Shown: positions 1 to 64,000 of the stretch, in pieces
Layout of the letters: each line of letters opens with the position of its first letter
Position numbering within the stretch: position 1 is the stretch's first letter
NCBI RefSeq assembly: GCF_011046245.1
Contig: NZ_CP049241.1
Location: forward strand, 2,248,001 to 2,312,000
Reading direction: 5' to 3'
Length of the DNA: 64,000 nt
Source of the DNA: Allorhizobium pseudoryzae
GTDB lineage: Bacteria > Pseudomonadota > Alphaproteobacteria > Rhizobiales > Rhizobiaceae
Translations under genes and position numbers: made by a program
Notes under the pieces: model-generated
The model's database searches: none
What the model saw: only the letters and a program-made list of their open reading frames with translations
What the model was told of the DNA's origin: nothing

Positions 1-1286
1 CGGCCGGTGAGGGCTGCCTCCACGGCCTTGGCCCGCTTCGGGGTGGCTGCCATGCCGCCAAACGCGATGCGACAGGTTTCGACGCAGCCTTCCGCATCGA
101 GCGCCAGATAAAAGGCGCCGAGAAGGGCGGAAATATCCTCGTCGCGGCGTTTGGAAATCTTGTAGACGGCGAAATAGGCATCCTCCGGCGCATCCGGCAC
201 CGTGAGCTTCTCGACGAATTCGCCCGGATTGCGGTCCTGCTTGCCGTAGGCGATGAAATAATCTTCGAGCGCCATGGTCCGGCTTCCCGCGGCGGAGCGC
301 AGGGTCAGTTCCGCGCCAAGCGCGATCAGCGCCGGCGGCGTGTCGCCGATCGGCGAGCCATTGGCGATGTTGCCGCCGATCGTGCCCATGTTGCGCACCT
401 GCTGGCCGCCGATGCGGTCGATCAGGCGGCCGAGCGCCGGGTGGCGGCCTTCGAGAACACTAAGCGCCTGCGCATAGGTGACGCCGGCGCCGATCACGAT
501 CCCCGTCTCGTCTTCCGTGATCGTCTGCAGATCGGTCAGGTGATTGATGAAGACGACCGGGTTCAGCGGCCGCATCTGTTTCGTCACCCAGAGCCCGACA
601 TCGGTTGCGCCCGCGACGATGGTGGCGGAAGGCTCTGCGGCGAGCACTTCGGCCAGCGCATCGAGGGTGCCTGGAATGATCGCCCGGTCATTGCTCTTGG
701 TCACGGTGATGGTGTCGGAGGCGGCGCGGATGGTCCAGAGCTTGGCCATGATCTCGGCGCGGTCGCGTTCGATCGGGTCGAAGAGGGCGCTCGGGCGCTC
801 GGTTGCCACCTGTTCCGCCGACTTGATGATCGGCTCATACCCGGTGCAGCGACAGAGATTGCCCTGCAGCGCGATCTCGATTTCCGCGCGGCTCGGATTG
901 TCGTTCGCCATCCACAATCCGTAGAGCGACATGACGAAACCCGGCGTGCAGAAGCCGCATTGCGAGCCGTGACAATCGACCATCGCCTGCTGCACCGGAT
1001 GCAATTTGCTGTCTTTGGCCGCCAGGTGTTCCACCGTCACCACATGGGTGCCGTGCAACGAGCCGACGAAGCGGATGCAGGCATTGACCGCCTCATAACG
1101 CAAGGCGCCACCGATCAGTCGGCCGACAAGCACCGTGCAGGCGCCGCAATCCCCTTCGGCGCAGCCTTCCTTGCTGCCGGTCAGCCGCCGCCTCAGCCTC
1201 AGATAATCCAGGAGCGTTTCCGTGGGCGCAAAGTCGCCGAGAGAAACCTCTTCGCCATTGAGGATAAAGCGGATGGCTGACGTCAT
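1..1286 (-). CDS. xdhA: Xanthine dehydrogenase small subunit (partial, C-terminus off window)
   Basis: This is the FeS/FAD subunit of xanthine dehydrogenase, which oxidises hypoxanthine and xanthine to urate in purine catabolism. About 428 N-terminal residues are visible; the gene runs off the left edge. The N-terminal plant-type [2Fe-2S] ferredoxin domain shows [10 protein letters not shown] (Cys42, 47, 50). A second [2Fe-2S] domain follows with QCGFCTPG and NLCRCTGY. The FAD-binding molybdopterin-dehydrogenase domain comes after that. The ATG at 1286 is preceded by an AAGGG motif. It starts 19 bp after bdhA on the same strand, so the two are very likely co-transcribed, as in the bdhA-xdhA2-xdhB2 operon of Sinorhizobium meliloti. 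The large subunit should lie just outside the window. Confidence 0.95.
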
Positions 1287-1305
1287 GCGTGTTCCCTTGC
1301 CAAGG

Positions 1306-2082
1306 TTATTGAGCGGTCCAGCCGCCGTCGATGGAGATGTGTGTGCCGGTGATCTGTCGTGCTGCGTCGCTGGCGAGGAAAAGTGCCGTTGAAGCCACTT
1401 CCTCGATGGAGACGAATTCCTTCGTCGCCTGCAGGCGGAGCATGACGTCCGTCTTGACCGCCTCTTCCGAGATACCACGTTCGCGCGCCGTGTCGGGGAT
1501 CTGTTTCTCCACGAGGGGCGTCAGCACGTAGCCGGGGCAGATGGCGTTCACTGTAATGCCGAATTCGGCCAATTCCAGTGCGGCGGTTTTGGTCAATCCC
1601 AAAACGCCGTGCTTAGCAGCGACATAAGCCGATTTGAACGGCGATGCAACCAGTCCATGCGCGGAGGCAACATTGATGATGCGGCCTTTGCCGGCCTTCT
1701 TCATCAGCGGAATGGTGTTGCGCATGGTGTGGAAGGCAGACGAGAGCAGGATCGCGATCAGCTGATCCCACTTCTCGATCGGGAAATCCTCGATCTTCGC
1801 CACATGCTGGATGCCGGCATTGTTGACCAGCACGTCGATGGTGCCGAAGCTTTTTTCCGCAAGGCCGATCAGGTCGGCAATCTCGTCGGGCTTCGTCATG
1901 TCGGCGCCGTGATAGAGCACCGTGCCTTCGCCCAGCCGGTCAAGCTCGGCACGGGCCGCCTCGATCTCGTCGGCCTTGCCGAAGCCGTTGATCACCACAT
2001 TGGCGCCATCGGCGGCAAAGGCCCGGGCAATGCCGAGCCCGATGCCGCTGGTGGAGCCGGTGACGACGACGGTTCTTGCCAT
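1306..2082 (-). CDS. bdhA: D-3-hydroxybutyrate dehydrogenase
   Basis: This short-chain dehydrogenase oxidises (R)-3-hydroxybutyrate to acetoacetate with NAD+, a step in poly-3-hydroxybutyrate turnover. The 258-residue length fits the family. The Rossmann motif TGSTSGIG is at residues 8-15, NNAG at 87-90, catalytic Ser140, and YVAAK at 153-157 (Tyr153, Lys157). The QHV after NNAG and the C-terminal GGWTAQ are typical of 3-hydroxybutyrate dehydrogenases. A GGAGG ribosome-binding site stands 6 bp before the ATG. It is the first visible gene of an operon with xdhA. The function is inferred from the family and from the matching rhizobial gene order. Confidence 0.95.
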
Positions 2083-2188
2083 GTTTTTCCTCCCCTTCGT
2101 GTGGCTGCATGCTGCAGCGCTTCAGGGAGGTTATGCGCAAATGGGCAGGGCTGGCAATCGGCTTGTCATGCCCTGCGGGAGTGCCCCG

Positions 2189-2686
2189 TCAGCGGCAGTT
2201 GCGCACAGCCTGCAAGGCCGCCGTCACCCCCTTCAGGGAATAGGTGTAGCTGGTATTGGTGCCGCGGGCGGAGGTCGCCTTCAGCGTCATGTCCGAACCG
2301 CCGCGCATGGCCGCAACCAGGGCCGGTTCGCGGGCCGGATCACGCACCCAGGCGGTCTTGTCCTTCGGCACCAGGGTGAAAGTCTCGCTGCCGATGGTGA
2401 GCGTGATGCGGCTATCGGTCTTCAGGTCATAGGCCATGATGGCCTGCGGCATATAGGAGGAGGCGCCGGCCTGAGGGGCGACGAGAAAGAAGTTGTCGCC
2501 GTGGTTCACGCTCGCCGGGAGCGCGGTCGTCGGCACGGAGAGCGCATAGCAACTCTTGTTGCTGCCGCTGCCATAGGAATAAACGCCCCATGCTTCGAAC
2601 TGTTTGACGCGGGTGGGCTGTGCACTGGCGCTGAGCGCAGTCAACAGAACGGCGGAAACGGCTAGGGCGCATGCCTTGGCGGACAT
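2189..2686 (-). CDS. IalB-family periplasmic protein
   Basis: This encodes a small exported protein of about 165 residues, resembling the invasion-associated locus B (IalB) family common in Rhizobiales. Residues 1 to about 22 form a signal peptide ending ALSASAQ. The mature part has the family hallmark of an early Trp-containing strand (FEAWGVYSYG), a conserved Cys near the start (KSCYAL) and a Cys near the C-terminus, probably a disulfide pair. I chose the ATG at 2686 because AGGAGA lies 7 bp upstream; an in-frame ATG at 2725 would add 13 residues ahead of the signal peptide. The role in free-living rhizobia is unknown. It is transcribed alone, with a 106-bp gap to bdhA. Confidence 0.75.
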   Translation of the reverse strand: MSAKACALAVSAVLLTALSASAQPTRVKQFEAWGVYSYGSGSNKSCYALSVPTTALPASVNHGDNFFLVAPQAGASSYMPQAIMAYDLKTDSRITLTIGSETFTLVPKDKTAWVRDPAREPALVAAMRGGSDMTLKATSARGTNTSYTYSLKGVTAALQAVRNCR

Positions 2687-2871
2687 CGAACTCTCCTGAT
2701 CATGGCAGATGGATACATCCCGCACGCGAAACGAGAGCGGGTGTGACAGCGCGTGATTGTTCGGCAGGAGAGTTACCGAATGGTTAATGGTGGGATCAAC
2801 CCTTCCCGAGAGTGGCTCACAAAGGGTTGATCTGGCGTGTATCCCGGCGGGAAGTGGGATATCAGCGCATC

Positions 2872-3576
2872 TCAGGGGCGTGCGGGGATTTCCACGCCGC
2901 GCTGCACGGCGGGCCGCACCATCATGCGGTCGAACCAGGCGGATAGGTTGCGTCGCGTGTCATATTCCACCAGATCGCGGGCTTCGTAAAAGCCGATCAG
3001 CGAGCGAATCCAACCGACAATGGCGAAGTCGGCGATCGTCACGTCACCGCCCATCATGAAGTCGCGGCCCGCCAGGCGCTGGTCGAGAACGCCGAGCAGA
3101 CGCTTCGTCTCGGCGAGGTAACGGTCACGCGGGCGCTTGTCCTCGATCTCCTTGCCGGCAAACTTGTGGAAAAAGCCGAACTGGCCGAACATCGGGCCGA
3201 TGCCGCCCATCTGGAACATCACCCACTGGATCGTCTCAAAACGGGCGCCGGCGTCTTTCGGCAGGAACTGGCCGGTCTTTTCGGCGAGATAGATCAGGAT
3301 CGCGCCGGATTCGAACAGTGCCAGCGGTTTGCCGTCCGGACCGTTCGGGTCGAGGATGGCCGGGATCTTGCCGTTCGGGTTCAGCGACAGGAATTCCTCG
3401 CCCCAGGTCTCGTTCTGGCCGATATTGATGAAATGCGGCTCATAGGCGAGGCCGGTCTCCTCCAGCATGATCGACACCTTCACGCCGTTTGGCGTTGGCG
3501 TCGAATAGAGCTGCAGGATGTCCGGATTGGCTGCCGGCCAGCGGCTGGTGATGGGGAAGGCGGAAAGATCGGCCAT
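2872..3576 (-). CDS. Glutathione S-transferase, YfcG/YghU-like
   Basis: A 234-residue cytosolic glutathione transferase. The N-terminal thioredoxin-fold domain contains TPTPNGVKVSIMLEE, in which the Asn/Thr region is the active-site area of the Nu-class YfcG and YghU enzymes. The glutathione-binding ESGAILIYLAEKTG follows, then an all-helical C-terminal domain. Nu-class enzymes show disulfide-bond reductase activity more than conjugation, so that is the likelier activity. The start at 3576 is supported by GAGG 6 bp upstream; an ATG 18 bp earlier is possible. The gene is a single transcription unit facing away from the monooxygenase gene at 3959. The substrate cannot be told from sequence. Confidence 0.9.
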   Translation of the reverse strand: MADLSAFPITSRWPAANPDILQLYSTPTPNGVKVSIMLEETGLAYEPHFINIGQNETWGEEFLSLNPNGKIPAILDPNGPDGKPLALFESGAILIYLAEKTGQFLPKDAGARFETIQWVMFQMGGIGPMFGQFGFFHKFAGKEIEDKRPRDRYLAETKRLLGVLDQRLAGRDFMMGGDVTIADFAIVGWIRSLIGFYEARDLVEYDTRRNLSAWFDRMMVRPAVQRGVEIPARP

Positions 3577-3958
3577 GGTATCCTCACGTGGCAAATGAAG
3601 GCCGGACTATAGCGCGCGACGGGCGTTGCGCCAGGGGCAGGCAAGCAGCAGGGGAGGGGCCTGTTTTAGCCTGCAAGCCTGCGGCTTGCCGGTGTCGGAA
3701 GCGTGAATCTTTTGAAGGAGATGACGGCGGTCTTTCGCGCACTGGTTCCGTTGGCGCTTGAATTTCCTGGTGTTTTTGGGCAGAAGATCCGATAACCTGA
3801 AGCGCTGCGTGAGCGGAAACGGACAAGTCATTGCAGTCGGATTCATATTAGCATCGCGGCTTCATCCAGTTTTTCGAACGGGGTCTTCGAAACTTTCCTG
3901 TTTCATCGAGAAGCCTCGGTCCCTATCTAGCGTCCAAGAACAGAAGGGAATGACCGTC
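3577..3958. other. Intergenic region between divergent GST and LLM genes
   Basis: These 382 bases separate the divergent GST and luciferase-like monooxygenase genes. Short open frames here have no ribosome-binding site or recognisable product. The region must hold both promoters, but I see no clear sigma-70 pair or operator. Confidence 0.6.
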
Positions 3959-5023
3959 ATGGAACTCGGCCTTTATACGTTTGCGGATGTCGATCCGAAC
4001 ATTGCCAGCGGCAGCCGCGGCCAGGATGCCGCCACCCGGCTGAAACATCTCATCGAGGAGATCGAGCTTGCCGACCAGGTGGGGCTTGATGTCTTCGGAC
4101 TTGGCGAGCATCACCGGCCGGATTATGCCGTCTCCTCGCCCTCCACCGTACTGGCGGCCGCTGCTGTGAAGACGAAGAACATCCGTCTGAGCAGCGCCGT
4201 TTCGGTCTTGAGTTCGGACGATCCGATCCGCGTCTTCCAGCAGTTTTCGACCGTCGATCTGCTTTCCGGCGGGCGTGCAGAAATCATGGCGGGGCGGGGC
4301 TCCTTCATCGAATCCTATCCGCTCTTCGGCTACGACCTCAACGATTACGACCGGCTGTTTTCCGAAAAGCTCGACCTGCTTCTGACGCTCCGCGACAACG
4401 AGATTGTTGACTGGGAAGGGGAACTCCGGGCGCCCATCCAGCGGCGCGGCGTTTATCCGCGCCCATTGCAGGACAAGCTTCCGGTGTGGATCGCGGTGGG
4501 CGGCACGCCGCAATCGGTGGCCCGTGCCGGCGCCATGGGCCTGCCGCTGGCGGTCGCCATCATCGGCGGCGACTACGCCCGTTTCGCGCCCTTCTTCGAA
4601 CTGTACCGGGAGGCGGCGCGCCGCTCCGGTCACGATCCGAAGACGCTGAAGACGAGCATCAACGTGCATGGTTTCATTGCCGACACGACCGACAAGGCGG
4701 CAGACCAGTTTTACGGCCCGCAGGCGGCGGTCATGGACCGGCTTGGCCGCGAACGCGGCTGGCCGCCGACCAACCGCACGCAGTTTGATCGCGCCCGCTC
4801 TGCGCCCGGCAATCTCTTCGTCGGCGATCCGGAAACGGTGGCGGAAAAAATCATTGCCGCTCACAAGGTCTTCGGCAATGACCGGCTGCTGATCCAGATG
4901 GCGATCGGCCTGATGCCGCACGATGAGATCATGCGCGGCATCGAGCTTTTCGGCACCAAGGTGGCGCCGCTTGTCAGAAAAGCGTTGACGCCTGCCCAAG
5001 ATGGGGCGAAACCCGCCGCCTAA
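3959..5023 (+). CDS. LLM-class flavin-dependent oxidoreductase
   Basis: A 354-residue member of the bacterial luciferase-like monooxygenase superfamily, which uses reduced FMN and oxygen. It begins [12 protein letters not shown], has the [15 protein letters not shown] segment typical of the group, the [31 protein letters not shown] strand-helix region (quoted in parts: [24 protein letters not shown]) and a C-terminal [11 protein letters not shown]. The start at 3959 is favoured over the ATG at 3950 because AAGGGA lies 9 bp upstream of it but directly abuts the earlier one. The methionine aminopeptidase gene follows 21 bp downstream and may be co-transcribed. The substrate is unknown. Confidence 0.9.
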
Positions 5024-5044
5024 AACGGCAGCCGGATTTGTCCC

Positions 5045-5800
5045 ATGATCATCACCTCCGACGACGAACTTCAGAAACTGAAGGCCATCGGGCGCATTTG
5101 CGCCCAGGCGGTCGATGTGATGGCGAAGGCGCTGGAGCCAGGGATCACCACGCTGGAACTCGACCGGATCGGCCGCAAGGTGCTGGAAGACCATGACGCG
5201 CAGTCGGCTCCGGAATTCTGCTACCAGTTTCCGGGTGCGACCTGCATCAGCGTCAATGAGGAAGTGGCGCACGGCATTCCGGGCAGCCGGGTGATTGCGG
5301 CAGGCGATCTCGTCAATATCGACGTCTCTGCGGTCAAGGATGGGTTCTTCGGCGACACGGGCTCGTCCTTCGCCGTGCCCCCGGTGAAGCGCGAGATCGA
5401 GAAACTGGTGCGCGATGGACGCCGCGCGCTCTGGACCGGGCTGCAGCAGGTGAAGCCCGGCAAGCCGATCGCCGGCATCGGCCAGGCCATCGGTACATTC
5501 GCCAAAAAGAACCGCTATACGCTCATCACCAACCTCGCGAGCCACGGCATCGGCCGCTCGCTGCATGAGGAGCCGGCGGAGGTGCCGACCTGGCCGGATC
5601 CGGCCGAGAGCCGCCTCATGGACGAGGGCCTCGTCTTCACCGTCGAACCCTTCCTCTCGCTCGGCGGCGAGTGGGCGGAAGACGGCGGCAATGGCGATCC
5701 CTGGACGCTCTACAGCGATCCCAAGGCGCCGACGGTGCAGTTCGAGCACACCATCGTCGTGACCCGCAACGGCCCGTTGATCTTGACGCTTGCGGAGTAG
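5045..5800 (+). CDS. map: Type I methionine aminopeptidase
   Basis: This removes the initiator methionine from nascent proteins. The 251-residue length fits type I enzymes without the SH3-like extension. All five metal ligands of the pita-bread fold are visible: Asp93 (VNIDVS), Asp104 (FFGDTG), His167 (ASHGIG), Glu201 (FTVEP) and Glu234 (QFEHT); His76 (AHGIP) is the substrate-contacting histidine. The gene starts 21 bp after the monooxygenase gene. Rhizobia often carry more than one map gene, so this may be a paralogue rather than the essential housekeeping copy; the sequence does not settle this. Confidence 0.93.
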   Translation: MIITSDDELQKLKAIGRICAQAVDVMAKALEPGITTLELDRIGRKVLEDHDAQSAPEFCYQFPGATCISVNEEVAHGIPGSRVIAAGDLVNIDVSAVKDGFFGDTGSSFAVPPVKREIEKLVRDGRRALWTGLQQVKPGKPIAGIGQAIGTFAKKNRYTLITNLASHGIGRSLHEEPAEVPTWPDPAESRLMDEGLVFTVEPFLSLGGEWAEDGGNGDPWTLYSDPKAPTVQFEHTIVVTRNGPLILTLAE

Positions 5801-5890
5801 GGGCGGGGTCCATCCTCGCACTGGCCTTCCGTGAATTAATGTGTACTTTTATCTCTCTCTGCGTTAGATTTCCTATGTCCGGAAACTGCG

Positions 5891-6139
5891 ATGAAGATCA
5901 TCTACGACGAAGGCAAGCGGCTTTCCAATCTCGAGAAGCATGGTCTCGACTTCGCCGACCTGACGATCGAGTTCTTCGCTGCTTCCACCGTCATTCCCGC
6001 GAAGTCGGGTCGCTTCATGGCGATTGGCGAGCTTGATGGCCGCATCATCATCGCGGTGGTGTTTCGTCCATTGGGCGCTGAGGCCCTGTCGGTGATCTCC
6101 ATGCGGCCCGCGAGTAGCAAGGAACGGAGCGTGCGATGA
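5891..6139 (+). CDS. brnT: BrnT-family toxin (type II TA)
   Basis: An 82-residue protein of the BrnT family, a RelE-fold ribonuclease toxin. The N-terminal pattern MKIIYDEGKRLSNLEKHGLDF matches the family's start (Asp6, Lys16-His17-Gly18) and the C-terminal VISMRPASSKE matches its conserved Arg-containing strand. It overlaps the downstream BrnA-like gene by 4 bp, the toxin-first order usual for brnTA. In studied systems BrnA binds the operon promoter through its ribbon-helix-helix end and represses it. I see no obvious palindrome in the roughly 80 bp upstream. The family assignment is firm; activity is untested. Confidence 0.88.
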   Translation: MKIIYDEGKRLSNLEKHGLDFADLTIEFFAASTVIPAKSGRFMAIGELDGRIIIAVVFRPLGAEALSVISMRPASSKERSVR

Positions 6140-6462
6140 CGGCCAAGTTTGCATCCAGACGTCCGCTGACGGAAGATGAAGAAACCGAGATCCAGCGGAT
6201 GATTGCCTCCGATCCGGATGCGCCGGAGGCAAGCGATGCGGAAATAGCCGAGGCACGTCCTTTTGCCGCGGTCTTTCCGGAGATGGCTGCCAGCATTGAT
6301 CGGGAAATCGCCCGCCGCGGACCCGGTCGTCCGCCGGTCGAGTCCCCGAAGGTGGCGGTCACCATCCGCGTCGAGCCTGAGGTTCTGCAGCGGTTTCAGG
6401 CGCAGGGCAAAGATTGGCGAAGCCGGATGACCGAAGCACTGCGCAAGGCGGCAGGGTTATGA
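6136..6462 (+). CDS. brnA: BrnA-family antitoxin
   Basis: A 108-residue antitoxin partner of the preceding toxin, overlapping it by 4 bp (ATGA). The N-terminal half is acidic and probably wraps the toxin. The C-terminal third, VTIRVEPEVLQRFQAQGKDW followed by RSRMTEALRKAAGL, is the BrnA-type ribbon-helix-helix DNA-binding segment. Together with brnT it forms a self-contained accessory module between map and an MFS transporter gene. It is likely autoregulatory. Confidence 0.88.
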   Translation: MTAKFASRRPLTEDEETEIQRMIASDPDAPEASDAEIAEARPFAAVFPEMAASIDREIARRGPGRPPVESPKVAVTIRVEPEVLQRFQAQGKDWRSRMTEALRKAAGL

Positions 6463-6638
6463 TGCGACACGGTTGCTGTGGGCTGTTCGGGGCATCACTC
6501 CGGCCCAGAGGCCGATTTCTTGCTGAAGGCGAGCGCTGCCTGAGCGGTCGCATCGGACGGTTTCCGCATCACCCGTTCTGATGGGTTGCGTCAGAATTCC
6601 TGAATTGCGCCCCTGCCGTTTTGCTGCGACGAAGGGGC

Positions 6639-7805
6639 ATGTCCCGCATCACCTCCCCCGAACCTTCACTGCTGATCGGTTTTGCCGGTGCCGTCGCCAT
6701 GGCGGCGGCCATGGGCTTCGGCCGGTTCTTTTTCACTCCCGTTCTGCCCGGCATGATGAGCGGCATTCCGCTGTCGGCGGCCGAGGCGGGTTTGATTGCC
6801 GGCGGCAATTTTGCCGGTTATCTCGCCGGGGCGCTGCTTGCCAGCCAGGGCTGGGCCGCCGGCCGCGAGAGGCTGCTGTCGCTGTGCGGACTGTTTGCCA
6901 CCGCTCTGCTTCTCGCCGCGATGGCGACCACGGTCTCCTTGCCGCTCTTTATCCTGATCCGCTTTTGCGCCGGGCTTGCCAGCGCCTTTGCGATGATCTT
7001 CACCTCCTCGATCGTGCTGCCTTATGCGGTGGGGCGCAGCGCGGTGCAATCGGTGCATTTTGGCGGCGTGGGGCTGGGCATTGCGCTCTCGTCCGTCGTC
7101 GCCTTCCTCATCCAGCGCGCTGCCGGTGATGCCGCGCATGGCTGGCGGCTGGACTGGGTCGGCGGGGCCATGATTGTTCTGTGTGCTGCGCTGTTCGTGG
7201 CGCGGCATCTTCCAAAGCCGGTGCAGGGCCGGCAAGCATCGCCCGAGCCGCCGATGACCTGGACGCGGCCGCTCGTGCTGCTGACCGTTTCCTATGGCCT
7301 GTTCGGGTTCGGTTACGTGGTCACGGCCACCTTCCTCGTCGCCATCGTGCGCATGGCCGCGGCGGGCGCCGCCGTGGAAGCGGGCGCCTGGCTGGTGACG
7401 GGGCTTGCCGCGGCCTGTGCGCTGTTTCTCTGGCAACCCATCGCCCGGCGGCTTGGCCTCGGGCTTTGTTATCTGCTTTGCCTGTTGCTCGAAGCAGGTG
7501 GTGTGTTCGCTTCCGTCCTGCTGCCGCCCGTGTCGGGCGCGCTGCTTGGTGGGCTGCTGCTTGGCCTCACCTTCATGACGGTGACGGCCTATGGTCTGCA
7601 GATCGCCCGTGCCCTTGCGCCAAGCAGCCCGCGCCGGGCGCTGGCGCTGATGACGGCGGCGTTCGGCACGGGCCAGATCGTCGGGCCGCTCGTTGCCGGC
7701 TGGGCGACGGAATGGAGCGGGTCGTTTACGCTGGCCTCCGTGCTGGCCGCGATCGTCCTCCTCCTCTCGGCCGTACTGATGATGCCTGTGCTGCGGCACA
7801 GCTGA
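6639..7805 (+). CDS. MFS transporter, YbfB/YjiJ family
   Basis: An inner-membrane protein of 388 residues with about 12 hydrophobic segments, matching the YbfB/YjiJ branch of the major facilitator superfamily. The start of the first helix, AAAMGFGRFFFTPVLPGM, is the family's recognisable signature, and GTGQIVGPLVAGW occurs in the C-terminal half. The ATG at 6639 is taken as the start although GAAGGGG is rather close; an upstream TTG at 6621 would add six residues. It is transcribed toward a chemoreceptor gene on the other strand, with a terminator hairpin between. The substrate is unknown. Confidence 0.85.
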   Translation: MSRITSPEPSLLIGFAGAVAMAAAMGFGRFFFTPVLPGMMSGIPLSAAEAGLIAGGNFAGYLAGALLASQGWAAGRERLLSLCGLFATALLLAAMATTVSLPLFILIRFCAGLASAFAMIFTSSIVLPYAVGRSAVQSVHFGGVGLGIALSSVVAFLIQRAAGDAAHGWRLDWVGGAMIVLCAALFVARHLPKPVQGRQASPEPPMTWTRPLVLLTVSYGLFGFGYVVTATFLVAIVRMAAAGAAVEAGAWLVTGLAAACALFLWQPIARRLGLGLCYLLCLLLEAGGVFASVLLPPVSGALLGGLLLGLTFMTVTAYGLQIARALAPSSPRRALALMTAAFGTGQIVGPLVAGWATEWSGSFTLASVLAAIVLLLSAVLMMPVLRHS

Positions 7806-7816
7806 GGCGGATGCAA

Positions 7817-7850
7817 TGAAAAAGGGGCTCGGCTTGGCGCCGGCCCCTTC
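7817..7850 (-). terminator. Intrinsic terminator of the chemoreceptor gene
   Basis: AAGGGGC (7822-7828) pairs with GCCCCTT (7843-7849), and an inner CGGC/GCCG extends the stem. On the minus strand the stem runs straight into a T-tract (CCCCTTTTT), so it terminates the chemoreceptor transcript. It could also work for the converging MFS gene, but the plus side lacks a T-run. Confidence 0.8.
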
Positions 7851-7879
7851 CTCGGTTTCAAATTGTCGTTGGTTCGAGA

Positions 7880-9820
7880 TCAGAACTCTTCCCAACTGTC
7901 TGCCGGCTTGGTCGCAAGTGCGGCATTGCCGGAGAAGGCGCTGGCGAGCTTGCGTCCGAGCGCACGGGCCGGAGAGGCTGCCGGCTTTGCCTCGGCCGCC
8001 GCGATGCGTGCCACCGGTGCCGCGGTGCCACCGTTTGCCAGCTTGAACTGCGACAGCAACTCGTTCAGCGACGCGACTTCGCGGGCAAGGCCGTGGCTGG
8101 CGGCGGTCGATTCCTCCACCATGGCGGCGTTCTTCTGAGTGTCCTGGTCCATCTGGTTGACGGCCGTGTTGATCTGCTGCAGGCCGGACGACTGTTCCTG
8201 AGCGGCTTCCACGATCGCCGCCACATGGCGGTTGATCTCATGCACTTCGGTGACGATCGTCTCCAGCGCCTTGCCGGTTTCGCCGACCAGCTGCACGCCT
8301 TCCTGAACTTGTCCATTGGAAGTGGAAATCAAGGCTTTGATTTCCTTGGCAGCGGTTGCGGAACGCTGGGCCAGTTCACGCACTTCCTGGGCAACGACCG
8401 CAAACCCCTTGCCGGCATCACCCGCACGGGCCGCCTCGACGCCGGCGTTCAGCGCCAGGAGGTTCGTCTGGAAGGCGATTTCGTCGATGACACCAATGAT
8501 CGAGGAGATTTCGGAGGACGACTTCTCGATCTTTTCCATCGAGGCGACGGCGCGGCGCACCACATCACCGGACTGCTCGGCACCACGGCGGGTGCGGGCC
8601 ACCAGATCACCGGCCTCCTGGGCGCGGCGGGTGGAATCCTTCACCGTCGTGGTGATCTCTTCCAGGGCGGCTGCGGTTTCTTCCACGGCCGCGGCCTGCT
8701 GCTCTGTCCGCTTGGCCAGATCATCGGCCGCCGACTTGATTTCATTTGCGCCGGCATCGATGCCTCGGGCATTCTGGGCCACGGCCTTCAGCGCGGTCTG
8801 CAACTTGTCGGCAGAATGGTTGAAGTCGTGGCGAACCTGATCCAGGCTTTCCGCGAAGGACTGGTCGATGCGATAGGAGACATCGCCGTCAGCGAGACGC
8901 GAGAGGGCGCCGGCAAGATTATCGACGGCGAACTTCACCTCGGCAGCGACCCTGGCGTTCTCCGCTTCCCTCTGCAGGCGTTCCGTTTCCGACAGGCTGC
9001 GGTTGGCGTCTGCCTCTGCCTCGAGACGGATGCGCTCGATGGCATTGACGCGGAAGACGGCAACGGCGTCCGCCATCTCGCCCAGTTCGTCGCGACGACC
9101 GATGCCGGGAATTTCCTCCTCGGTCTTGCCGTCAGCGAGCGACAGCATGCGGTTCCGCATCAATTCGATCGGGCCGGTAATGCCGCGAGACGAGATGAAG
9201 AGGGCGGCAGCGATGATGGCGGCGAAGCATACGGCGAGACCCGTCAGAATGCTGAGGATCATCGCACTGTTCTGATTGCTCAGAACAACCGACTGCGCCT
9301 TGAGCTCCGTCATCCGGTTGTTGTTCCAATTCCGCAAGTCGGTGCGCCAGGTGACAATGTCTTTGTCGATGCCGACAAGAATGGCTGTGGCTTCCGATGT
9401 CTTGCCCTGACCGTCCAACGCAATGGCAGAGTCGAATTTTGTATAGATCTCTTTGGCGCGGCTTGCGAACCGGTCGATGTCGGTGGAGGCGTGAATGTCC
9501 AGTTCCTTGGCCTTGTCAAGACGCCTGAAAACTGTCGCTTTCCCTTCGTTGTAGCTGTCCAAAGGAGCCAGTTGCTTCTCGGTGGCATCGTCCAGGTGGA
9601 CGATCTGATAGGCGGCAGCCTCCGATGCAAGCAGGGACGTCGTTGAACGCGCCATTTCCATCGCGGATGACATGTCTTCCGAGATGAAGGCGGAATAGGC
9701 CGAATCTGCTTCCTTGTAGCCGCTTGCCATGATGCCTGCGCCACCCACGCCCACCACGACAATGGAGGCAACTAAAGACAGAATTTTGGTGCGGATACGG
9801 GCGTTCCGGAGAAAGGACAA
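7880..9820 (-). CDS. Methyl-accepting chemotaxis protein with C-terminal WEEF tail
   Basis: A transmembrane chemoreceptor of about 646 residues. It has a first membrane helix near residues 10-33, a helical periplasmic domain of about 150 residues, and a second helix near 186-210. A HAMP domain follows, then a second HAMP-like segment (LAGALSRLADGDVSYRI), and the cytoplasmic hairpin with the conserved tip EIAFQTNLLALNAGVEAARA. The protein ends DSWEEF, like the C-terminal pentapeptides that tether CheR/CheB. The start is a TTG at 9820 with AAGGAGG seven bases upstream; an upstream TTG at 9862 has no such site. The ligand is unknown. Confidence 0.93.
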   Translation of the reverse strand: MSFLRNARIRTKILSLVASIVVVGVGGAGIMASGYKEADSAYSAFISEDMSSAMEMARSTTSLLASEAAAYQIVHLDDATEKQLAPLDSYNEGKATVFRRLDKAKELDIHASTDIDRFASRAKEIYTKFDSAIALDGQGKTSEATAILVGIDKDIVTWRTDLRNWNNNRMTELKAQSVVLSNQNSAMILSILTGLAVCFAAIIAAALFISSRGITGPIELMRNRMLSLADGKTEEEIPGIGRRDELGEMADAVAVFRVNAIERIRLEAEADANRSLSETERLQREAENARVAAEVKFAVDNLAGALSRLADGDVSYRIDQSFAESLDQVRHDFNHSADKLQTALKAVAQNARGIDAGANEIKSAADDLAKRTEQQAAAVEETAAALEEITTTVKDSTRRAQEAGDLVARTRRGAEQSGDVVRRAVASMEKIEKSSSEISSIIGVIDEIAFQTNLLALNAGVEAARAGDAGKGFAVVAQEVRELAQRSATAAKEIKALISTSNGQVQEGVQLVGETGKALETIVTEVHEINRHVAAIVEAAQEQSSGLQQINTAVNQMDQDTQKNAAMVEESTAASHGLAREVASLNELLSQFKLANGGTAAPVARIAAAEAKPAASPARALGRKLASAFSGNAALATKPADSWEEF

Positions 9821-10188
9821 ATCAAAACCTCCTTGGGTTCGATCCGTTCCTTCCCGTGGCAAGAAGTCGGCGGATTAAGAAATATTAAACATTCATGCCA
9901 CGGTCAACGACCTGCTCATCAGACCACCGAACAACGTACTTAGCGAAACTTGGTTCAATACATCTCAAAAACTGACTTAATGTTAGGTTAAATTCGCCGT
10001 ATATTTGACAATACGCATTCATAATACAACCTATGGGAAACTTGTTGTTGGGCTTCGCCCAATTCGATGAAGGTTACAAATGCTTAACCCTGCCGTGTCG
10101 GCCATTGCCGCACTCTCGCAACTGGCATAGGTTCTGCGCACATCGCGTCCTTCAGACGTTTGTACTGCAGCAAGGGAAACCGCATTCC
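9821..10188. other. Intergenic region between divergent chemoreceptor and bacA
   Basis: These 368 AT-rich bases carry the promoters of both flanking genes. A consensus -35 hexamer TTGACA (10005-10010) points toward bacA, but no convincing -10 stands 16-18 bp away; CATAAT at 10020-10025 is too close. No other feature is seen. Confidence 0.5.
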
Positions 10189-11466
10189 GTGTTCCATTCG
10201 TTCTTCCCCCGTCCCAAACTGTTTTTTTCCTCCGCCGCCATCTGGGCGCTGATCCTGATCTTCGGCTGGTATGCTGGCGGAGAGGCGCTCGGTGCCTCGA
10301 TCGGCCTGCCGCCGTTGCCGGACGGGCAAAGCCCGATCATCGGCGTGTCGGTGTTCTGGTCCACGCCGTTTCTGTGGTTCTATCTCTATTACGCCGCCGG
10401 CGTGGCGATCTTTTCCGCCTTCTGGTTCTGGTTTGCCCCGCATCGCTGGCAGATGTGGTCGGTTCTGGGCTCGGCGCTGATCATCTTCACCACCTATTTT
10501 TCGGTGCAGGTCAGCGTCGCCATCAATGCCTGGTACGGACCTTATTATGACCTCATCCAGCAGGCGCTGGCCCGTACCGCACCGGTGACCGCGGAACAGT
10601 TGTACACCGGGATGCTGGGTTTCGTCGGCATTGCCTTCGTCGCCGTTACCGTCGGCGTGCTGAACCTCTTCTTCATCAGCCATTACATCTTCCGCTGGCG
10701 CACCGCGATGAACGAGTTTTACATGGCGAACTGGGGCAAGCTGCGCCATATCGAAGGGGCTTCCCAGCGCGTGCAGGAAGACACGATGCGCTTTTCCTCG
10801 ACGGTGGAAGGTCTCGGCGTCGGCTTCGTGCGTGCCATCATGACGCTGATCGCCTTCCTGCCGGTTCTGTTCACCTTCTCCGAAACGGTGAACGAGCTTC
10901 CCTATTTCGGCCAGGTTCCGCATGCGCTGGTCTGGGCAGCGATTGTCTGGTCACTGTTCGGCACGGTGTTCCTGGCGCTGATCGGCATCAAGCTGCCGGG
11001 GCTGGAATTCCGCAACCAGCGTGTGGAAGCGGCCTACCGCAAGGAACTCGTGTATGGCGAGGACGATGAGGGCCGTGCGCAGCCGGTAACGATCAACCAG
11101 CTGTTCGCCAATGTGCGCAAGAACTATTTCCGGCTCTACTTCCACTACATGTATTTCAATGTTGCCCGCATCTTCTACTTGCAGGCCGACAACATCTTCG
11201 GAACCGTGGTGCTGATCCCCTCGATTGTGGCCGGCAAGGTCACGCTCGGTCTGATGAGCCAGATCATGAATGTGTTCGAGCAGGTGCGCGGCTCTTTCCA
11301 GTATCTCATCAATTCCTGGACGACCTTCGTGGAGCTGATGTCGATCTACAAGCGTCTGAAAGCCTTCGAGGCCGCCATTGACGGAGAGCCGCTGCCGGTG
11401 ATCGACCAGCATCATCTGAAACGCGAGGCAGAGGGCGGTGAACTCGCCGCCAACAAGCCGACCTGA
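10189..11466 (+). CDS. bacA: BacA/SbmA-family peptide transporter
   Basis: An inner-membrane peptide importer of 425 residues. In S. meliloti BacA is required for bacteroid survival against host NCR peptides and influences very-long-chain fatty acid modification of lipid A. The protein opens [12 protein letters not shown] and has about seven membrane segments plus the characteristic [24 protein letters not shown] cytoplasmic region ([21 protein letters not shown]). It lacks a nucleotide-binding domain, as expected for SLiPT proteins. The start is a GTG at 10189 with AAGGGA upstream; that gives the usual BacA length, whereas an ATG at 10033 would add 52 non-conserved residues. It is followed by a convergent hairpin. 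Confidence 0.93.
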
Positions 11467-11488
11467 TTGAACCGACATTCTACTGACG

Positions 11489-11522
11489 AGGACCCGCATT
11501 GCCGACCGGTGATGCGGGTCCT
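11489..11522. terminator. Convergent-gap hairpin, probable bidirectional terminator
   Basis: AGGACCCGCAT (11489-11499) and ATGCGGGTCCT (11512-11522) form a perfect 11-bp stem with a 12-base loop. It sits between the converging bacA and deacetylase-like genes, beginning 22 bp past bacA. There is no long T-tract on either side, so termination is inferred from position and stem strength. Confidence 0.65.
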
Positions 11523-11528
11523 GCCGTT

Positions 11529-12509
11529 TCAGAGACCCGACCGGCGTTCCGGCTCTGCGCGTGCACGCAGCGCTTCGATCGCCTCGCCATACGTCACGCA
11601 GGCGACATCCGGCATGCGGCACACCTCGGTTGCCAGCCGTTCCATGGCCCGCCAATAGGCGCCGCCATTCATCTCGACGAAATGGAAACCGAGCTGCAGC
11701 GGAACGCGCTCGCCGGCATATTCCCGGTCGAAGGCGGCACGGAAGGCCGAATAGGCGCGCTCCTCGAATTCCACCGTTCGGCTCTGGTTTTCCACGCCCG
11801 CCGAATGGCGGATGAAGAGGTTGTAGTCCATGGCGATGATTTTGCGCTGTTCCGGGCCCTCCGGGATCAGCGGCAGGCCGAAGTTCAAAACACCGTGTGC
11901 TGTTTCCGGCAGAGACGGACCCCTGGTGACGCCGCTGGCATCATAGGTGAAACCCTCGCGCCGTTCTGCCTCGTTCAGCGCGTCGGATGTCGAGAGATAA
12001 GGCGCACGGAAACCCCGGATGGATTGGACGAAACCGCGCCACTCGGAGGGTTCGCGGTCTGCGGCACCGACATCGCTCCAGGCGGAGGTGAGAACCGTTC
12101 GGAAGGATTGCATTTCCTGGCGCCAGTCCGTAGATGCCCAATCCTTGCCGTCGAAGTGACCGCAGGTATGGCTGGCAATCTCGTGGCCTTCCTGATGGGC
12201 CTGCCAGACATGCTCCAGCCGGGCGACCGCTTCCGCCTTCGTCTCAGCAAAGCCAACATTCGAGCGGCCGGCCTTTTGTCCCGGCCCCTGATAGGTTTTC
12301 GCCCGCTCGCGGTCGATCACCAGCGTGCAGGAGAGAAAATACGTGAAATGCGCGCCGCTTTGTTTGGCGAAATCCCGGCTTCGTTGCCAGAGCGCATTGT
12401 TGCCGGCGCCGTCGAAGGAGATCAACACAAGCTGTTGTTGCTTGTCTGCCGCGTCGGCGGTGGCGGCGGAAGCCAGAAGGGCGGCGGCAAAGGCGGTCAG
12501 AAGGCGCAA
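11529..12509 (-). CDS. Polysaccharide deacetylase-like secreted protein
   Basis: A 326-residue exported protein resembling the NodB-type polysaccharide deacetylase (CE4) fold. After a signal peptide (ending ATADAAD) comes motif 1 as SFDGAGNN, then motif 2 as SHTCGH (His-x3-His) and a later FRAPYLS resembling motif 3 (RxPY). The canonical motif 1 is TFDDG; here only the first Asp is kept, so one metal ligand is missing. The start is a TTG at 12509 with AAGGA 8 bp upstream. An ATG at 12566 would put 19 residues in front of the signal peptide. The substrate is unknown, and the protein may be non-catalytic. Confidence 0.75.
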   Translation of the reverse strand: MRLLTAFAAALLASAATADAADKQQQLVLISFDGAGNNALWQRSRDFAKQSGAHFTYFLSCTLVIDRERAKTYQGPGQKAGRSNVGFAETKAEAVARLEHVWQAHQEGHEIASHTCGHFDGKDWASTDWRQEMQSFRTVLTSAWSDVGAADREPSEWRGFVQSIRGFRAPYLSTSDALNEAERREGFTYDASGVTRGPSLPETAHGVLNFGLPLIPEGPEQRKIIAMDYNLFIRHSAGVENQSRTVEFEERAYSAFRAAFDREYAGERVPLQLGFHFVEMNGGAYWRAMERLATEVCRMPDVACVTYGEAIEALRARAEPERRSGL

Positions 12510-12788
12510 AACAGATCCTTGGTAATAAGCTTGCAAAGCGGGACTTGTCGGTGCCGAATACGGCAAAGGCGGGGCGAGGGCTCAGCCCGCAGCTCAAACC
12601 TGGTCTGCTTTCCCGGTATCAGGGCCTTGCAAAATCCAGCGCACCGCTTTGTCTCTTGTCGGTGAGAGCAGTCAACGTCGCGGCGAGCCGTTTACATCCC
12701 CCCTTACATCCTGGGCAAAATAGGTTAGAAGGCAGGCTTTCGAGATCCAGGGGCCGCCGTGCGGCCGGAGTTTGGCCCGGAGTTTGGC

Positions 12789-13460
12789 ATGGCACACGAC
12801 AACGACAGCTTTATCCGCGAAGTGAACGACGAACTGCGCTCCGAACAGCTTTCGAGCTTCTGGCGCCGCTTCCGGCCGTTCATCATTGGTGGAGCCGCTT
12901 TGGTCGTGCTCGGCACCGCCGGCTATCGTGGATACGAATACTGGCACTCGCACAATGCCTCTGTCTACGGCGATGCCTTTCTCTCGGCGCTCAACCTTGC
13001 CAAGGAAGGCAAGACGGATGAGGCGCTGACGGCGCTGCAGGATCTGGAAAAGAATGGTGGCGGGTCCTATCCGGTGCTGGCGCGCCTGCGCGCGGCTACG
13101 CTGCTTTCGGAAAAGGGTGACAAGGCCGGTGCCGTATCCGCGTTCAACGCCGTGGCGGCCGATAGTTCCGTTCCGGAGGTTCTGCGCGAACTCGCCAAGA
13201 TGCGCGCGGCCTGGATCCTGATCGATACCGGCACCTATGACCAGGTCTCCGCCGAGGTGGAGGTCATGGCAACGCCCGGGCAGGCGCTTCGCCATTCCGC
13301 GCGCGAAGCGCTGGGCCTTTCGGCGTACAAGGCCGGTGACATGGCCAAGGCCAAGCAGTGGTTCCAGGACATCGCCAATGATGCCGAAACCCCGCGCAAC
13401 GTCGCCAACCGCGCGCAGATCATGCTGGATACGATTGCCGCATCCGGCAAGGCGCCGTAA
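12789..13460 (+). CDS. YfgM-like tetratricopeptide membrane protein
   Basis: A 223-residue protein with a cytoplasmic N-terminus of about 30 residues ([20 protein letters not shown]), one membrane helix ([20 protein letters not shown]) and a TPR-like helical domain. This matches the YfgM/TPR_21 family, an accessory subunit of the SecYEG translocon that cooperates with PpiD in enterobacteria. It sits 35 bp upstream of der, the same neighbourhood that yfgM keeps in many proteobacteria, usually with bamB as well; no bamB gene is present here. The ATG at 12789 has GGAG upstream; a GTG at 12759 is less likely. Confidence 0.85.
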
Positions 13461-13495
13461 GATTTGAACAAGAAGGCCCAGAAAGGCACTTTTCC

Positions 13496-14917
13496 ATGAG
13501 CTTCACCGTCGCCATTGTCGGGCGCCCCAATGTCGGCAAGTCCACGCTGTTCAACCGTCTGGTTGGCAAGAAGCTGGCGCTTGTCGATGACACGCCGGGT
13601 GTGACGCGTGACCGTCGCCCGGGCGACGCGAAGCTTGTCGATCTTCGCTTCCGCATCATCGATACCGCCGGTCTCGAAGAGGCGGGGCCCGAGACGCTCG
13701 AAGGCCGCATGCGCGCCCAGACGGAAAAGGCGATCGACGAGGCGGATCTGTCGCTCTTCGTCGTGGATGCCAAGATGGGCCTGACGCCGGTCGACCAGTC
13801 GCTGGCGGAAATGCTGCGCCGGCGCGGCAAGCCGGTGGTGCTTGTCGCCAACAAATCCGAAGCGCGTGGTTCCGACGGCGGCTTCTACGACGCCTATACG
13901 CTGGGTCTTGGCGAGCCGGTGCCGATTTCGGCCGAACATGGCCAGGGCATGATCGACCTGCGCGACGCGATCGTCGAGGCGATCGGCCCGGAAAAGGCGT
14001 TTGTCGACGACGAGGACGACGAAGCGATCACCGACATCGATGTGCGTTTTTCGGACGACGAGGACGAAGAGACCGAACCGGCCTATGACGATACCAAGCC
14101 GCTGCGGGTGGCGATCGTCGGCCGGCCGAACGCCGGCAAATCGACGCTGATCAACCGTTTCCTGGGTGAGGACCGGCTGCTGACCGGCCCGGAAGCCGGC
14201 ATCACCCGCGATTCCATCTCGGTCGAATGGGACTGGCGCGGCCGCACCATCAAGATGTTCGATACAGCCGGCATGCGCCGCAAGGCGCGCGTGCAGGAAA
14301 AACTCGAAAAGCTGTCGGTTGCCGATACGCTGCGCGCCATCCGTTTCGCGGAGACCGTCGTCATCGTCTTCGACGCCACCATTCCCTTCGAGAAGCAGGA
14401 CCTGCAGATCGTTGATCTGGTGCTGCGCGAAGGGCGCGCCGCGGTTCTCGCCTTCAACAAGTGGGATCTCGTGGAAGATCCGCAGGCGGTGCTGGCGGAT
14501 CTGCGCGAAAAGACCGAACGGCTTTTGCCGCAGGCGCGCGGCATCCGCGCCGTGCCGATCTCCGGCCAGACGGGCTATGCGCTCGACAAGCTGATGCAGA
14601 ACATCATCGACACCGACATGGTGTGGAATAAGCGCATTTCGACCGCCAAGCTCAATCGCTGGCTGGACGGGGTTCAAATTCAGCATCCGCCACCGGCGGT
14701 CTCCGGCCGTCGCCTGAAGCTCAAATACATGACGCAGGTGAAAGCGCGCCCGCCGGCCTTCATGATTTCCTGCACGCGGCCCGATTCCGTGCCGGAATCA
14801 TACCTGCGCTATCTGATCAACGGCCTGCGCGCTGATTTCCAGATGCCGGGCGTGCCTGTGCGCATCCACTTGCGGGCGGCGGAAAACCCGTTCGAGAACA
14901 AGCGCAAGAAGCGGTAG
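13496..14917 (+). CDS. der: Ribosome biogenesis GTPase Der (EngA)
   Basis: A tandem-GTPase protein of 473 residues needed for 50S subunit maturation. The first G domain has GRPNVGKST at 9-17, [12 protein letters not shown] and NKSE. The second has GRPNAGKST at 209-217, [11 protein letters not shown] and NKWD. A C-terminal KH-like domain ends in a basic [10 protein letters not shown] tail. An acidic linker of about 25 residues rich in Asp and Glu separates the two G domains, longer than in E. coli but usual in alphaproteobacteria. It lies in an apparent operon behind the YfgM-like gene, and its stop codon directly abuts that of the convergent glycosyltransferase gene. Confidence 0.97.
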
Positions 14918-15982
14918 TCACGACGGCAGGGCGGCGCGAAAGCCGCCCTTGCGGCCGGAGAGATTCTTCTTGCCCTGGGCGATCAGCACATTGTTGAGGA
15001 ACTGTTTGGACGCCGCTTCCCAGGTGAAATGGCGCGCCAGGCGGCGCGCGTTTTCGCGCGGGCAGGACAGTGCATCAAGGCAGGCCTGGCGCAGGTCCTC
15101 GTTCAAGGCGCCTGCACCGGACCCTTCCTCTATGATATCGACCGGCCCGGTGACGGGAAAAGCTGCCACCGGAACGCCGCTCGCGAGTGCTTCCAGGATC
15201 GTATTGCCGAACGTGTCGGTCTTCGACGGGAAGACAAAGACATCGGCCTGCGCATAGGCGCGGGCCAGATCTTCACCCGTCTTCATGCCGGTAAACAGCA
15301 CGTCCGGATAACGCCGCTGCAGCGCTTCCCGCTCCGGCCCGTCGCCGACCACCACCTTTGAGCCCGGCAGGTCGAGATCAAGAAAGGCCGGCAGGTTTTT
15401 TTCGACGGCAATGCGGCTGACCGTCATGAAGATCGGCCGCTGGAGGCCAAACGGTTCGTCCTCCAGTGGGCGGGGATGAAACTGCGCCTGATCGATGCCG
15501 CGGCTCCAGCGCAGAAGGTTTTTCAGTCCGAGCTTGGAGAGTTCGCGCTCCAGGCTCGCAGTCGCCACCATGCAGCCATTGCCGGCATTGTGGAACCAGC
15601 GCACGAAGGCGCGCATCCAGCGGATCGGCACGGGAAACCGCGCCGCCACATATTCGGGAAACCGCGTGTGGTAGCTGGTGGAGAACGGCAGATCGTTCTT
15701 CAGGCACCAGCGACGGGCGAGAAGCCCGAGCGGTCCTTCGGTCGCGATATGTACCGAGGTCGGCCCCTGGCTTTCCAAGAGTTTGGCGACTGCCGAATAA
15801 CTGGCGACGGAAAGCCGGATCTCCGGATAGGTGGGGCAGGGGACGCTCGAAAAATCCTGCGGCGTGATCATCGAGACCTCGACACCCATGCGGGTCAGCT
15901 CGCGATTGGTGTTCTCGATGGAGCGCACCACGCCGTTGACCTGCGGATACCAGGCATCGCTCACGATGGTGATTCTGGTCAT
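14918..15982 (-). CDS. GT4-family glycosyltransferase
   Basis: A 354-residue GT-B-fold retaining glycosyltransferase. It begins MTRITIVSDAWYPQVNGVVRS with the N-terminal Gly-rich acceptor motif. It has the SYHTRFPEY segment common to GDP-mannose-dependent mannosyltransferases and sulfoquinovosyl-type enzymes, VSRIAVEKNLPAFL in the sugar-nucleotide domain, and the EX7E-like FPSKTDTFGNTILEALASG. The relatives usually glycosylate diacylglycerol or phosphatidylinositol-type lipids, so a membrane glycolipid role is plausible but not proven. The ATG at 15982 is preferred to 16030 because homologues begin at this residue pattern. Its last codons contain a perfect hairpin serving der. Confidence 0.85.
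   Translation of the reverse strand: MTRITIVSDAWYPQVNGVVRSIENTNRELTRMGVEVSMITPQDFSSVPCPTYPEIRLSVASYSAVAKLLESQGPTSVHIATEGPLGLLARRWCLKNDLPFSTSYHTRFPEYVAARFPVPIRWMRAFVRWFHNAGNGCMVATASLERELSKLGLKNLLRWSRGIDQAQFHPRPLEDEPFGLQRPIFMTVSRIAVEKNLPAFLDLDLPGSKVVVGDGPEREALQRRYPDVLFTGMKTGEDLARAYAQADVFVFPSKTDTFGNTILEALASGVPVAAFPVTGPVDIIEEGSGAGALNEDLRQACLDALSCPRENARRLARHFTWEAASKQFLNNVLIAQGKKNLSGRKGGFRAALPS
14928..14949 (+). terminator. Hairpin behind der, inside the convergent gene's 3' end
   Basis: AGGGCGGC (14928-14935) and GCCGCCCT (14942-14949) form a perfect 8-bp stem with a GCGAAA loop, 10 bases after the der stop. It lies within the last codons of the glycosyltransferase gene. There is no T-tract, so termination is a guess. 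Confidence 0.45.
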
Positions 15983-16134
15983 GCACCCGACCCTCGCTGG
16001 GACTGGGCACGACTCGCATGCCGCACCCATGATGAGGGCCCTTATCGATGATGCGTGTTACATGCTGATGTCAGGGGCAGTTGCGTTGTTTCCCCGTGCA
16101 TGCGGTGCTATTGTTCGAAAAAAAGGGGTTTTCG

Positions 16135-16377
16135 ATGTCATTTGTTGTGCGCGACGATGAGATTGCCGCCATGGCGGTCGAATTGCAGGAACTGTTGAAG
16201 GTGCCTGATACGACCGAGGCGCTTCGGCAGGCACTCCGCCACGAGCTGCAGCGGGCGCGGTCCCATACTCCGCTGCGTGAGAAGATCGCTAGGGCTCGTG
16301 CGACAGCGGATGCGATCGGGCCATCTGCTCCTCATTTTCAGTTCAAGCCGTTCTCCGACCAGCTCTGGGGCAACTGA
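16135..16377 (+). CDS. vapB: VapB-like antitoxin
   Basis: An 80-residue antitoxin candidate immediately preceding a PIN-domain toxin; the stop and next start overlap as TGATG. It begins MSFVVRDDEIAAMAVELQEL and continues with DTTEALRQALRHELQRAR, the pattern of the Rv0623/PSK-type VapB transcription factors. The C-terminal FKPFSDQLWGN probably inserts into the toxin's active site. The start at 16135 has AAGGGG upstream; a frame-open extension to 16081 lacks a ribosome-binding site. VapB proteins normally autorepress the operon. Confidence 0.85.
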   Translation: MSFVVRDDEIAAMAVELQELLKVPDTTEALRQALRHELQRARSHTPLREKIARARATADAIGPSAPHFQFKPFSDQLWGN

Positions 16378-16808
16378 TGTATTTCCTGGATGCATCCGTG
16401 ATCGTGGCAATCTTGAAGCCCGAGGCGGATGCGGAAACCTGGGTAAGCCGCCTTGAGCAATTGGGCGGCCCTTTTTTCGTGTCACCACTCGTTCGAATGG
16501 AGGCGATGCTTGCGGTCACCCGTGCCAAAGCGGATGCGATCCCTCAAGGAAAGCGTTCGCTTCCGCAGATCATGGTTGCAGCTGCGGCGGCGGTCGATCA
16601 GTTCATCGACGCTCTGGATGCGCACGATATGGCGATTACACCAGCCGTCGGCGCCTTCGCCAAGGATGAATCTATACGCTACGGGAAGGTGGCAGGACAC
16701 CCGGCGCGGCTGAACATGGGAGACGTCTTTGCCTATGGCTGTGCCAAGTCAGCAGGCCTGTCGCTCGTCTACAAAGGCGATGACTTCACGCAAACTGACC
16801 TCGCCTAG
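16377..16808 (+). CDS. vapC: VapC-family PIN-domain ribonuclease toxin
   Basis: A 143-residue PIN-domain RNase. The acidic metal-binding residues are all visible: Asp5 (FLDASVIV), Glu in RMEAML, Asp in MGDVFAYGCA and Asp in KGDDF. The gene is translationally coupled to vapB through a TGATG junction. Known VapC toxins cleave initiator tRNA or 23S rRNA; the target here is unknown. The module sits between a glycosyltransferase and a sugar kinase gene and looks like a small accessory insertion, although no flanking repeats or mobility genes are seen. Confidence 0.9.
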   Translation: MYFLDASVIVAILKPEADAETWVSRLEQLGGPFFVSPLVRMEAMLAVTRAKADAIPQGKRSLPQIMVAAAAAVDQFIDALDAHDMAITPAVGAFAKDESIRYGKVAGHPARLNMGDVFAYGCAKSAGLSLVYKGDDFTQTDLA

Positions 16809-16814
16809 TGAGCC

Positions 16815-17726
16815 TCACCCCGGCAACAGCGCAAAATCGATCAGCGCACCGTGATGGGCGATCACCACGGAGGCGACTGCGGCGCCGTGGGCGGCGGCTT
16901 CCGGCAGGGGGCTTCCCATCATCAGTCTTGCCAGCAGGCCGCCATTGAAACTGTCGCCGGCGCTTGTGGTATCCACCAGGCTTTCCGGGCGGGCGGCGGG
17001 AACGAAGATCGTCTCACCGTCCTCGCCAACGGTCGCGCCTTGCGCGCCGCTCTTGACGATCACCTGGCGTGGCCCAAGCGACTGGTAGCGCTCGATGGTG
17101 GCCGCGACGTTCGGATCGCCGAAATGGGTGTTTTCGTCATCGAAGCTCGGCAAAACGATGGTCGCGGCACGTGCGCCGGCGCTGATCGTGTCCAGCATGA
17201 CCTCGCGGTTTTCCCAGAGGCGCGGGCGGATGTTCGGGTCATAGGCAACCGTCTTGCCCGAGGCTTTGGCGCGGCGCAGTTCCGACAGCAGCGTTTCGCG
17301 CGCCGTCGGGCTGAGGATCGCGAGCGTGATGCCGGAGAAATAGACGACATCCGCCGTCTCGATCGCCCGGCGCAGATGCTCGGCGTCATCGGCGAGCATG
17401 CGGGCGGCCGAGGTGTCGCGCCAGTAGCTGAAGGTGCGTTCGCCGTCCTTCAGCGAAATCAGGTAAAGGCCGGGCGTCTTGCCCGGAACCTGGCGGATGT
17501 GGTCGGTGCCGATGCCGGCCTTTTCCATGAAGCTCAGCATCTCGCCCGAAAGCGCGTCATCGCCGAGGCAGGTGAGATAATCGACGGCCACGTCATCCGG
17601 CAGGTTGGCGCGCAGATACCAGGCGGTGTTGAACGTGTCGCCGGCAAAACCCTTGCGCAACAGGCCGTTGCCCGCCTGCGACAGCTCCACCATGCACTCG
17701 CCGATCGAGAGAATGCGTCTTGTCAT
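16815..17726 (-). CDS. kdgK: 2-keto-3-deoxygluconate kinase, PfkB family
   Basis: A 303-residue ribokinase/PfkB-family sugar kinase. The N-terminal SIGECMVELS and GGDTFNTAW-like FAGDTFNTAWYL match 2-keto-3-deoxygluconate kinases, which make KDPG for the Entner-Doudoroff pathway. The C-terminal family signature DTTSAGDSFNGG is at 252-263 with catalytic Asp258. A GGAG-rich ribosome-binding site precedes the ATG. It converges with vapC, leaving only 6 bp. It is monocistronic here, divergent from the alpha-glucosidase gene. Another hexonate kinase function is possible. Confidence 0.87.
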   Translation of the reverse strand: MTRRILSIGECMVELSQAGNGLLRKGFAGDTFNTAWYLRANLPDDVAVDYLTCLGDDALSGEMLSFMEKAGIGTDHIRQVPGKTPGLYLISLKDGERTFSYWRDTSAARMLADDAEHLRRAIETADVVYFSGITLAILSPTARETLLSELRRAKASGKTVAYDPNIRPRLWENREVMLDTISAGARAATIVLPSFDDENTHFGDPNVAATIERYQSLGPRQVIVKSGAQGATVGEDGETIFVPAARPESLVDTTSAGDSFNGGLLARLMMGSPLPEAAAHGAAVASVVIAHHGALIDFALLPG

Positions 17727-17913
17727 GAAATGTTACTCTCTCCTTCTGCCCCGCAAGCGGAATAGGCCGAACCGTGATGCAAGGCAAGCCGGCGGTTCAC
17801 GCTTCTGTCATTCCTGAGGCGTCGCCGCATCATCGGGTTCATCTTCATTTGTCTTTTGCCGCAAGGTCACTAGGTTGTCGTCAGAACAGAAACGCAGACG
17901 GAGCAGAGACGGC

Positions 17914-19563
17914 ATGGCAACGGGAACGGTACGCAAGGGCGATCCGAACTGGTGGCGCGGCGCGGTGATCTATCAGGTCTATCCGCGCTCCTTCCAGGAT
18001 ACGTCCGGGGATGGCATCGGCGATATCCAGGGCATCACGGCCCGCCTGCCGCATATTGCCTCGCTCGGTGTGGATGCGATCTGGCTGTCGCCTTTCTTCA
18101 CTTCGCCGATGGCGGACATGGGCTATGACGTGTCCGATTATTGCAACGTCGATCCGATGTTCGGCACGCTCGCCGATTTCGATGCGATGATGGCCGAATG
18201 CGACCGGCTGGGCCTCAAGGTCATCATCGACCAGGTGATTTCGCACACCTCCGACCAGCACCCCTGGTTCATCGAAAGCCGGGCGAGCCGTACCAATCCG
18301 CGCGCCGACTGGTACATCTGGGCCGATCCGAAGCCGGATGGCACGGCGCCCAACAACTGGCTGTCGATTTTCGGCGGGCCGGCCTGGGAATGGGATGGCG
18401 TGCGCAAGCAGTATTACATGCACAACTTCCTGTCCTCGCAGCCGGATCTCAACTTCCACAACCCGGATGTGCAGGATGCCGTGCTGGCGACGGTGAAATT
18501 CTGGCTGGATCGCGGCGTGCACGGTTTCCGGCTGGATACCGTCAACTACTATTTCCATGACAAGCAGCTGCGCAACAATCCGCCGATGGTCTACGATCCG
18601 AACTCGACGGGGCTTGAGACGGATACCAACCCGTATTCGATGCAGCACCATCTCTATGACAAGAGCCAGCCGGAGAACATCGATTTCCTGAAGCGCTTGC
18701 GCGCGCTGCTCGACCGCTACGATTGCCGCACGACGGTGGGCGAGGTGGGCGATGCGGACCGTTCGCTGACGACGCTTGCCATTTACACGAGCGGCAATGA
18801 CAAGCTGCACATGTGCTACACCTTCGACCTTCTGAGCCCGCGCTTTACCGCCGACCATATCCGTGGCGTGGTGTCGAAGTGCCAGGAGATCGTCACGAAT
18901 GGCTGGGTCTGCTGGGCCTTTTCCAACCATGACGTGGTGCGGCATGTCTCCCGCTTCATGGAGGCGCCGGAAGAGCGCGAGCCGATCGCCAAGCTCGCCA
19001 TCAGCGTGCTGTCGACGCTGCGCGGTTCGATCTGCCTCTATCAGGGAGAGGAGCTCGGGCTTCCCGAGGCGGAGCTGTCCTTCGAGGATCTGCGCGACCC
19101 TTATGGCATCCGCTTCTGGCCGGCCTTCAAGGGCCGTGACGGATGCCGCACGCCGATGGTCTGGGAGGCGGATCAGCCGCTTGGCGGCTTCAGTTCCGGG
19201 CCGAAGGCCTGGCTTCCCGTGCCGCCGGAGCATCTGCCGCTTGCCGTCAGCGCGCAGGAGGGGATCGAGACCTCGATCCTCGCGCATTACCGCGAGACGC
19301 TTGCCTTCCGCCGGGCGCATGGCGCGCTGCTGGATGGAGACATGACCTTCCTCGACACGCAGGCGGATCTTCTGGCCTTCGTGCGCGAAAAGGGCGGCGA
19401 ACGGCTGCTCTTCGTCTTCAACCTGACGCGCGAAGCACAGGATTATCTGCTGCCGGCGTCGCTTGCCGATTGCCACCCGCTGCCGATGCCGGGCTACAAT
19501 CCGGAGATGGACGACAAGGTGGTGCGCCTTAAGTCGTTTGACGTGTTCTGCGCGCGTCTTTGA
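17914..19563 (+). CDS. aglA: Alpha-glucosidase, GH13 (AglA-like)
   Basis: A cytosolic exo-acting GH13 enzyme of 549 residues that hydrolyses alpha-glucosides such as sucrose, maltose or trehalulose-type sugars. The catalytic residues are readable: nucleophile Asp208 (GFRLDTVNYY), acid/base Glu277 (VGEVGD) and transition-state Asp340 (FSNHDVVR). The N-terminal WWRGAVIYQVYPRSFQD and C-terminal beta domain agree with the family. In S. meliloti AglA lies with the aglEFGK transport genes, which are not present here. The ATG at 17914 is chosen over a TTG at 17875 because GGAG is upstream. Confidence 0.9.
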   Translation: MATGTVRKGDPNWWRGAVIYQVYPRSFQDTSGDGIGDIQGITARLPHIASLGVDAIWLSPFFTSPMADMGYDVSDYCNVDPMFGTLADFDAMMAECDRLGLKVIIDQVISHTSDQHPWFIESRASRTNPRADWYIWADPKPDGTAPNNWLSIFGGPAWEWDGVRKQYYMHNFLSSQPDLNFHNPDVQDAVLATVKFWLDRGVHGFRLDTVNYYFHDKQLRNNPPMVYDPNSTGLETDTNPYSMQHHLYDKSQPENIDFLKRLRALLDRYDCRTTVGEVGDADRSLTTLAIYTSGNDKLHMCYTFDLLSPRFTADHIRGVVSKCQEIVTNGWVCWAFSNHDVVRHVSRFMEAPEEREPIAKLAISVLSTLRGSICLYQGEELGLPEAELSFEDLRDPYGIRFWPAFKGRDGCRTPMVWEADQPLGGFSSGPKAWLPVPPEHLPLAVSAQEGIETSILAHYRETLAFRRAHGALLDGDMTFLDTQADLLAFVREKGGERLLFVFNLTREAQDYLLPASLADCHPLPMPGYNPEMDDKVVRLKSFDVFCARL

Positions 19564-19572
19564 GGGTTTGCC

Positions 19573-20490
19573 TCAGGCGGAGGCCGGTGCAAAGGCTGCC
19601 GGCTCCGTCTTCAGGCGCGAGACATCCTGGATCGGCGGTGCGCCGAACAGACGGCGATATTCGCGGCTGAACTGCGAGGGGCTGTCGTACCCGACGCGAT
19701 GGGCGGCGCTTGCCGCGTCGAGCGCTTCTGCGAGAATCAGCCGCCGCGCCTCCTGCAGGCGCAGCTGCTTCTGGTATTGCAGCGGGCTCATGGCCGTCAC
19801 TTCGCGAAAATGCTCGTGCAGGGACGAGGTGCTCATGCGCGCCTCGCGGGCCACTTGGTCGATGCTGAACGGGCGGTGGTAGTTCTGCCGGATCCAGGCG
19901 ATTGCCCGGTTGACCTGCGACAGCCGGCTTTCCGGCATCAGCATGCGCCGAAGTTTTGCCGCCTGGTCGCCGCGCAGCAGGCGGTAGAGGATTTCCCGTT
20001 CGATCAGCGGTGCCATCACGGGGATATCGTCCGGCGTGTCGAGCAGGCTGACCAACCTCAGCGCCGCATCGACCAGCTTCGGATCCGTGCGGCTGAGGCA
20101 GATCGCCTTGCCGCAGCTTTTCGACGGCGAGGCGGAGGATGAGGCAATCGGCACCTCCATCACCAGGGCAGCGAGCGCATTCATGTCGAGGTCAAGCTTG
20201 AGGCTCAGATACGGAACGCCGGGACTGGCCTCCAGCACCTGCCCGGTGATCGGCAGGTCGGCGGAGGCGATCAGATGGCGCGCCGGACCGTAATCATAGA
20301 TCTCGTCCGCAAGGATCACCTGTTTCGATCCCTGCGCGATCAGGCAGAGCGACGGCTGCTGCACACCCAGCATCGGTTCCGTCGGTTTTGAGACGCGCAC
20401 CAGGCTGAGGCGCGGGATGGCGGTTTCCACGATCCCGTCAGCCTCGGTGTGTTGTGCAATCAAGCGAGAGAGGGCCTCGAGCTGCTGCAT
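19573..20490 (-). CDS. AraC-family transcriptional regulator
   Basis: A 305-residue regulator with an N-terminal AraC_N-type ligand domain (PTEPMLGVQQPSLCLIAQGS) and a C-terminal double helix-turn-helix (FSIDQVAREARMSTSSLHEH and VGYDSPSQFSREYRRLFG). The start at 20490 has GGAAAGG upstream, and an ATG at 20511 is also possible; the frame stays open to 20889 but without signs of coding. It faces two small genes (20702 and 20942), which are the natural candidates for its regulon. AraC_N regulators are often found beside oxidoreductase or stress genes. Confidence 0.88.
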   Translation of the reverse strand: MQQLEALSRLIAQHTEADGIVETAIPRLSLVRVSKPTEPMLGVQQPSLCLIAQGSKQVILADEIYDYGPARHLIASADLPITGQVLEASPGVPYLSLKLDLDMNALAALVMEVPIASSSASPSKSCGKAICLSRTDPKLVDAALRLVSLLDTPDDIPVMAPLIEREILYRLLRGDQAAKLRRMLMPESRLSQVNRAIAWIRQNYHRPFSIDQVAREARMSTSSLHEHFREVTAMSPLQYQKQLRLQEARRLILAEALDAASAAHRVGYDSPSQFSREYRRLFGAPPIQDVSRLKTEPAAFAPASA

Positions 20491-20701
20491 CGTCGTGCCT
20501 TTCCAATCCATTCGTACAAGCCGGAAATCCAGCCTTTGTGTCATGTTGAATATCAGCGATGGCTTGCTGAAGCCAGGGGATTTCCGCAAGCTCCGGATTT
20601 TTGTGCAATCATCTCGGAGTCCTGATCTACCGCGTCTGCTGTCTCGTTTGCCATATTGCTCCTGCAACGCAAAACGCACATTCCATAGAAAGGAGACGGA
20701 G

Positions 20702-20839
20702 ATGCAACATTTCCAGCGGCTACTCGAAAGCCCATTGAACTGGGTCGTACACCTGATCGAAACGACGAAGACGCAGCACCGCATATCCGTCGAACGTCGC
20801 AAGCGTGCCGAACTTCGCCGCCGATATATGAACGGCTGA
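20702..20839 (+). CDS. Small hypothetical protein, 45 aa
   Basis: A 45-residue basic protein starting MQHFQRLLESPLNWVVHLIE and ending RRKRAELRRRYMNG. The case for it being real is a strong ribosome-binding site (AAGGAGA, 6 bp upstream of the ATG) and its position between the divergent AraC gene and the Atu4866-family gene. The N-terminal half is amphipathic and the C-terminal half is Arg-rich. I do not recognise a family. It may be co-transcribed with the next gene, 102 bp downstream. Confidence 0.6.
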   Translation: MQHFQRLLESPLNWVVHLIETTKTQHRISVERRKRAELRRRYMNG

Positions 20840-20941
20840 GCTTGCTTGAAAGGGGTGGGATTGCAGGTCTGCCGGATCACTGCCGACAATCATGCAATCC
20901 CTACCCATCGAGAGCATCCCGGAAAGACCCAGGAGAGACCC

Positions 20942-21178
20942 ATGACCAGCCATTCCTATACCGGGCTGTGGATAACCGATGACGGTTTTATCCGCCACGA
21001 ACTCTTGCCGAATGGCCGTTACGTTGAAGGCCGAGGCAACCGCGAACGCGCCTATCAGGGCCGTTACGAGGTGCGGGGCAACCAGATCGACTACAAGGAC
21101 GATACCGGCTTTTCCGCCGACGGCGAGTTTCGCAACGATGTGCTCTACCACGCGGGCATGGTCTTGCGGCGCGGCTGA
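20942..21178 (+). CDS. Atu4866-family protein
   Basis: A 78-residue protein matching the Atu4866 family, named after an Agrobacterium protein of known structure and unknown function. It is rich in beta strands: YTGLWITDDGFIRHELLPNG, YQGRYEVRGNQIDYKDDTGF, LYHAGMVLRR. The pattern of short strands with conserved Gly, Trp and Tyr suggests a small lipocalin-like barrel. GGAGAG lies 5 bp before the ATG. Homologues are often found beside AraC-type regulators, as here, so regulation by the upstream AraC protein is likely but unproven. Confidence 0.8.
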   Translation: MTSHSYTGLWITDDGFIRHELLPNGRYVEGRGNRERAYQGRYEVRGNQIDYKDDTGFSADGEFRNDVLYHAGMVLRRG

Positions 21179-21237
21179 CACATTTTCGCCACGGAACACG
21201 ATAACGTCTGCCGGACCTTCAAACGGAGCTTCGGCGG

Positions 21238-23031
21238 ATGGCGATAGCGGCACTTCACGCAGGATCGGACGACGCAGATTGCCGGTTCGGTGCCATTCAT
21301 CCCCGCCAGCATGTGATTGCCTACTCGATCCGGGCGCATTGGCGCGTTTCGCTCGCCCTGCTTCTGCTGGCGGCGGGCTCGACCTGTCTTCTCACCGAAA
21401 CCATCACCCATGCGGTGGGCCATCTGCCCAAACCGCAGAAATCGGTGGTGCTGGCCCGCAGCCGGCGCCAGCCGGTGGCGACACCGAAGACCGGGCGTGT
21501 GTGGATGCCGGAGCTTGCCAGTGCCCCGCGCAAGCTCGACCTCATCGAGCGCATGGGGGACGGCTCGCTGGCCCATTCCTCCTATTTCAACGTGTCGCTC
21601 GATCTATCCGCCGCCGAAGACAAAACCTCTCCCCTGCTTGCCGCCTATCAGGATGGCGACACCGGCGATGATCCGTTCGGGCTTGTGCTGCGTGGAACGC
21701 AGGATCAGAAGCCGTCATCTGGTGGGCTGACGGGACTTGCGGCGAAGCGGGGCAGGCTCGGTCCGGTTCTGGGCGAGCCGATCAATGTCAGCATTGCGCC
21801 GGTCAAGCCGGCGGGGCAGGTGCGGCGCCTTGTTTCCATGCCGGCGCATGACGAAGCGCTGATCAATATCGAAGGGGCCGTCGATATTCCCGAATGTGAG
21901 TTTGCCGCACTCGCCGCCGATCTCGGCGCGGGGAGCGTCAAGGCGGGCGAAGAGCTTGATCTTCTGGTGCGCGAGGCCGAGCAAGGCAAGCAGAGCCGCC
22001 AGATCATTTTCGTGCGGCACAGAAGCAAGGATGGCAAGGAGCGGCTGCTTGCCCGGCGAGACAACGGCCATTTTCAGGCGGTGGGTGACCGGCGTCTCTA
22101 CGATCGGCTGCTGGCCGAGGCGCTGGCGGCGGAAGAGACCAACCGGTCTGCCAAAAGCACGGCCAAGCCGCAGGATGTGAAGGCCTTGTCGCGCGCGCAG
22201 GCGGACTATCCGAAACTGGTCTCTCATCTGAAGCAGTCCAACATTCCCTCCCGCGTCGGCGTGCAGGTGGTCGATCTCCTGCGCAAGAACGGCATCCAGT
22301 GGGAGGGTGAGGACAAGGAGCCTGTCATCGACGTCGTGTTCCGCAAGACAGAGGCGGGTGGCGAAGATCTGGTCTCGGTGACCGTGCGGCAGGACGGAAA
22401 GGAGCGGCATTTCTATCGTTATGCCGCGTCGGACGATGGCGAGGCGGAATATTTCGACGACAGCGGCCGCTCCGTGTCCAAACACCTGATGCACAAGCCG
22501 GTGCCGGCCGGCAAGCTGGGCGATGGCTTTGGCTGGCGCGTTCATCCCATTTTGAAGGTTCGCAAATTTCACAACGGCGTCGATTACCGGGCACCAGAGG
22601 GATCTCCGATCCTTGCCGCAGGCGATGGGGTCGTCATCAAGATTTCCTCCGAATGGGGGTATGGCAAGTATGTCCGCATCCGGCATGACGGCGGGTACAC
22701 CACGACCTATGCGCATATTGCCGGTACGCCGAAGGGCCTGAGCGTCGGTCAGCATGTCTCACAGGGAGAGGTGATAGCCTATGTCGGCTCGACCGGCCTC
22801 TCCACCGGGCCGCACCTTTACTACGAACTGCGGGTGGGCGACCGTTATGCCGATCCGACCAAGGCGCAGATGTCGGCCGGTACGACGCTGAAGGGCCGGG
22901 CGCTCGACGAGTTCCAGTCGCAGGTGAAGCGCGTCGAATCGATTGCCGACGCGATCAAGACCTCCGCCACTTCGGCGGCGGACGCGGTTGCCCAGGCCTT
23001 CAGACCCGGCGCGCGGCAAAGAGCCGAATAG
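21238..23031 (+). CDS. M23-family (LytM) peptidase-like membrane protein
   Basis: A 597-residue cell-envelope protein. A membrane anchor lies near residues 37-52, then a long region of about 370 residues and a C-terminal LytM/M23 domain with KFHNGVDYRAP (His-x3-Asp), a YAH motif (TTYAHIAG) and GPHLYYELR. M23 peptidases normally end with His-x-His; here the second His, a zinc ligand, is Tyr. The protein may therefore be a non-catalytic regulator of cell-wall hydrolysis, as with EnvC/NlpD-type factors, or a lineage variant that keeps activity. GGAG precedes the ATG. Position downstream of the Atu4866 gene appears incidental. Confidence 0.85.
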   Translation: MAIAALHAGSDDADCRFGAIHPRQHVIAYSIRAHWRVSLALLLLAAGSTCLLTETITHAVGHLPKPQKSVVLARSRRQPVATPKTGRVWMPELASAPRKLDLIERMGDGSLAHSSYFNVSLDLSAAEDKTSPLLAAYQDGDTGDDPFGLVLRGTQDQKPSSGGLTGLAAKRGRLGPVLGEPINVSIAPVKPAGQVRRLVSMPAHDEALINIEGAVDIPECEFAALAADLGAGSVKAGEELDLLVREAEQGKQSRQIIFVRHRSKDGKERLLARRDNGHFQAVGDRRLYDRLLAEALAAEETNRSAKSTAKPQDVKALSRAQADYPKLVSHLKQSNIPSRVGVQVVDLLRKNGIQWEGEDKEPVIDVVFRKTEAGGEDLVSVTVRQDGKERHFYRYAASDDGEAEYFDDSGRSVSKHLMHKPVPAGKLGDGFGWRVHPILKVRKFHNGVDYRAPEGSPILAAGDGVVIKISSEWGYGKYVRIRHDGGYTTTYAHIAGTPKGLSVGQHVSQGEVIAYVGSTGLSTGPHLYYELRVGDRYADPTKAQMSAGTTLKGRALDEFQSQVKRVESIADAIKTSATSAADAVAQAFRPGARQRAE

Positions 23032-23033
23032 GC

Positions 23034-24728
23034 TCAGTCGAGCAGGCGGAACTGGTCGACATCCACCATGCCCATGTCGGAAATCTTCAGGTGCGGGATC
23101 ACCGGCAGCGGCAGGAAGGCCACCTGCAGAAAGGGTTCGGCCAGCGTCGTTCCCAGAGCATAGGCGGCCTTGCGCAACTCGGTCAGCGTGTCGCGCACCG
23201 TCTCGTAGGGCTCAAGGCTCATCAGGCCGGCGACCGGCAGCGCGATTTCGCCGGTAACCTTGCCATCTTCCACCACGACGAAGCCACCGCGAATATCCGA
23301 CAGGCGGTTGACGGCAAGCGCCATATCCTCCTCGCTGACGCCGACGACGCAGATATTGTGGCTGTCATGGCCGACGGTGGAGGCGATTGCGCCTTTCTTC
23401 AACCCGAAGCCTTGCACGAAACCGTTGGCATGGTTGCCGTTCTTGCCGTGACGTTCGATCACGGCGACCTTGATGATGTCGTTGGCAAGATCAACGCTCG
23501 TCTGGTTGCCGGCCGATGGCAGGCGGTAACGGCGATGTTCGGTGATGATCTTGCCCGGCAGCACGCCGATCACCGGCTGCTCCTCGCTCTTCACCGGCAC
23601 GGCAAAATCCGCTGCCTTGACGAGGCGCGCCTTGACGCTGTCGAGGCCGACCGGTTCCACCGGCTGGCGGGTGGCAAAGAGGTCTGCCGTCACGCGCCGG
23701 CCGCCGGCAAACACCATCTCGGCCTTGCAGTTTTCCAGGCTGTCGATGACCACCAGATCGGCACGCCAGCCGGGCGCCACCAGCCCACGATCGCGCAGGC
23801 CGAAGGCGCGCGCCGCGGAAATCGAGGCGGCGCGGTAGATCGCCAGCGGCTCGACGCCATGGGCAATCGCCGTGCGGATCATGAAATCGAGATGGCCTTC
23901 CTCGGCTATATCGAGCGGGTTGCGGTCATCGGTGCAGAGCGCGAGATAGGGGGAGAGGCGCTCCGTGATGATCGGCATCAGCGCGTGCAGGTCTTTCGAG
24001 ACCGAGCCTTCGCGCACCAGGATATGCATGCCCTTGCGGATCTTTTCGAGGGCTTCTGCGGCGCTCGTCGCCTCGTGTTCGGTGCGGATGCCGGCGGAGA
24101 GATAACCGTTCAGCCCCTGGCCCGAGAGCAGCGGCGCGTGGCCATCGATATGGCCGCCCTGGAAGGCGTCGAGCTTGGCGATTGCCCCCGGGTCCTTGTG
24201 GATGACGCCCGGGAAATTCATGAACTCGGCAAGCCCGATCACCTTCGGGTGGTCGCGGAAGGGCAGGAGCCGTTCGATCGGCAGGTCGGCGCCGGAGGTT
24301 TCGAGATGGGTGGCCGGCACGCAGGAGGAGAGCTGGACGCGGATGTCCATGATCGTCTGCTCGGACGAATCGAGGAAGAACTGGATGCCTTCGGTACCGA
24401 TGACATTGGCGATCTCGTGCGGATCGCAGATCGCGGTCGTCACGCCATAGGGCAGCACGCAGCGGTCGAATTCGTGCGGGGTCACCAGCGAGGATTCGAT
24501 GTGCAGGTGCGTGTCGATGAAACCCGGCACGACGATCCTGCCGGTGATGTCGATTTCGTCGCGCCCCGCGTAGCCCTCGCAGGTGCCGACGATCGTCTGG
24601 CCGCAGATCGCGATGTCGGAGGCCACCAGTTCACCGGTGGTCAGGTCGAAGAAGCGTCCGCCCTTCAGGACAATATCGGCCGGCTCGCGGCCCGTGCCCT
24701 GGTCAATGCGCCGTTCAAGATCGCTCAT
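23034..24728 (-). CDS. ade: Adenine deaminase
   Basis: This amidohydrolase converts adenine to hypoxanthine and ammonia in purine salvage and catabolism. The 564-residue length is typical of the bacterial Ade type. The metal-binding DTHLHIESS has His74 and His76. Further motifs include [12 protein letters not shown], the lysine/glutamate-containing [20 protein letters not shown] and [10 protein letters not shown]. The C-terminal [18 protein letters not shown] and LEPYETV are family-specific. GGAG lies upstream of the ATG. It converges with the M23 gene, separated by 2 bp. Its purine role parallels the xdhA gene at the left edge, but they are far apart. Confidence 0.96.
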
Positions 24729-24829
24729 GCTGCCGTTCTCCGATTCATGCTGGCCGCACAGTAACCGGGTGCGGCGCGGCGCGGAAGGGGCAGACCGAGC
24801 AGGGCTTGGTCGAGGCCCGGCGCATGCGA

Positions 24830-24855
24830 GACCGGGCAGATCGCTCTGCCCGGTC
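24830..24855 (-). terminator. Strong hairpin downstream of the binding-protein gene
   Basis: GACCGGGCAGA (24830-24840) and TCTGCCCGGTC (24845-24855) form a perfect 11-bp stem with a 4-base loop, 20 bp past the stop of the binding-protein gene. There is no T-tract on the minus side, so it may stabilise the 3' end rather than terminate. Confidence 0.55.
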
Positions 24856-24875
24856 CGAAGGTCAAAGGTCGGTGC

Positions 24876-25982
24876 TTATTGCACCGGAACCATCTTGCCG
24901 CCTTCCCATTTGAAGAGGTCGAAGGTCTGCGAGGTCAGGTCGCCGGTTTCGCCATAGGTGAGGTCGCCGATGACGGTCTTGACCGGCTCGCCGGATTTGA
25001 GGGCCTTGGCGACCGCTGCGGCATCCTCGGTGCTACCGGCCCGTTCGATGCCGGTCTTGATGACCTGCACCGCCGCGTAGGCATTCAACGTGAAGGATTC
25101 CATCGGGATGTTGCGGGCGGCCAGTGCGTCGGCGGCGGACTTGGCGTCCGGGTTCTTGCTGGCGTCGGACGCCGTTGTGAAGAGTGTGCCGTCGGCGGCC
25201 GGACCGCCAATGCTCGCCAGTTCCGTGTTGGACAGGCCGTCGCCGCCGATGAACAGCGGCTTGATGCCGATATCGGCGAACTGTCGCACCAGCAGGCCGG
25301 CTTCCGGATGGTAGCCGCCGAAATAGACCACATCGACATTTTCCGCCTTGATGCGGCTGGTCAGCGCGCTGAAATCCTTTTCGCCGGGCGTCAACGACTC
25401 GTTCAAGACTTCCTTGACGCCGCCCTTGTTGAGAGCGGTCTTGAAGGCTTCGGCGAGGCCTTTGCCGTAAGCACCCTTGTCGTTGAGGATGGCGATGCGC
25501 TTGTCCTTGGCGGTCTTCAGCAGATAGGCGGCGGCCACTTCGGCCTGCTGGTCGTCGCGGCCGCAGGTGCGCAGCACGGTTTCGAGGCCGCGGGTGGTGA
25601 GCGCCGGCGTGGTTGCCGTCGGGGTCACCATCAACACGCCGTTTTCAGCCAGCGCATCCGAGGCCGGCATGGCGACGCCGGAGGTGACCGGGCCGACGAC
25701 GAAACGAATGCCTTCGCCGATCAGCTGGTTGGCGGCGGAAACGCCCTGCTTCGGTTCGCCGGCATCGTCAGCGATCTTCAGGACGATCTTCTCGCCCTTG
25801 ATGCCGCCGGCATTGTTGATCACGTCGATGGCGGTCTCGACGCCGTTCTTGACCTGGTTGCCATAGGCGGCAACCGGGCCGGTTACCGGCGCGATCAGGC
25901 CGATGACCAAATCGGCCCGCGCGGCGGATGCGAGGGACAGCGTGGCAAGGGCAGTCGCGCCCAGCAATGTTCTGAGGTTCAT
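24876..25982 (-). CDS. Branched-chain amino acid-type ABC substrate-binding protein
   Basis: A periplasmic binding protein of 368 residues of the LivK/LivJ (Peripla_BP_6) type. A signal peptide ends ASAARADLV; the mature protein begins [19 protein letters not shown] and shows the two-lobe family pattern, including [16 protein letters not shown] and [13 protein letters not shown]. Such proteins bind leucine, isoleucine and valine or related amino acids. AAGGAGA stands just before the ATG at 25982. No permease or ATPase genes are adjacent, so it is an orphan that presumably serves a Liv transporter encoded elsewhere, as seen for livK in other rhizobia. Confidence 0.9.
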
Positions 25983-26314
25983 GTGGCTCTCCTTGGGTCG
26001 GCCGATGCGGATGCAGGGCCTTTGCGCCTCGCGCATGAGCTGCTGTCGCCGACGTCCTGCTGCAACAGGGCGTGCCAAGCGGCGACCAGACTGCGCGGTC
26101 TATGCCGGTTGCGCCATGTTTGGCTGCAACCCGTCTGAATTGTTTAGGAATTTGCAGGGATCTGCGCAAGGAAATATCAAGTGAAGCGCGATTTTTGTGC
26201 AGATGCCTCCATTCAATGCTGTGTCGGCGATCAAATGGATCGTGGCGCTGGTCTTTGACGGCTTTTGGACCCGTTCTCCTTGCGGTTGCGCCGCCTGCTT
26301 TCTATCTCATCCTC
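25983..26314. other. Intergenic region between divergent binding-protein and DCC genes
   Basis: These 332 bases contain no recognisable gene. The open frame ahead of the DCC gene extends back through here but carries no ribosome-binding site or conserved sequence. Promoters for both neighbours must lie within it; I cannot place them. Confidence 0.45.
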
Positions 26315-26725
26315 ATGAAGCAGGGTATCGATGAAAATCCGGTCATCGTGTTTGATGGCGATTGCGTGCTGTGTTCGGCGAGCGCCCAGTTCGTGCTGCG
26401 GCATGACCGGGCGGCGCGTTTCCGGCTGGCGGCGCTGCAGACACCGGCCGGCGCTGCGCTGGCAAGCCTCTACGGGATCGATCCTCTCGATCCGCAGTCG
26501 ATCATGCTCGTCCGGGGAGGCAGGGCGCTGACGGACAGCGATGCCGTGCTTGCGATCGGGCAGGGGCTCGGCTGGCCGTGGAAGGCGGTGGGCGCATTGC
26601 GGATTGTTCCGCGACCTGTGCGGGATCTCGTCTACCGCTTCATTGCCCGCAACCGGTATCGGTTGTTCGGCTGGCGCGAGGGCTGTTTCGTGCCTGCGCC
26701 GGACCATCGCGGGCGCATCCTTTGA
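26315..26725 (+). CDS. DCC-family thiol-disulfide oxidoreductase-like protein (DUF393)
   Basis: A 136-residue protein of the DUF393 group. It shows the defining motif IVFDGDCVLCSAS with Cys17 and Cys20 forming a CxxC pair, then a thioredoxin-like pattern and the C-terminal RYRLFGWREGCFVPAP with a third Cys. Members are annotated as thiol-disulfide oxidoreductases on the basis of the motif; biochemical proof is thin. The ATG at 26315 lacks a good ribosome-binding site, so the true start could be elsewhere, but conserved sequence begins at about residue 9. Confidence 0.8.
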   Translation: MKQGIDENPVIVFDGDCVLCSASAQFVLRHDRAARFRLAALQTPAGAALASLYGIDPLDPQSIMLVRGGRALTDSDAVLAIGQGLGWPWKAVGALRIVPRPVRDLVYRFIARNRYRLFGWREGCFVPAPDHRGRIL

Positions 26726-26752
26726 AGGACCTCGCCCACGCGGTTCCCGGTC

Positions 26753-27073
26753 TCATTGGGAGGGCGGGGTGACCTCGAAGGAGAACCCGTCGCGGCTGCA
26801 GCGGCGCACCTGCTCAGGCCCGCTTCGCCGTTCGCGTTCGGCGCCTGGACGCTCCCAGGACATGCGGGTGACCGTGTCGCAATCAAAGCCGCTGTCCGGC
26901 AGGTCCGGCTTGGCAACCGTTTCTGGCTGGTGCGGGCTCGGCGGTTTAAAGGCGGGGGCGGTTTGAGGGTCTGCCTTGCCGGCGCTTCCCCAATCGATGG
27001 CATGGGTGGGGCTCACGACAAGAATGCTCAGCGCGACAAATGCCAGCGCAAGCCCAGTCATCATCTGTTTCAC
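26753..27073 (-). CDS. Small secreted protein of unknown function
   Basis: A 106-residue protein with a clear signal peptide (TGLALAFVALSILVVSPTHA, cut near residue 25), then a Pro-rich linker and a C-terminal part with two Cys (SGFDCDTVTRMSW and VRRCSRDGF). I do not recognise a family. The start is a GTG at 27073 with GGAG about 10 bp upstream; ATG codons at 27064 and 27061 are alternatives. It converges with the DCC gene, 27 bp away. The two Cys are likely to form a periplasmic disulfide. Confidence 0.6.
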   Translation of the reverse strand: MKQMMTGLALAFVALSILVVSPTHAIDWGSAGKADPQTAPAFKPPSPHQPETVAKPDLPDSGFDCDTVTRMSWERPGAERERRSGPEQVRRCSRDGFSFEVTPPSQ

Positions 27074-27476
27074 GGATAGGCGGCTCCTCGACCTCGTTGT
27101 CCGGTTGCGTTGTCAGATGGTCCCCGCGCCATGGAAGAGCAGGATGGAGCCGAGGTCAAGTCCGGACGGATTTTTCGGCAGAGCAAATGTCCGCCGCCGC
27201 AAGGGAGCCACAGTGGTGCTCACCCACAGGCAATGGTTTGATCAAAGGGATTTTATGGGTTTTCAGTCAGCAGGCGGGGGAGGTTTGTGTCCGGGTAGCG
27301 CTCCGACATCCGGTGCCTCCCATGTGCCGCCGCAATCCTTCGGGGAGATCTCGAAGCCTTCCCCCGTCCCGATCAATCAGCTCGGAAAGTGATAAAAAAG
27401 CAGGGGGGACGCGCCTTGGGTCCGCGCCCTTCCTGCTTCCTTCAATGCTTGTCGCACCGCGATGTTTGCGCTGTCA
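27074..27476. other. Gap between small secreted protein and nolR-like gene
   Basis: These 403 bases hold the terminator of the nolR-like gene (27394-27438) and the promoter of the leftward secreted-protein gene. Open frames here have poor codon character and no ribosome-binding sites. Nothing else is seen. Confidence 0.5.
27394..27438 (-). terminator. Intrinsic terminator of the nolR-like gene
   Basis: On the minus strand AGCAGG...GGGCGCG pairs with CGCGTCCC...CCTGCT, and the stem ends in a run of six T. It stands about 40 bp past the stop codon of the ArsR-family gene. Confidence 0.85.
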
Positions 27477-27788
27477 TCAGGCCGCAGATTTTGCCTGTTC
27501 GCCTTCGCAGTACAAACCTTCCAGCGTCTCGAGAACCTTCATGACCGATTCCGCGGAGCTGGAATAATAGATAGTCTGGGCGTCGCGACGCGTGTTGACC
27601 AGCTTCTGGGCGCGCAACTTGGACAGGTGCTGCGAGAGCGCCGACTGGCTCAACCCGACCTTGGTTGCGAGAGCGCCCACGGCAACCTCGCCCTTGACCA
27701 GGCAACACAGGATCATCAGCCGCTTTGGATTGGCCATTGCGGACAGCAGATTGGCTGCGGCAGCCGAGTGCTCAGTGAGTGTTGTCAT
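27477..27788 (-). CDS. NolR-like ArsR-family repressor
   Basis: A 103-residue winged-helix repressor. The stretch ANPKRLMILCCLVKGEVAVGAL and KVGLSQSALSQHLSKLRAQKLV and TRRDAQTIYYSSS closely resembles NolR of Sinorhizobium/Rhizobium, which represses nod genes and controls symbiotic and growth functions. It lacks the CxC metal site of arsenic sensors. The protein is shorter at both ends than S. meliloti NolR as I recall it. It is transcribed alone with its own terminator. NolR orthologue or close paralogue cannot be decided without a tree. Confidence 0.85.
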   Translation of the reverse strand: MTTLTEHSAAAANLLSAMANPKRLMILCCLVKGEVAVGALATKVGLSQSALSQHLSKLRAQKLVNTRRDAQTIYYSSSAESVMKVLETLEGLYCEGEQAKSAA

Positions 27789-27887
27789 TTCTTGTTCCTC
27801 AGTCGTCCCCTAGAAACACGCTACCAGCCCTGTGAGCGGTAACAATGTATCATAAATCTAGCAACTCACAGTAAGGATTGTATATCC

Positions 27888-28640
27888 CTAAATTTTGCGT
27901 ATCGGGTATACAGCCTCAAGTATTTCGCGCAGCTCGGCATCTACTGCCGTCCACTCATCGCCCTCGAATACAAAATCGTATCGGAATGATACACTTCCGC
28001 CAATCAAGTTAAAACCGGCCGGGTCCAACCCTGCCAAACGGTAACGATGCGCCTTCGGAGCGCCGATCGCCGCCGCCAGCTGAGTCGCATCGCGATACCT
28101 TATCATAATCCGTTCTTCCAGCCGGAGCCAGTCTTCGGGATCTCCCGGCACGGCGATTTTGAAAGCGTCGCCGTCGAGCGCGTAGGCCCGCCCGAACCCG
28201 CCGTTGAGCGAGGCCCGCCTTGGCTCCAGACGAAAGAAGCTGAAGTCGGGGAAATCGATGTAGAGCGCAGCCTTGGGGTGCCGGTTGAGGAAGCGCCGTC
28301 TCGCCCTTTGGTGATCGGGGGTGTCGCGGGGCACCTGTCTTGCCTCTGCAAACAGGGTGATGCGTGGATGGGCGAGGGGATCGCCCTTGCCGACGTCGCC
28401 CGCCAGGAGCGAGCAGCGGGGCTCTGCCAGCAGGCTTTTGGTATGCAGGGCGAGCATCGAGACCAGGATGAGCGGCGTGCCATCCAGGTCGGTCGCCGTC
28501 AGCGCGCGGCTGACGGCGGGGAAGCCGGACACCGCATCCTGCACGGCCAGTGCCACATGGCCGGCCGAACGAACGAGCTTGCGGGCAAGGCTGAGGGCCT
28601 CGGGATCGAGATCCCGCAAGACGTTCGGCTTGTCGGTCAC
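27888..28640 (-). CDS. HugZ/pyridoxamine-phosphate-oxidase-like protein
   Basis: A 250-residue protein with an N-terminal flavin-reductase-like split barrel (AGHVALAVQD, GTPLILVSMLALHTKSLL, PRITLFAEARQ) and a C-terminal DUF2470-type domain. This architecture is that of HugZ-family proteins, some of which degrade or handle heme. The start is a GTG only 4 bp after the choV stop, on the same strand, so it is probably translated from the choXWV mRNA. A choline link is not obvious. The TonB receptor of heme type lies 7.5 kb away. Heme binding is inferred from the family only. Confidence 0.75.
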   Translation of the reverse strand: MTDKPNVLRDLDPEALSLARKLVRSAGHVALAVQDAVSGFPAVSRALTATDLDGTPLILVSMLALHTKSLLAEPRCSLLAGDVGKGDPLAHPRITLFAEARQVPRDTPDHQRARRRFLNRHPKAALYIDFPDFSFFRLEPRRASLNGGFGRAYALDGDAFKIAVPGDPEDWLRLEERIMIRYRDATQLAAAIGAPKAHRYRLAGLDPAGFNLIGGSVSFRYDFVFEGDEWTAVDAELREILEAVYPIRKI

Positions 28641-28644
28641 GGCG

Positions 28645-29694
28645 TTACCTTTCGCGGCGCCGGTGACGCGTGAGACCGGCGATGATGTCGTCTGCGCCGA
28701 TGGTGCCGATCACGGCGCCGTTGTCAACGATGCCGATGACGCCCGGTTGCCGCGCCAGGGCATCCATCACGTCGATCAGCGGGGTTTCCCGCCTGGCGGT
28801 CGCGGTTACCGGTGCCTGTGCGGTATCGTCTGCGCCGGCACGCATGATGTCACCGGCGCTCAGCATGGTGATCGGGTTCAGGTGCTGCACGAAATCCGCC
28901 ACATACCGGTCCGCAGGGTCCTGGACGATCTCCTGCGGCGTGCCGCACTGGACGATCCGCCCGCCCTCCATGATGGCGATGCGGTTGCCGATGCGGAAGG
29001 CCTCGTCCAGATCGTGGCTGACGAAGAGGATGGTCTTTCTCAGGCGGCTTTGGAATTCGAGCAGTTCATCCTGCAGGCGCGTGCGGATCAGCGGGTCGAG
29101 GGCCGAAAACGGCTCGTCCATCAAAAGGATGGGTGCGCCGGTGGCAAAAGCGCGGGCAAGGCCCACACGCTGCTGCATGCCGCCGGACAGTTCGCCCACC
29201 TTGCGATCGGCCCACTGCGACAGGTTGACGAGCGCCAGCTGCTCGGCGACCTGCGCCTTGCGCTCCTTTTCGGGCACTCCGGCAAGCTCCAGGCCGAAGC
29301 CGACATTGTCGGCCACGGTGCGCCAGGGCAAAAGGCCGAACTGCTGGAAGACCATCGAGACGGTGTGCATGCGCAGGTCGCGCAGCACCTTCGGCGAACA
29401 GCGGTAGGGATCGACCGGGCCGCCTTTCGTCATCACCGTGACGGATCCGCGCACCACCGGCGCCAGTCCGTTGACGGCGCGCAGAAGGGTGGACTTGCCG
29501 GAGCCGGAGAGACCCATCAGCACGAGGATCTCGCCCTCGCGGATGGTCAGCGAGGCTTTGGAGACGCCCAGCACGAGGCTGGTTTCCTTGCTGATCTCAT
29601 CGCGGCTCTTGCCGGCGTCCATCATGGCGAGGGCGCGGTCCGGCTGGTCGCCGAAGACGATATCGACGGCGTCGAAGGTGATTGCGTCCGTCAT
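28645..29694 (-). CDS. choV: Choline ABC transporter ATP-binding protein
   Basis: A 349-residue ATPase of the glycine betaine/choline (OpuA-type) family. The N-terminal extension DQPDRALAMMDAGKSRDEIS is characteristic of ChoV and ProV-like subunits. Walker A is GLSGSGKST at 61-69, the signature is LSGGMQQRV and Walker B is ILLMDEPF. The C-terminal tail (about 70 residues) is a CBS-like regulatory region. It overlaps choW by 4 bp (ATGA). Together with choX and choW it makes the high-affinity choline uptake system described in S. meliloti, feeding choline to betaine synthesis. Confidence 0.94.
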   Translation of the reverse strand: MTDAITFDAVDIVFGDQPDRALAMMDAGKSRDEISKETSLVLGVSKASLTIREGEILVLMGLSGSGKSTLLRAVNGLAPVVRGSVTVMTKGGPVDPYRCSPKVLRDLRMHTVSMVFQQFGLLPWRTVADNVGFGLELAGVPEKERKAQVAEQLALVNLSQWADRKVGELSGGMQQRVGLARAFATGAPILLMDEPFSALDPLIRTRLQDELLEFQSRLRKTILFVSHDLDEAFRIGNRIAIMEGGRIVQCGTPQEIVQDPADRYVADFVQHLNPITMLSAGDIMRAGADDTAQAPVTATARRETPLIDVMDALARQPGVIGIVDNGAVIGTIGADDIIAGLTRHRRRER

Positions 29695-30536
29695 GCACCA
29701 TCCCCTTCGCTGTCGGCGCGGAACATGCGATCGAGGATGATGGCGAGAATGACGATGCAGAGGCCGGCCTCGAAACCGCGTGCAACGTTGACGGTATTGA
29801 GCGCGCGCACCACCGGAACGCCGAGACCATTGGCGCCGACGAGCGCTGCGATCACCACCATCGAGAGCGAGAGCATGATGGTCTGGGTCAGGCCCGCCAT
29901 GATCTGCGGCATGGCAAAGGGCAGTTCCACCTTGCTCAGCACCTGGGAGGGTGTTGCGCCGAAAGCGACGGCGGCTTCGGTCAGGGCCGACGGTGTCGAG
30001 ATGATGCCGAGACGGGTGAGGCGGATGGGAGCGGGGATGGCGAAGATGACGGTGGCGATCAGTCCGGGCACCATGCCGAGCCCGAACAGGATCAATGCAG
30101 GAATGAGATAGACGAAGGTGGGGATCGTCTGCATCAGATCGAGCATCGGGCGAAGGATCTCGTAGAGCCACGGACGGCGGGCGGACGCGATGCCGACCGG
30201 CACGCCGATTGCCATGCTGACGGCCGCGGCGGCGACGACAAGCGCCAGCGTCTCGGTCGTTTCCTTCCAGTAGCCCTGGTTGATGATGAAGAGCAGTCCG
30301 AGACAGGTGAACAGTGCGACGCCCGCCGAGCGGCGGAAATACCAGGCAATCCCGGTCAAGGCGGCCACGATCGCCAGCGGATGCGGCCATTGCAGAACGA
30401 GGAGAAGCAGATCGATGATGTGCTTGAGAACGGTGGAGAGCCAGTCGAAGAACCAGGCGCCACTGACGGTGAGCCAGTCGACGAAATGTTTCGCCCAGAT
30501 CCCGATCGGGATTTTATGGTCTGTGAGAAATTCCAA
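29691..30536 (-). CDS. choW: Choline ABC transporter permease
   Basis: An inner-membrane permease of 281 residues with about seven hydrophobic segments and the BPD_transp_1 signature around TEAAVAFGATPSQVLSKVELPFAMPQI (seen as GATPSQVLSKVELP). It is the membrane subunit of the ChoXWV importer. I chose a TTG start at 30536 because GGAAG lies 7 bp upstream and the product then starts EFLTDHKIPIGIW, as choline permeases do; an ATG at 30578 is an alternative with a GAGG that is too close. It overlaps choV by 4 bp. A 188-bp gap with a hairpin separates it from choX. Confidence 0.92.
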   Translation of the reverse strand: MEFLTDHKIPIGIWAKHFVDWLTVSGAWFFDWLSTVLKHIIDLLLLVLQWPHPLAIVAALTGIAWYFRRSAGVALFTCLGLLFIINQGYWKETTETLALVVAAAAVSMAIGVPVGIASARRPWLYEILRPMLDLMQTIPTFVYLIPALILFGLGMVPGLIATVIFAIPAPIRLTRLGIISTPSALTEAAVAFGATPSQVLSKVELPFAMPQIMAGLTQTIMLSLSMVVIAALVGANGLGVPVVRALNTVNVARGFEAGLCIVILAIILDRMFRADSEGDGA

Positions 30537-30660
30537 AGGACATCTTCCCGTGTTGGACAGATTGCGCGGGAGCGACATGAGCCTCGATCAGGCAGAAGAG
30601 AACTCAGCGCTTGGCGAATGCTATCGTGCGAGCCTGTCACCCGCACGGCACCAATCGGCA

Positions 30661-30708
30661 CGGAACCGGTGACCGTCTCCCTTGTCGGGTGCAATCACCG
30701 GGGTTCCG
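30661..30708 (-). other. Intercistronic stem-loop between choX and choW
   Basis: CGGAACCGGTGA (30661-30672) pairs with TCACC-GG-GGTTCCG (30695-30708), a 12-bp stem with a 2-base bulge. It begins 17 bp past the choX stop on the minus strand. Such stem-loops after a binding-protein gene often allow more binding protein than permease to be made, by partial termination or mRNA protection. Confidence 0.6.
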
Positions 30709-30724
30709 CACGGGGCTCGTCCCG

Positions 30725-31675
30725 TCAGAGGCCGAGCTTTGCCTTGACCGCAGCCGATCCGTCCTTGCCGTCCAGCGTCGTGACGCCGGCAAGCCAGGGG
30801 GTGATGGCGGACGGGTTGTCCTTCAGCCACGCAAGTGCTGCCTTCTGCGGATCCTGCCCGTCATTCAGGATCTTGCCCATGATGACGTTTTCCATGGGCA
30901 GGGTGAATTTCAGGTTGGTGACGAACTTGCCGACATTCGGGCAGTCCTTGGTGAAGCCGGCGCGGACATTGGTGTAGATCTGCGCGCCGCCGAAATCGGG
31001 ACCGAACACTTCGTCGCCGCCCGTCAGATAGGTCAGCTTGAAGTTGGCATTCATGGGATGCGGTTCCCAGCCGAGGAAGACGATCGGCTCGCCGGCACGA
31101 TCGGCGCGGGCGACCTGCGCCAGCATGCCCTGTTCGGAGGATTCGACCAGGTCCAGCTTCTTCAGGCCGAAACTGTCCTTGGCAATCATGTCGAGGATCA
31201 GGCGGTTGCCGTCATTGCCGGGTTCGATACCGTAGATCTTGCCGTCCAACTCCTTGGCGTGGGTGGCGATGTCCTTGAAATCCTTGATGCCGAGTTCGGC
31301 ACCCTTGGCATTGGTGGCGAGCGTGTATTTTGCGCCGACCAGGTTCGGCCCGAAGGATTCGACCGATTTGTCGGTCAGGAAGGGACGCACGTCGGCCTCC
31401 TGCGTCGGCATCCAGTTGCCGAGGAAGACATCGATGTCCTTGTTCTTCAGTGACTGGTAGGTCACCGGAACCGACAGAACCTTGACTTCCGGCGTGTAGC
31501 CAAGCGCGTCGAGAAGCACGGCTGCCGTTGCGGTCGTTGCGGTGATGTCCGTCCAGCCCACATCCGAAAAGCGAACAGTGCTGCAGCTCCCCGGATCGGC
31601 GGCCAGCGTCTGACCCGTGGCCATCACGGTGATGATGGCCGCGACGGATAGTTTCAGCGAAGTGGTTCCTGGCAT
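30725..31675 (-). CDS. choX: Periplasmic choline-binding protein
   Basis: A 316-residue OpuAC-type binding protein with a signal peptide (ending GQTLAADPG). It shows VRFSDVGWTDITATTATAAVLL, FLGNWMPTQEADVRPFL, YGIEPGNDGNRLILDMI and FLGWEPHPMN, which carry the aromatic residues that cage the choline headgroup in ChoX structures. GGAG precedes the ATG. It is the first gene of choXWV, matching S. meliloti gene order. In that species expression is induced by choline; no operator is visible here. Confidence 0.95.
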   Translation of the reverse strand: MPGTTSLKLSVAAIITVMATGQTLAADPGSCSTVRFSDVGWTDITATTATAAVLLDALGYTPEVKVLSVPVTYQSLKNKDIDVFLGNWMPTQEADVRPFLTDKSVESFGPNLVGAKYTLATNAKGAELGIKDFKDIATHAKELDGKIYGIEPGNDGNRLILDMIAKDSFGLKKLDLVESSEQGMLAQVARADRAGEPIVFLGWEPHPMNANFKLTYLTGGDEVFGPDFGGAQIYTNVRAGFTKDCPNVGKFVTNLKFTLPMENVIMGKILNDGQDPQKAALAWLKDNPSAITPWLAGVTTLDGKDGSAAVKAKLGL

Positions 31676-31792
31676 GGTGTTGCTCCATTTTTATGTTCCC
31701 CGGCCATTATCAATATATGGAAAGGGCAAGCAAGCACGCCTATTCGCGCCGGAAGCCAGGGGGTATTTGCGACAATGTGTCCAAAATGTGGT

Positions 31793-31806
31793 TTGACTTC
31801 GGTCAA
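31793..31806 (+). promoter_or_regulatory. FNR/FixK/NnrR-type box upstream of pseudoazurin
   Basis: The sequence TTGACTTCGGTCAA fits the TTGA-N6-TCAA consensus for CRP/FNR-family regulators. Its centre is about 94 bp upstream of the pseudoazurin ATG, so a -41.5 placement would put the transcript start near 31841 with a leader of about 53 bases. This suits an electron carrier used under low oxygen or during denitrification. Confidence 0.7.
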
Positions 31807-31893
31807 AACATGAGTGCGCGAGGCGTCGTATCAGCAGCTCCGAAACAATGAACGACAGCCGCACGAGGCGGCTCGTCCGGAAGGAGCCCGACA

Positions 31894-32349
31894 ATGAAAT
31901 TCACGACCATGATCGCTGCCGGCCTGATGGTGGCTGGCACTTCGCTGTGCAGTTCTTTGGCCTCGGCCGCCGAATTCGAAGTGAAGATGCTCAACAAGGG
32001 ATCGGATGGCGAAGCGATGGTCTTCGAACCGGCTGCGTTGCGCGTGGCCGTTGGCGACACCGTCCACTTCGTGCCCGTCGACAAGGGGCATGACGCCGCT
32101 GCGGTCAAGGAGCTCATTCCCGAAGGCGTGGAGGAGTTCAAGGGCAAGATGAACCAGGAACTGGTCGTCACCTTCTCGAAGGAAGGCGCCTATGTGATCA
32201 AGTGCTCGCCGCATTGGGGCATGGGCATGGTGGCGCTCGTCGTTGCCGGCGAGGGAGCCCCGGCCAATCTTGACGGCATCAAGTCCGCCAAGATGGCGAA
32301 AAAGACCCGCGAGCGTCTCGACAAGGAAATCGCCGCGCTCGGTCTCTGA
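31894..32349 (+). CDS. Pseudoazurin, periplasmic blue copper protein
   Basis: A 151-residue cupredoxin with a signal peptide of about 26 residues (ending SLASAAEF). All four type-1 copper ligands are present with canonical spacing: His66, Cys104, His107 and Met112 (DKGHDAA and [10 protein letters not shown]). Pseudoazurin donates electrons to copper nitrite reductase and to nitrous oxide reductase or cytochrome peroxidases. AAGGAG stands 7 bp before the ATG. An FNR-type box lies upstream. No nir, nor or nos genes are adjacent, so its partner is encoded elsewhere. Confidence 0.95.
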
Positions 32350-32428
32350 CCGGTCGGTCGTTTGCCTCTGTGCTTTAACAGCGAAGTCTCCTAAATAGAC
32401 CTGCACACAGACGAGGTGGGGGATCAGG

Positions 32429-33250
32429 ATGGGCGCGGAGGCTCTGAAGAACGCAGTATCGGTTGTCGAGGCGCTGTCATCGTTGCAGGGCAGGCTATCG
32501 GTTTTCGCGGACCCGCTTCTGTCGGGTGGCCGTCTCGCCGTTCGCGGCGGCCGCCGGGATCTTCTCGACGATGCCTTTGCCGAAATGGATCGCGCGGCGA
32601 TCGAGGCGCGCCAGGTGGAGAGCCATCTCGTGCGCCTTGTCCTGGAAATGGATCAGGAAACGCAGCGGCTGATTGCGCCCCTCCAGCAGCCGAAGGAAGC
32701 GGAACGGCGTCCCGGCATCTGGGGGCGGTTTCGCCTGCGCGAGCCGGAGCGGGCCGAGGCCGACAAGGATCGTCGGGCGATTGTCGCGCTGGTGGCACTG
32801 TTGCGGGAAACCGGCGTCCTGCTCGGCGCGCTCGAGGATCATCGGTCCTTCCTTCGCGCATTGCTTCTGCGCTGCGAACAGGCGCTCGACGAGGCGCTGG
32901 TGCGCGTGAGGTCCGTTGCGGGAAGACCGGAGGGCAATCACGTGGCCGATGACCTGCAACCCGGCATCGACCTGCTGCAGGAACTCGTCGATCGGATCAT
33001 CGGTCTCATCGGCGCGAACAGTCTCCTGATCAACAAACTGTCCGTCGATGCGGAGGAGCGCGTGATCGTGCTGTCCGGATTACGGTTCGTGCTGGATGAG
33101 GGGGACGAGAGCGTGCCGAAGCTTGCTTATCTCTTTCGCCGGGCGGAGCGGGGGCTGCTCAGCCTGAAGGGCCTGTCGTCGCGCAAGGCGCGGATCAATG
33201 AGGCGTTCCGGTTTCGGCTGAATGCGTCTCGACAAGCCGCCACCGCATAA
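32429..33250 (+). CDS. Hypothetical helical protein upstream of DUF2333 gene
   Basis: A 273-residue protein with no signal peptide or membrane segment. It is rich in Leu, Glu and Arg and probably nearly all alpha-helical, with coiled-coil-like stretches (DDAFAEMDRAAIEARQVESH, GIDLLQELVDRIIGLIGANS). I do not recognise a family. A purine-rich ribosome-binding site (AGGTGGGGG) precedes the ATG. It is followed at 33 bp by a DUF2333 gene on the same strand, so the pair likely forms an operon. A cytoplasmic partner for that membrane protein is a guess. Confidence 0.75.
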   Translation: MGAEALKNAVSVVEALSSLQGRLSVFADPLLSGGRLAVRGGRRDLLDDAFAEMDRAAIEARQVESHLVRLVLEMDQETQRLIAPLQQPKEAERRPGIWGRFRLREPERAEADKDRRAIVALVALLRETGVLLGALEDHRSFLRALLLRCEQALDEALVRVRSVAGRPEGNHVADDLQPGIDLLQELVDRIIGLIGANSLLINKLSVDAEERVIVLSGLRFVLDEGDESVPKLAYLFRRAERGLLSLKGLSSRKARINEAFRFRLNASRQAATA

Positions 33251-33283
33251 CTACGTGAAAGGCGGTCTTTGGAGGGCCTGTTG

Positions 33284-34414
33284 ATGATGGATGCCGTTTC
33301 CGCCTTTTTCCGCCGTGCCGGCGCTGCCATAGGGCGGGTTCTTCAGCTCGCCTTTGCCGCCATCGTCTGGCCGTTCATGGCCGCGCATGGCTGGTACCGA
33401 CAGCGCCATCTGATGATCAAGGTGCCGGTGGCCGCAGCTCTCATCTTTCTCGCCGGGCTCTATGGTTACTTCATCTGGCAGACGCAGGTCTGGACCGGCT
33501 TCGATACGAATTTCACCGAGCGCTACAGGCTCTCGGAACGGACCGTTCCGGTCGGCCAGCCTCTGGTGCCGCAGACGCCCGCCGTCACGGATCCGGCGCG
33601 TAGCTGCCAGTCGTCCGCGATCGTCGAGACGGTGGCCGATCTTACCGATCAGAATGTCAATCAGAACGCCTGGATCTCCTCCATGCTGCTCTACCGTCTC
33701 GGCCTGTTCGGCATGGACTGGGACCGCACGCCGTTTCTGGACAACAAGGCGGCCTTTCAGCGCGGCGTGAACCAGGCGGTGCGCCGCACGGCGGTGGAAC
33801 TCGTCGATACGCTTGGCCGGGTGCGCGGCACCTCCGGCATCAACGGCGACCTGCAGGATGCGCGTGGCAATCTGCAGTTCGATGAATATTCCTGGTATTT
33901 CGGCCTCAATCCCTTCGGCTTCAAGACGCCGACGCCAAGCTACTATCGCGCGGCGATCAACAGCCTGCGCAAGTTCAACGTCGATCTCGCCGCCTGCAAT
34001 GCGACATTCGATACGCGCGCCGACAACCTCGTCCAGTTCGTCGATCGCATCGCCAATGATCTGGGGTCCACCTCGGCGATCCTGCGCGAGCGCTCGGAAA
34101 ACTACAATGCGGGCTGGTTCGACACCCGTGCCGATGACCGTTTCTGGTTCGCCTACGGCCAGCTCTATGGCTATTCGGCGGTGCTCTCCGCCGCCGGCGC
34201 CGACTTTTCGCAGGTCATCCGCGAACGCAATCTGGGCTCGCTGTGGACGGAAACGCTGTCGCAGTTCCAGGCAGCGTTGAAGATCCAGCCGGCGATCATC
34301 TCGAATGGCAGCGAATCCGGCATCATCATGCCGACGCATCTGGCGACGATGGGCTTTTACATTCTGCGCACGCGGTCGAACCTGGTGGAGGTGCGCGGCG
34401 TTCTGGATCGGTAA
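33284..34414 (+). CDS. DUF2333-family membrane protein
   Basis: A 376-residue protein with one membrane segment near residues 45-65 (VPVAAALIFLAGLYGYFIW) and a large periplasmic domain. The pattern RSCQSSAIVETVADLTDQNV and NAWISSMLLYRLGLFGMDWD, and SWYFGLNPFGF, is that of the DUF2333 family of proteobacterial envelope proteins of unknown function. GGAGG stands 8 bp before the ATG at 33284; a second ATG follows at once. It is likely co-transcribed with the helical protein gene upstream. Confidence 0.85.
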   Translation: MMDAVSAFFRRAGAAIGRVLQLAFAAIVWPFMAAHGWYRQRHLMIKVPVAAALIFLAGLYGYFIWQTQVWTGFDTNFTERYRLSERTVPVGQPLVPQTPAVTDPARSCQSSAIVETVADLTDQNVNQNAWISSMLLYRLGLFGMDWDRTPFLDNKAAFQRGVNQAVRRTAVELVDTLGRVRGTSGINGDLQDARGNLQFDEYSWYFGLNPFGFKTPTPSYYRAAINSLRKFNVDLAACNATFDTRADNLVQFVDRIANDLGSTSAILRERSENYNAGWFDTRADDRFWFAYGQLYGYSAVLSAAGADFSQVIRERNLGSLWTETLSQFQAALKIQPAIISNGSESGIIMPTHLATMGFYILRTRSNLVEVRGVLDR

Positions 34415-34435
34415 GATGCGCCGGCTGAAGACGCC

Positions 34436-34897
34436 TCAGATCGTGTTCATCCGCTTCTGGATCGCTTCGCAGCGTTGCGGCGGGATTTCCCAGGTAATGC
34501 CGACGATCTCGCCGATCGTTCCCTCCTTCGGGCGGAAACGGCCGGCAGAGCAGTACCAGCGATAGGTGCCGCCCGGGTCTTGGATCCGGTGGATCTTCTG
34601 GAAATGCATGGGCTCGGCGGAGGCCGATTCATGGGCTTCCATCACCAGGGTCAGATCGTCTGGATGCAGGCGGGCCGAAATGTCCACCATGCTCACCGGT
34701 CCGTCGGATGGCGGCAAACCGAAGATGTCGAGCATCGTCTTGCAACAATAGACGAGACCTGTTTCCAGGTCATTGCGCCAGTGCCCAAGCACATTAAAGG
34801 TGGAAAAGATCTCGACGACTTCGGTGTCCGTGATCTGAAACGGCCCCTGAGTGGCGGTTTCCTGGACCGATGAATGCGACTTTTGCTCCTCAAGCAA
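34436..34897 (-). CDS. Single-domain PAS protein
   Basis: A 153-residue soluble protein that is essentially one PAS fold. Readable features are FSTFNVLGHWRNDLETGLVY, the DIFGLPPSDGPVSMVDISARLHPDD linker (LHPDD typical of PAS_3) and HRIQDPGGTYRWYCSAGRFRP. No output domain is attached. The start is a TTG at 34897 with AAGGGAG 8 bp upstream; no ATG is available nearby. It sits just downstream of a LuxR-type gene on the same strand, 55 bp away, so the two may form an operon and work together. Confidence 0.75.
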   Translation of the reverse strand: MLEEQKSHSSVQETATQGPFQITDTEVVEIFSTFNVLGHWRNDLETGLVYCCKTMLDIFGLPPSDGPVSMVDISARLHPDDLTLVMEAHESASAEPMHFQKIHRIQDPGGTYRWYCSAGRFRPKEGTIGEIVGITWEIPPQRCEAIQKRMNTI

Positions 34898-34952
34898 CGT
34901 GGCCGCTCCCTTCGCTAAAACTACGCACGCCCGGGTGTTGATGAGGCAGGAT

Positions 34953-35678
34953 CTAACTGATCAGCCGCAGGCGAATGGCTTTGGCTACCAGCTGAGTCCG
35001 ATTCACGCAATCGAGTTTCTTGATTGCCTTATTTAGATACGTGTTGACCGTGTGATCCGACAACGAGAGGATATTGGCGATTTCTACCGATGTCTTGCCC
35101 TGCGAGGTCCAGCGGACCACTTCCAGTTCGCGGGCGGTCAGCAGGCTGCGATGCATCGGTTCGTCACCGCGCAGCCGGTCGAAGCTTCGAAACGACTGCA
35201 GGAAGAGCATGCCCAGTTCGTTGAGCTCCGGCAGCGCCAACAGCGTGCGGTCGCCGTCAAGCCGCATGACGAAGACAGATCCGTCCGACGAGTGGAGAGG
35301 CATCGCCACCCCGGTGGTCACGCCCCAGACCTTCAGCATCCGGGTCATCGCGTCCGGAAAATTGAGGCCCAGATCCGCACTGCTGGCGGGATCGTAGCTC
35401 CAGCACAGCGGCAGGGCCATGTTCTTCAACAGCGGCACCAGAGGGCAATGGGCGAGCAGGCGCCGTGCGTCAAAATCCTGGATCAACCGCCGGGGCAGCG
35501 TCGTTTCGATGATGAGCGACGAGAGCGTATGATCGCTGGCGGCAGGCGCGGTCATCAATGTGAAGAAGCGAAAGCCGAACTGTGCCGGCAGCTTTTCCAT
35601 CGCAGCAACAATCGCTGCCCGCGAGTCAGCCGAGGAAATTTCTTTGCTTAAAACGGAATGGCGTTCCAGCGTAATCAT
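34953..35678 (-). CDS. LuxR-family solo regulator with autoinducer-binding-like domain
   Basis: A 241-residue regulator with an N-terminal autoinducer-binding-type domain and a C-terminal LuxR helix-turn-helix (LTARELEVVRWTSQGKTSVEIANIL, residues 180-204; recognition helix SDHTVNTYLNKAIKKLD). No luxI homologue is near, so it is a solo. In the ligand domain the DP motif of acyl-HSL receptors appears as Cys78-Pro79, and the indole of the PFxW motif is kept (Trp93). Loss of the Asp suggests a different ligand or none. Rhizobial relatives include VisR/VisN- and ExpR-type regulators; which one is unclear. Confidence 0.85.
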   Translation of the reverse strand: MITLERHSVLSKEISSADSRAAIVAAMEKLPAQFGFRFFTLMTAPAASDHTLSSLIIETTLPRRLIQDFDARRLLAHCPLVPLLKNMALPLCWSYDPASSADLGLNFPDAMTRMLKVWGVTTGVAMPLHSSDGSVFVMRLDGDRTLLALPELNELGMLFLQSFRSFDRLRGDEPMHRSLLTARELEVVRWTSQGKTSVEIANILSLSDHTVNTYLNKAIKKLDCVNRTQLVAKAIRLRLIS

Positions 35679-35794
35679 CGGACGATTTTGTCAGACATGT
35701 GAACCCAGGCCCCCTCAGGCAAACCAAAGATCGTTGCGGACTGGTGGAGAGAATGTTCGAATGTCTTCTCTTAACACAGCAAATCGATAAAGCG

Positions 35795-35808
35795 AACGAA
35801 TATTCGTT
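35795..35808. promoter_or_regulatory. 14-bp perfect palindrome AACGAATATTCGTT
   Basis: A perfect inverted repeat with no spacer, 117 bp upstream of the LuxR-type gene. It could be an operator for that gene. It does not match the 18-20 bp lux/tra box pattern, and the regulator is unknown. Confidence 0.4.
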
Positions 35809-36022
35809 TCCACTTATTTGATGGAATGCGGCAGAACTCAGTTTTCCGTGAGTGTATCGGAATTTTCCTCTACTTGTTTTTGGTCCCGGCGGAAAACGTA
35901 CTGTTGGTTGTTTCTTTGTTCGGCCAGCCATCCTCCTGCGATCCCCGGTTGATTTTCCCGTTTCCGGAGACTGTCGAGAGCGCCATTCGGCTTAAAGGTG
36001 ATAGTTTTCATCCACTTTAATG

Positions 36023-36051
36023 TTGACAGGATCAATCATGTTTTTTATGGG
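36023..36051 (+). promoter_or_regulatory. Promoter with overlapping RirA-type iron operator motif
   Basis: A -35 hexamer TTGACA (36023-36028) and a -10-like TATGGG (36046-36051) are separated by 17 bp. TGA-N9-TCA at 36024-36038 overlaps the -35 and spacer; this is the core of the iron-responsive operator bound by RirA in rhizobia. Binding there would block RNA polymerase under iron-rich conditions, which suits a TonB receptor gene. Confidence 0.55.
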
Positions 36052-36160
36052 GCATAGGTGAGGCGCTTCTGCGCTGACCCGTCACTTCACACCGCCAGGA
36101 CCTCTTCGGCGCGCCGCGCGCCGTTGCGTTTTGGCGTGCCAGCCCGAGGACAGATCCTAC

Positions 36161-38419
36161 ATGTTGCTCCGTATTCACACCAATCTCCTGACTTGTACCG
36201 GACTTGCCCTGTTGTGCCTGACGTCGGGAGCCGTCGCGCAGGAGCAGCAGGCGGCCGTCTCCGAGGCGACGGTGCTGCCGCGCATCACCGTCAAGGGCCA
36301 GCGGGTTAACGCACCGAAGGGGTCCGCGACCGATACGCCGCTGACCACCGAGACGTCGCGGGACGAACTGGACAAGAAGCAGATCACCAGCATCGAGGAT
36401 CTCGGCCGCGTGGCGGAGCCTGGTGTCAACTTCAACCGCTCGACCGGGGCGGTGAATATCCGCGGTCTCGAAGGCAGCCGCGTGCTGACGACGATCGACG
36501 GTATCCCATTGCCTTACCTGTCGGATGCCACCCGCAGCGCGAGCGGCGGTGTCGATACCGTCAATTTCAGTTCGCTGTCGGCAGTCGATGTGATGCGCGG
36601 CGCCGATTCCAGCCGCGCCGGCGGCGGTTCGCTGGGCGGCGTTCTTGCCTATCGCACGCTGGAGCCGGAGGACCTGATCGGCGAGGGCAAGGACTGGGGC
36701 GGGATTGCCAAGACCACCTATGACAGCGCCGACAAGAGCTGGCGGGGGGCGGTTGCCGTCGCCAAGACGATCGACAATACCTCCGTGCTGTTCCAGGGCA
36801 GCTACGCGAAGGGTAATGAGCGCCAGACGAACGGTTCCGTCGGCGGCTACGGCACCACCCGCACCGAAGCCAACCCGTCCGATTTCGACGAGAACAACCT
36901 GCTGTTCAAGCTGCGGCAGGAACTGGCCGGCGGCCACACGATCGGCATCACGCTGGAGCGGTATCGCAAGGACCGTGATACGGATCTGATGACGAACCAG
37001 ACGCTCACCGGCAATTACCGGCCGGGCGGCTACACCACGCAAAAGGATTCCGACCGCGACCGTGTCTCGATCGACTACAGGTTCGAGAGCCAGGACAAGG
37101 ACAGCTTCATCGACAATATGTGGGCGTCGCTCTACTATCAGAAGACGCGCAGCCTGGATGGTTACACCGGCTATCGCTCCACCTCCGTCATCGGCCCGAT
37201 CGGCCGTGAAAACACGACGGACGAAAAGGATTTCGGCCTCATCGGTGCGGCCCAGAAGAGCGTCGAGATCGGCGGCAACAACCATCTCTTCACCTTCGGC
37301 TTCGACCTCGCAACGCTGACCAGCGAACAGTATTCCGCCGGCTACGACAATTGCGGTCCCAAGCCCGCGCGCGGCAGCTATACGGGTGCGCTCACAGCCT
37401 GCAACAATCTGCACACCAATCAGGCGGACACGCCGAAGGTGGATGGCAACCGCATCGGCTTCTATCTGGATGACGAGATCACGCTGGGGCAGTCCGGCTT
37501 CCGCTTGACGCCCGGCCTGCGCTTCGACTGGGTGCGTTACGAGCCGCAGATGACCGACGCCTTTGCCCGCAACGCCTCGAAGCCGTCGCTGCCGGGATCG
37601 TTCGAGGACACGGCCGTGTCGCCCAAGGTGCGGCTTGCCTATGATCTCGCGCCGAATGTCGAACTTTTTGGCCAGTGGGCAATGGGCTTCCGCGCGCCGA
37701 CGACCGGCGAACTCTACAGCCGCTTCGGCGCCAGCGGCACCTATCTGCGCATGGGTAATCCGGATCTCGACTCGGAAACCAGCAACGGGTTCGAACTGGG
37801 CGCCAATCTCGGCGACGAAACCTTTGGCGGTCGTGTCAACCTCTTCTACAATCGCTACAAGAACTTCATTGACACGCGCAGCCTGACATCCGCAGAAGCC
37901 TCGGCCATGGGCCTCAACCTTGCAGACTACCGCCAGGGCGGCATTACCAGCTACCAGAACATCTCCCGTGCCGAGATCTATGGTCTGGAAGTGTCGGCCG
38001 AGAAGGTCTTCGACAACGGCTTGCGCATCGGCACCGGCCTTTCGGCGATGCGCGGCAACGATCTCGACAACGACACCTTCCTGCGCTCCGTCGCGCCGAT
38101 GAAGGCGGTCGCAAGCCTTGGCTATGACACCGAGACCTGGGGCGTCGGCGTCGATCTGATCGGGGTTGCGGCCTCGAAGTCCGACGACGGCAAGGGTGGC
38201 ACCTACTTCAAGACGCCCGGTTACGGCGTCGTCGACCTCACCGCCTGGTGGGAGCCGGAACAGGTCAAGGGCCTGCGCATCAATGCCGGCGTCTACAATG
38301 TCTTCGACCGCACCTACTATGATTACAGCAGCGTGCGGACGAACTCTGCGGCCCAGGCGCGCGAGTTCTACTCCGAGCCCGGCCGCAGCTTCAAAATCTC
38401 TCTGACGCAGCGCTTCTGA
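36161..38419 (+). CDS. TonB-dependent outer membrane receptor, probably heme-type
   Basis: A 752-residue outer-membrane receptor. It has a signal peptide (ending SGAVAQEQ), a TonB-box-like region, a plug domain with VNIRGLEGSRVLTTIDGIPLP and a 22-strand barrel ending in FKISLTQRF. The plug and the FRAPTTGELY...GNPDL stretch place it in the hemoglobin/heme receptor family that includes ShmR of S. meliloti. The His usually found between the FRAP and NPNL boxes of heme receptors is absent. GAGGA precedes the ATG at 36161. The upstream promoter has an iron-operator-like motif. Heme as substrate is inferred. Confidence 0.87.
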   Translation: MLLRIHTNLLTCTGLALLCLTSGAVAQEQQAAVSEATVLPRITVKGQRVNAPKGSATDTPLTTETSRDELDKKQITSIEDLGRVAEPGVNFNRSTGAVNIRGLEGSRVLTTIDGIPLPYLSDATRSASGGVDTVNFSSLSAVDVMRGADSSRAGGGSLGGVLAYRTLEPEDLIGEGKDWGGIAKTTYDSADKSWRGAVAVAKTIDNTSVLFQGSYAKGNERQTNGSVGGYGTTRTEANPSDFDENNLLFKLRQELAGGHTIGITLERYRKDRDTDLMTNQTLTGNYRPGGYTTQKDSDRDRVSIDYRFESQDKDSFIDNMWASLYYQKTRSLDGYTGYRSTSVIGPIGRENTTDEKDFGLIGAAQKSVEIGGNNHLFTFGFDLATLTSEQYSAGYDNCGPKPARGSYTGALTACNNLHTNQADTPKVDGNRIGFYLDDEITLGQSGFRLTPGLRFDWVRYEPQMTDAFARNASKPSLPGSFEDTAVSPKVRLAYDLAPNVELFGQWAMGFRAPTTGELYSRFGASGTYLRMGNPDLDSETSNGFELGANLGDETFGGRVNLFYNRYKNFIDTRSLTSAEASAMGLNLADYRQGGITSYQNISRAEIYGLEVSAEKVFDNGLRIGTGLSAMRGNDLDNDTFLRSVAPMKAVASLGYDTETWGVGVDLIGVAASKSDDGKGGTYFKTPGYGVVDLTAWWEPEQVKGLRINAGVYNVFDRTYYDYSSVRTNSAAQAREFYSEPGRSFKISLTQRF

Positions 38420-38440
38420 TCTCCCGTCGCCGTGTCCGGG

Positions 38441-38472
38441 AAGGGGGTGGCACCCGGCGTGCCGCCCCTTTT
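38441..38472 (+). terminator. Terminator of the TonB receptor gene
   Basis: AAGGGG-GT-GGCAC pairs with GTGCC-G-CCCCTT, followed by TTC. It lies 22 bp after the stop codon. The T-run is short but the stem is strong. Confidence 0.75.
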
Positions 38473-38575
38473 CTGTTTGCAGTCTTCACTGCGCGCCGAT
38501 CTGTCATTCACAGCCGGCCCGTCCATGGTCTATGCAGGGGGAACAAGAACCGCCTGCTTTTGACGAGGAACATGC

Positions 38576-40255
38576 ATGGGACCTGTGCCGTCGGACATCG
38601 AAATCGCTCGTGCCGCGAAGAAGAAACCCATCCAGGAGATCGGCCAGCGCCTCGGCATCGGGGCAGAAGACCTCGTTCCTTACGGGCATGACAAGGCCAA
38701 GATCACCGCGAGCCTGATTGCCTCTCTATCCGACCGGCCGGATGGCAGACTGATCCTGGTGACGGCCATCAACCCGACACCGGCGGGCGAGGGGAAGACC
38801 ACGACGACGGTCGGGCTCGGTGACGGGCTGAACCGCATCGGCAAGAAGGCGATGGTCTGCCTGCGCGAACCGTCGCTCGGTCCCTGTTTCGGGGTGAAGG
38901 GTGGCGCTGCTGGCGGTGGTTATGCACAGATCGTGCCGATGGAAGACATCAACCTGCATTTCACCGGCGATTTCCACGCCATCACCTCGGCGCACAATCT
39001 GCTGGCCGCCATGGTGGACAACCATATCTACTGGGGCAATGCGCTCGACTTCGACCTGCGCCGCGTGACCTGGCGGCGCGTCGTCGACATGAACGACCGG
39101 GCGCTGCGCCAGATGGTGGGCCCGCTCGGCGGCGTCTCCAATGGTTATCCGCGCGAAACCGGTTTCGACATCACGGTCGCCTCGGAGATCATGGCGATCC
39201 TCTGCCTCTCCACCGATCTTGCGGACCTTGAAAAGCGGCTTGGCGCGATCGTCGTCGGCTACCGGCGCGACAAGAGCCCGGTCTTTGCGCGTGACCTGAA
39301 GGCCGATGGCGCCATGGCGGTGCTGTTGAAGGACGCCATGCAGCCGAACCTTGTGCAGACGCTGGAAAACAATCCCGCCTTCGTGCATGGGGGCCCGTTC
39401 GCCAATATCGCGCATGGCTGCAATTCCGTCGTCGCGACCCGCGCCGCGCTGAAGCTTGCCGATTACGTGGTGACCGAAGCCGGTTTCGGTGCCGATCTGG
39501 GCGCCGAAAAATTCTTCGACATCAAGTGCCGCGAGGCGGGCCTGAAACCCGCGGCGGCGGTCATCGTGGCGACCATCCGGGCGCTGAAGATGAACGGTGG
39601 CGTCGCGAAACCGGATCTGTCGAAGGAAAATGTCGCTGCGCTCATTGATGGCTGCGCCAATCTCGGACGGCATATCGAGAATGTCACGAAATTCGGCGTG
39701 CCGGTGATCGTGGCGATCAACCACTTCTCCTCCGATACGCAGGCCGAGGTGGACGCGGTCCAGACCTATGTGCACTCGCTCGGCGTGGAGGCGATCCTGT
39801 GCCGTCACTGGGCGGAGGGGTCGGTCGGCGTCGAGGAACTTGCCCACAAGGTCGCAGCGCTTGCCGATTCCGGCAGGGCAAATTTCAAGCCGCTCTACGG
39901 CGCGGACCTGCCGCTTCTCCAGAAGATCGAAACCGTCGCCCGCGAAATCTACCGGGCTGGCGAGGTGACGGCGGAAAAGGCGGTGCGTGACCAGTTGAAG
40001 GCGTTCGAGGATCAGGGCTACGGGCATCTGCCCGTCTGCATTGCCAAGACGCAATATTCCTTCTCCAGCGATCCGGATCTGCTCGGCGCGCCGACCGGCC
40101 ATACGCTGCCGGTGCGCGAGGTGCGACTGTCGGCCGGTGCCGGTTTCGTCGTGGCGATCACCGGCGAAATCCGCACGATGCCCGGCCTGCCGCGCTCGCC
40201 CTCGGCAGAACGGATCCATCTCAACGAGGCCGGCTATATCGAAGGTCTGTTCTGA
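38576..40255 (+). CDS. fhs: Formate-tetrahydrofolate ligase
   Basis: A 559-residue ATP-dependent enzyme that makes 10-formyl-THF from formate and THF, in one-carbon metabolism. The nucleotide-binding [12 protein letters not shown] is at 67-78, with [23 protein letters not shown] ([19 protein letters not shown]) and [12 protein letters not shown] in order, and the C-terminal [15 protein letters not shown] and IRTMPGLPR. These are diagnostic. The gene stands alone with a hairpin behind it. Its presence alongside a FolD route is variable in rhizobia. Confidence 0.97.
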
Positions 40256-40335
40256 TCTGGGACGCATGACGTCCGCCCAGTCCGAATAAGGGCCACTCTT
40301 CCCGCGCAGGCGGCGGGCGGAGACGCAGAAGTTGT

Positions 40336-40366
40336 CGGCGCTTTACAAGGCTTAACCTTAGCGCCG
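40336..40366 (+). other. Hairpin between fhs and the diguanylate cyclase gene
   Basis: CGGCGCT (40336-40342) pairs with AGCGCCG (40360-40366), and an inner AAGG/CCTT forms a second short stem. It lies 80 bp past fhs. There is no T-tract; it may be a weak terminator for fhs. Confidence 0.4.
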
Positions 40367-40456
40367 CAATTTGTGTCGCAGTGAGGCGGGACCCCGCCCT
40401 ATATTAGGGCTTTGACAAAGTTCTTCCCGGAGAAAGGGAATAACTTTGGAGACCTG

Positions 40457-41632
40457 ATGCCGACACGCGACAAAAACCTGGTTGCTGCGCCCCGCCTCGC
40501 ACCCCTGCGGTGGCTGACAGATATGGCCAATATTGGAAGCTGCGAATTGCAGTCGCGTCTCAGGCAGACGCTGACCGGTTCTGCTCTGCCGATGGCTCTG
40601 GGCTGCGCAAACTCTGCGACCGTCGCGCTTATCGCCTATTTTCGAACGGGATCCTCCATCTTCCTCTGGCTGGCGCTGTTGGATGTCATCGTTCTCTGCA
40701 TCCGATGGGCGGCGACCTCGCCCCTGTTGCGGCCGTGGTATGCCGATCTCGTTCTGTTGTGCGGGGTGAGTTGGGCGGCGACGACGGCGACCACAACCTT
40801 GCTGATCAGCCTGGGAGACGATCTCGACCTGATCATCCTCGTCACGGCATCCGCCTTCGGATCCTGTGCCGGCATCATTGCCCACAATTTCGCGGCTCCC
40901 CGATATGCCTTGCTGCAGGTGATCATGATCGATGTCGCCTTCAAGGTGGCATTCGCCTTGCGCTCGCCCCTCTTTATCCCGCTCCTGTCGGTCCAGGCGG
41001 TGATCTTTGTCGTGGTGGTGCGCTGGATCATGAGGCGGCAGCGCAATACGACGGTCCGGGCCATCCGTGCCGAAATCGAAAGCCGCATTCAGGCGTTCAA
41101 CGATCCGCTGACCGGCCTTCTCAATCGCCGCGGCTTTCAAGCCCGGGCGGATGAGATGATGACGTCGAAGACGCCTCTGACGCTGTTTTATCTGGATCTC
41201 GACGGGTTCAAGGCGGTCAATGACCAGATGGGGCATGCGGTTGGCGACGAGTTGCTGCGTCAGATCGCGCAACGGTTACGCGACTGCCTGCCCGAAACGA
41301 CCATCTGCCGACTTGGCGGCGATGAGTTCCTGATCCTGACGCCCGGGATGGACCGTCGTCTGGCGCAATCGACGGCAGCGCGTCTCATACACGCGATTTC
41401 GACGCCCTATCTGATCGCAGAGACAATCGCCAAGGTCGGGGTGAGTATCGGTATATCGACTGTGGACGCCGAAAACTCCGACCTGATTGCCGCAACCGCG
41501 CTCGCCGACCGGGCGCTCTACCAGGCGAAGGCGTCGGGCAAGGGGCATTATATCCTGGCAGACGATGTCGCCGGAGAGACGTGCGGCGCCAACGCAAATG
41601 TCCTCAACCACGCGTTCGGGGCCGATATCTAG
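40457..41632 (+). CDS. Membrane-bound diguanylate cyclase (GGDEF)
   Basis: A 391-residue enzyme predicted to make cyclic di-GMP. The N-terminal 200 residues hold about six hydrophobic segments, and the C-terminal GGDEF domain has the intact active-site loop RLGGDEF with GGDEF at 287-291. The substrate-binding FYLDLDGFKAVNDQMGH is also intact. The RxxD inhibitory site expected five residues before the loop is not present, so product feedback may be lacking. GGAGA lies 5 bp before the ATG. The stop codon is shared as CTAG with the convergent extensin-like gene. Confidence 0.92.
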   Translation: MPTRDKNLVAAPRLAPLRWLTDMANIGSCELQSRLRQTLTGSALPMALGCANSATVALIAYFRTGSSIFLWLALLDVIVLCIRWAATSPLLRPWYADLVLLCGVSWAATTATTTLLISLGDDLDLIILVTASAFGSCAGIIAHNFAAPRYALLQVIMIDVAFKVAFALRSPLFIPLLSVQAVIFVVVVRWIMRRQRNTTVRAIRAEIESRIQAFNDPLTGLLNRRGFQARADEMMTSKTPLTLFYLDLDGFKAVNDQMGHAVGDELLRQIAQRLRDCLPETTICRLGGDEFLILTPGMDRRLAQSTAARLIHAISTPYLIAETIAKVGVSIGISTVDAENSDLIAATALADRALYQAKASGKGHYILADDVAGETCGANANVLNHAFGADI

Positions 41633-42528
41633 CGGCAGTAGCGGTAGCCGCCGTTGCGCTCCAGCACGTCCAGATGCAGGTGGTCCTGGTGCGTCGCGTC
41701 GCTGCCGGGGGAGAGCACGGTGGTGAAATGCAGGCAGGCGCCGGCGGTGATCGTCCGCTGGAAGGCGCCAGTCAGCGTCGGATCCTCCATTTTCGGTGTC
41801 ATGATCACCGGCTCGCCCTTCGACAGGTCGAGACCGATGATATCGATGGCATTGCCGCGGGCATGTTCGGAAATCTTGCCGGTCTCTGCGCCGTTGCGCT
41901 TGCGGCAGGTATAGCCCGGGGCATTGCGCACGCCGGTCAGCGTCCGGTCGGGCAGGGCAAGGGCGAGCGTCGGCTGCACCGTGTCCTTCAGCCAGTGCGA
42001 GAGCGCAAGGGCTGCCTCGCAGCGCATGGGGGAGGGGTCCGACATCGGTACGCCCGGCAGGGCCTTCGTCATCAGGATCGGCCTTTCGATGCCGCAGACG
42101 CCATCGTCATCCTTGATCGGCTCCTGCGGTTCAAACTCGGCCCCCAGCGCCTTCAGATCGCGCAGGCAGGACTCGAGCTTCACCGGATCCTCCGCAACGA
42201 TGGCGCTGACCACGGGTTCCTTAGGCTTTTCCGCGTCGGTGGTTGATTCCGGTTTGGGCTCGGGTGTCGGCGCGGCCGTGTCCTTCGGCTCGTCCGGTTC
42301 TGCCTTGTCCCGCTCCTGCGCGGTCGGCGTCTCACCGGAGGCCGGTGTGTCGGGGGAGGGTTTGGGCCGAGGTGTCGCGACGGGTGTCTCCGGCGGGTTC
42401 TGCGGGCCGGAGACGTCCGGTTTATCCGTCGGCAGAGGCGGTGTGTCCGGCAGTCCGGCGCCCGTCAGCATGATGGCCGCAAGTGCTGCGGCCATCCCGT
42501 TCCTGGCCCATGATGGGGATCGTGTCAT
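41629..42528 (-). CDS. Extensin-like C-terminal domain protein
   Basis: A 299-residue exported protein with an N-terminal hydrophobic segment, then a Pro/Glu/Thr-rich linker of about 90 residues, and a C-terminal extensin-like domain. The domain contains CLRDLKALGAEFEP, GVCGIERPI, MRCEAALALSHWL, the catalytic-looking ISEHARGNAIDI and DHLHLDVLERNGGYRYC. This fold resembles M15-type D-Ala-D-Ala peptidases (SxHxxGxAxD and HxH), so a cell-wall role is plausible. The ATG at 42528 has GAGG 7 bp upstream. It overlaps the diguanylate cyclase stop by 4 bp. Confidence 0.85.
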   Translation of the reverse strand: MTRSPSWARNGMAAALAAIMLTGAGLPDTPPLPTDKPDVSGPQNPPETPVATPRPKPSPDTPASGETPTAQERDKAEPDEPKDTAAPTPEPKPESTTDAEKPKEPVVSAIVAEDPVKLESCLRDLKALGAEFEPQEPIKDDDGVCGIERPILMTKALPGVPMSDPSPMRCEAALALSHWLKDTVQPTLALALPDRTLTGVRNAPGYTCRKRNGAETGKISEHARGNAIDIIGLDLSKGEPVIMTPKMEDPTLTGAFQRTITAGACLHFTTVLSPGSDATHQDHLHLDVLERNGGYRYCR

Positions 42529-42630
42529 CGTGCCGTCCTCGCCTTCTGCCCGTGGTGAAGTCCCTGTGGGAACCCTCACATCTGGGCAGGTAACGCACGA
42601 CGGCGGGATTGGTCGCAGACGGAGGCGGGA

Positions 42631-44457
42631 TCAGGCGGCCCGGCGGCGCGGGCGCGGATCGATCTGCACTTCGTCTTCACGGCTGACGAACTGGTTGACC
42701 AGCGCCACCATCTCGCCCACCTCCTCGGTCAGCGAATGGCTGGCGGCATTCATTTCCTCGACCATCGCCGCATTCTGCTGGGTAATCTGGTCCATCTGGT
42801 TGACGGAGGTGTTGATCGCCTGCAGCACGTCGCTCTGTTCGCTGGTGCCGAGTGCGATCGTCTCGATGTCGCCGGCAATGGACGCGATGTCGTTCTCGAT
42901 TTCCTTCAGAGCCTCGCCGGTGCGCGAGACGAGCGCCACGCCGCCGGCCACTTCGTTGGTGGAATGGGTGATGAGCGCGTGGATTTCCTGCGCGGCATTG
43001 GCGGATCGTTGGGCGAGTGCACGTACTTCCTGGGCGACAACGGCAAACCCTTTGCCGGCTTCGCCTGCGCGTGCCGCCTCGACGCCGGCGTTCAGCGCCA
43101 GCAGGTTGGTCTGGAAGGCGATCTCGTCGATGAGGCCGGTGATCGAGCCGATGCGCTGGGAGGCATCCTCGATGCGGCTCATGGCATCGATCGCCTGACG
43201 GACGATCTCGGCCGAGCGTCCGACATTTTCGCGCGCGTGGTTGCTCTTCGTCATCGTGTTCTTGGTCAGGCCGCTGGAGGCGGCGATATTCGAGGTGATC
43301 TCGTCCAGCGCGGCAGCGGTCTCTTCCAGGGCCGCGGCCTGCTTTTCGGTGCGGTGGGCGAGGTTGTCGGCGGAGCCATCCAGGCTTTCGGCATTGGCAC
43401 GGATTTCATCCGCCTTGCCCAGCACCCGGCGCATCGTCTGCTGGAAGACGGCGAGCGACCGGTTGAAATTGTTGCGCAGCACCTCGAATTCCTCGTCGAA
43501 GGGCTCGTCCAGCGTGACATGGATGTTGAAGCGCGACAGGCGATCGAGGCCGGCGCCCAGATCGTCGATGACCTTCTTGAGGGTCGCGGCCCGTTGCGTT
43601 TCGATGGCCAGCTGGCGGTTGCGCTCTTCGCTCGTCTGCTGTTCGTGGCGGTCGGCATCCTGCTCCAGCCGTTCCTTCTCCAGGGCCGCCTCGCGGAAAT
43701 GGGCCACGGCCTGTGCCATGTGGCCGACTTCGTCCTTGCGGTCGGCATGCGGCACCGGGCTTTCGAGGTCTCCGGTCGCCAGGGCGGTCATGTAGCGTTG
43801 CATGTCCTGCAATGGCGAGATGGCGCGTCGGCGAAACAATGCGATGCCGCCGAGAAGGACGATGACGGCCACGCCGCTCGCCGTATAGGCCAGGGAGCGA
43901 TAGAAGGTTCCGGTGGTGGCGGCTCGCGCCTCGACGGCGGTCATGTCCTTGTGGGCCATGTCGACCAGGTGCACGACGGCGGCGCGCTGGGTGCGGAAGC
44001 GCTTTCTCAGCTCCGTCAGGTCGGTTTCCTTGCCATTGACGGCGGCAATCTTGAACTGCGGGACAACAACCTCGAACAGATGTTGCCAGAAGGCTTCGGA
44101 CGCCTGTTTGTACTCTCCGAAGACGAAGGATGCGGTGGCGGCCGGCAGGGGTTTGGTGGCCCAGGCCGCCATGCGTGCCGAGTAATCGGCGTGCAGCTTC
44201 TTCAGCATTTCGGTATTGGCGTCCGCTTCTTCCGGATAGGCCGCCGTCTCGGTGGCCGTCAGATAGGCCTCGACCACGAACATCGGCGGCGGCAGGATGT
44301 CGGCCACGAGGTCCTTCGCATCGATGATGAGGCTGTATTCCGGTCCGTCGATCTGCAACTGACGCAGAGAATACAGAAGCGTTCCCACCGCGACAGACAG
44401 TCCCATGAAGAGAACCATTCCGAACAGAGCAAGAAAGCGCGATATGGTCATCTGCAT
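42631..44457 (-). CDS. Methyl-accepting chemotaxis protein
   Basis: A 608-residue transmembrane chemoreceptor. It has a first membrane helix near residues 8-30, a periplasmic region of about 155 residues (with KDLVADILPPPMFVVEAYL near the membrane), a second helix near 187-208, a HAMP domain and a cytoplasmic hairpin with the tip EIAFQTNLLALNAGVEAARA. Unlike the receptor at 7.9 kb it has no C-terminal EEF-type tether and ends in RPRRRAA. GGAG lies upstream of the ATG. The ligand is unknown. Confidence 0.93.
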   Translation of the reverse strand: MQMTISRFLALFGMVLFMGLSVAVGTLLYSLRQLQIDGPEYSLIIDAKDLVADILPPPMFVVEAYLTATETAAYPEEADANTEMLKKLHADYSARMAAWATKPLPAATASFVFGEYKQASEAFWQHLFEVVVPQFKIAAVNGKETDLTELRKRFRTQRAAVVHLVDMAHKDMTAVEARAATTGTFYRSLAYTASGVAVIVLLGGIALFRRRAISPLQDMQRYMTALATGDLESPVPHADRKDEVGHMAQAVAHFREAALEKERLEQDADRHEQQTSEERNRQLAIETQRAATLKKVIDDLGAGLDRLSRFNIHVTLDEPFDEEFEVLRNNFNRSLAVFQQTMRRVLGKADEIRANAESLDGSADNLAHRTEKQAAALEETAAALDEITSNIAASSGLTKNTMTKSNHARENVGRSAEIVRQAIDAMSRIEDASQRIGSITGLIDEIAFQTNLLALNAGVEAARAGEAGKGFAVVAQEVRALAQRSANAAQEIHALITHSTNEVAGGVALVSRTGEALKEIENDIASIAGDIETIALGTSEQSDVLQAINTSVNQMDQITQQNAAMVEEMNAASHSLTEEVGEMVALVNQFVSREDEVQIDPRPRRRAA

Positions 44458-44708
44458 GCGTGTGAGCTCCAGTCTCTGACCCTAGGCTGTCTGATGCGGC
44501 TTCTAGTGAACAGGGTTAATCTAAGATTAACATAAGCATAAATTTGTTATTCAATTGCTAATGGCGCAGTACAATTGATTTAACTGTTCGACCTATCCGG
44601 CTGTGCGAAAAGTGTTTTTTAAAGTGCAGGCTTTCCTGAAGAAAAACTTTCGCCGCGCGTCTTCAGGCCGTCCGATCTGACGCTGTCGCGGAGCAGCACA
44701 GATCCCGC

Positions 44709-44737
44709 TTGTCAGACACAAAGCCGCGCGCTATGAA
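44709..44737 (+). promoter_or_regulatory. trpL promoter
   Basis: TTGTCA (44709-44714) and TATGAA (44732-44737) are spaced by 17 bp. A start 8 bases past the -10 falls on the A of the leader-peptide ATG at 44745. An in-frame ATG at 44733 is part of the -10 and so would not be transcribed. Confidence 0.7.
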
Positions 44738-44744
44738 CGTCGCC

Positions 44745-44789
44745 ATGACAACGTCGAGCAACATGATGATCTGGTGGTGGGCACGCTAA
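44745..44789 (+). CDS. trpL: trp operon leader peptide (peTrpL)
   Basis: The 14-codon reading frame encodes [14 protein letters not shown] with three consecutive Trp codons. It has the same length and the same IWWWAR end as the S. meliloti peptide. Ribosome stalling at the Trp codons controls the downstream attenuator. In S. meliloti the peptide also acts in trans. No ribosome-binding site precedes it, in line with a leaderless mRNA. Confidence 0.92.
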
Positions 44790-44824
44790 ACGCGGCCTTG
44801 ACCAGTCATGTCCAAAGACGAGAC

Positions 44825-44857
44825 AAAGCCGCCCGAAACTCCCGAGGCGGCTTTTTT
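44825..44857 (+). terminator. trp attenuator terminator
   Basis: AAAGCCGCC (44825-44833) pairs with GGCGGCTTT (44846-44854), followed by a continuous T-run to 44857. It lies between the leader peptide stop and the trpE(G) start, as expected for transcription attenuation. Confidence 0.9.
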
Positions 44858-44914
44858 GATGAAAAGACCTCCTCCAGAACCGGGCTCGATGGGAAAGAGG
44901 AAGAGGTTAAGAGC

Positions 44915-47104
44915 ATGGTCACCATCATCGAAGACGACGGCTCGGAGGTCTACGAGACTCGTGGCGGCATTTCCGTCAGCCGCAAGCGCCGGCCGACCCC
45001 TTATGCCAATGCGGTGTCCAGTTACGTGGACAAACTGGATGAACGCCGCGGCGCGGTCTTCTCGTCGAACTACGAATATCCGGGCCGCTATACCCGCTGG
45101 GATACGGCGATCGTCGATCCGCCGCTCGGCATCTCCTCCTTCGGCCGCACTGTCTGGATCGAGGCCTATAACGGCCGCGGCGAAGTGCTGCTCGATTTCA
45201 TTGCGGATCGCCTGTCGTCCGAACCGGACCTGACGCTCGGGGCACGCTCTCAGCGCCGTCTCGACCTCTCCGTCAACACGCCTTCCCGCGCCTTTACCGA
45301 GGAAGAGCGCTCGAAGATGCCGACGGTGTTTACCGTGCTGCGCGCCATCGTCGATCTCTTCCATTCGGATGCTGACAGTGCCATCGGCCTCTTCGGTGCC
45401 TTCGGTTACGATCTCGCCTTCCAGTTCGATTCCATCGATCTTTCGCTCAACCGCCCCGATGACCAGCGCGATATGGTGCTGTTCCTGCCGGACGAGATCC
45501 TCGTCGTCGACCACCACGCCGCCAAGGCCTGGATCGACCGCTACGATTTTGCCCGCGACGGCAAGACGACGGTCGGCAAGTCGGAAGAGATTGCGCCGGA
45601 ACCCTTCCGCACGACGGACACGATCCCGCCGAAGGGCGATCATCGCCCCGGCGAATATGCCGAACTGGTGGTGAAGGCGAAGGAAAGCTTCCGCCGCGGC
45701 GATCTGTTCGAGGTCGTGCCCGGCCAGAAGTTCATGGAACGCTGCGATTCAAAACCCTCGCAGATCTCCAACCGCCTGAAGGCGATCAACCCGTCGCCCT
45801 ATTCCTTCTTCATCAATCTCGGCAACCAGGAATATCTCGTCGGCGCTTCGCCGGAAATGTTCGTGCGCGTTTCCGGTCGCCGCATCGAGACCTGCCCGAT
45901 TTCCGGCACGATCCGCCGCGGCGAAGATGCGATCTCCGACTCCGAACAGATCCTGAAGCTCTTGAACTCCAAGAAGGACGAGAGCGAGCTCACCATGTGC
46001 TCGGACGTCGACCGCAACGACAAGTCCAGAGTCTGCGAGCCGGGGTCGGTCAAGGTCATCGGCCGCCGGCAGATCGAGATGTATTCGCGGCTCATCCACA
46101 CGGTGGACCATATCGAGGGACGCCTGCGTCCGGACATGGACGCCTTCGACGGCTTCCTCTCCCACGCCTGGGCCGTTACCGTCACCGGGGCGCCGAAGCT
46201 TTGGGCGATGCGCTTCATCGAGAAACACGAAAAGAGCCCGCGGGCCTGGTATGGTGGTGCGATCGGCATGGTCGGCTTCAACGGCGACATGAACACGGGT
46301 CTCACGCTGCGCACCATCCGCATCAAGGACGGCATTGCCGAGGTGCGCGCCGGCGCGACGCTGCTCAACGACAGCGACCCGCACGAGGAAGAGGCCGAAA
46401 CCGAACTGAAGGCCTCCGCCATGATTGCCGCCATCCGCGATGCCCGCACGGGCAATACCGCCAAGGTCAGCCGTGACGTGCAGACGGTGGGGCAGGGGGT
46501 GAAAATCCTGCTGGTCGATCACGAGGACAGCTTTGTCCATACGCTCGCCAACTATTTCCGCCAGACGGGAGCGGACGTCTCCACCGTGCGCACGCCGGTG
46601 CCGGAGGAGATCTACGACCGGATCAAGCCGGATCTGGTGGTGCTCTCGCCCGGACCCGGCAATCCGAAGGATTTCGATTGTAAGGCAACGATCAAGGCGG
46701 CGCGCGCCAAAGGTCTGCCGATCTTCGGCGTTTGTCTCGGCCTGCAGGCGCTGGCGGAAGCCTATGGCGGCGAGCTTCGGCATCTTGCGGTTCCGATGCA
46801 CGGCAAGCCGTCGCGCATCCGCGTGCTGGAGCCGGGGATCGTCTTTGCCGGCCTTGGCCGCGAGGTGACGGTCGGCCGTTATCACTCGATCTTCGCCGAT
46901 CCGAAGACGCTGCATCCGGATTTCATCATCACTGCGGAAAGCGAGGACGGCACGATCATGGGGATCGAACACGCCAAGGAACCGATTGCGGCGGTGCAGT
47001 TCCACCCCGAATCGATCATGACGCTCGGCGGCGATGCCGGCATGCGGATGATCGAGAACGTGGTGGCGAACCTGTCGCGCCGGGCGAAGGAACAGGCGGC
47101 GTAA
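44915..47104 (+). CDS. trpE(G): Fused anthranilate synthase TrpE(G)
   Basis: A 729-residue fusion that makes anthranilate from chorismate and glutamine, the first step of tryptophan synthesis. Residues 1 to about 505 are the TrpE part, with [32 protein letters not shown] ([11 protein letters not shown]) and [17 protein letters not shown] short linker leads to the TrpG glutaminase, with catalytic Cys607 ([10 protein letters not shown]) and His697/Glu699 (HPES). The fused form and its length are typical of Rhizobiaceae. The ATG at 44915 has a GAGG upstream. Control is by attenuation at the leader region. Confidence 0.97.
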
Positions 47105-47135
47105 GGGCTGTTTGGGGCTCTCCATCTATTCCATC

Positions 47136-47168
47136 AAACCTCGCAAGACTCGGTCTTGCGAGGTTTTT
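47136..47168 (+). terminator. Intrinsic terminator of trpE(G)
   Basis: CCTCGCAAGAC (47139-47149) and GTCTTGCGAGG (47153-47163) form a perfect 11-bp stem with a 3-base loop, followed by TTTTT. Confidence 0.95.
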
Positions 47169-47240
47169 ATGTGACCGGCGACGGATCCGGCGAGTGGTAC
47201 CCAGGTAACCGTCGGGCACATTCCGGGGCCGACTGTCGGA

Positions 47241-47414
47241 TCAGTCGTGGCACTCAGGCACTGGCTTTCCGTCATCGTTCCCCCAGCTTTTCAGCCAGGC
47301 GCTGACTTCGTCGCCGGTCAGATGGCGACCGGAATGTTGGTAGGCGGTCCAGAATGCGTCTGCTTCCTGCCTGAAGCTTTCGCGCGCTTCGTCGCGCGGT
47401 TCGATCGGTTTCAA
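47241..47414 (-). CDS. Possible 57-aa protein overlapping the phosphatase stop
   Basis: Directly after the phosphatase gene, in another frame, an open reading frame encodes 57 residues starting KPIEPRDEARESFRQEADAF and ending GNDDGKPVPECHD. The TTG start and the phosphatase TGA overlap as TTGA. The segment SGRHLTGDEVSAWLKSWG looks conserved and resembles the C-terminal part of small antitoxin/CopG-type proteins, but no DNA-binding part or toxin is present. It could be a coupled small gene, a remnant, or a C-terminal tail of the phosphatase after a frameshift. Confidence 0.45.
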   Translation of the reverse strand: MKPIEPRDEARESFRQEADAFWTAYQHSGRHLTGDEVSAWLKSWGNDDGKPVPECHD

Positions 47415-47977
47415 CTCGGCAATCCAATCAGCTTCTCGAAATCTTCCCAGGTGTCGTCCATGGCATAGGCGCCGGTGAAGGGAATGTTCAGGTGGCCGAA
47501 GAGCGGCGTCAGCTGCCATTCGGCGGTCCGTTCGTCCACATTCGCCACCTGCTGCAGATACATGACGGAGGCAAGGCCGGTGCGGTCGGCGCCGTTCTTG
47601 CAGTGGACGAGGATTGGGCCTTGTGCCGTGCGGAGCAGGCTGACCAGCTTGAAACTCTGTTCCGGCGTCAGTTCCTTGCTGGCCGACATCGGAAAATCCA
47701 CATGCGTCACACCGTGTGCATGCGCGGCCGCCAGTTCATCCTCGTACCAGGCCGCACCGGGTTTTGCGCCGCGCAGGTTGATGACGGTTCGGATGTGGTA
47801 GGTCTCGATATAGTGATCGAAGCCGTCCTTCGAAAGCTGGGCGGAGCGGTAGAACTGGCCGGGTACGACCTCGTGGACATTCCCCGTCAGCTGCAGAAAG
47901 CCCAGATAGGCACCGAGCAGCAGCAGCGGCGCGACGAGACAAAGCCCGGCGCCTTTAGCGATCTGTGAAACTGTCAT
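47411..47977 (-). CDS. Membrane-anchored dual-specificity/tyrosine phosphatase-like protein
   Basis: A 188-residue protein with an N-terminal membrane segment (GLCLVAPLLLLGAYLGFLQL) and a cysteine-phosphatase domain facing the periplasm. The active-site P-loop is VHCKNGADRTG (CX5R), preceded by the general-acid region around DFPMSASKEL. A FYRSAQLSKDGF motif near the N-terminus is typical of this prokaryotic tyrosine phosphatase group. The start at 47977 lacks a strong ribosome-binding site. The C-terminus at GLPS overlaps a 57-codon frame. The substrate is unknown. Confidence 0.82.
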   Translation of the reverse strand: MTVSQIAKGAGLCLVAPLLLLGAYLGFLQLTGNVHEVVPGQFYRSAQLSKDGFDHYIETYHIRTVINLRGAKPGAAWYEDELAAAHAHGVTHVDFPMSASKELTPEQSFKLVSLLRTAQGPILVHCKNGADRTGLASVMYLQQVANVDERTAEWQLTPLFGHLNIPFTGAYAMDDTWEDFEKLIGLPS

Positions 47978-48206
47978 GAAGGCCCCCGTCCGACCGAAGC
48001 AGATGCACCACACCTGCTGGAACACGATGAAGATCGCATCGGTGGCGGTTTTGTGGCAAGCGGAAAAGCTTGCCGAAGTGCTTTGACATTGCCGTCAATC
48101 CGAGCGATAGAGCGCACGAAACCGAAACCGCCGAGCGCTACAGTGTGCTCGGCGGTTTCGCCGTTTTCAGGCTTTTGCAAATCATTCGCATGCGCACGGA
48201 AAGACG

Positions 48207-49118
48207 ATGACCGACGACGAAAAACAGCTTGTCCAACGCCTTGCCTTCTGGGGCATCCCGCTCTCGCTTGGCGTGATGGGCCTCAAGCTCCTGGCCTGGT
48301 GGGTCACCGGTTCAGTGGCGCTTCTGTCCGACGGGCTGGAGAGCTTCGTCAATGTTGCGGCGGCCTGCATCGCCTACTTCGTCATTCGTTATGCGCAGCG
48401 TCCGGCAGACGAAGATCACCAGTTCGGCCATCACAAGGCGGAATATATCTCCGCCGTCATCGAAGGCGTGCTGATCGTCATTGCCGCGCTGCTGATCGTC
48501 AAGGAGGCCTGGGGCGGGCTGGTCGAGCCGCGCCTGCCGGAGGCGCCGGTCATGGGTCTGGCGATCAATGCCTTGGCCGGCGTCATCAACGCCGCCTGGG
48601 CAATGCTTCTCATCCGCATCGGCACCAGCCATCGTTCGCCGGCGCTCAAAGCCGACGGGCAACACATCATGTCGGATGTGGTCACATCCGCCGGCGTGCT
48701 GATCGGCCTCATTCTCGCACTTCTGACCGGTTATGCCATCCTCGACCCGGTTCTCGCCATCATCGTCGGCATCAACATTCTCTACCAGGGCTCGAAGGTC
48801 ATCTCCCACTCTCTGGGCGGACTGATGGACAAGGCGGTCGAGCCGGAAGAGGAAGATGCGATCCGTGCGGCGATCCGCAGCCATTCCGCCGGCGCGCTCG
48901 GCGTGCATGATCTGAGAACCCGCCGTGCTGGCGCTGTCGCCTTCATCGATTTCCATCTGGTGGTGCCGGCGAAGATGCCGGTCGGTGAGGCGCATACGAT
49001 CTGCGATCGCTTGGAAGATGCGATCAAGGCGGTTATTCCCGGCGCATCACTCGCCATTCATGTGGAGCCGGAGGGCGAAAGCCCCCACGGGCTCAAGGTT
49101 ACTGTAGAAGGTCAATGA
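48207..49118 (+). CDS. Cation diffusion facilitator transporter
   Basis: A 303-residue inner-membrane metal/proton antiporter of the CDF family. It has six predicted membrane helices, [15 protein letters not shown] in helix 2, the [15 protein letters not shown] metal site in helix 5 (His-x3-Asp) and a C-terminal cytoplasmic domain with [18 protein letters not shown]. The metal (Zn, Fe or Mn) cannot be told from these residues alone. QueF begins one base after its stop, so the two are co-transcribed. Confidence 0.92.
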
Positions 49119-49119
49119 A

Positions 49120-49584
49120 ATGAGCATGACGGATGTCAGCGGGCTCTCGCAGCTCGGTAAACACGTAGAGGCTCCGACGAGCCCGGAGACGGCGGTTCTC
49201 GAAAAAGTGCCGAACAGCAATGCGGGCACGGATTACGTGGTGCGCTTTACCGCGCCGGAATTCACCTCGCTTTGCCCGATGACCGGCCAGCCGGATTTCG
49301 CCCATATCGTCATCGACTACATTCCGGGCGAGTCGCTCGTCGAATCGAAATCGCTGAAACTGTTCCTCGCCGCCTTCCGCAATCACGGCGCCTTTCATGA
49401 GGATTGCTCGGTCTATATCGCCAAGCGGCTGGTCGATCTTCTGCAACCGAAGTGGCTCCGGATCGGCGCCTACTGGTATCCGCGCGGCGGCATCCCGATC
49501 GATGTCTTCTGGCAGACCGGTGCGGTGCCGGAAGGGGTCTGGCTGCCGGACCAGGGTGTGCCGACCTATCGCGGCCGCGGATAA
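49120..49584 (+). CDS. queF: NADPH-dependent 7-cyano-7-deazaguanine reductase
   Basis: A 154-residue type I QueF that reduces preQ0 to preQ1 in queuosine synthesis. The catalytic Cys52 and Asp59 are in [11 protein letters not shown], and the NADPH-binding motif is ESKSLKLF at 75-82. His of HEDCS and the C-terminal YPRGGIPID complete the family pattern. It starts 1 base after the CDF gene stop and is presumably translated from the same mRNA. There is therefore no room for a preQ1 riboswitch directly ahead of it. Confidence 0.97.
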
Positions 49585-49654
49585 TCCGGCTTTCGGATCA
49601 GACTTTGCAGCGCGGGGAAGTCTCGAGCTTTCCCGCGGTGCTTTTTGTGCTTGA

Positions 49655-50449
49655 TCAGACGAAATCGCTGCCGTCGTCGCTGCCGAGATCGGTGTCGTCG
49701 TTCCAGCCGGTATCGTTGGTATCGAGATCGGCCTGCTGCAGGTTGTCGTCCGGCTCCAGGTTGGCGCTGGCATTCGTGCCGGTATCGATCTGCGGCGGAT
49801 CATTGCTGGGATCGCCGTAATAGTTGTTGATGACGGTTTCCTCCACCGGCGCATTGCCAAAGCCTTCGCTCAAGGGTGCGCCGAGCCCGAGCCCGGCCAT
49901 GTGATGGCCGAAGATCCCGCTCAGGGAATTGGCAAGCAGCATACCGCCCGCAACGCCTGCGGCGGTGCCGAGCGCACCGGTGAGGAAACTGCTCCCGGCG
50001 GAGGGGCCGGACACAGGTTGCGACCACGGGCCTGTCGGCGCCTGGGAATAGCCAGATGCCTGCCCATAGCCCTGCGGCTGGCTCCAGGGCGCGCCGCGAT
50101 CGGTCGCCGGATAGGCGGGACGCGAGGGTGCGGGCGGTGCGGTCCGCGTCGGCTGGCTGGAGCCGAAGATCGAGCTCAGGAAACCGCGTTCCTCCGGCTG
50201 GGGTGCCGGTTTCGCCAGGTTTCCCTCAAGCTCGCGGATCCGACCTTCGAGATCGTTGATACGTTTGGAGGCGGCTTCGAGCCCTTTTTCCTGAACGATC
50301 ACCGCCTGCGCCAGATAATAGGGCGCGGCCGGTTCGGCGCGCACCGCATCGGCAATCAGCCGTTCGGCATCGGCATCGCGCGGGGTGCCGGCGGCGGTGC
50401 GAACACGGTCGAACAGGGCGGTCAAAAGCTGGCGTTCTTCCGGTAACAT
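49655..50449 (-). CDS. DUF2076 domain-containing protein
   Basis: A 264-residue protein that begins MLPEERQLLTALFDRVRTAA and has the DUF2076 N-terminal helical domain (YYLAQAVIVQEKGLEAASKRI, then a coiled coil). A Pro/Gln/Ser-rich linker follows, a Gly/Ala-rich hydrophobic hairpin (GALGTAAGVAGGMLLANSL) and a very acidic Asp/Asn tail ending DDGSDFV. This architecture is that of periplasmic ligand-binding-sensor-annotated DUF2076 proteins of unknown role. AAGGAGAG lies just before the ATG at 50449. Confidence 0.88.
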   Translation of the reverse strand: MLPEERQLLTALFDRVRTAAGTPRDADAERLIADAVRAEPAAPYYLAQAVIVQEKGLEAASKRINDLEGRIRELEGNLAKPAPQPEERGFLSSIFGSSQPTRTAPPAPSRPAYPATDRGAPWSQPQGYGQASGYSQAPTGPWSQPVSGPSAGSSFLTGALGTAAGVAGGMLLANSLSGIFGHHMAGLGLGAPLSEGFGNAPVEETVINNYYGDPSNDPPQIDTGTNASANLEPDDNLQQADLDTNDTGWNDDTDLGSDDGSDFV

Positions 50450-50591
50450 CGGGTCTCTCCTTCGCTCAAAGGCTCTTTGCCTCAGCCATGAAAAAGAAAT
50501 GGGGCCGGATTCGGTCCGTGTCACCGGGGCTTTGCCTTAATTCTTGGTAAGGCGGGGGGAGGGCTCGGGTTGCGCCCGCCCGAAGCTCTCT

Positions 50592-51182
50592 TCAGCCGCC
50601 GAAGGCGAGCGACAGGCCGGCGAGGGCCGCAAGGGTTCCCAGCACCCGCGACACGACCGGTGCCGTGCGGCTGACGAGAAGGCCAAGCGCTAGGCCCGCC
50701 ACATGCAGGAGCGCGGTCGAGACCAGGAAGCCGAGACCGAAGGCCCAGGCGCCGGCATGGCCCAGCTCGGCGCCATGCGCATGGCCGTGGAAGAGGGCAA
50801 AGACCGCAACGACGGCAGCGGACGCCGCCACCGGCAGACGCACGGCGAGGCCGACCAGCAGGCCGAGACCGATGACGGAGGCGAGAATCGCCGGCTCGAC
50901 GAACGGCAGTTGAACGCCGAACACCGCCAGCGCGAAACCCAAGGCCATGGTGCCGACAAAGGCGGCGGGCACGGCAAAGAGTGCGGCGCGGCGGCCCGGT
51001 GTGGCGGCAATCTGCGCGGCCCAGAGCCCGACGGCCACCATGGCCAGAACGTGGTCGGCACCGAAGACCGGATGCGAGAGGCCGGCGGCAAAGGAACCAT
51101 GGGCCAGCGGATCAAGATGGGCGAAGGCCGGAGCGGCAGCGGCGGCAAAAAGGCCTGCGGTGAGTGAAAGACGTTTCAACAT
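50592..51182 (-). CDS. HupE/UreJ-family membrane protein
   Basis: A 196-residue inner-membrane protein with a signal-like N-terminus and about six helices. It carries the family start HLDPLAHGSFAAGLSHPVFGADHVLAMVAVGLWA (seen as GLSHPVFGADHVLAMVAVGLW) and a His-rich FHGHAHGAELGH loop. HupE and UreJ are thought to be secondary nickel permeases. No hydrogenase or urease genes are nearby. AAGGAA is 5 bp before the ATG at 51182. Nickel or cobalt uptake is inferred from the family. Confidence 0.87.
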   Translation of the reverse strand: MLKRLSLTAGLFAAAAAPAFAHLDPLAHGSFAAGLSHPVFGADHVLAMVAVGLWAAQIAATPGRRAALFAVPAAFVGTMALGFALAVFGVQLPFVEPAILASVIGLGLLVGLAVRLPVAASAAVVAVFALFHGHAHGAELGHAGAWAFGLGFLVSTALLHVAGLALGLLVSRTAPVVSRVLGTLAALAGLSLAFGG

Positions 51183-51406
51183 GAAGGGTTCCTTTGACAA
51201 TCGACAGACAGCGGCAGGTTATCATCTGCTGCACTGCATCAGGCGCAAGATTAGGCAGTGCCTAAAAATCTGTCCATCCGCAAAATGACGGTAATTGGAT
51301 TCACCTTGCCGGAAGTTCAGGCCGGCTCTTGCCGTTTCGCTCATTGTCTTGCGCGCCCGAACGCATTATGTCCGGTGGCATGCACTTCCACATTGGAGAA
51401 CGCTCT

Positions 51407-51994
51407 ATGCTTGATGAGAATGACGACGACAAGTCGAAGGAATTGCCACTCGGGAAGGAAACGGAGGCGAACCTCTTCAAGTCGCGTTCGATCTTCATCT
51501 ATGGCGGCATCACGCAGGAACTGGCGCAGAAGGTCTGCACCCAGCTCGTCGCGCTGGCCGCAGCCTCCGACGAGGATATCCGCATCTACGTGAATTCTCC
51601 GGGCGGCCATGTCGAATCGGGTGATTCGATTCACGACATGATCAAGTTCATCAAACCGAAGGTCTGGATCATCGGCACTGGCTGGGTCGCGTCTGCCGGC
51701 GCACTGATCTACGTATCGGTGCCGAAGGAACGCCGCATCTGCCTGCCGAACACCCGCTTCCTGCTGCACCAACCGTCCGGCGGCACGCGCGGCATGGCGT
51801 CCGACATCGAGATCCAGGCCCGCGAAATCATCAAGATGAACCAGCGCCTGATCAAGATCTTCTCCAAGGCCACCGGCCAGACGGAAGAGAAGATCGCCAA
51901 GGACATCGACCGTGACTACTGGCTGTCGGCGGAAGATGCCGTCTCCTACGGTCTGGTTTCGAAGATCGTCGAGAGCCAGGCCGAAATCGGCTGA
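51407..51994 (+). CDS. clpP: ATP-dependent Clp protease proteolytic subunit (ClpP paralogue)
   Basis: A 195-residue serine peptidase of the ClpP family. The catalytic triad aligns as Ser96 (GWVASAGAL), His121 (FLLHQPSGG) and Asp166 (AKDIDRD). The N-terminus ([18 protein letters not shown]) is acidic and unlike the hydrophobic axial loop of standard ClpP, and the active-site region has SAGAL rather than SMGAF, so this is a divergent paralogue. Rhizobia carry several clpP genes. GGAGA lies 8 bp before the ATG. A terminator follows. Which Clp ATPase it serves is unknown. Confidence 0.9.
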
Positions 51995-52022
51995 TCGTTT
52001 TCGATCTTCGTTGCAAAATTGG

Positions 52023-52050
52023 CCCCGTCGGAGAGATCCGGCGGGGTTTT
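52023..52050 (+). terminator. Terminator of the clpP gene
   Basis: CCCCG-T-CGG (52023-52031) pairs with CCG-G-CGGGG (52038-52046), followed by TTTT. It is 28 bp past the stop codon. Confidence 0.85.
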
Positions 52051-52111
52051 CCGTATCCATGATCTGCGGCGCGGCAAATGTCCGCGCAGCGTTGCAAGAC
52101 CGGTGCATCCG

Positions 52112-53074
52112 ATGAGCGTTCCGACCGACCACCCGTTCGCATTCGATCCCACCTACGGCTATAGCCTGGAGGCGCTTCAGGCGCTTCGCGCGCCGGAGGC
52201 CCCGGAGGGGTTCGACGCGTTCTGGGCCGGTCGCTACCAGCGGGCGCTTGAGGTGAAGCCAAAGCCGCAGCGGCGCGTGAGCGCCTTGTCGCATCCGGCT
52301 TGGCAGGTGGAGGAGATTCACTTCACCTCGACCGACCGTGTGCGGATCGGCGGATGGTTGCTGACGCCGAGGAGCGGAGAGATCCGCCGCGGGATCGTGG
52401 TCGGCCACGGCTATGGCGGGCGTGAGGCGCCGGATTTCGACTATCCGGTCACGGATGCAGCGCTGCTCTTTCCCTGCTTCCGCGGCATGTCGAAGAGCCC
52501 GCATCCGCCGATTTCCGGCAACGCGGTCTGGCACGTGCTGCACCATATCGAGAAGCCGGACCAATATGTCATCGGCGGCTGCGTCGAGGATCTCTTCGTC
52601 TCCGTCTCGGCGCTGCTTCAGCTGTTTCCCGCGCTTGAGGGGCAGATTGGCTACAGCGGCATCAGTTTCGGCGGCGGCATCGGGGCGCTCGGCATTCCCT
52701 TCGACCCACGGATCGATCGTGGTTTCCTCGAAGTGCCGACCTTCGGCAATCGGCCGCTCTGGCTGACGCTGCCCTCCACCGGTAGTGCGGCCTCGGTTCA
52801 GATCTATCGCAAGACACATCCGGGCGTCGATGAGGCACTGCGTTTCTTTGATGCCGCCACCGCCGCCACGCGAATCACGGTGCCGATGCTGGTGGCGCCG
52901 GCGCGGTTCGACCCGGCGGTGGCGCCGCCCTGCCAGTTTTCCGTCGCCAATGCGGTGCCGCAAAAATTTAATGAAACCTTCATTCTCGACGCCGGCCACT
53001 TCGATTATCCTGACGCTGCAACGCAGCATAACCTTCTCTCTGAGAAGGTCAGGACATTCTTCGGAGATCCATGA
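52112..53074 (+). CDS. Acetylxylan-esterase-like alpha/beta hydrolase
   Basis: A 320-residue cytosolic alpha/beta hydrolase of the acetylxylan esterase/cephalosporin deacetylase (AXE1) type. The N-terminal YGYSLEALQAL and FDAFWAGRY match the family start. The nucleophile elbow is GISFGGG and the His is in LDAGHFDYP. There is no clear ribosome-binding site at the ATG at 52112. It overlaps the next hydrolase gene by 4 bp (ATGA), so the two are coupled. The physiological ester is unknown. Confidence 0.85.
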   Translation: MSVPTDHPFAFDPTYGYSLEALQALRAPEAPEGFDAFWAGRYQRALEVKPKPQRRVSALSHPAWQVEEIHFTSTDRVRIGGWLLTPRSGEIRRGIVVGHGYGGREAPDFDYPVTDAALLFPCFRGMSKSPHPPISGNAVWHVLHHIEKPDQYVIGGCVEDLFVSVSALLQLFPALEGQIGYSGISFGGGIGALGIPFDPRIDRGFLEVPTFGNRPLWLTLPSTGSAASVQIYRKTHPGVDEALRFFDAATAATRITVPMLVAPARFDPAVAPPCQFSVANAVPQKFNETFILDAGHFDYPDAATQHNLLSEKVRTFFGDP

Positions 53075-53799
53075 ACCGAGAATATGTGCGCTGGTACAGT
53101 CCCCGCCTTCATCGCGAGATGGAGCTACTGATCTTTGGACACGCCGGCGCGAAGGTTCTGATGCTGCCGACCCGTGAGGGGCGGTTCTTCGAATACGAAC
53201 AGATGGGCGTGGTGGCGAGCCTCGCGGGCAAGATCGAAGCCGGACAGATGCAGCTCTTCTGCATCGAAGGCATGGCGGGCGAGACCTTCTACAGCGGCTG
53301 GCGGCATCCAGGCGATCGCATCCGGCGGCATGCGCTGTTCGAGGACTATGTGCTCTCTGAGGTGCTGCCGCTGATGGCGGCGCGCAACCCGCATGACTGC
53401 ACGATCATCCAGGGCTGCAGCCTGGGCGCCTTCCAGGCGGCAAGCCTTGCGCTGCGCCATCCGCACCTGTTCCGCAAGCTCGTCGCCTTTTCCGGCCGCT
53501 ACGACCTGACGCTGAAAGTGGAACATTTCGATGACCTTCTGGGCGGTTATTATGACGACGAGGTGTATTTTCGCACGCCGACCCATTTCCTGCCCAACCT
53601 GCCGCCGGGCGATCATCTTGATCACCTCAGGCGTCTGGAGGTGGTGCTGGCGATCGGTGCCGACGATCCGTTTCTCGACAACAACCGGCATCTCAGCCGC
53701 CTTCTGACGGAAAAGGGTGTGATGCATCAGCTGCATGTGTGGGACGGACGTGCGCATCGCGCCGGCATCTGGCGGCGCATGGCGCCGCTCTATATCTAG
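53071..53799 (+). CDS. Esterase-family alpha/beta hydrolase (esterase D-like)
   Basis: A 242-residue hydrolase of the putative esterase (esterase D/antigen 85-like) family. The nucleophile elbow is QGCSLGAFQA, with the acid in IGADDPFLDNN and a His near the C-terminus (HVWDGRAHRAGIW). The N-terminal EMELLIFGHAGAKVLMLPT is typical of the group. It overlaps the AXE1-like gene by 4 bp, suggesting that the two esterases act on related substrates. It converges with an ABC-transporter operon, 8 bp away. Confidence 0.85.
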   Translation: MNREYVRWYSPRLHREMELLIFGHAGAKVLMLPTREGRFFEYEQMGVVASLAGKIEAGQMQLFCIEGMAGETFYSGWRHPGDRIRRHALFEDYVLSEVLPLMAARNPHDCTIIQGCSLGAFQAASLALRHPHLFRKLVAFSGRYDLTLKVEHFDDLLGGYYDDEVYFRTPTHFLPNLPPGDHLDHLRRLEVVLAIGADDPFLDNNRHLSRLLTEKGVMHQLHVWDGRAHRAGIWRRMAPLYI

Positions 53800-53807
53800 C
53801 AAGCCGA

Positions 53808-54518
53808 TCAGACGATCACGGCTTTCGGAACCGTCTTGGTGTCGGAGACGAGGCGGCCTTCCTCCAACACAAGAATGCGGTCGGCGAGATCGACGATGCG
53901 GTTGTCGTGCGTGACCATGACGGTGGTTGTGCCGCGCTCACGGCCGAGCGCCTTCAGCAGGGTCACCACCTGCAGGCCGCTTTCCTTGTCGAGGGCGGCC
54001 GTCGGTTCGTCGGCAAAGACAATCCGCGGTCCGCTGACGAGCGCGCGGGCAATTGCGACACGCTGCTTCTGGCCGCCGGAGAGGGATGCCGGCAGATAAT
54101 CGATGCGGTGGCCGAGACCGAGCAGGTCGAGCATATGTTCGATCGCCCGCTGGCGTGCCTGGGCATCGCCGCGGCCATGCACTTCCAGTCCCATCATGAC
54201 GTTCTGCCGGGCCGTCAGGCTTTCGTGCAGATTGTGCGCCTGGAAGATGAAGCCAACCTCACGGCGCAGGGCCTCGAGGCGCCTCTGGCCAGCACCGCGC
54301 AGTTCCTCGCCCAGCAGCAGGATCGATCCATCCATCACCTCGCGCAGGCAGCCCATCAGTGTCAGCACCGTCGTCTTGCCGGAGCCCGACGGTCCCATCA
54401 GCACGGTGAGGCTTCCCAGTGCGATGGACAGCGAGATATCGAAGAGCGCCTGCTTGCGGGCCTCGCCCTTGCCGAACCAGTGGTTCAGATGCCGGATGAT
54501 GATGGGGCTATCGGTCAT
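53808..54518 (-). CDS. ABC exporter ATP-binding protein, DevA-like
   Basis: A 236-residue ATPase of the LolD/MacB/DevA group. Walker A is GPSGSGKTT at 42-50, the signature is LSGGQKQRVAIARAL and Walker B is IVFADEPTAALD. It is the last gene of a three-gene operon with an FtsX-type permease and an HlyD-type adaptor; its start overlaps the permease stop by 1 base (TGATG). DevBCA exporters were named from heterocyst glycolipid export in cyanobacteria; the rhizobial substrate is unknown. Confidence 0.9.
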   Translation of the reverse strand: MTDSPIIIRHLNHWFGKGEARKQALFDISLSIALGSLTVLMGPSGSGKTTVLTLMGCLREVMDGSILLLGEELRGAGQRRLEALRREVGFIFQAHNLHESLTARQNVMMGLEVHGRGDAQARQRAIEHMLDLLGLGHRIDYLPASLSGGQKQRVAIARALVSGPRIVFADEPTAALDKESGLQVVTLLKALGRERGTTTVMVTHDNRIVDLADRILVLEEGRLVSDTKTVPKAVIV

Positions 54519-55693
54519 CAGAAAAGGTCCGCTGGATCGGCGCCCTTGAGGCGGCGGGTGGCAAGGCTGCCGGAAATGACCGAGGCGGCCAGCGTGCCGA
54601 CTAGGACCATGACGGCGCGCTGTCCGGTCATCGCGATCGGCAGCGCGGTGACGCCTGACAACAGGCTATAGATGAGGTTCGACAGAAGGAAGCCCGGCAC
54701 GAAGCCGAGGACGCCGAGCACCAGCGCCTCCTCCAGCACGATGCCGAAAAAGAAGCTGTGCGGATACCCCATGGCCTTCAGTGTCGCATATTCCTTCAGG
54801 TGATCGGCGACATCGGTGGATAGCACCTGATAGACGATGACGATGCCGACGAGCACACCCATGAAAACCCCAAAGCCGAAGATGACGCCGGTGGGGCGCT
54901 CTGTGGTCTGGTAGCGGAGATCCTCGGCTATTGCATCGGCGGTGGAGCGGACGATGACCGGCTCATCCTTCAGGATTTCGCGCAAGTGCGCCACGAGCGA
55001 TGGGATCGCCTGCTTGTCGTCCACATGCAGAAGGATGTGTGAGGGGGTTCCGCCGATCCTTTTCGGAAACAGCGACAGGAAGGTCTGGTCGGAGGTGAAC
55101 ATTGCACCATCGGCGGAAAAACCGGCGCCGATACCGAGCGTTCCGATGGCGGTGATCGTGCGGCCCTGGACTTCCAGGCGGTAAGGATTTGCCTCGGATA
55201 TGTCGGCGAGTTCCTGCGCTTCGACACCGCGAATCGAGTGGTCCAGCAGGACATGATCCGTCAGCATCAGGCGTGGCATCTCTGGCCGCACCTGGGGGCC
55301 GGCAAACGCCGCAGCCTCGACCGGCAGGCCATAGACCATCAGGTTCACCGTGTTGCCATCCTGCCGTTTCCAGTCCAGCTTGCCCATATAAAGGGGGGCG
55401 GCCGCGATGATACCGGGTACGGAGAGTGCGCGAAACAGCAGGCGCCTTGAGACTGCCGACCCCTCCGTCAGCGTGTTGCTGTCGTTCGACGAGATCATGA
55501 TGTCGGAGACGATCGGGTCATAGCTCGTCTTGATGGTGCCGTTCAGGACGCCCATGATGCCGAGCTGGACGAAGACCAGCATGTTGGCAAAGGCGACGCC
55601 GGCAAGGGCTGCTGCCAGGCGCGCCGGGTTGTGCCGCAGTTGCAGCCAGCCGATGGGCAGGCGCCCGAACAGTTTTCCGAGAAGATAGCTCAT
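54518..55693 (-). CDS. ABC exporter permease, DevC-like (FtsX domain)
   Basis: A 391-residue permease with an N-terminal membrane helix, a periplasmic domain of about 220 residues and three C-terminal helices of the FtsX/MacB type (GVFMGVLVGIVIVYQVLSTDVADHLKEYATLKAMGY, seen as STDVADHLKEYATLKAMGY). This TDVADHLKEYATLKAMG segment is typical of DevC. It overlaps the adaptor gene by 4 bp and the ATPase gene by 1 base, so the three are translated as a unit. Confidence 0.92.
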   Translation of the reverse strand: MSYLLGKLFGRLPIGWLQLRHNPARLAAALAGVAFANMLVFVQLGIMGVLNGTIKTSYDPIVSDIMISSNDSNTLTEGSAVSRRLLFRALSVPGIIAAAPLYMGKLDWKRQDGNTVNLMVYGLPVEAAAFAGPQVRPEMPRLMLTDHVLLDHSIRGVEAQELADISEANPYRLEVQGRTITAIGTLGIGAGFSADGAMFTSDQTFLSLFPKRIGGTPSHILLHVDDKQAIPSLVAHLREILKDEPVIVRSTADAIAEDLRYQTTERPTGVIFGFGVFMGVLVGIVIVYQVLSTDVADHLKEYATLKAMGYPHSFFFGIVLEEALVLGVLGFVPGFLLSNLIYSLLSGVTALPIAMTGQRAVMVLVGTLAASVISGSLATRRLKGADPADLF

Positions 55694-56931
55694 GATGCCG
55701 GCCCCGAAATGCTGATGCGGCCGATGACTTCGAGCCCGGTCAGGCCGCGGGCGCGCTCGGAGGAGGCGTTGTCCAGATCGCCGGTCACCCGCACGATGCG
55801 CGCATCGGTATTGGCCACTGGATCGGAAGACAGAACCGTCTGGCGCTCCACCTCCAGCCCGATCCTGGTGACGAAAGCCTTCAGCGGCGTTGCAAGCGCC
55901 GGGCTGCTGATCTCGATCGACTGGCCGGGTGCAATCGACCGGATGTCGGTTTGGTAGACTTCGAGCTCCACCTGCATGTTTTGTGTATCGCCGAGCGTTG
56001 CAAGCCCGGTCGTGCCCGGCCTTTCCCCGACGCGGCTGATGAGGGAAATCACGGTGCCGTTGATGGGCGAGACGATCGTGCCCTTGCTGATGTCCCGTTC
56101 TGCCGTTTCCAGCTGGATCTTTGCGACCTCGACATTGCGGGCGGCAAGCGCGATATCGGCCTGATCGGCGGGACTTGCCGCATCATAGCGGGCGACGGAT
56201 GCAATCGCCTTCAGCAGATCGCCGCGCGCCTGCGCCAATTGGCTTTCCGCCGATTGCAGCGTGGAAGTGGAGGAGGCGCCGCCCTGCTGCAGGCTCTTGG
56301 CCCGTGCCAGTTCCTTTTCCGCAAGGTCAAGCGCCGCCTTGGCGCTTTCCTGAGTAGCCCTTGCCTCTGCAAGGTTGGTCGAAACCGTCAGCTTCGTCTG
56401 CGAAAGTGTTGCCTCGCTGGCGGCGAGATTGGCTCTCGCCGTCGCAACGGCGGCCTTCAGCGATGGCAGATTGTCAAGTTCCGCCAGCACCTGGTTTGCC
56501 GTAACCGGATCGCCTTCGTCCACCAGGATCTTTGCAATGCGCGCATCGCTGCCGCCATAGGGGGAGGAGACCGTGATGGTTTTCCCGTGCGGCAGCAGGT
56601 GTCCAAGCGCCGTGACGGAGACGTTCGTGTCGGTAGCCGTCGGGAGCGCAGCCGGGGAGGGCGCCACGGCGATCGGGGTCGAGGTGCCGCCGCCGGGTTG
56701 AAGGCCGGTGATGCCGAAGAAGGCCTTCAGCGCCGGCGGCTGGAAATAGAGGCCGATGACCGCGCCTGTGAAGAGGATCGCCATCAGAACGGGCAGGCGC
56801 CAGAGACGGCGGATCGCCTTCAGCCGCGGGCGCTCCGCAGGGCGCGCGGACGGTACCACCAGCGCCTCGCGTGGCACGGGCAGGGGGAGCGATGACGCAA
56901 CGGCTTGCGTGTCTTGCTGCGTCTCTGACAT
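55690..56931 (-). CDS. HlyD/DevB-type membrane fusion protein
   Basis: A 413-residue periplasmic adaptor. A Pro-rich cytoplasmic start leads to one membrane helix (LPVLMAILFTGAVIGLYF), then a biotinyl-lipoyl-like segment (GGSDARIAKILVDEGDPVTANQVLAEL), a long coiled-coil hairpin (about residues 165-280) and beta-barrel domains. It links the DevC/DevA pump to an outer-membrane channel such as TolC. It is the first gene of the operon, with AGAGG before the ATG at 56931. A TetR-type gene and a palindromic operator lie directly upstream. Confidence 0.9.
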   Translation of the reverse strand: MSETQQDTQAVASSLPLPVPREALVVPSARPAERPRLKAIRRLWRLPVLMAILFTGAVIGLYFQPPALKAFFGITGLQPGGGTSTPIAVAPSPAALPTATDTNVSVTALGHLLPHGKTITVSSPYGGSDARIAKILVDEGDPVTANQVLAELDNLPSLKAAVATARANLAASEATLSQTKLTVSTNLAEARATQESAKAALDLAEKELARAKSLQQGGASSTSTLQSAESQLAQARGDLLKAIASVARYDAASPADQADIALAARNVEVAKIQLETAERDISKGTIVSPINGTVISLISRVGERPGTTGLATLGDTQNMQVELEVYQTDIRSIAPGQSIEISSPALATPLKAFVTRIGLEVERQTVLSSDPVANTDARIVRVTGDLDNASSERARGLTGLEVIGRISISGPAS

Positions 56932-56947
56932 GATGACCTCTGGCGAT

Positions 56948-56969
56948 TTAATGACTTTTCGGTCATTAA
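56948..56969. promoter_or_regulatory. Palindromic operator between tetR and the devBCA-like operon
   Basis: TTAATGAC (56948-56955) and GTCATTAA (56962-56969) form a perfect 8-bp inverted repeat with a 6-base spacer. It fills the 64-bp gap between divergent start codons, where the TetR protein can block both directions. Confidence 0.8.
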
Positions 56970-56995
56970 TAGCGGAAAGGCATGAGGAAAACAAT

Positions 56996-57622
56996 ATGGA
57001 TGTGGAACAGAGCCCGCGCCGGCGTCAGCGCCGCAAGGAGGCGAGACCGTCCGAAATCATCGATGCAGGGCTGGAACTGTTCCGGGAGAACGGCTTTGCC
57101 GGTACCCGCCTGGAAGACGTGGCCAAACGCGCCGGCATCGCCAAGGGCACGGTGTATCTCTATTTCCCCTCCAAGGAGGCGTTGTTCGAAGCGGCGATGA
57201 AGGAGCGGATCGTCTCCAACATGGAAGCCATGGGCCAGTTGGTGGCTTCTTTCGAAGGGACGACAGCCGAACTGCTGCAACGCTTCCTTGAGACCATGTA
57301 CTCCCACCTCATGGAGGGAGAGGCCGGCATTCTGATGCGGATCCTGATCGGCGAGGGGACGCGCTTTCCGCACCTGATTGAGCTGCATCGGAAGATCACC
57401 ATGGAGCTCGGCCTGGGCACAATGAAGGCCATGTTGATGCGCGCCGAGGCGCGAGGCGAGTTACGCATCCCGGTCCAGGATATCGATCCGCGGATGATCG
57501 TGGCGCCGCTCGTTCTCTTTGCTGTCGCCCGTGACATCTTTCCCAAGGACAGTTTTGGCAGCCGAGAGGATTTCATCCGCCGCCATTGCGACCTGGTGCT
57601 GAACGGCATGCTGGCCCGGTAG
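56996..57622 (+). CDS. TetR-family repressor of the divergent exporter
   Basis: A 208-residue TetR-type regulator. The helix-turn-helix is at about residues 20-65 (IIDAGLELFRENGFAGTRLE, VAKRAGIAKGTVYLYFPSKE), followed by a helical ligand domain. GAGG lies 7 bp before the ATG. The gene is divergent from the DevBCA-type operon and a perfect palindrome lies between them, so it very likely represses both itself and the exporter until an inducer binds. The inducer is probably related to the exported compound. Confidence 0.92.
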   Translation: MDVEQSPRRRQRRKEARPSEIIDAGLELFRENGFAGTRLEDVAKRAGIAKGTVYLYFPSKEALFEAAMKERIVSNMEAMGQLVASFEGTTAELLQRFLETMYSHLMEGEAGILMRILIGEGTRFPHLIELHRKITMELGLGTMKAMLMRAEARGELRIPVQDIDPRMIVAPLVLFAVARDIFPKDSFGSREDFIRRHCDLVLNGMLAR

Positions 57623-57625
57623 CGA

Positions 57626-58255
57626 TCAACCGCCGATGAGCAGCCGGGCGGCGATGGCCCACATGACGAGCGCGATCACCCCTTCGAGGAGACGCCAGGC
57701 GGATGGGCGGGCAAACAGCGGGCGTAGCCACGCCGCGCCATAGCCGAGGGAAAAGAAGAACAGGAACGAGCCGCTGGTCGCCCCCAGGGCGAAGCTTAAC
57801 GTGCGACCCGGAAACTGCGTGGAAATCGTACCAAGCAGCACGACCGTATCCAGATAGACATGCGGATTGAGCCATGTGAGCGCCAGGCAGGTGGCGAATA
57901 CCTGGCCGACGGGAACCGCTGCGCCCGCATTGGTGGCCAGGGCTTCCGTCGAGGTGAACGCGGAGCGCAGGCTGCGCGCGCCATACCAGAGGAGAAAGGC
58001 AGCGCCGGCCATGCGCATCGCAGGATCGAGCCAGGGGAGCAGGGTCGCCACCTGGCCGAAGCTGGTCACGCCGAGCGTAATCAGGATCGCGTCCGAGGTG
58101 GCGCAGGTGAGGCAGACGAGGAAGACGTGCTCACTGCGCAGGCCCTGCCGCAACACGAAGGCGTTCTGGGCGCCGATGGCGAGGATGAGACTGAGGCCCA
58201 TGCCAAGCCCGGTGACGTAAACGCCGAAATCCAACAAAGATTCAATCTCCACCAT
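57626..58255 (-). CDS. argO: LysE/ArgO-family amino acid exporter
   Basis: A 209-residue inner-membrane exporter of basic amino acids, with about six helices. It has the family start GMGLSLILAIGAQNAFVLRQGL, LTWLNPHVYLDT in the middle and FFFSLGYGA near the C-terminus. In E. coli and Corynebacterium such exporters remove excess arginine or lysine. It is divergent from an ArgP/LysG-type regulator gene, the usual arrangement. It converges with tetR, leaving 3 bp. Confidence 0.92.
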   Translation of the reverse strand: MVEIESLLDFGVYVTGLGMGLSLILAIGAQNAFVLRQGLRSEHVFLVCLTCATSDAILITLGVTSFGQVATLLPWLDPAMRMAGAAFLLWYGARSLRSAFTSTEALATNAGAAVPVGQVFATCLALTWLNPHVYLDTVVLLGTISTQFPGRTLSFALGATSGSFLFFFSLGYGAAWLRPLFARPSAWRLLEGVIALVMWAIAARLLIGG

Positions 58256-58329
58256 TGGGTTTCGCTTTTGTTAAATGCAGCTGGGCTAAATATCGAACGA
58301 GAAATCCTTGTGCCGATTAAGCGGAGCTA

Positions 58330-59232
58330 ATGATGCTGGACTACGCAGCCCTTTCTGCCGTTGCAGCAGTCGTCCAGACGGGGAGTTTCGAGCGTGCGGC
58401 CAGCCTGCTGCATGTCACGCCATCGGCTATCTCCCAGCGCGTCAAGCAACTGGAGGAACGGCTCGGGACCGTGCTGATCAGCCGCGGCACGCCCTGCAGC
58501 GCCACGGATCAGGGCGCCTGGTTGTGCCGGCATATCGAGCATGTCGGCATGCTGGAAAAGGAGTTGCTGCAGAACCTGCCGCAGTTGACGGAGCGGGATG
58601 CTCCGGCTCTGAAAGTGACGTTGCATCTGGCCACCAATGCCGACAGCCTGGGGACCTGGTTTCTCAAGGCGATCTGCGATTTTGCCAACGCCTCCGATTA
58701 TCTCTTGAAGATTGAAGTGGACGACCAGGAGCACACGGCCGAATGGCTGCAGAAGGGCAGGGTGCTGGCGGCCGTCACCGGGCATGGCAAGCAGGTGCAG
58801 GGGTGCCGCATGACGCGGCTTGGCAACCTGCGTTACCATGCCACCGCAAGCCCGGACTTCGCGGCCCGTCACTTTGCCGAGGGCGTCGATGCGGGTTCCC
58901 TGTCGAAGGCGCCGGCGCTCACCTACAATCAGAAGGATCGGCTGCAGGAGCAGTGGATCCACGCGATCTGCGGTCGCACCGTCAATCATCCCACCCACTG
59001 GCTGCCCTCGACGCATGCGTTTGTCGAGGCAAGCCTTGCCGGCACCGGCTGGGGTATGAACCCGGCTCTGCTGGTGAAGGAGCATCTGGAAAGCGGTCGC
59101 CTGATCGACCTGGCGCCCGGCACCGTTCTGGATGTGCCGCTCTATTGGCAGGTCAATCGTATGGTCGATGAGCAATTGTCGGGGCTGACCCAGGCCGTTA
59201 TTGCCGCAGCCGAGTCCGCCCTCGTGCGCTGA
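58330..59232 (+). CDS. argP: LysR-family regulator ArgP/LysG
   Basis: A 300-residue LysR-type activator with an N-terminal winged helix-turn-helix (AVVQTGSFERAASLLHVTPSAISQRVKQLEERL, seen as SFERAASLLHVTPSAISQ) and a periplasmic-binding-like effector domain. The SAISQRVKQLEERLGTVLISRG stretch and divergent pairing with argO fit ArgP/LysG, which activates the exporter in the presence of arginine or lysine. The 74-bp gap between the genes holds the binding site, which I could not delimit. GGAG precedes the double ATG. Confidence 0.92.
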   Translation: MMLDYAALSAVAAVVQTGSFERAASLLHVTPSAISQRVKQLEERLGTVLISRGTPCSATDQGAWLCRHIEHVGMLEKELLQNLPQLTERDAPALKVTLHLATNADSLGTWFLKAICDFANASDYLLKIEVDDQEHTAEWLQKGRVLAAVTGHGKQVQGCRMTRLGNLRYHATASPDFAARHFAEGVDAGSLSKAPALTYNQKDRLQEQWIHAICGRTVNHPTHWLPSTHAFVEASLAGTGWGMNPALLVKEHLESGRLIDLAPGTVLDVPLYWQVNRMVDEQLSGLTQAVIAAAESALVR

Positions 59233-59438
59233 CGTCAATTTCCGGTGGATTTTTAGGGGGCGTATCAACCGATTTGAAACGGCTCAGTGAGAATACTGGT
59301 ATTCTGGATGCAGATTTTAACGCATGGATGTGTTCAGTTTTACCGGATGGATCGCTGCCTTCGGGTCGATCGGCTTGTTCTGTTGTCGATGGACCGATGA
59401 TTTGGATGACCTGCCGCTGATTTGAGAAGGCCACGATA

Positions 59439-60818
59439 TTGCCAGGTTTGCTGGAGGCATTTTTTGCAAGGGTGCGCCATCGTCTTTCTTTTCACGAAGA
59501 GACGATGAGTTGGACGGCTGCCCAGAGACATGACTGGCGGGTCCGAAATCTGATCCTGGTCGCCGGCGTGCTCAGCATTCTCGTCGGCTCGATCTGGTCC
59601 TATGTCTATTTCCGACTGGGCAATCTGTGGAATCTTTCCTTCACCGCAATGGTGGTCGTCGGCGGGGGCATCATGCTCGCCCTGGTGTTTTATGGCCATC
59701 AGCGCGTCAGCATGATTTTTTTCGCGCATCTGGTGTTCGTCACCGTCATCCTGTGCGGGCTCGCCGATGTGCCGGTGGATGGTGTTCCGCGGTCGATTCA
59801 CATGAACCTCCTGCCGGTGGCAGCGGCTGCGTTGCTGGCCTTTTCCAGCGAGGGCTTTTATCTTCGGCTTTTTCTGCCGATCACAAGCCTTGTGGTGTTC
59901 GTGGCATTCCAGGTCGAGTTGATCCCCGCATTGCAAATGGACGACCTCACCGGCGTGTCTGCCGGCTGGCCCGGCGTGTGGGCCAACAACATCACCGGCA
60001 TCGGATCCACCTGTGTCGCCATAGCGATCATGCAGGCGAACATGACGCTCCGGCGCTCGCTGGAAGGCGAATTGCGCCAGGCGGTTGCCCGCGGTGAGTT
60101 TCACCTTCACTACCAGCCGCAGATGGACCATACGGCCCGAATGATCGGGGCAGAAGCCCTGCTGCGCTGGCGACATCCAACGCGCGGTCATGTCTCACCC
60201 GGCGAGTTCATTCCGCTGGCGGAAGAAACCGGCCTGATCATCCCGATCGGCGAATGGGTGCTGCGCACCGCCTGCGCGCAACTGCAGGTCTGGGCAAAAG
60301 ATCCCGCGACGGCGCACCTGACGATTGCGGTCAATGTGAGTGCATCGCAGTTTCGCCAGCCGGATTTCGTCGAGCAGGTTCGTTCCATCCTCGCGCTCAG
60401 CGGGGCGCCCGCATCCCGGCTGAAGCTGGAATTGACGGAAAGTGCGCTGGCCGACGATGTGGCGACCGTGGTGGCGAAGATGACCGCGCTGAAGGGGACC
60501 GGAATCAGTTGGTCGCTCGATGATTTCGGCACCGGCTATTCATCGCTCAGTTCCTTGAAGCGCCTGCCACTCGACCAGTTGAAGATCGACCAGTCCTTCG
60601 TGCGCGACCTGCAGACCGATCCGCGCAACATGCCGATCGTGGAAGCGATCCTGCATTTGAGCGAGACGCTCCATCTCGTGGTGATTGCCGAAGGGGTGGA
60701 GACCGAGGCGCAGCTTGCGGCGCTGACCAGTGCCGGCTGTCGATATTTCCAGGGGTTTTACTTCAGCCGTCCGCTGCCCATTGCCGAGCTGGAGCAGTTT
60801 CACCGTTTAACGGCGTGA
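59439..60818 (+). CDS. Membrane-bound EAL-domain phosphodiesterase
   Basis: A 459-residue protein predicted to hydrolyse cyclic di-GMP. About six membrane segments occupy residues 35-205. The EAL domain follows with GAEALLRWRHP (EALLR), NVSASQFRQP, LDDFGTGYSSLSSLKRLPLD (seen as LDDFGTGYSSLSSL) and VIAEGVET, so the metal- and substrate-binding residues look intact. The start could be TTG at 59439, with AAGG upstream, or ATG at 59505. It has no GGDEF partner domain. Confidence 0.92.
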   Translation: MPGLLEAFFARVRHRLSFHEETMSWTAAQRHDWRVRNLILVAGVLSILVGSIWSYVYFRLGNLWNLSFTAMVVVGGGIMLALVFYGHQRVSMIFFAHLVFVTVILCGLADVPVDGVPRSIHMNLLPVAAAALLAFSSEGFYLRLFLPITSLVVFVAFQVELIPALQMDDLTGVSAGWPGVWANNITGIGSTCVAIAIMQANMTLRRSLEGELRQAVARGEFHLHYQPQMDHTARMIGAEALLRWRHPTRGHVSPGEFIPLAEETGLIIPIGEWVLRTACAQLQVWAKDPATAHLTIAVNVSASQFRQPDFVEQVRSILALSGAPASRLKLELTESALADDVATVVAKMTALKGTGISWSLDDFGTGYSSLSSLKRLPLDQLKIDQSFVRDLQTDPRNMPIVEAILHLSETLHLVVIAEGVETEAQLAALTSAGCRYFQGFYFSRPLPIAELEQFHRLTA

Positions 60819-60827
60819 CCTCCCGCG

Positions 60828-61763
60828 TCATTCGACGCCGAGCGCTTCCGCCGAGATCCAGAACACCGCATCCTGCGATTGCGCCGTCTCTATCCAGGAA
60901 AATTCCAGGTGCGGGAATTCTTCTTCCAGGATCTCGCGGCCCGAGCCGATCTCGCAGAGCAGACCGCCGCCGGCATTCAGGAACCGCGGTGCGTCGGAGA
61001 GGATGCGGCGCACCAGATCCAGCCCATCCTCGCCGCCGTCATGGGCGATCCGCGGTTCGGCCTGGTATTCCGGCGGATAGCCTTCGAGTGCGGCGTGATC
61101 GACATAGGGCGGATTGGTGATGATGAGGTCGTAGGTCCGGCCTTCCAGCGGGGCAAACAGATCGCCCTCCAGCAGCTCCACCTGGTCTTCCACCTCGTGC
61201 GCTTCCACGTTGATGGCAGCCACCTGTAGCGCATCGGCGGAGAGATCCACGGCATCGACCCGCGCATTGGGGAAAAACTTTGCCGCAAGCACCGCAAGGC
61301 ACCCGGAGCCGGTGCAGATATCGACCGCACTTTCCACCAGCATGGGTTCCGGCAGGAAGGACGAACCGTTCTCGTTCAGATATTCGGCAAACAGGATCTC
61401 GCCGATATGCGAGCGCGGCACGATGACCCGCTCGTCCACATGGAATCGCACGCCCTGGATATAGGAGCGGCCGGTGAGATAGGCGGACGGCTTGCGGCTC
61501 GTCACGCGCCTCTCGATACGCTCGGCGAGCATCCGGCGCTCGTCGTGCAGGAGTTTGGCATCCAAAAAGGGATCGAGCACGTCGATCGGCAGTTCAAGCG
61601 AATCGAGGATCAGGAAGGCGGCGTCGTCGCTGGCCGTATCGGTGCCGTGGCCATAGCTCAGTTCCGCTGCGTTGAAGCGCGAGATCGCATACCGCCAGTA
61701 ATCGCGCACGGTGGCGAGTTCCGCAATGACGGCAGTCTGGTGGATGATCTCGGTCTGGTTCAT
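60828..61763 (-). CDS. prmB: 50S ribosomal protein L3 glutamine methyltransferase
   Basis: A 311-residue SAM-dependent methyltransferase that modifies a glutamine of ribosomal protein L3. The N-terminal helical domain carries RDYWRYAISRFNAAELSYGHGTD, typical of PrmB and not of PrmC. The SAM motif is DICTGSGCLAVLAAKFFP and the catalytic motif is NPPYVD. GAGAGG stands 6 bp before the ATG at 61763. It is divergent from the pseudouridine synthase gene, with 82 bp between. Confidence 0.95.
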   Translation of the reverse strand: MNQTEIIHQTAVIAELATVRDYWRYAISRFNAAELSYGHGTDTASDDAAFLILDSLELPIDVLDPFLDAKLLHDERRMLAERIERRVTSRKPSAYLTGRSYIQGVRFHVDERVIVPRSHIGEILFAEYLNENGSSFLPEPMLVESAVDICTGSGCLAVLAAKFFPNARVDAVDLSADALQVAAINVEAHEVEDQVELLEGDLFAPLEGRTYDLIITNPPYVDHAALEGYPPEYQAEPRIAHDGGEDGLDLVRRILSDAPRFLNAGGGLLCEIGSGREILEEEFPHLEFSWIETAQSQDAVFWISAEALGVE

Positions 61764-61845
61764 GGGGGGCCTCTCTTCCAAACGGTCCGGCTCTGCTTTA
61801 TGGGCAAAGCATGTTTTGGGCAACGGGGTCCGGTCTCAGATCAGC

Positions 61846-62655
61846 ATGGTGAAAAACAGCCGAAACCGCCCGCCCTCCAGACCGGCCAAGGCGCCGGATG
61901 CCCGCCGTGGCAGGCAGGCCCAGCCTCGACAGGCCGAGACGGGCAAGCGCGCCACCCTGCCGCGGGCGCTCTCCAAGCTCGGCTTCTGCTCGCGCGGCGA
62001 GGCGCAGGTGCTGATCGCGGAAGGCAGGGTGCGCCTCGGCAGCCGTCTCGTGACCGATCCGGAGACCTGGGTGGATCTTGCGGCAGACGTCATCTTCGTG
62101 GATGGCAAACGGGTCGCGGCGGAAAAGCGGCTCTACCTGATGCTGAACAAGCCGCGCGGGCTCGTCACCACACGGCATGATCCGCAAGGCCGCCCCACCG
62201 TCTTCGACTGCCTGCAGCAAGTGGACGCCACGCACCTCTCCGCCGTCGGGCGGCTGGACAAGGCGAGCGAAGGCCTGCTGCTCTTTACCAACGACACCGA
62301 TTTCGCCAACCGCCTGATGGACCCGAAAACCCATGTGGCAAAAACCTATCACGTGCAGGTGGAGGGGCAGGTGGACCCGGAGACGCTTGCCCGCCTTGCC
62401 GCCGGCGTCGAACACAAGGGCGAATTCCTGAGTGCCGAGCGCGTGACCCTGATCCGCGAGGGCGAGAAGAACAGCTGGCTGGAATTCGTGCTGACCGAAG
62501 GCAAAAACCGCCAGATCCGCCGCATGCTGGAGGTGGAGGGCATCCCCGTGCTGCGCCTCATCCGTATCGCCATCGGCCGCCTGGAACTGGGGACGCTGGA
62601 AAAGGGCGCGGTGCGGGAACTGACGGAGGCGGAGCTGCGGGGGCTCGGGGGGTAA
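61846..62655 (+). CDS. RsuA/RluB/RluE/RluF-family rRNA pseudouridine synthase
   Basis: A 269-residue pseudouridine synthase. A basic, Arg/Pro-rich N-terminus of about 40 residues leads to an S4 RNA-binding domain (LPRALSKLGFCSRGEAQVLI). The catalytic domain has GRLDKASEGLLLFTND with the nucleophilic Asp, and a C-terminal EGKNRQIRRMLEVEG. The family modifies specific uridines in 16S or 23S rRNA; the exact target (RluB-, RluE- or RluF-like) is not decidable here. The ribosome-binding site at the ATG at 61846 is weak. Confidence 0.92.
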   Translation: MVKNSRNRPPSRPAKAPDARRGRQAQPRQAETGKRATLPRALSKLGFCSRGEAQVLIAEGRVRLGSRLVTDPETWVDLAADVIFVDGKRVAAEKRLYLMLNKPRGLVTTRHDPQGRPTVFDCLQQVDATHLSAVGRLDKASEGLLLFTNDTDFANRLMDPKTHVAKTYHVQVEGQVDPETLARLAAGVEHKGEFLSAERVTLIREGEKNSWLEFVLTEGKNRQIRRMLEVEGIPVLRLIRIAIGRLELGTLEKGAVRELTEAELRGLGG

Positions 62656-62680
62656 CAAGTCTAGATCAAGCGCCGATTAA

Positions 62681-62717
62681 CCTTGCAATTCTGGAACTGT
62701 TCTCCATAATTGCAAGG
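62681..62717 (+). promoter_or_regulatory. Palindrome-embedded promoter of the DUF4143 ATPase gene
   Basis: CCTTGCAATT (62681-62690) and AATTGCAAGG (62708-62717) are perfect 10-bp inverted repeats with a 17-base spacer, ending exactly at the ATG. Within it, TTGCAA (62683-62688) and CATAAT (62705-62710) resemble -35 and -10 elements 16 bp apart, so the start site would fall on or next to the start codon. Confidence 0.65.
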
Positions 62718-63887
62718 ATGATACCGCGACGAAAATCCGCCGAACTGTTCGCCCTGCTGGACAGCAATCCTGCTGTGGTGCTGCTCGGCCCGCGGCAGGT
62801 CGGGAAAACGACCTTGGCTCTCGACATTGCAGAGCAACGTCCCTCCATTTATCTCGACTTGGAATCCGATGCAGATCGTGCAAAGCTCGCGGAGCCCGAA
62901 CTCTATCTCACCGGGCATGAGGACAAGCTCGTCATACTTGACGAAGTGCATCGTGCGCAGGGTTTGTTTCTGAATCTGCGTGGCCTGATCGATAAAGGGC
63001 GCCGGAAGGGTTTGCGCAGCGGTCGCTTCCTGCTGCTGGGATCGGCGTCCATGGATCTCCTGAAACAGTCCGGGGAGAGCCTCGCTGGACGGATCGCTTA
63101 TTTGGAACTAACTCCGATCCATGGCCTCGAAGTTGCGCCCGATGATCTCAACCAGCTTTGGGTGCGAGGCGGTTTTCCGGACAGTCTGTTGGCCGGGACC
63201 GATTCGATCAGCCAACGCTGGCGCATCGATTTCATCCGTACCTATCTGGAACGCGATATTCCGCTGCTCGGCCCGCGTATTGCGGCGGAGACACTGCGCC
63301 GCTTCTGGACGATGCTCGCCCATCATCAGTCCGCTCTCCTCAATGCAGCGGAACTTGCGCGCTCCCTCGGTGTGGACGGCAAGACGGTGGCCGCCTATCT
63401 CGATTTGATGGTCGACCTGCTTCTGGTGCGTCGGCTGGAACCCTGGCACAGCAATGCCGGCAAGCGGCTGGTCAAGGCACCACGGGTGTATGTGCGCGAT
63501 ACAGGTCTGCTCCACAGCCTGCTCGGTCTGACAACTATTGAGGATGTTCTGGGCCATCCTGTTGCGGGGGCAAGTTGGGAAGGCTTCGTCATCGAAACCC
63601 TTCATGCGGTTATGCCTGAGGGCGCGCGTCCCCACTTCTATCGCAGTTCGGCCGGTGCGGAAGTTGATCTCGTCATTACACTGCCTGGCGGTGGTCGATG
63701 GGCGATCGAGATCAAGAGAAGCCTTGCGCCGACGGTCGAACGCGGTTTCCACCACGCCTGCCTCGATCTGCAGCCGGACCGCCGCATCGTCGTCTACCCC
63801 GGACGCGAGGCCTATCCTCTCGGCAATGGCATCGAGGTGCTTTCATTGCCGGAACTTGGGGTACAGCTTGCATGGAATGGGAGGTGA
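62718..63887 (+). CDS. AAA ATPase with DUF4143 domain
   Basis: A 389-residue protein with an N-terminal AAA-type ATPase (Walker A GPRQVGKTT at 24-32, Walker B KLVILDEVHRAQG, sensor-like LLLGSASMD) and a C-terminal DUF4143 domain of the PD-(D/E)XK-like kind, with SSAGAEVDLVITLPGG and AIEIKRSLAP resembling the ExK nuclease core. A winged-helix-like segment (NAAELARSLGVDGKTVAAYLDLM) lies between. The family is widespread, horizontally mobile and of unknown function. No partner gene is visible. The upstream palindrome and probable leaderless start are unusual. Confidence 0.88.
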   Translation: MIPRRKSAELFALLDSNPAVVLLGPRQVGKTTLALDIAEQRPSIYLDLESDADRAKLAEPELYLTGHEDKLVILDEVHRAQGLFLNLRGLIDKGRRKGLRSGRFLLLGSASMDLLKQSGESLAGRIAYLELTPIHGLEVAPDDLNQLWVRGGFPDSLLAGTDSISQRWRIDFIRTYLERDIPLLGPRIAAETLRRFWTMLAHHQSALLNAAELARSLGVDGKTVAAYLDLMVDLLLVRRLEPWHSNAGKRLVKAPRVYVRDTGLLHSLLGLTTIEDVLGHPVAGASWEGFVIETLHAVMPEGARPHFYRSSAGAEVDLVITLPGGGRWAIEIKRSLAPTVERGFHHACLDLQPDRRIVVYPGREAYPLGNGIEVLSLPELGVQLAWNGR

Positions 63888-64000
63888 GGTATGTCGAAGC
63901 TGTGCACGCACAGAGGCTAAAGCGTGTCGCATTTATTTTGCCTCATATCCTGCTGCGCGGAAAAAGTTTCTGCATTCGGTGACGGAGAAGAGGCTGATGA
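63888..64000. other. Right-edge non-coding sequence
   Basis: The last 113 bases after the ATPase gene contain no recognisable gene or terminator. A new gene might begin just beyond the edge. Confidence 0.4.

Follow-up and report, generated by a model that had tools for sequence, protein, structure and literature searches.

Two questions are raised by the DNA upstream of trpE(G) in Allorhizobium pseudoryzae: whether it encodes a trp attenuator of the kind known from S. meliloti, and whether the likeness of its leader peptide to that of S. meliloti points to a function in trans. The window analyzed here is a stretch of 64,000 nucleotides (G000:C1:2248001-2312000) from a genome of 5.4 Mb. In it, the leader region lies between a divergent chemoreceptor gene on the minus strand (42631-44457, with MCPsignal and HAMP domains) and the regulated gene, trpE(G), which encodes a fused anthranilate synthase (44915-47104; Pfam Chorismate_bind, GATase and Anth_synt_I_N). 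This gene and all leader features described below are on the plus strand. Judged from sequence comparison and predicted folds, the region is almost certainly a Rhizobium-type trp attenuator equivalent to S. meliloti rnTrpL/RcsR1, with the transcription start site, leaderless translation and the response to tryptophan being inferred. The original prediction of a trp leader with an attenuator resembling rnTrpL was thus borne out, by the RNA family match, the anatomy of the locus and the folds of its RNA.

A covariance-model search over the window matched the Rfam attenuator sRNA family RcsR1 (RF02552) at 44761-44857 with 88.1 bits (cut-off 60, E 7.5e-17). The match covers the full length of the model (positions 1-96 of 96) and is placed between the promoter and trpE(G), whose ATG is at 44915. 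In the whole genome it is the one match at E ≤ 0.001, with no second copy. With stricter filters, the model matched 75 of 150 genomes, this one included, with 62 over the cut-off. RcsR1 and rnTrpL are described as originating from one S. meliloti position (PMC7143759), and the window element is a further member of this known rhizobial trp attenuator sRNA family. Weak second matches (about 30 bits, below the cut-off) occur elsewhere in the relatives G037, G025, G034, G005, G014, G075 and G049; these may be chance matches or other attenuators.

Where does the transcript begin? From 437 related trpE(G) loci we kept the best 80, which make 81 loci with the window added; because of this selection the sample leans towards near relatives, and it holds no record titled Sinorhizobium or Ensifer. 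The nearest trpE(G) genes among these best 80 are those of Rhizobium sp. CSW-27 and SL86 (98% identity) and R. straminoryzae (96%); the SL86 leader differs in one residue, has the same promoter geometry and is otherwise unremarkable. To count as a leader, an ORF had to have its ATG 7-11 codons ahead of the first Trp codon, a rule that identified leaders in 79 relatives and the window, and the leader of locus L033 was placed by hand. In an additional reading of peptides, loci stored on the reverse strand yielded none, and they do not enter the counts. A leader ORF is present upstream of trpE(G) in 81/81 loci. In the window, this ORF, trpL (44745-44789), has 14 codons, three of which encode Trp. 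Read directly from the letters, a -35-like TTGTCA (44709-44714) is followed after 17 bp by a -10-like TATGAA (44732-44737), which ends 7 nt before the leader ATG at 44745. The promoter letters are as originally given, and their spacing is nearly fixed: in all 81 loci, a TA starts 12-14 nt upstream of the leader ATG (searched 10-16 nt) and a TTG lies 35-37 nt upstream of it (searched 27-42 nt). The absence of a ribosome-binding site was likewise confirmed, as none of the 81 loci has a Shine-Dalgarno-like 4-mer (AGGA, GGAG, GAGG or AAGG) at positions -15 to -1.

Generic scans for sigma-70 promoters and terminators reported 0 sites at the trp leader, presumably because TATGAA lacks the final T and the hairpin has a bulge and a long loop. 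Rhizobial promoters resemble CTTGAC-17-CTATAT. Since the generic promoter scan gave no site, the promoter call rests on the comparison of loci. The S. meliloti rnTrpL is reported to begin at the ATG of trpL (PMC7298713), and translation of S. meliloti trpL to have been seen by Ribo-seq (PMC10117765). A transcription start on the leader ATG is likely a design shared across the loci, with the putative +1 of the window at 44745, and leaderless translation of trpL is well supported by the same comparison. All 81 loci examined would thus carry a leader of the leaderless type.

A different start has to be weighed. The -10-like element contains an in-frame ATG at 44733, from which an 18-residue peptide could be translated on a longer transcript with the attenuator still at work. 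An ATG inside the -10 (at -12) is present in only 8 of the 81 loci, and what is conserved is the spacing from the -10 to 44745. We therefore rejected 44733 as a start, which we consider extremely improbable, in agreement with the original view of this ATG as a false lead. The same prediction had taken a start well upstream of 44733 as the observation that would contradict it; this position is the A of the upstream ATG, which is inconsistent with the predicted +1 at 44745.

Since the reading frame of trpE(G) extends upstream without a stop as far as a GTG at 44774 inside trpL (776 aa), we also considered a trpL-trpE(G) fusion or frameshift product. This frame (44774-44914) is open in 33/81 loci, and the frame relation is spread over the three phases as 33, 25 and 23 loci; the fusion was therefore rejected as chance. 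Directly after the TAA of trpL, 44790-44801 reads ACG CGG CCT TGA in frame. This in-frame TGA is the stop that closes a long form of the leader in 23/81 loci, so that the short form of the window and the long form differ by the first stop codon.

From the putative start to the end of the T run, the predicted RNA (44745-44857) is 113 nt, close to the transcript of about 110 bases that had been expected. Its fold has an energy of -45.8 kcal/mol; shuffles average -30 (sd 3.43; z -4.61), and none of 200 was as good. The whole-RNA fold consists of stem 1:2 and a terminator. The core of stem 1:2 is at 44771-44805 in the predicted folds and the alignment, and its 5' arm is formed by the Trp-Trp-Trp-Ala-Arg codons. 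The intrinsic terminator 3:4 (44825-44857; -16.7 kcal/mol alone) has the stem and T run originally described, with arms at 44825-44835 and 44843-44854 and six T at 44852-44857.

An alternative pairing, the antiterminator 2:3 (44792-44832), joins GCGGC (44792-44796) to GCCGC (44828-44832). To mimic a ribosome positioned at the Trp codons, we folded nt 37-99, 40-99 and 43-99. These folds, which exclude nt 1-36, 1-39 or 1-42 as well as strand 4, form the antiterminator (-14.2 kcal/mol). When only nt 1-30 are held off, stem 1:2 persists (-20.8) and the antiterminator is absent. In every fold of the finished RNA starting from nt 25 to 46, the terminator is preferred. Because the terminator wins whenever strand 4 is included, the choice between the two structures must be kinetic, made during transcription. 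The leader thus combines consecutive Trp codons, mutually exclusive antiterminator and terminator, and a U run, the features of a ribosome-mediated attenuator.

The structures were compared in an alignment of 79 of the 81 loci, comprising 70 distinct sequences; L062 and L069 were left out, as the terminator pattern failed on them. The five antiterminator pairs are invariant in 70/70 distinct sequences, and the GC pairs of the terminator vary little or not at all. Pairing is kept in 92.8% of terminator cells, 86.7% of stem 1:2 cells and 96.4% of cells in the stem 1:2 core helix. The closing pair of this core changes from C-G to U-A, a double change, in 12/70 sequences. Compensated changes were found in 26 cells of stem 1:2, compared with 14.4 in shuffles, whereas 3 of its pairs have double changes, no more than in shuffles (3.9). 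No double change was found in the terminator among the 70 sequences. Covariation is therefore slight, and the invariant pairs argue neither way.

We propose that transcription would start at the A of the trpL ATG or at a neighboring base, so that the ribosome would start on a leaderless RNA. When tryptophan is plentiful, the ribosome would clear all three Trp codons, allowing the GCCGCC arm to pair into the terminator and the 113-nt RNA to be released. When tryptophan is scarce, the ribosome would stall on the Trp codons, which form part of the 5' arm of stem 1:2, leaving arm 2 (GCGGC) to capture arm 3 (GCCGC); this would block the terminator and allow transcription of trpE(G). In the E. coli trp attenuator, a ribosome stalled on Trp codons likewise selects antiterminator or terminator. 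The choice by stalling is common to both systems; the leaderless start, as we infer it for the window leader, is a difference between them. With S. meliloti rnTrpL/RcsR1 the element shares the position before trpE(G), a trpL of 14 codons with three for Trp, a promoter just before the ATG, stem 1:2, the terminator and an Rfam match over the cut-off.

By analogy with S. meliloti, trpDC mRNA may be a further target of the released RNA. Whether it base-pairs with this mRNA in trans, the role described for rnTrpL, is a separate matter from anything the peptide does, and we consider the chances evenly balanced. The genome has trpD, trpC and moaC in a row, identified by profile matches to TIGR01245, IGPS and MoaC, respectively. 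Regulation of trpDC by the RNA is reported for S. meliloti, and Agrobacterium and Bradyrhizobium are described as sharing it (PMC7143759). The RNA core, GCGGCCUUGACCAGUCAUGUCC, is nearly invariant, in favor of pairing in trans, but its conservation is equally required in cis. The best predicted duplex with trpDC has an energy of -67.0 kcal/mol, a value reached by only 3 of the 346 stretches in a background of 20 window genes; gene by gene, however, the best duplex is stronger than that of trpDC for 3 of the 20, and these 20 genes were picked by hand for a crude method that ignores accessibility. As evidence for pairing in trans, the modeled duplex energy is ambiguous. The start of a moeA-like gene, named by eye only, follows moaC.

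Is the peptide itself under selection? The comparison of leader peptides suggested in the original prediction yielded, for the 81 loci, 50 distinct peptides and a leader ORF at each locus. Relative to S. meliloti peTrpL, the window peptide differs at residues 2-5 and 7-8 and has N6, I9 and WWWAR in common. The original prediction had read the retained IWWWAR end as a pointer to the residues that matter in trans. In that form, the reading was not supported. The Trp codons are needed in cis and the Ala and Arg codons are in the conserved stem. I9 is not a conserved trait, since residue 9 is Ile in only 9/81 loci (Asn in 46, Val in 15, Ala in 7 and Gly in 4). Residue 13 is Ala in 71/81 loci, encoded by GCA (40), GCT (30) or GCG (1), and residue 14 is Arg in 74/81, with CGC as the only Arg codon used. 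The fold pairs the whole Arg codon and bases one and two of the Ala codon, leaving the third base of the Ala codon unpaired. At residue 6, the Asn codon is AAC in 66/81 loci and AAT in none, and two of its bases are paired.

The same tendency is seen across the ORF. Excluding the ATG, Trp and stop codons, columns that pair in stem 1:2, counting its core and its inner extension as folded in the window, have an entropy of 0.56 bits, compared with 1.08 bits for the others (12 and 18 columns; Mann-Whitney p 0.006, with columns and species not independent). One exception is the paired third base of codon 7, which varies like the unpaired columns (1.45 bits). The variation of paired ORF columns is roughly half that of the others, so that the AR end common to the peptides can be put down to RNA pairing. 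The conserved end of the peptide is thus explainable by RNA folding in cis, which is also compatible with a role in trans. Likeness of leader peptides is not in itself a sign of selection on the peptide, as the codons double as stem, and the idea of a trans function based on the peptide end is weakened by the codon comparison.

The peptide could nevertheless act in trans as peTrpL does in S. meliloti, on the mRNA of a pump repressor and in drug-dependent RNA complexes; we regard this as possible but rather doubtful. The window peptide retains the third Trp, W12. The peptides of S. meliloti, A. tumefaciens and B. japonicum are reported to lower the mRNA of their own smeR homologue despite little likeness to one another (PMC7298713). 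Arguing against such a role are the conservation of the ORF, which outside the Trp codons tracks RNA pairing, the replacement of W12, required in S. meliloti, by Pro in 11/81 loci, and the gene content of the genome. A profile search of the genome gave 11 RND pump matches at 10 loci (two adjacent matches counted as one), 4 of them over the cut-off, and 17 TetR_N matches. The smeABR order, with the TetR gene downstream of the pump, was found at 0/10 RND loci (TetR_N within 5 kb downstream). TetR_C_2 had no match in the genome, with a positive E. coli control, although S. meliloti SmeR itself may not match this model. For the RNA, sinI mRNA is a reported target in S. meliloti, one on which membership of the RcsR1 family does not depend. 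The LuxI model (sinI-type, PF00765) had no match in the genome; it matched in 29 of 40 genomes of the genus, this one being among the 40. The S. meliloti picture is therefore not transferable as it stands, as neither sinI nor smeABR was found in this genome.

TetR_N matches are found within 3 kb upstream of a pump in three cases, two in the same direction (C1:1490731 and C1:1821904) and one divergent (C4:168549). The first is part of a run of genes in one direction (G000:C1:1490686-1497341) for a TetR protein (TetR_N, TetR_C_27), an HlyD_D23 membrane-fusion protein, an AcrB-type pump and an OEP outer-membrane efflux protein. The TetR beside the best AcrB match belongs to the TetR_C_27 type. 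The repressor gene is upstream of the pump in this run, unlike in smeABR, where it is downstream. Having a TetR gene just upstream of an AcrB-type pump, in the same direction, favors a role in trans, and the A. tumefaciens and B. japonicum cases indicate that arrangements other than smeABR may do (PMC7298713).

The differing N-terminus of the window peptide had been proposed as a natural variant for asking which residues matter in trans. The N-terminus does differ, but the idea is in print in outline: the A. tumefaciens and B. japonicum peptides are reported to have differing N-termini and to have failed to work in S. meliloti (PMC7298713).

The loci without a third Trp offer another variant. 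In S. meliloti, peTrpL W12A is reported to be non-functional, and W10A still raised resistance (PMC7298713), so that leaders with WWP in place of WWW are natural tests of the W12 requirement. In 11/81 loci, each with an ARxTRP tail, CCG (Pro) replaces the third Trp codon. These are Neorhizobium-type leaders (L038-L040, L042-L046, L053, L056 and L065). On a quick trpE(G) tree, WWP needs 4 changes, at least 2 of which are forced by well-supported branches. No such Neorhizobium variant was found in the titles, abstract starts and selected passages of the open-licence literature. One way to reconcile these observations is that the role of the peptide in trans is a lineage-specific addition to an element otherwise shaped by RNA folding in cis; the partner would be specific to the host, such as the TetR and pump genes at G000:C1:1490686-1497341, and Neorhizobium-type species would have lost W12 in at least two changes on the tree. 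We consider this unlikely. With 50 distinct natural peptides and 11 loci without the third Trp, the claimed requirement for W12 in trans is testable. A further natural loss of Trp is seen in Rhizobium lemnae (L033:2278-2388), where the leader (MKTSLIIAIWRWARN) has WRW, the second Trp codon being replaced by CGG (Arg).
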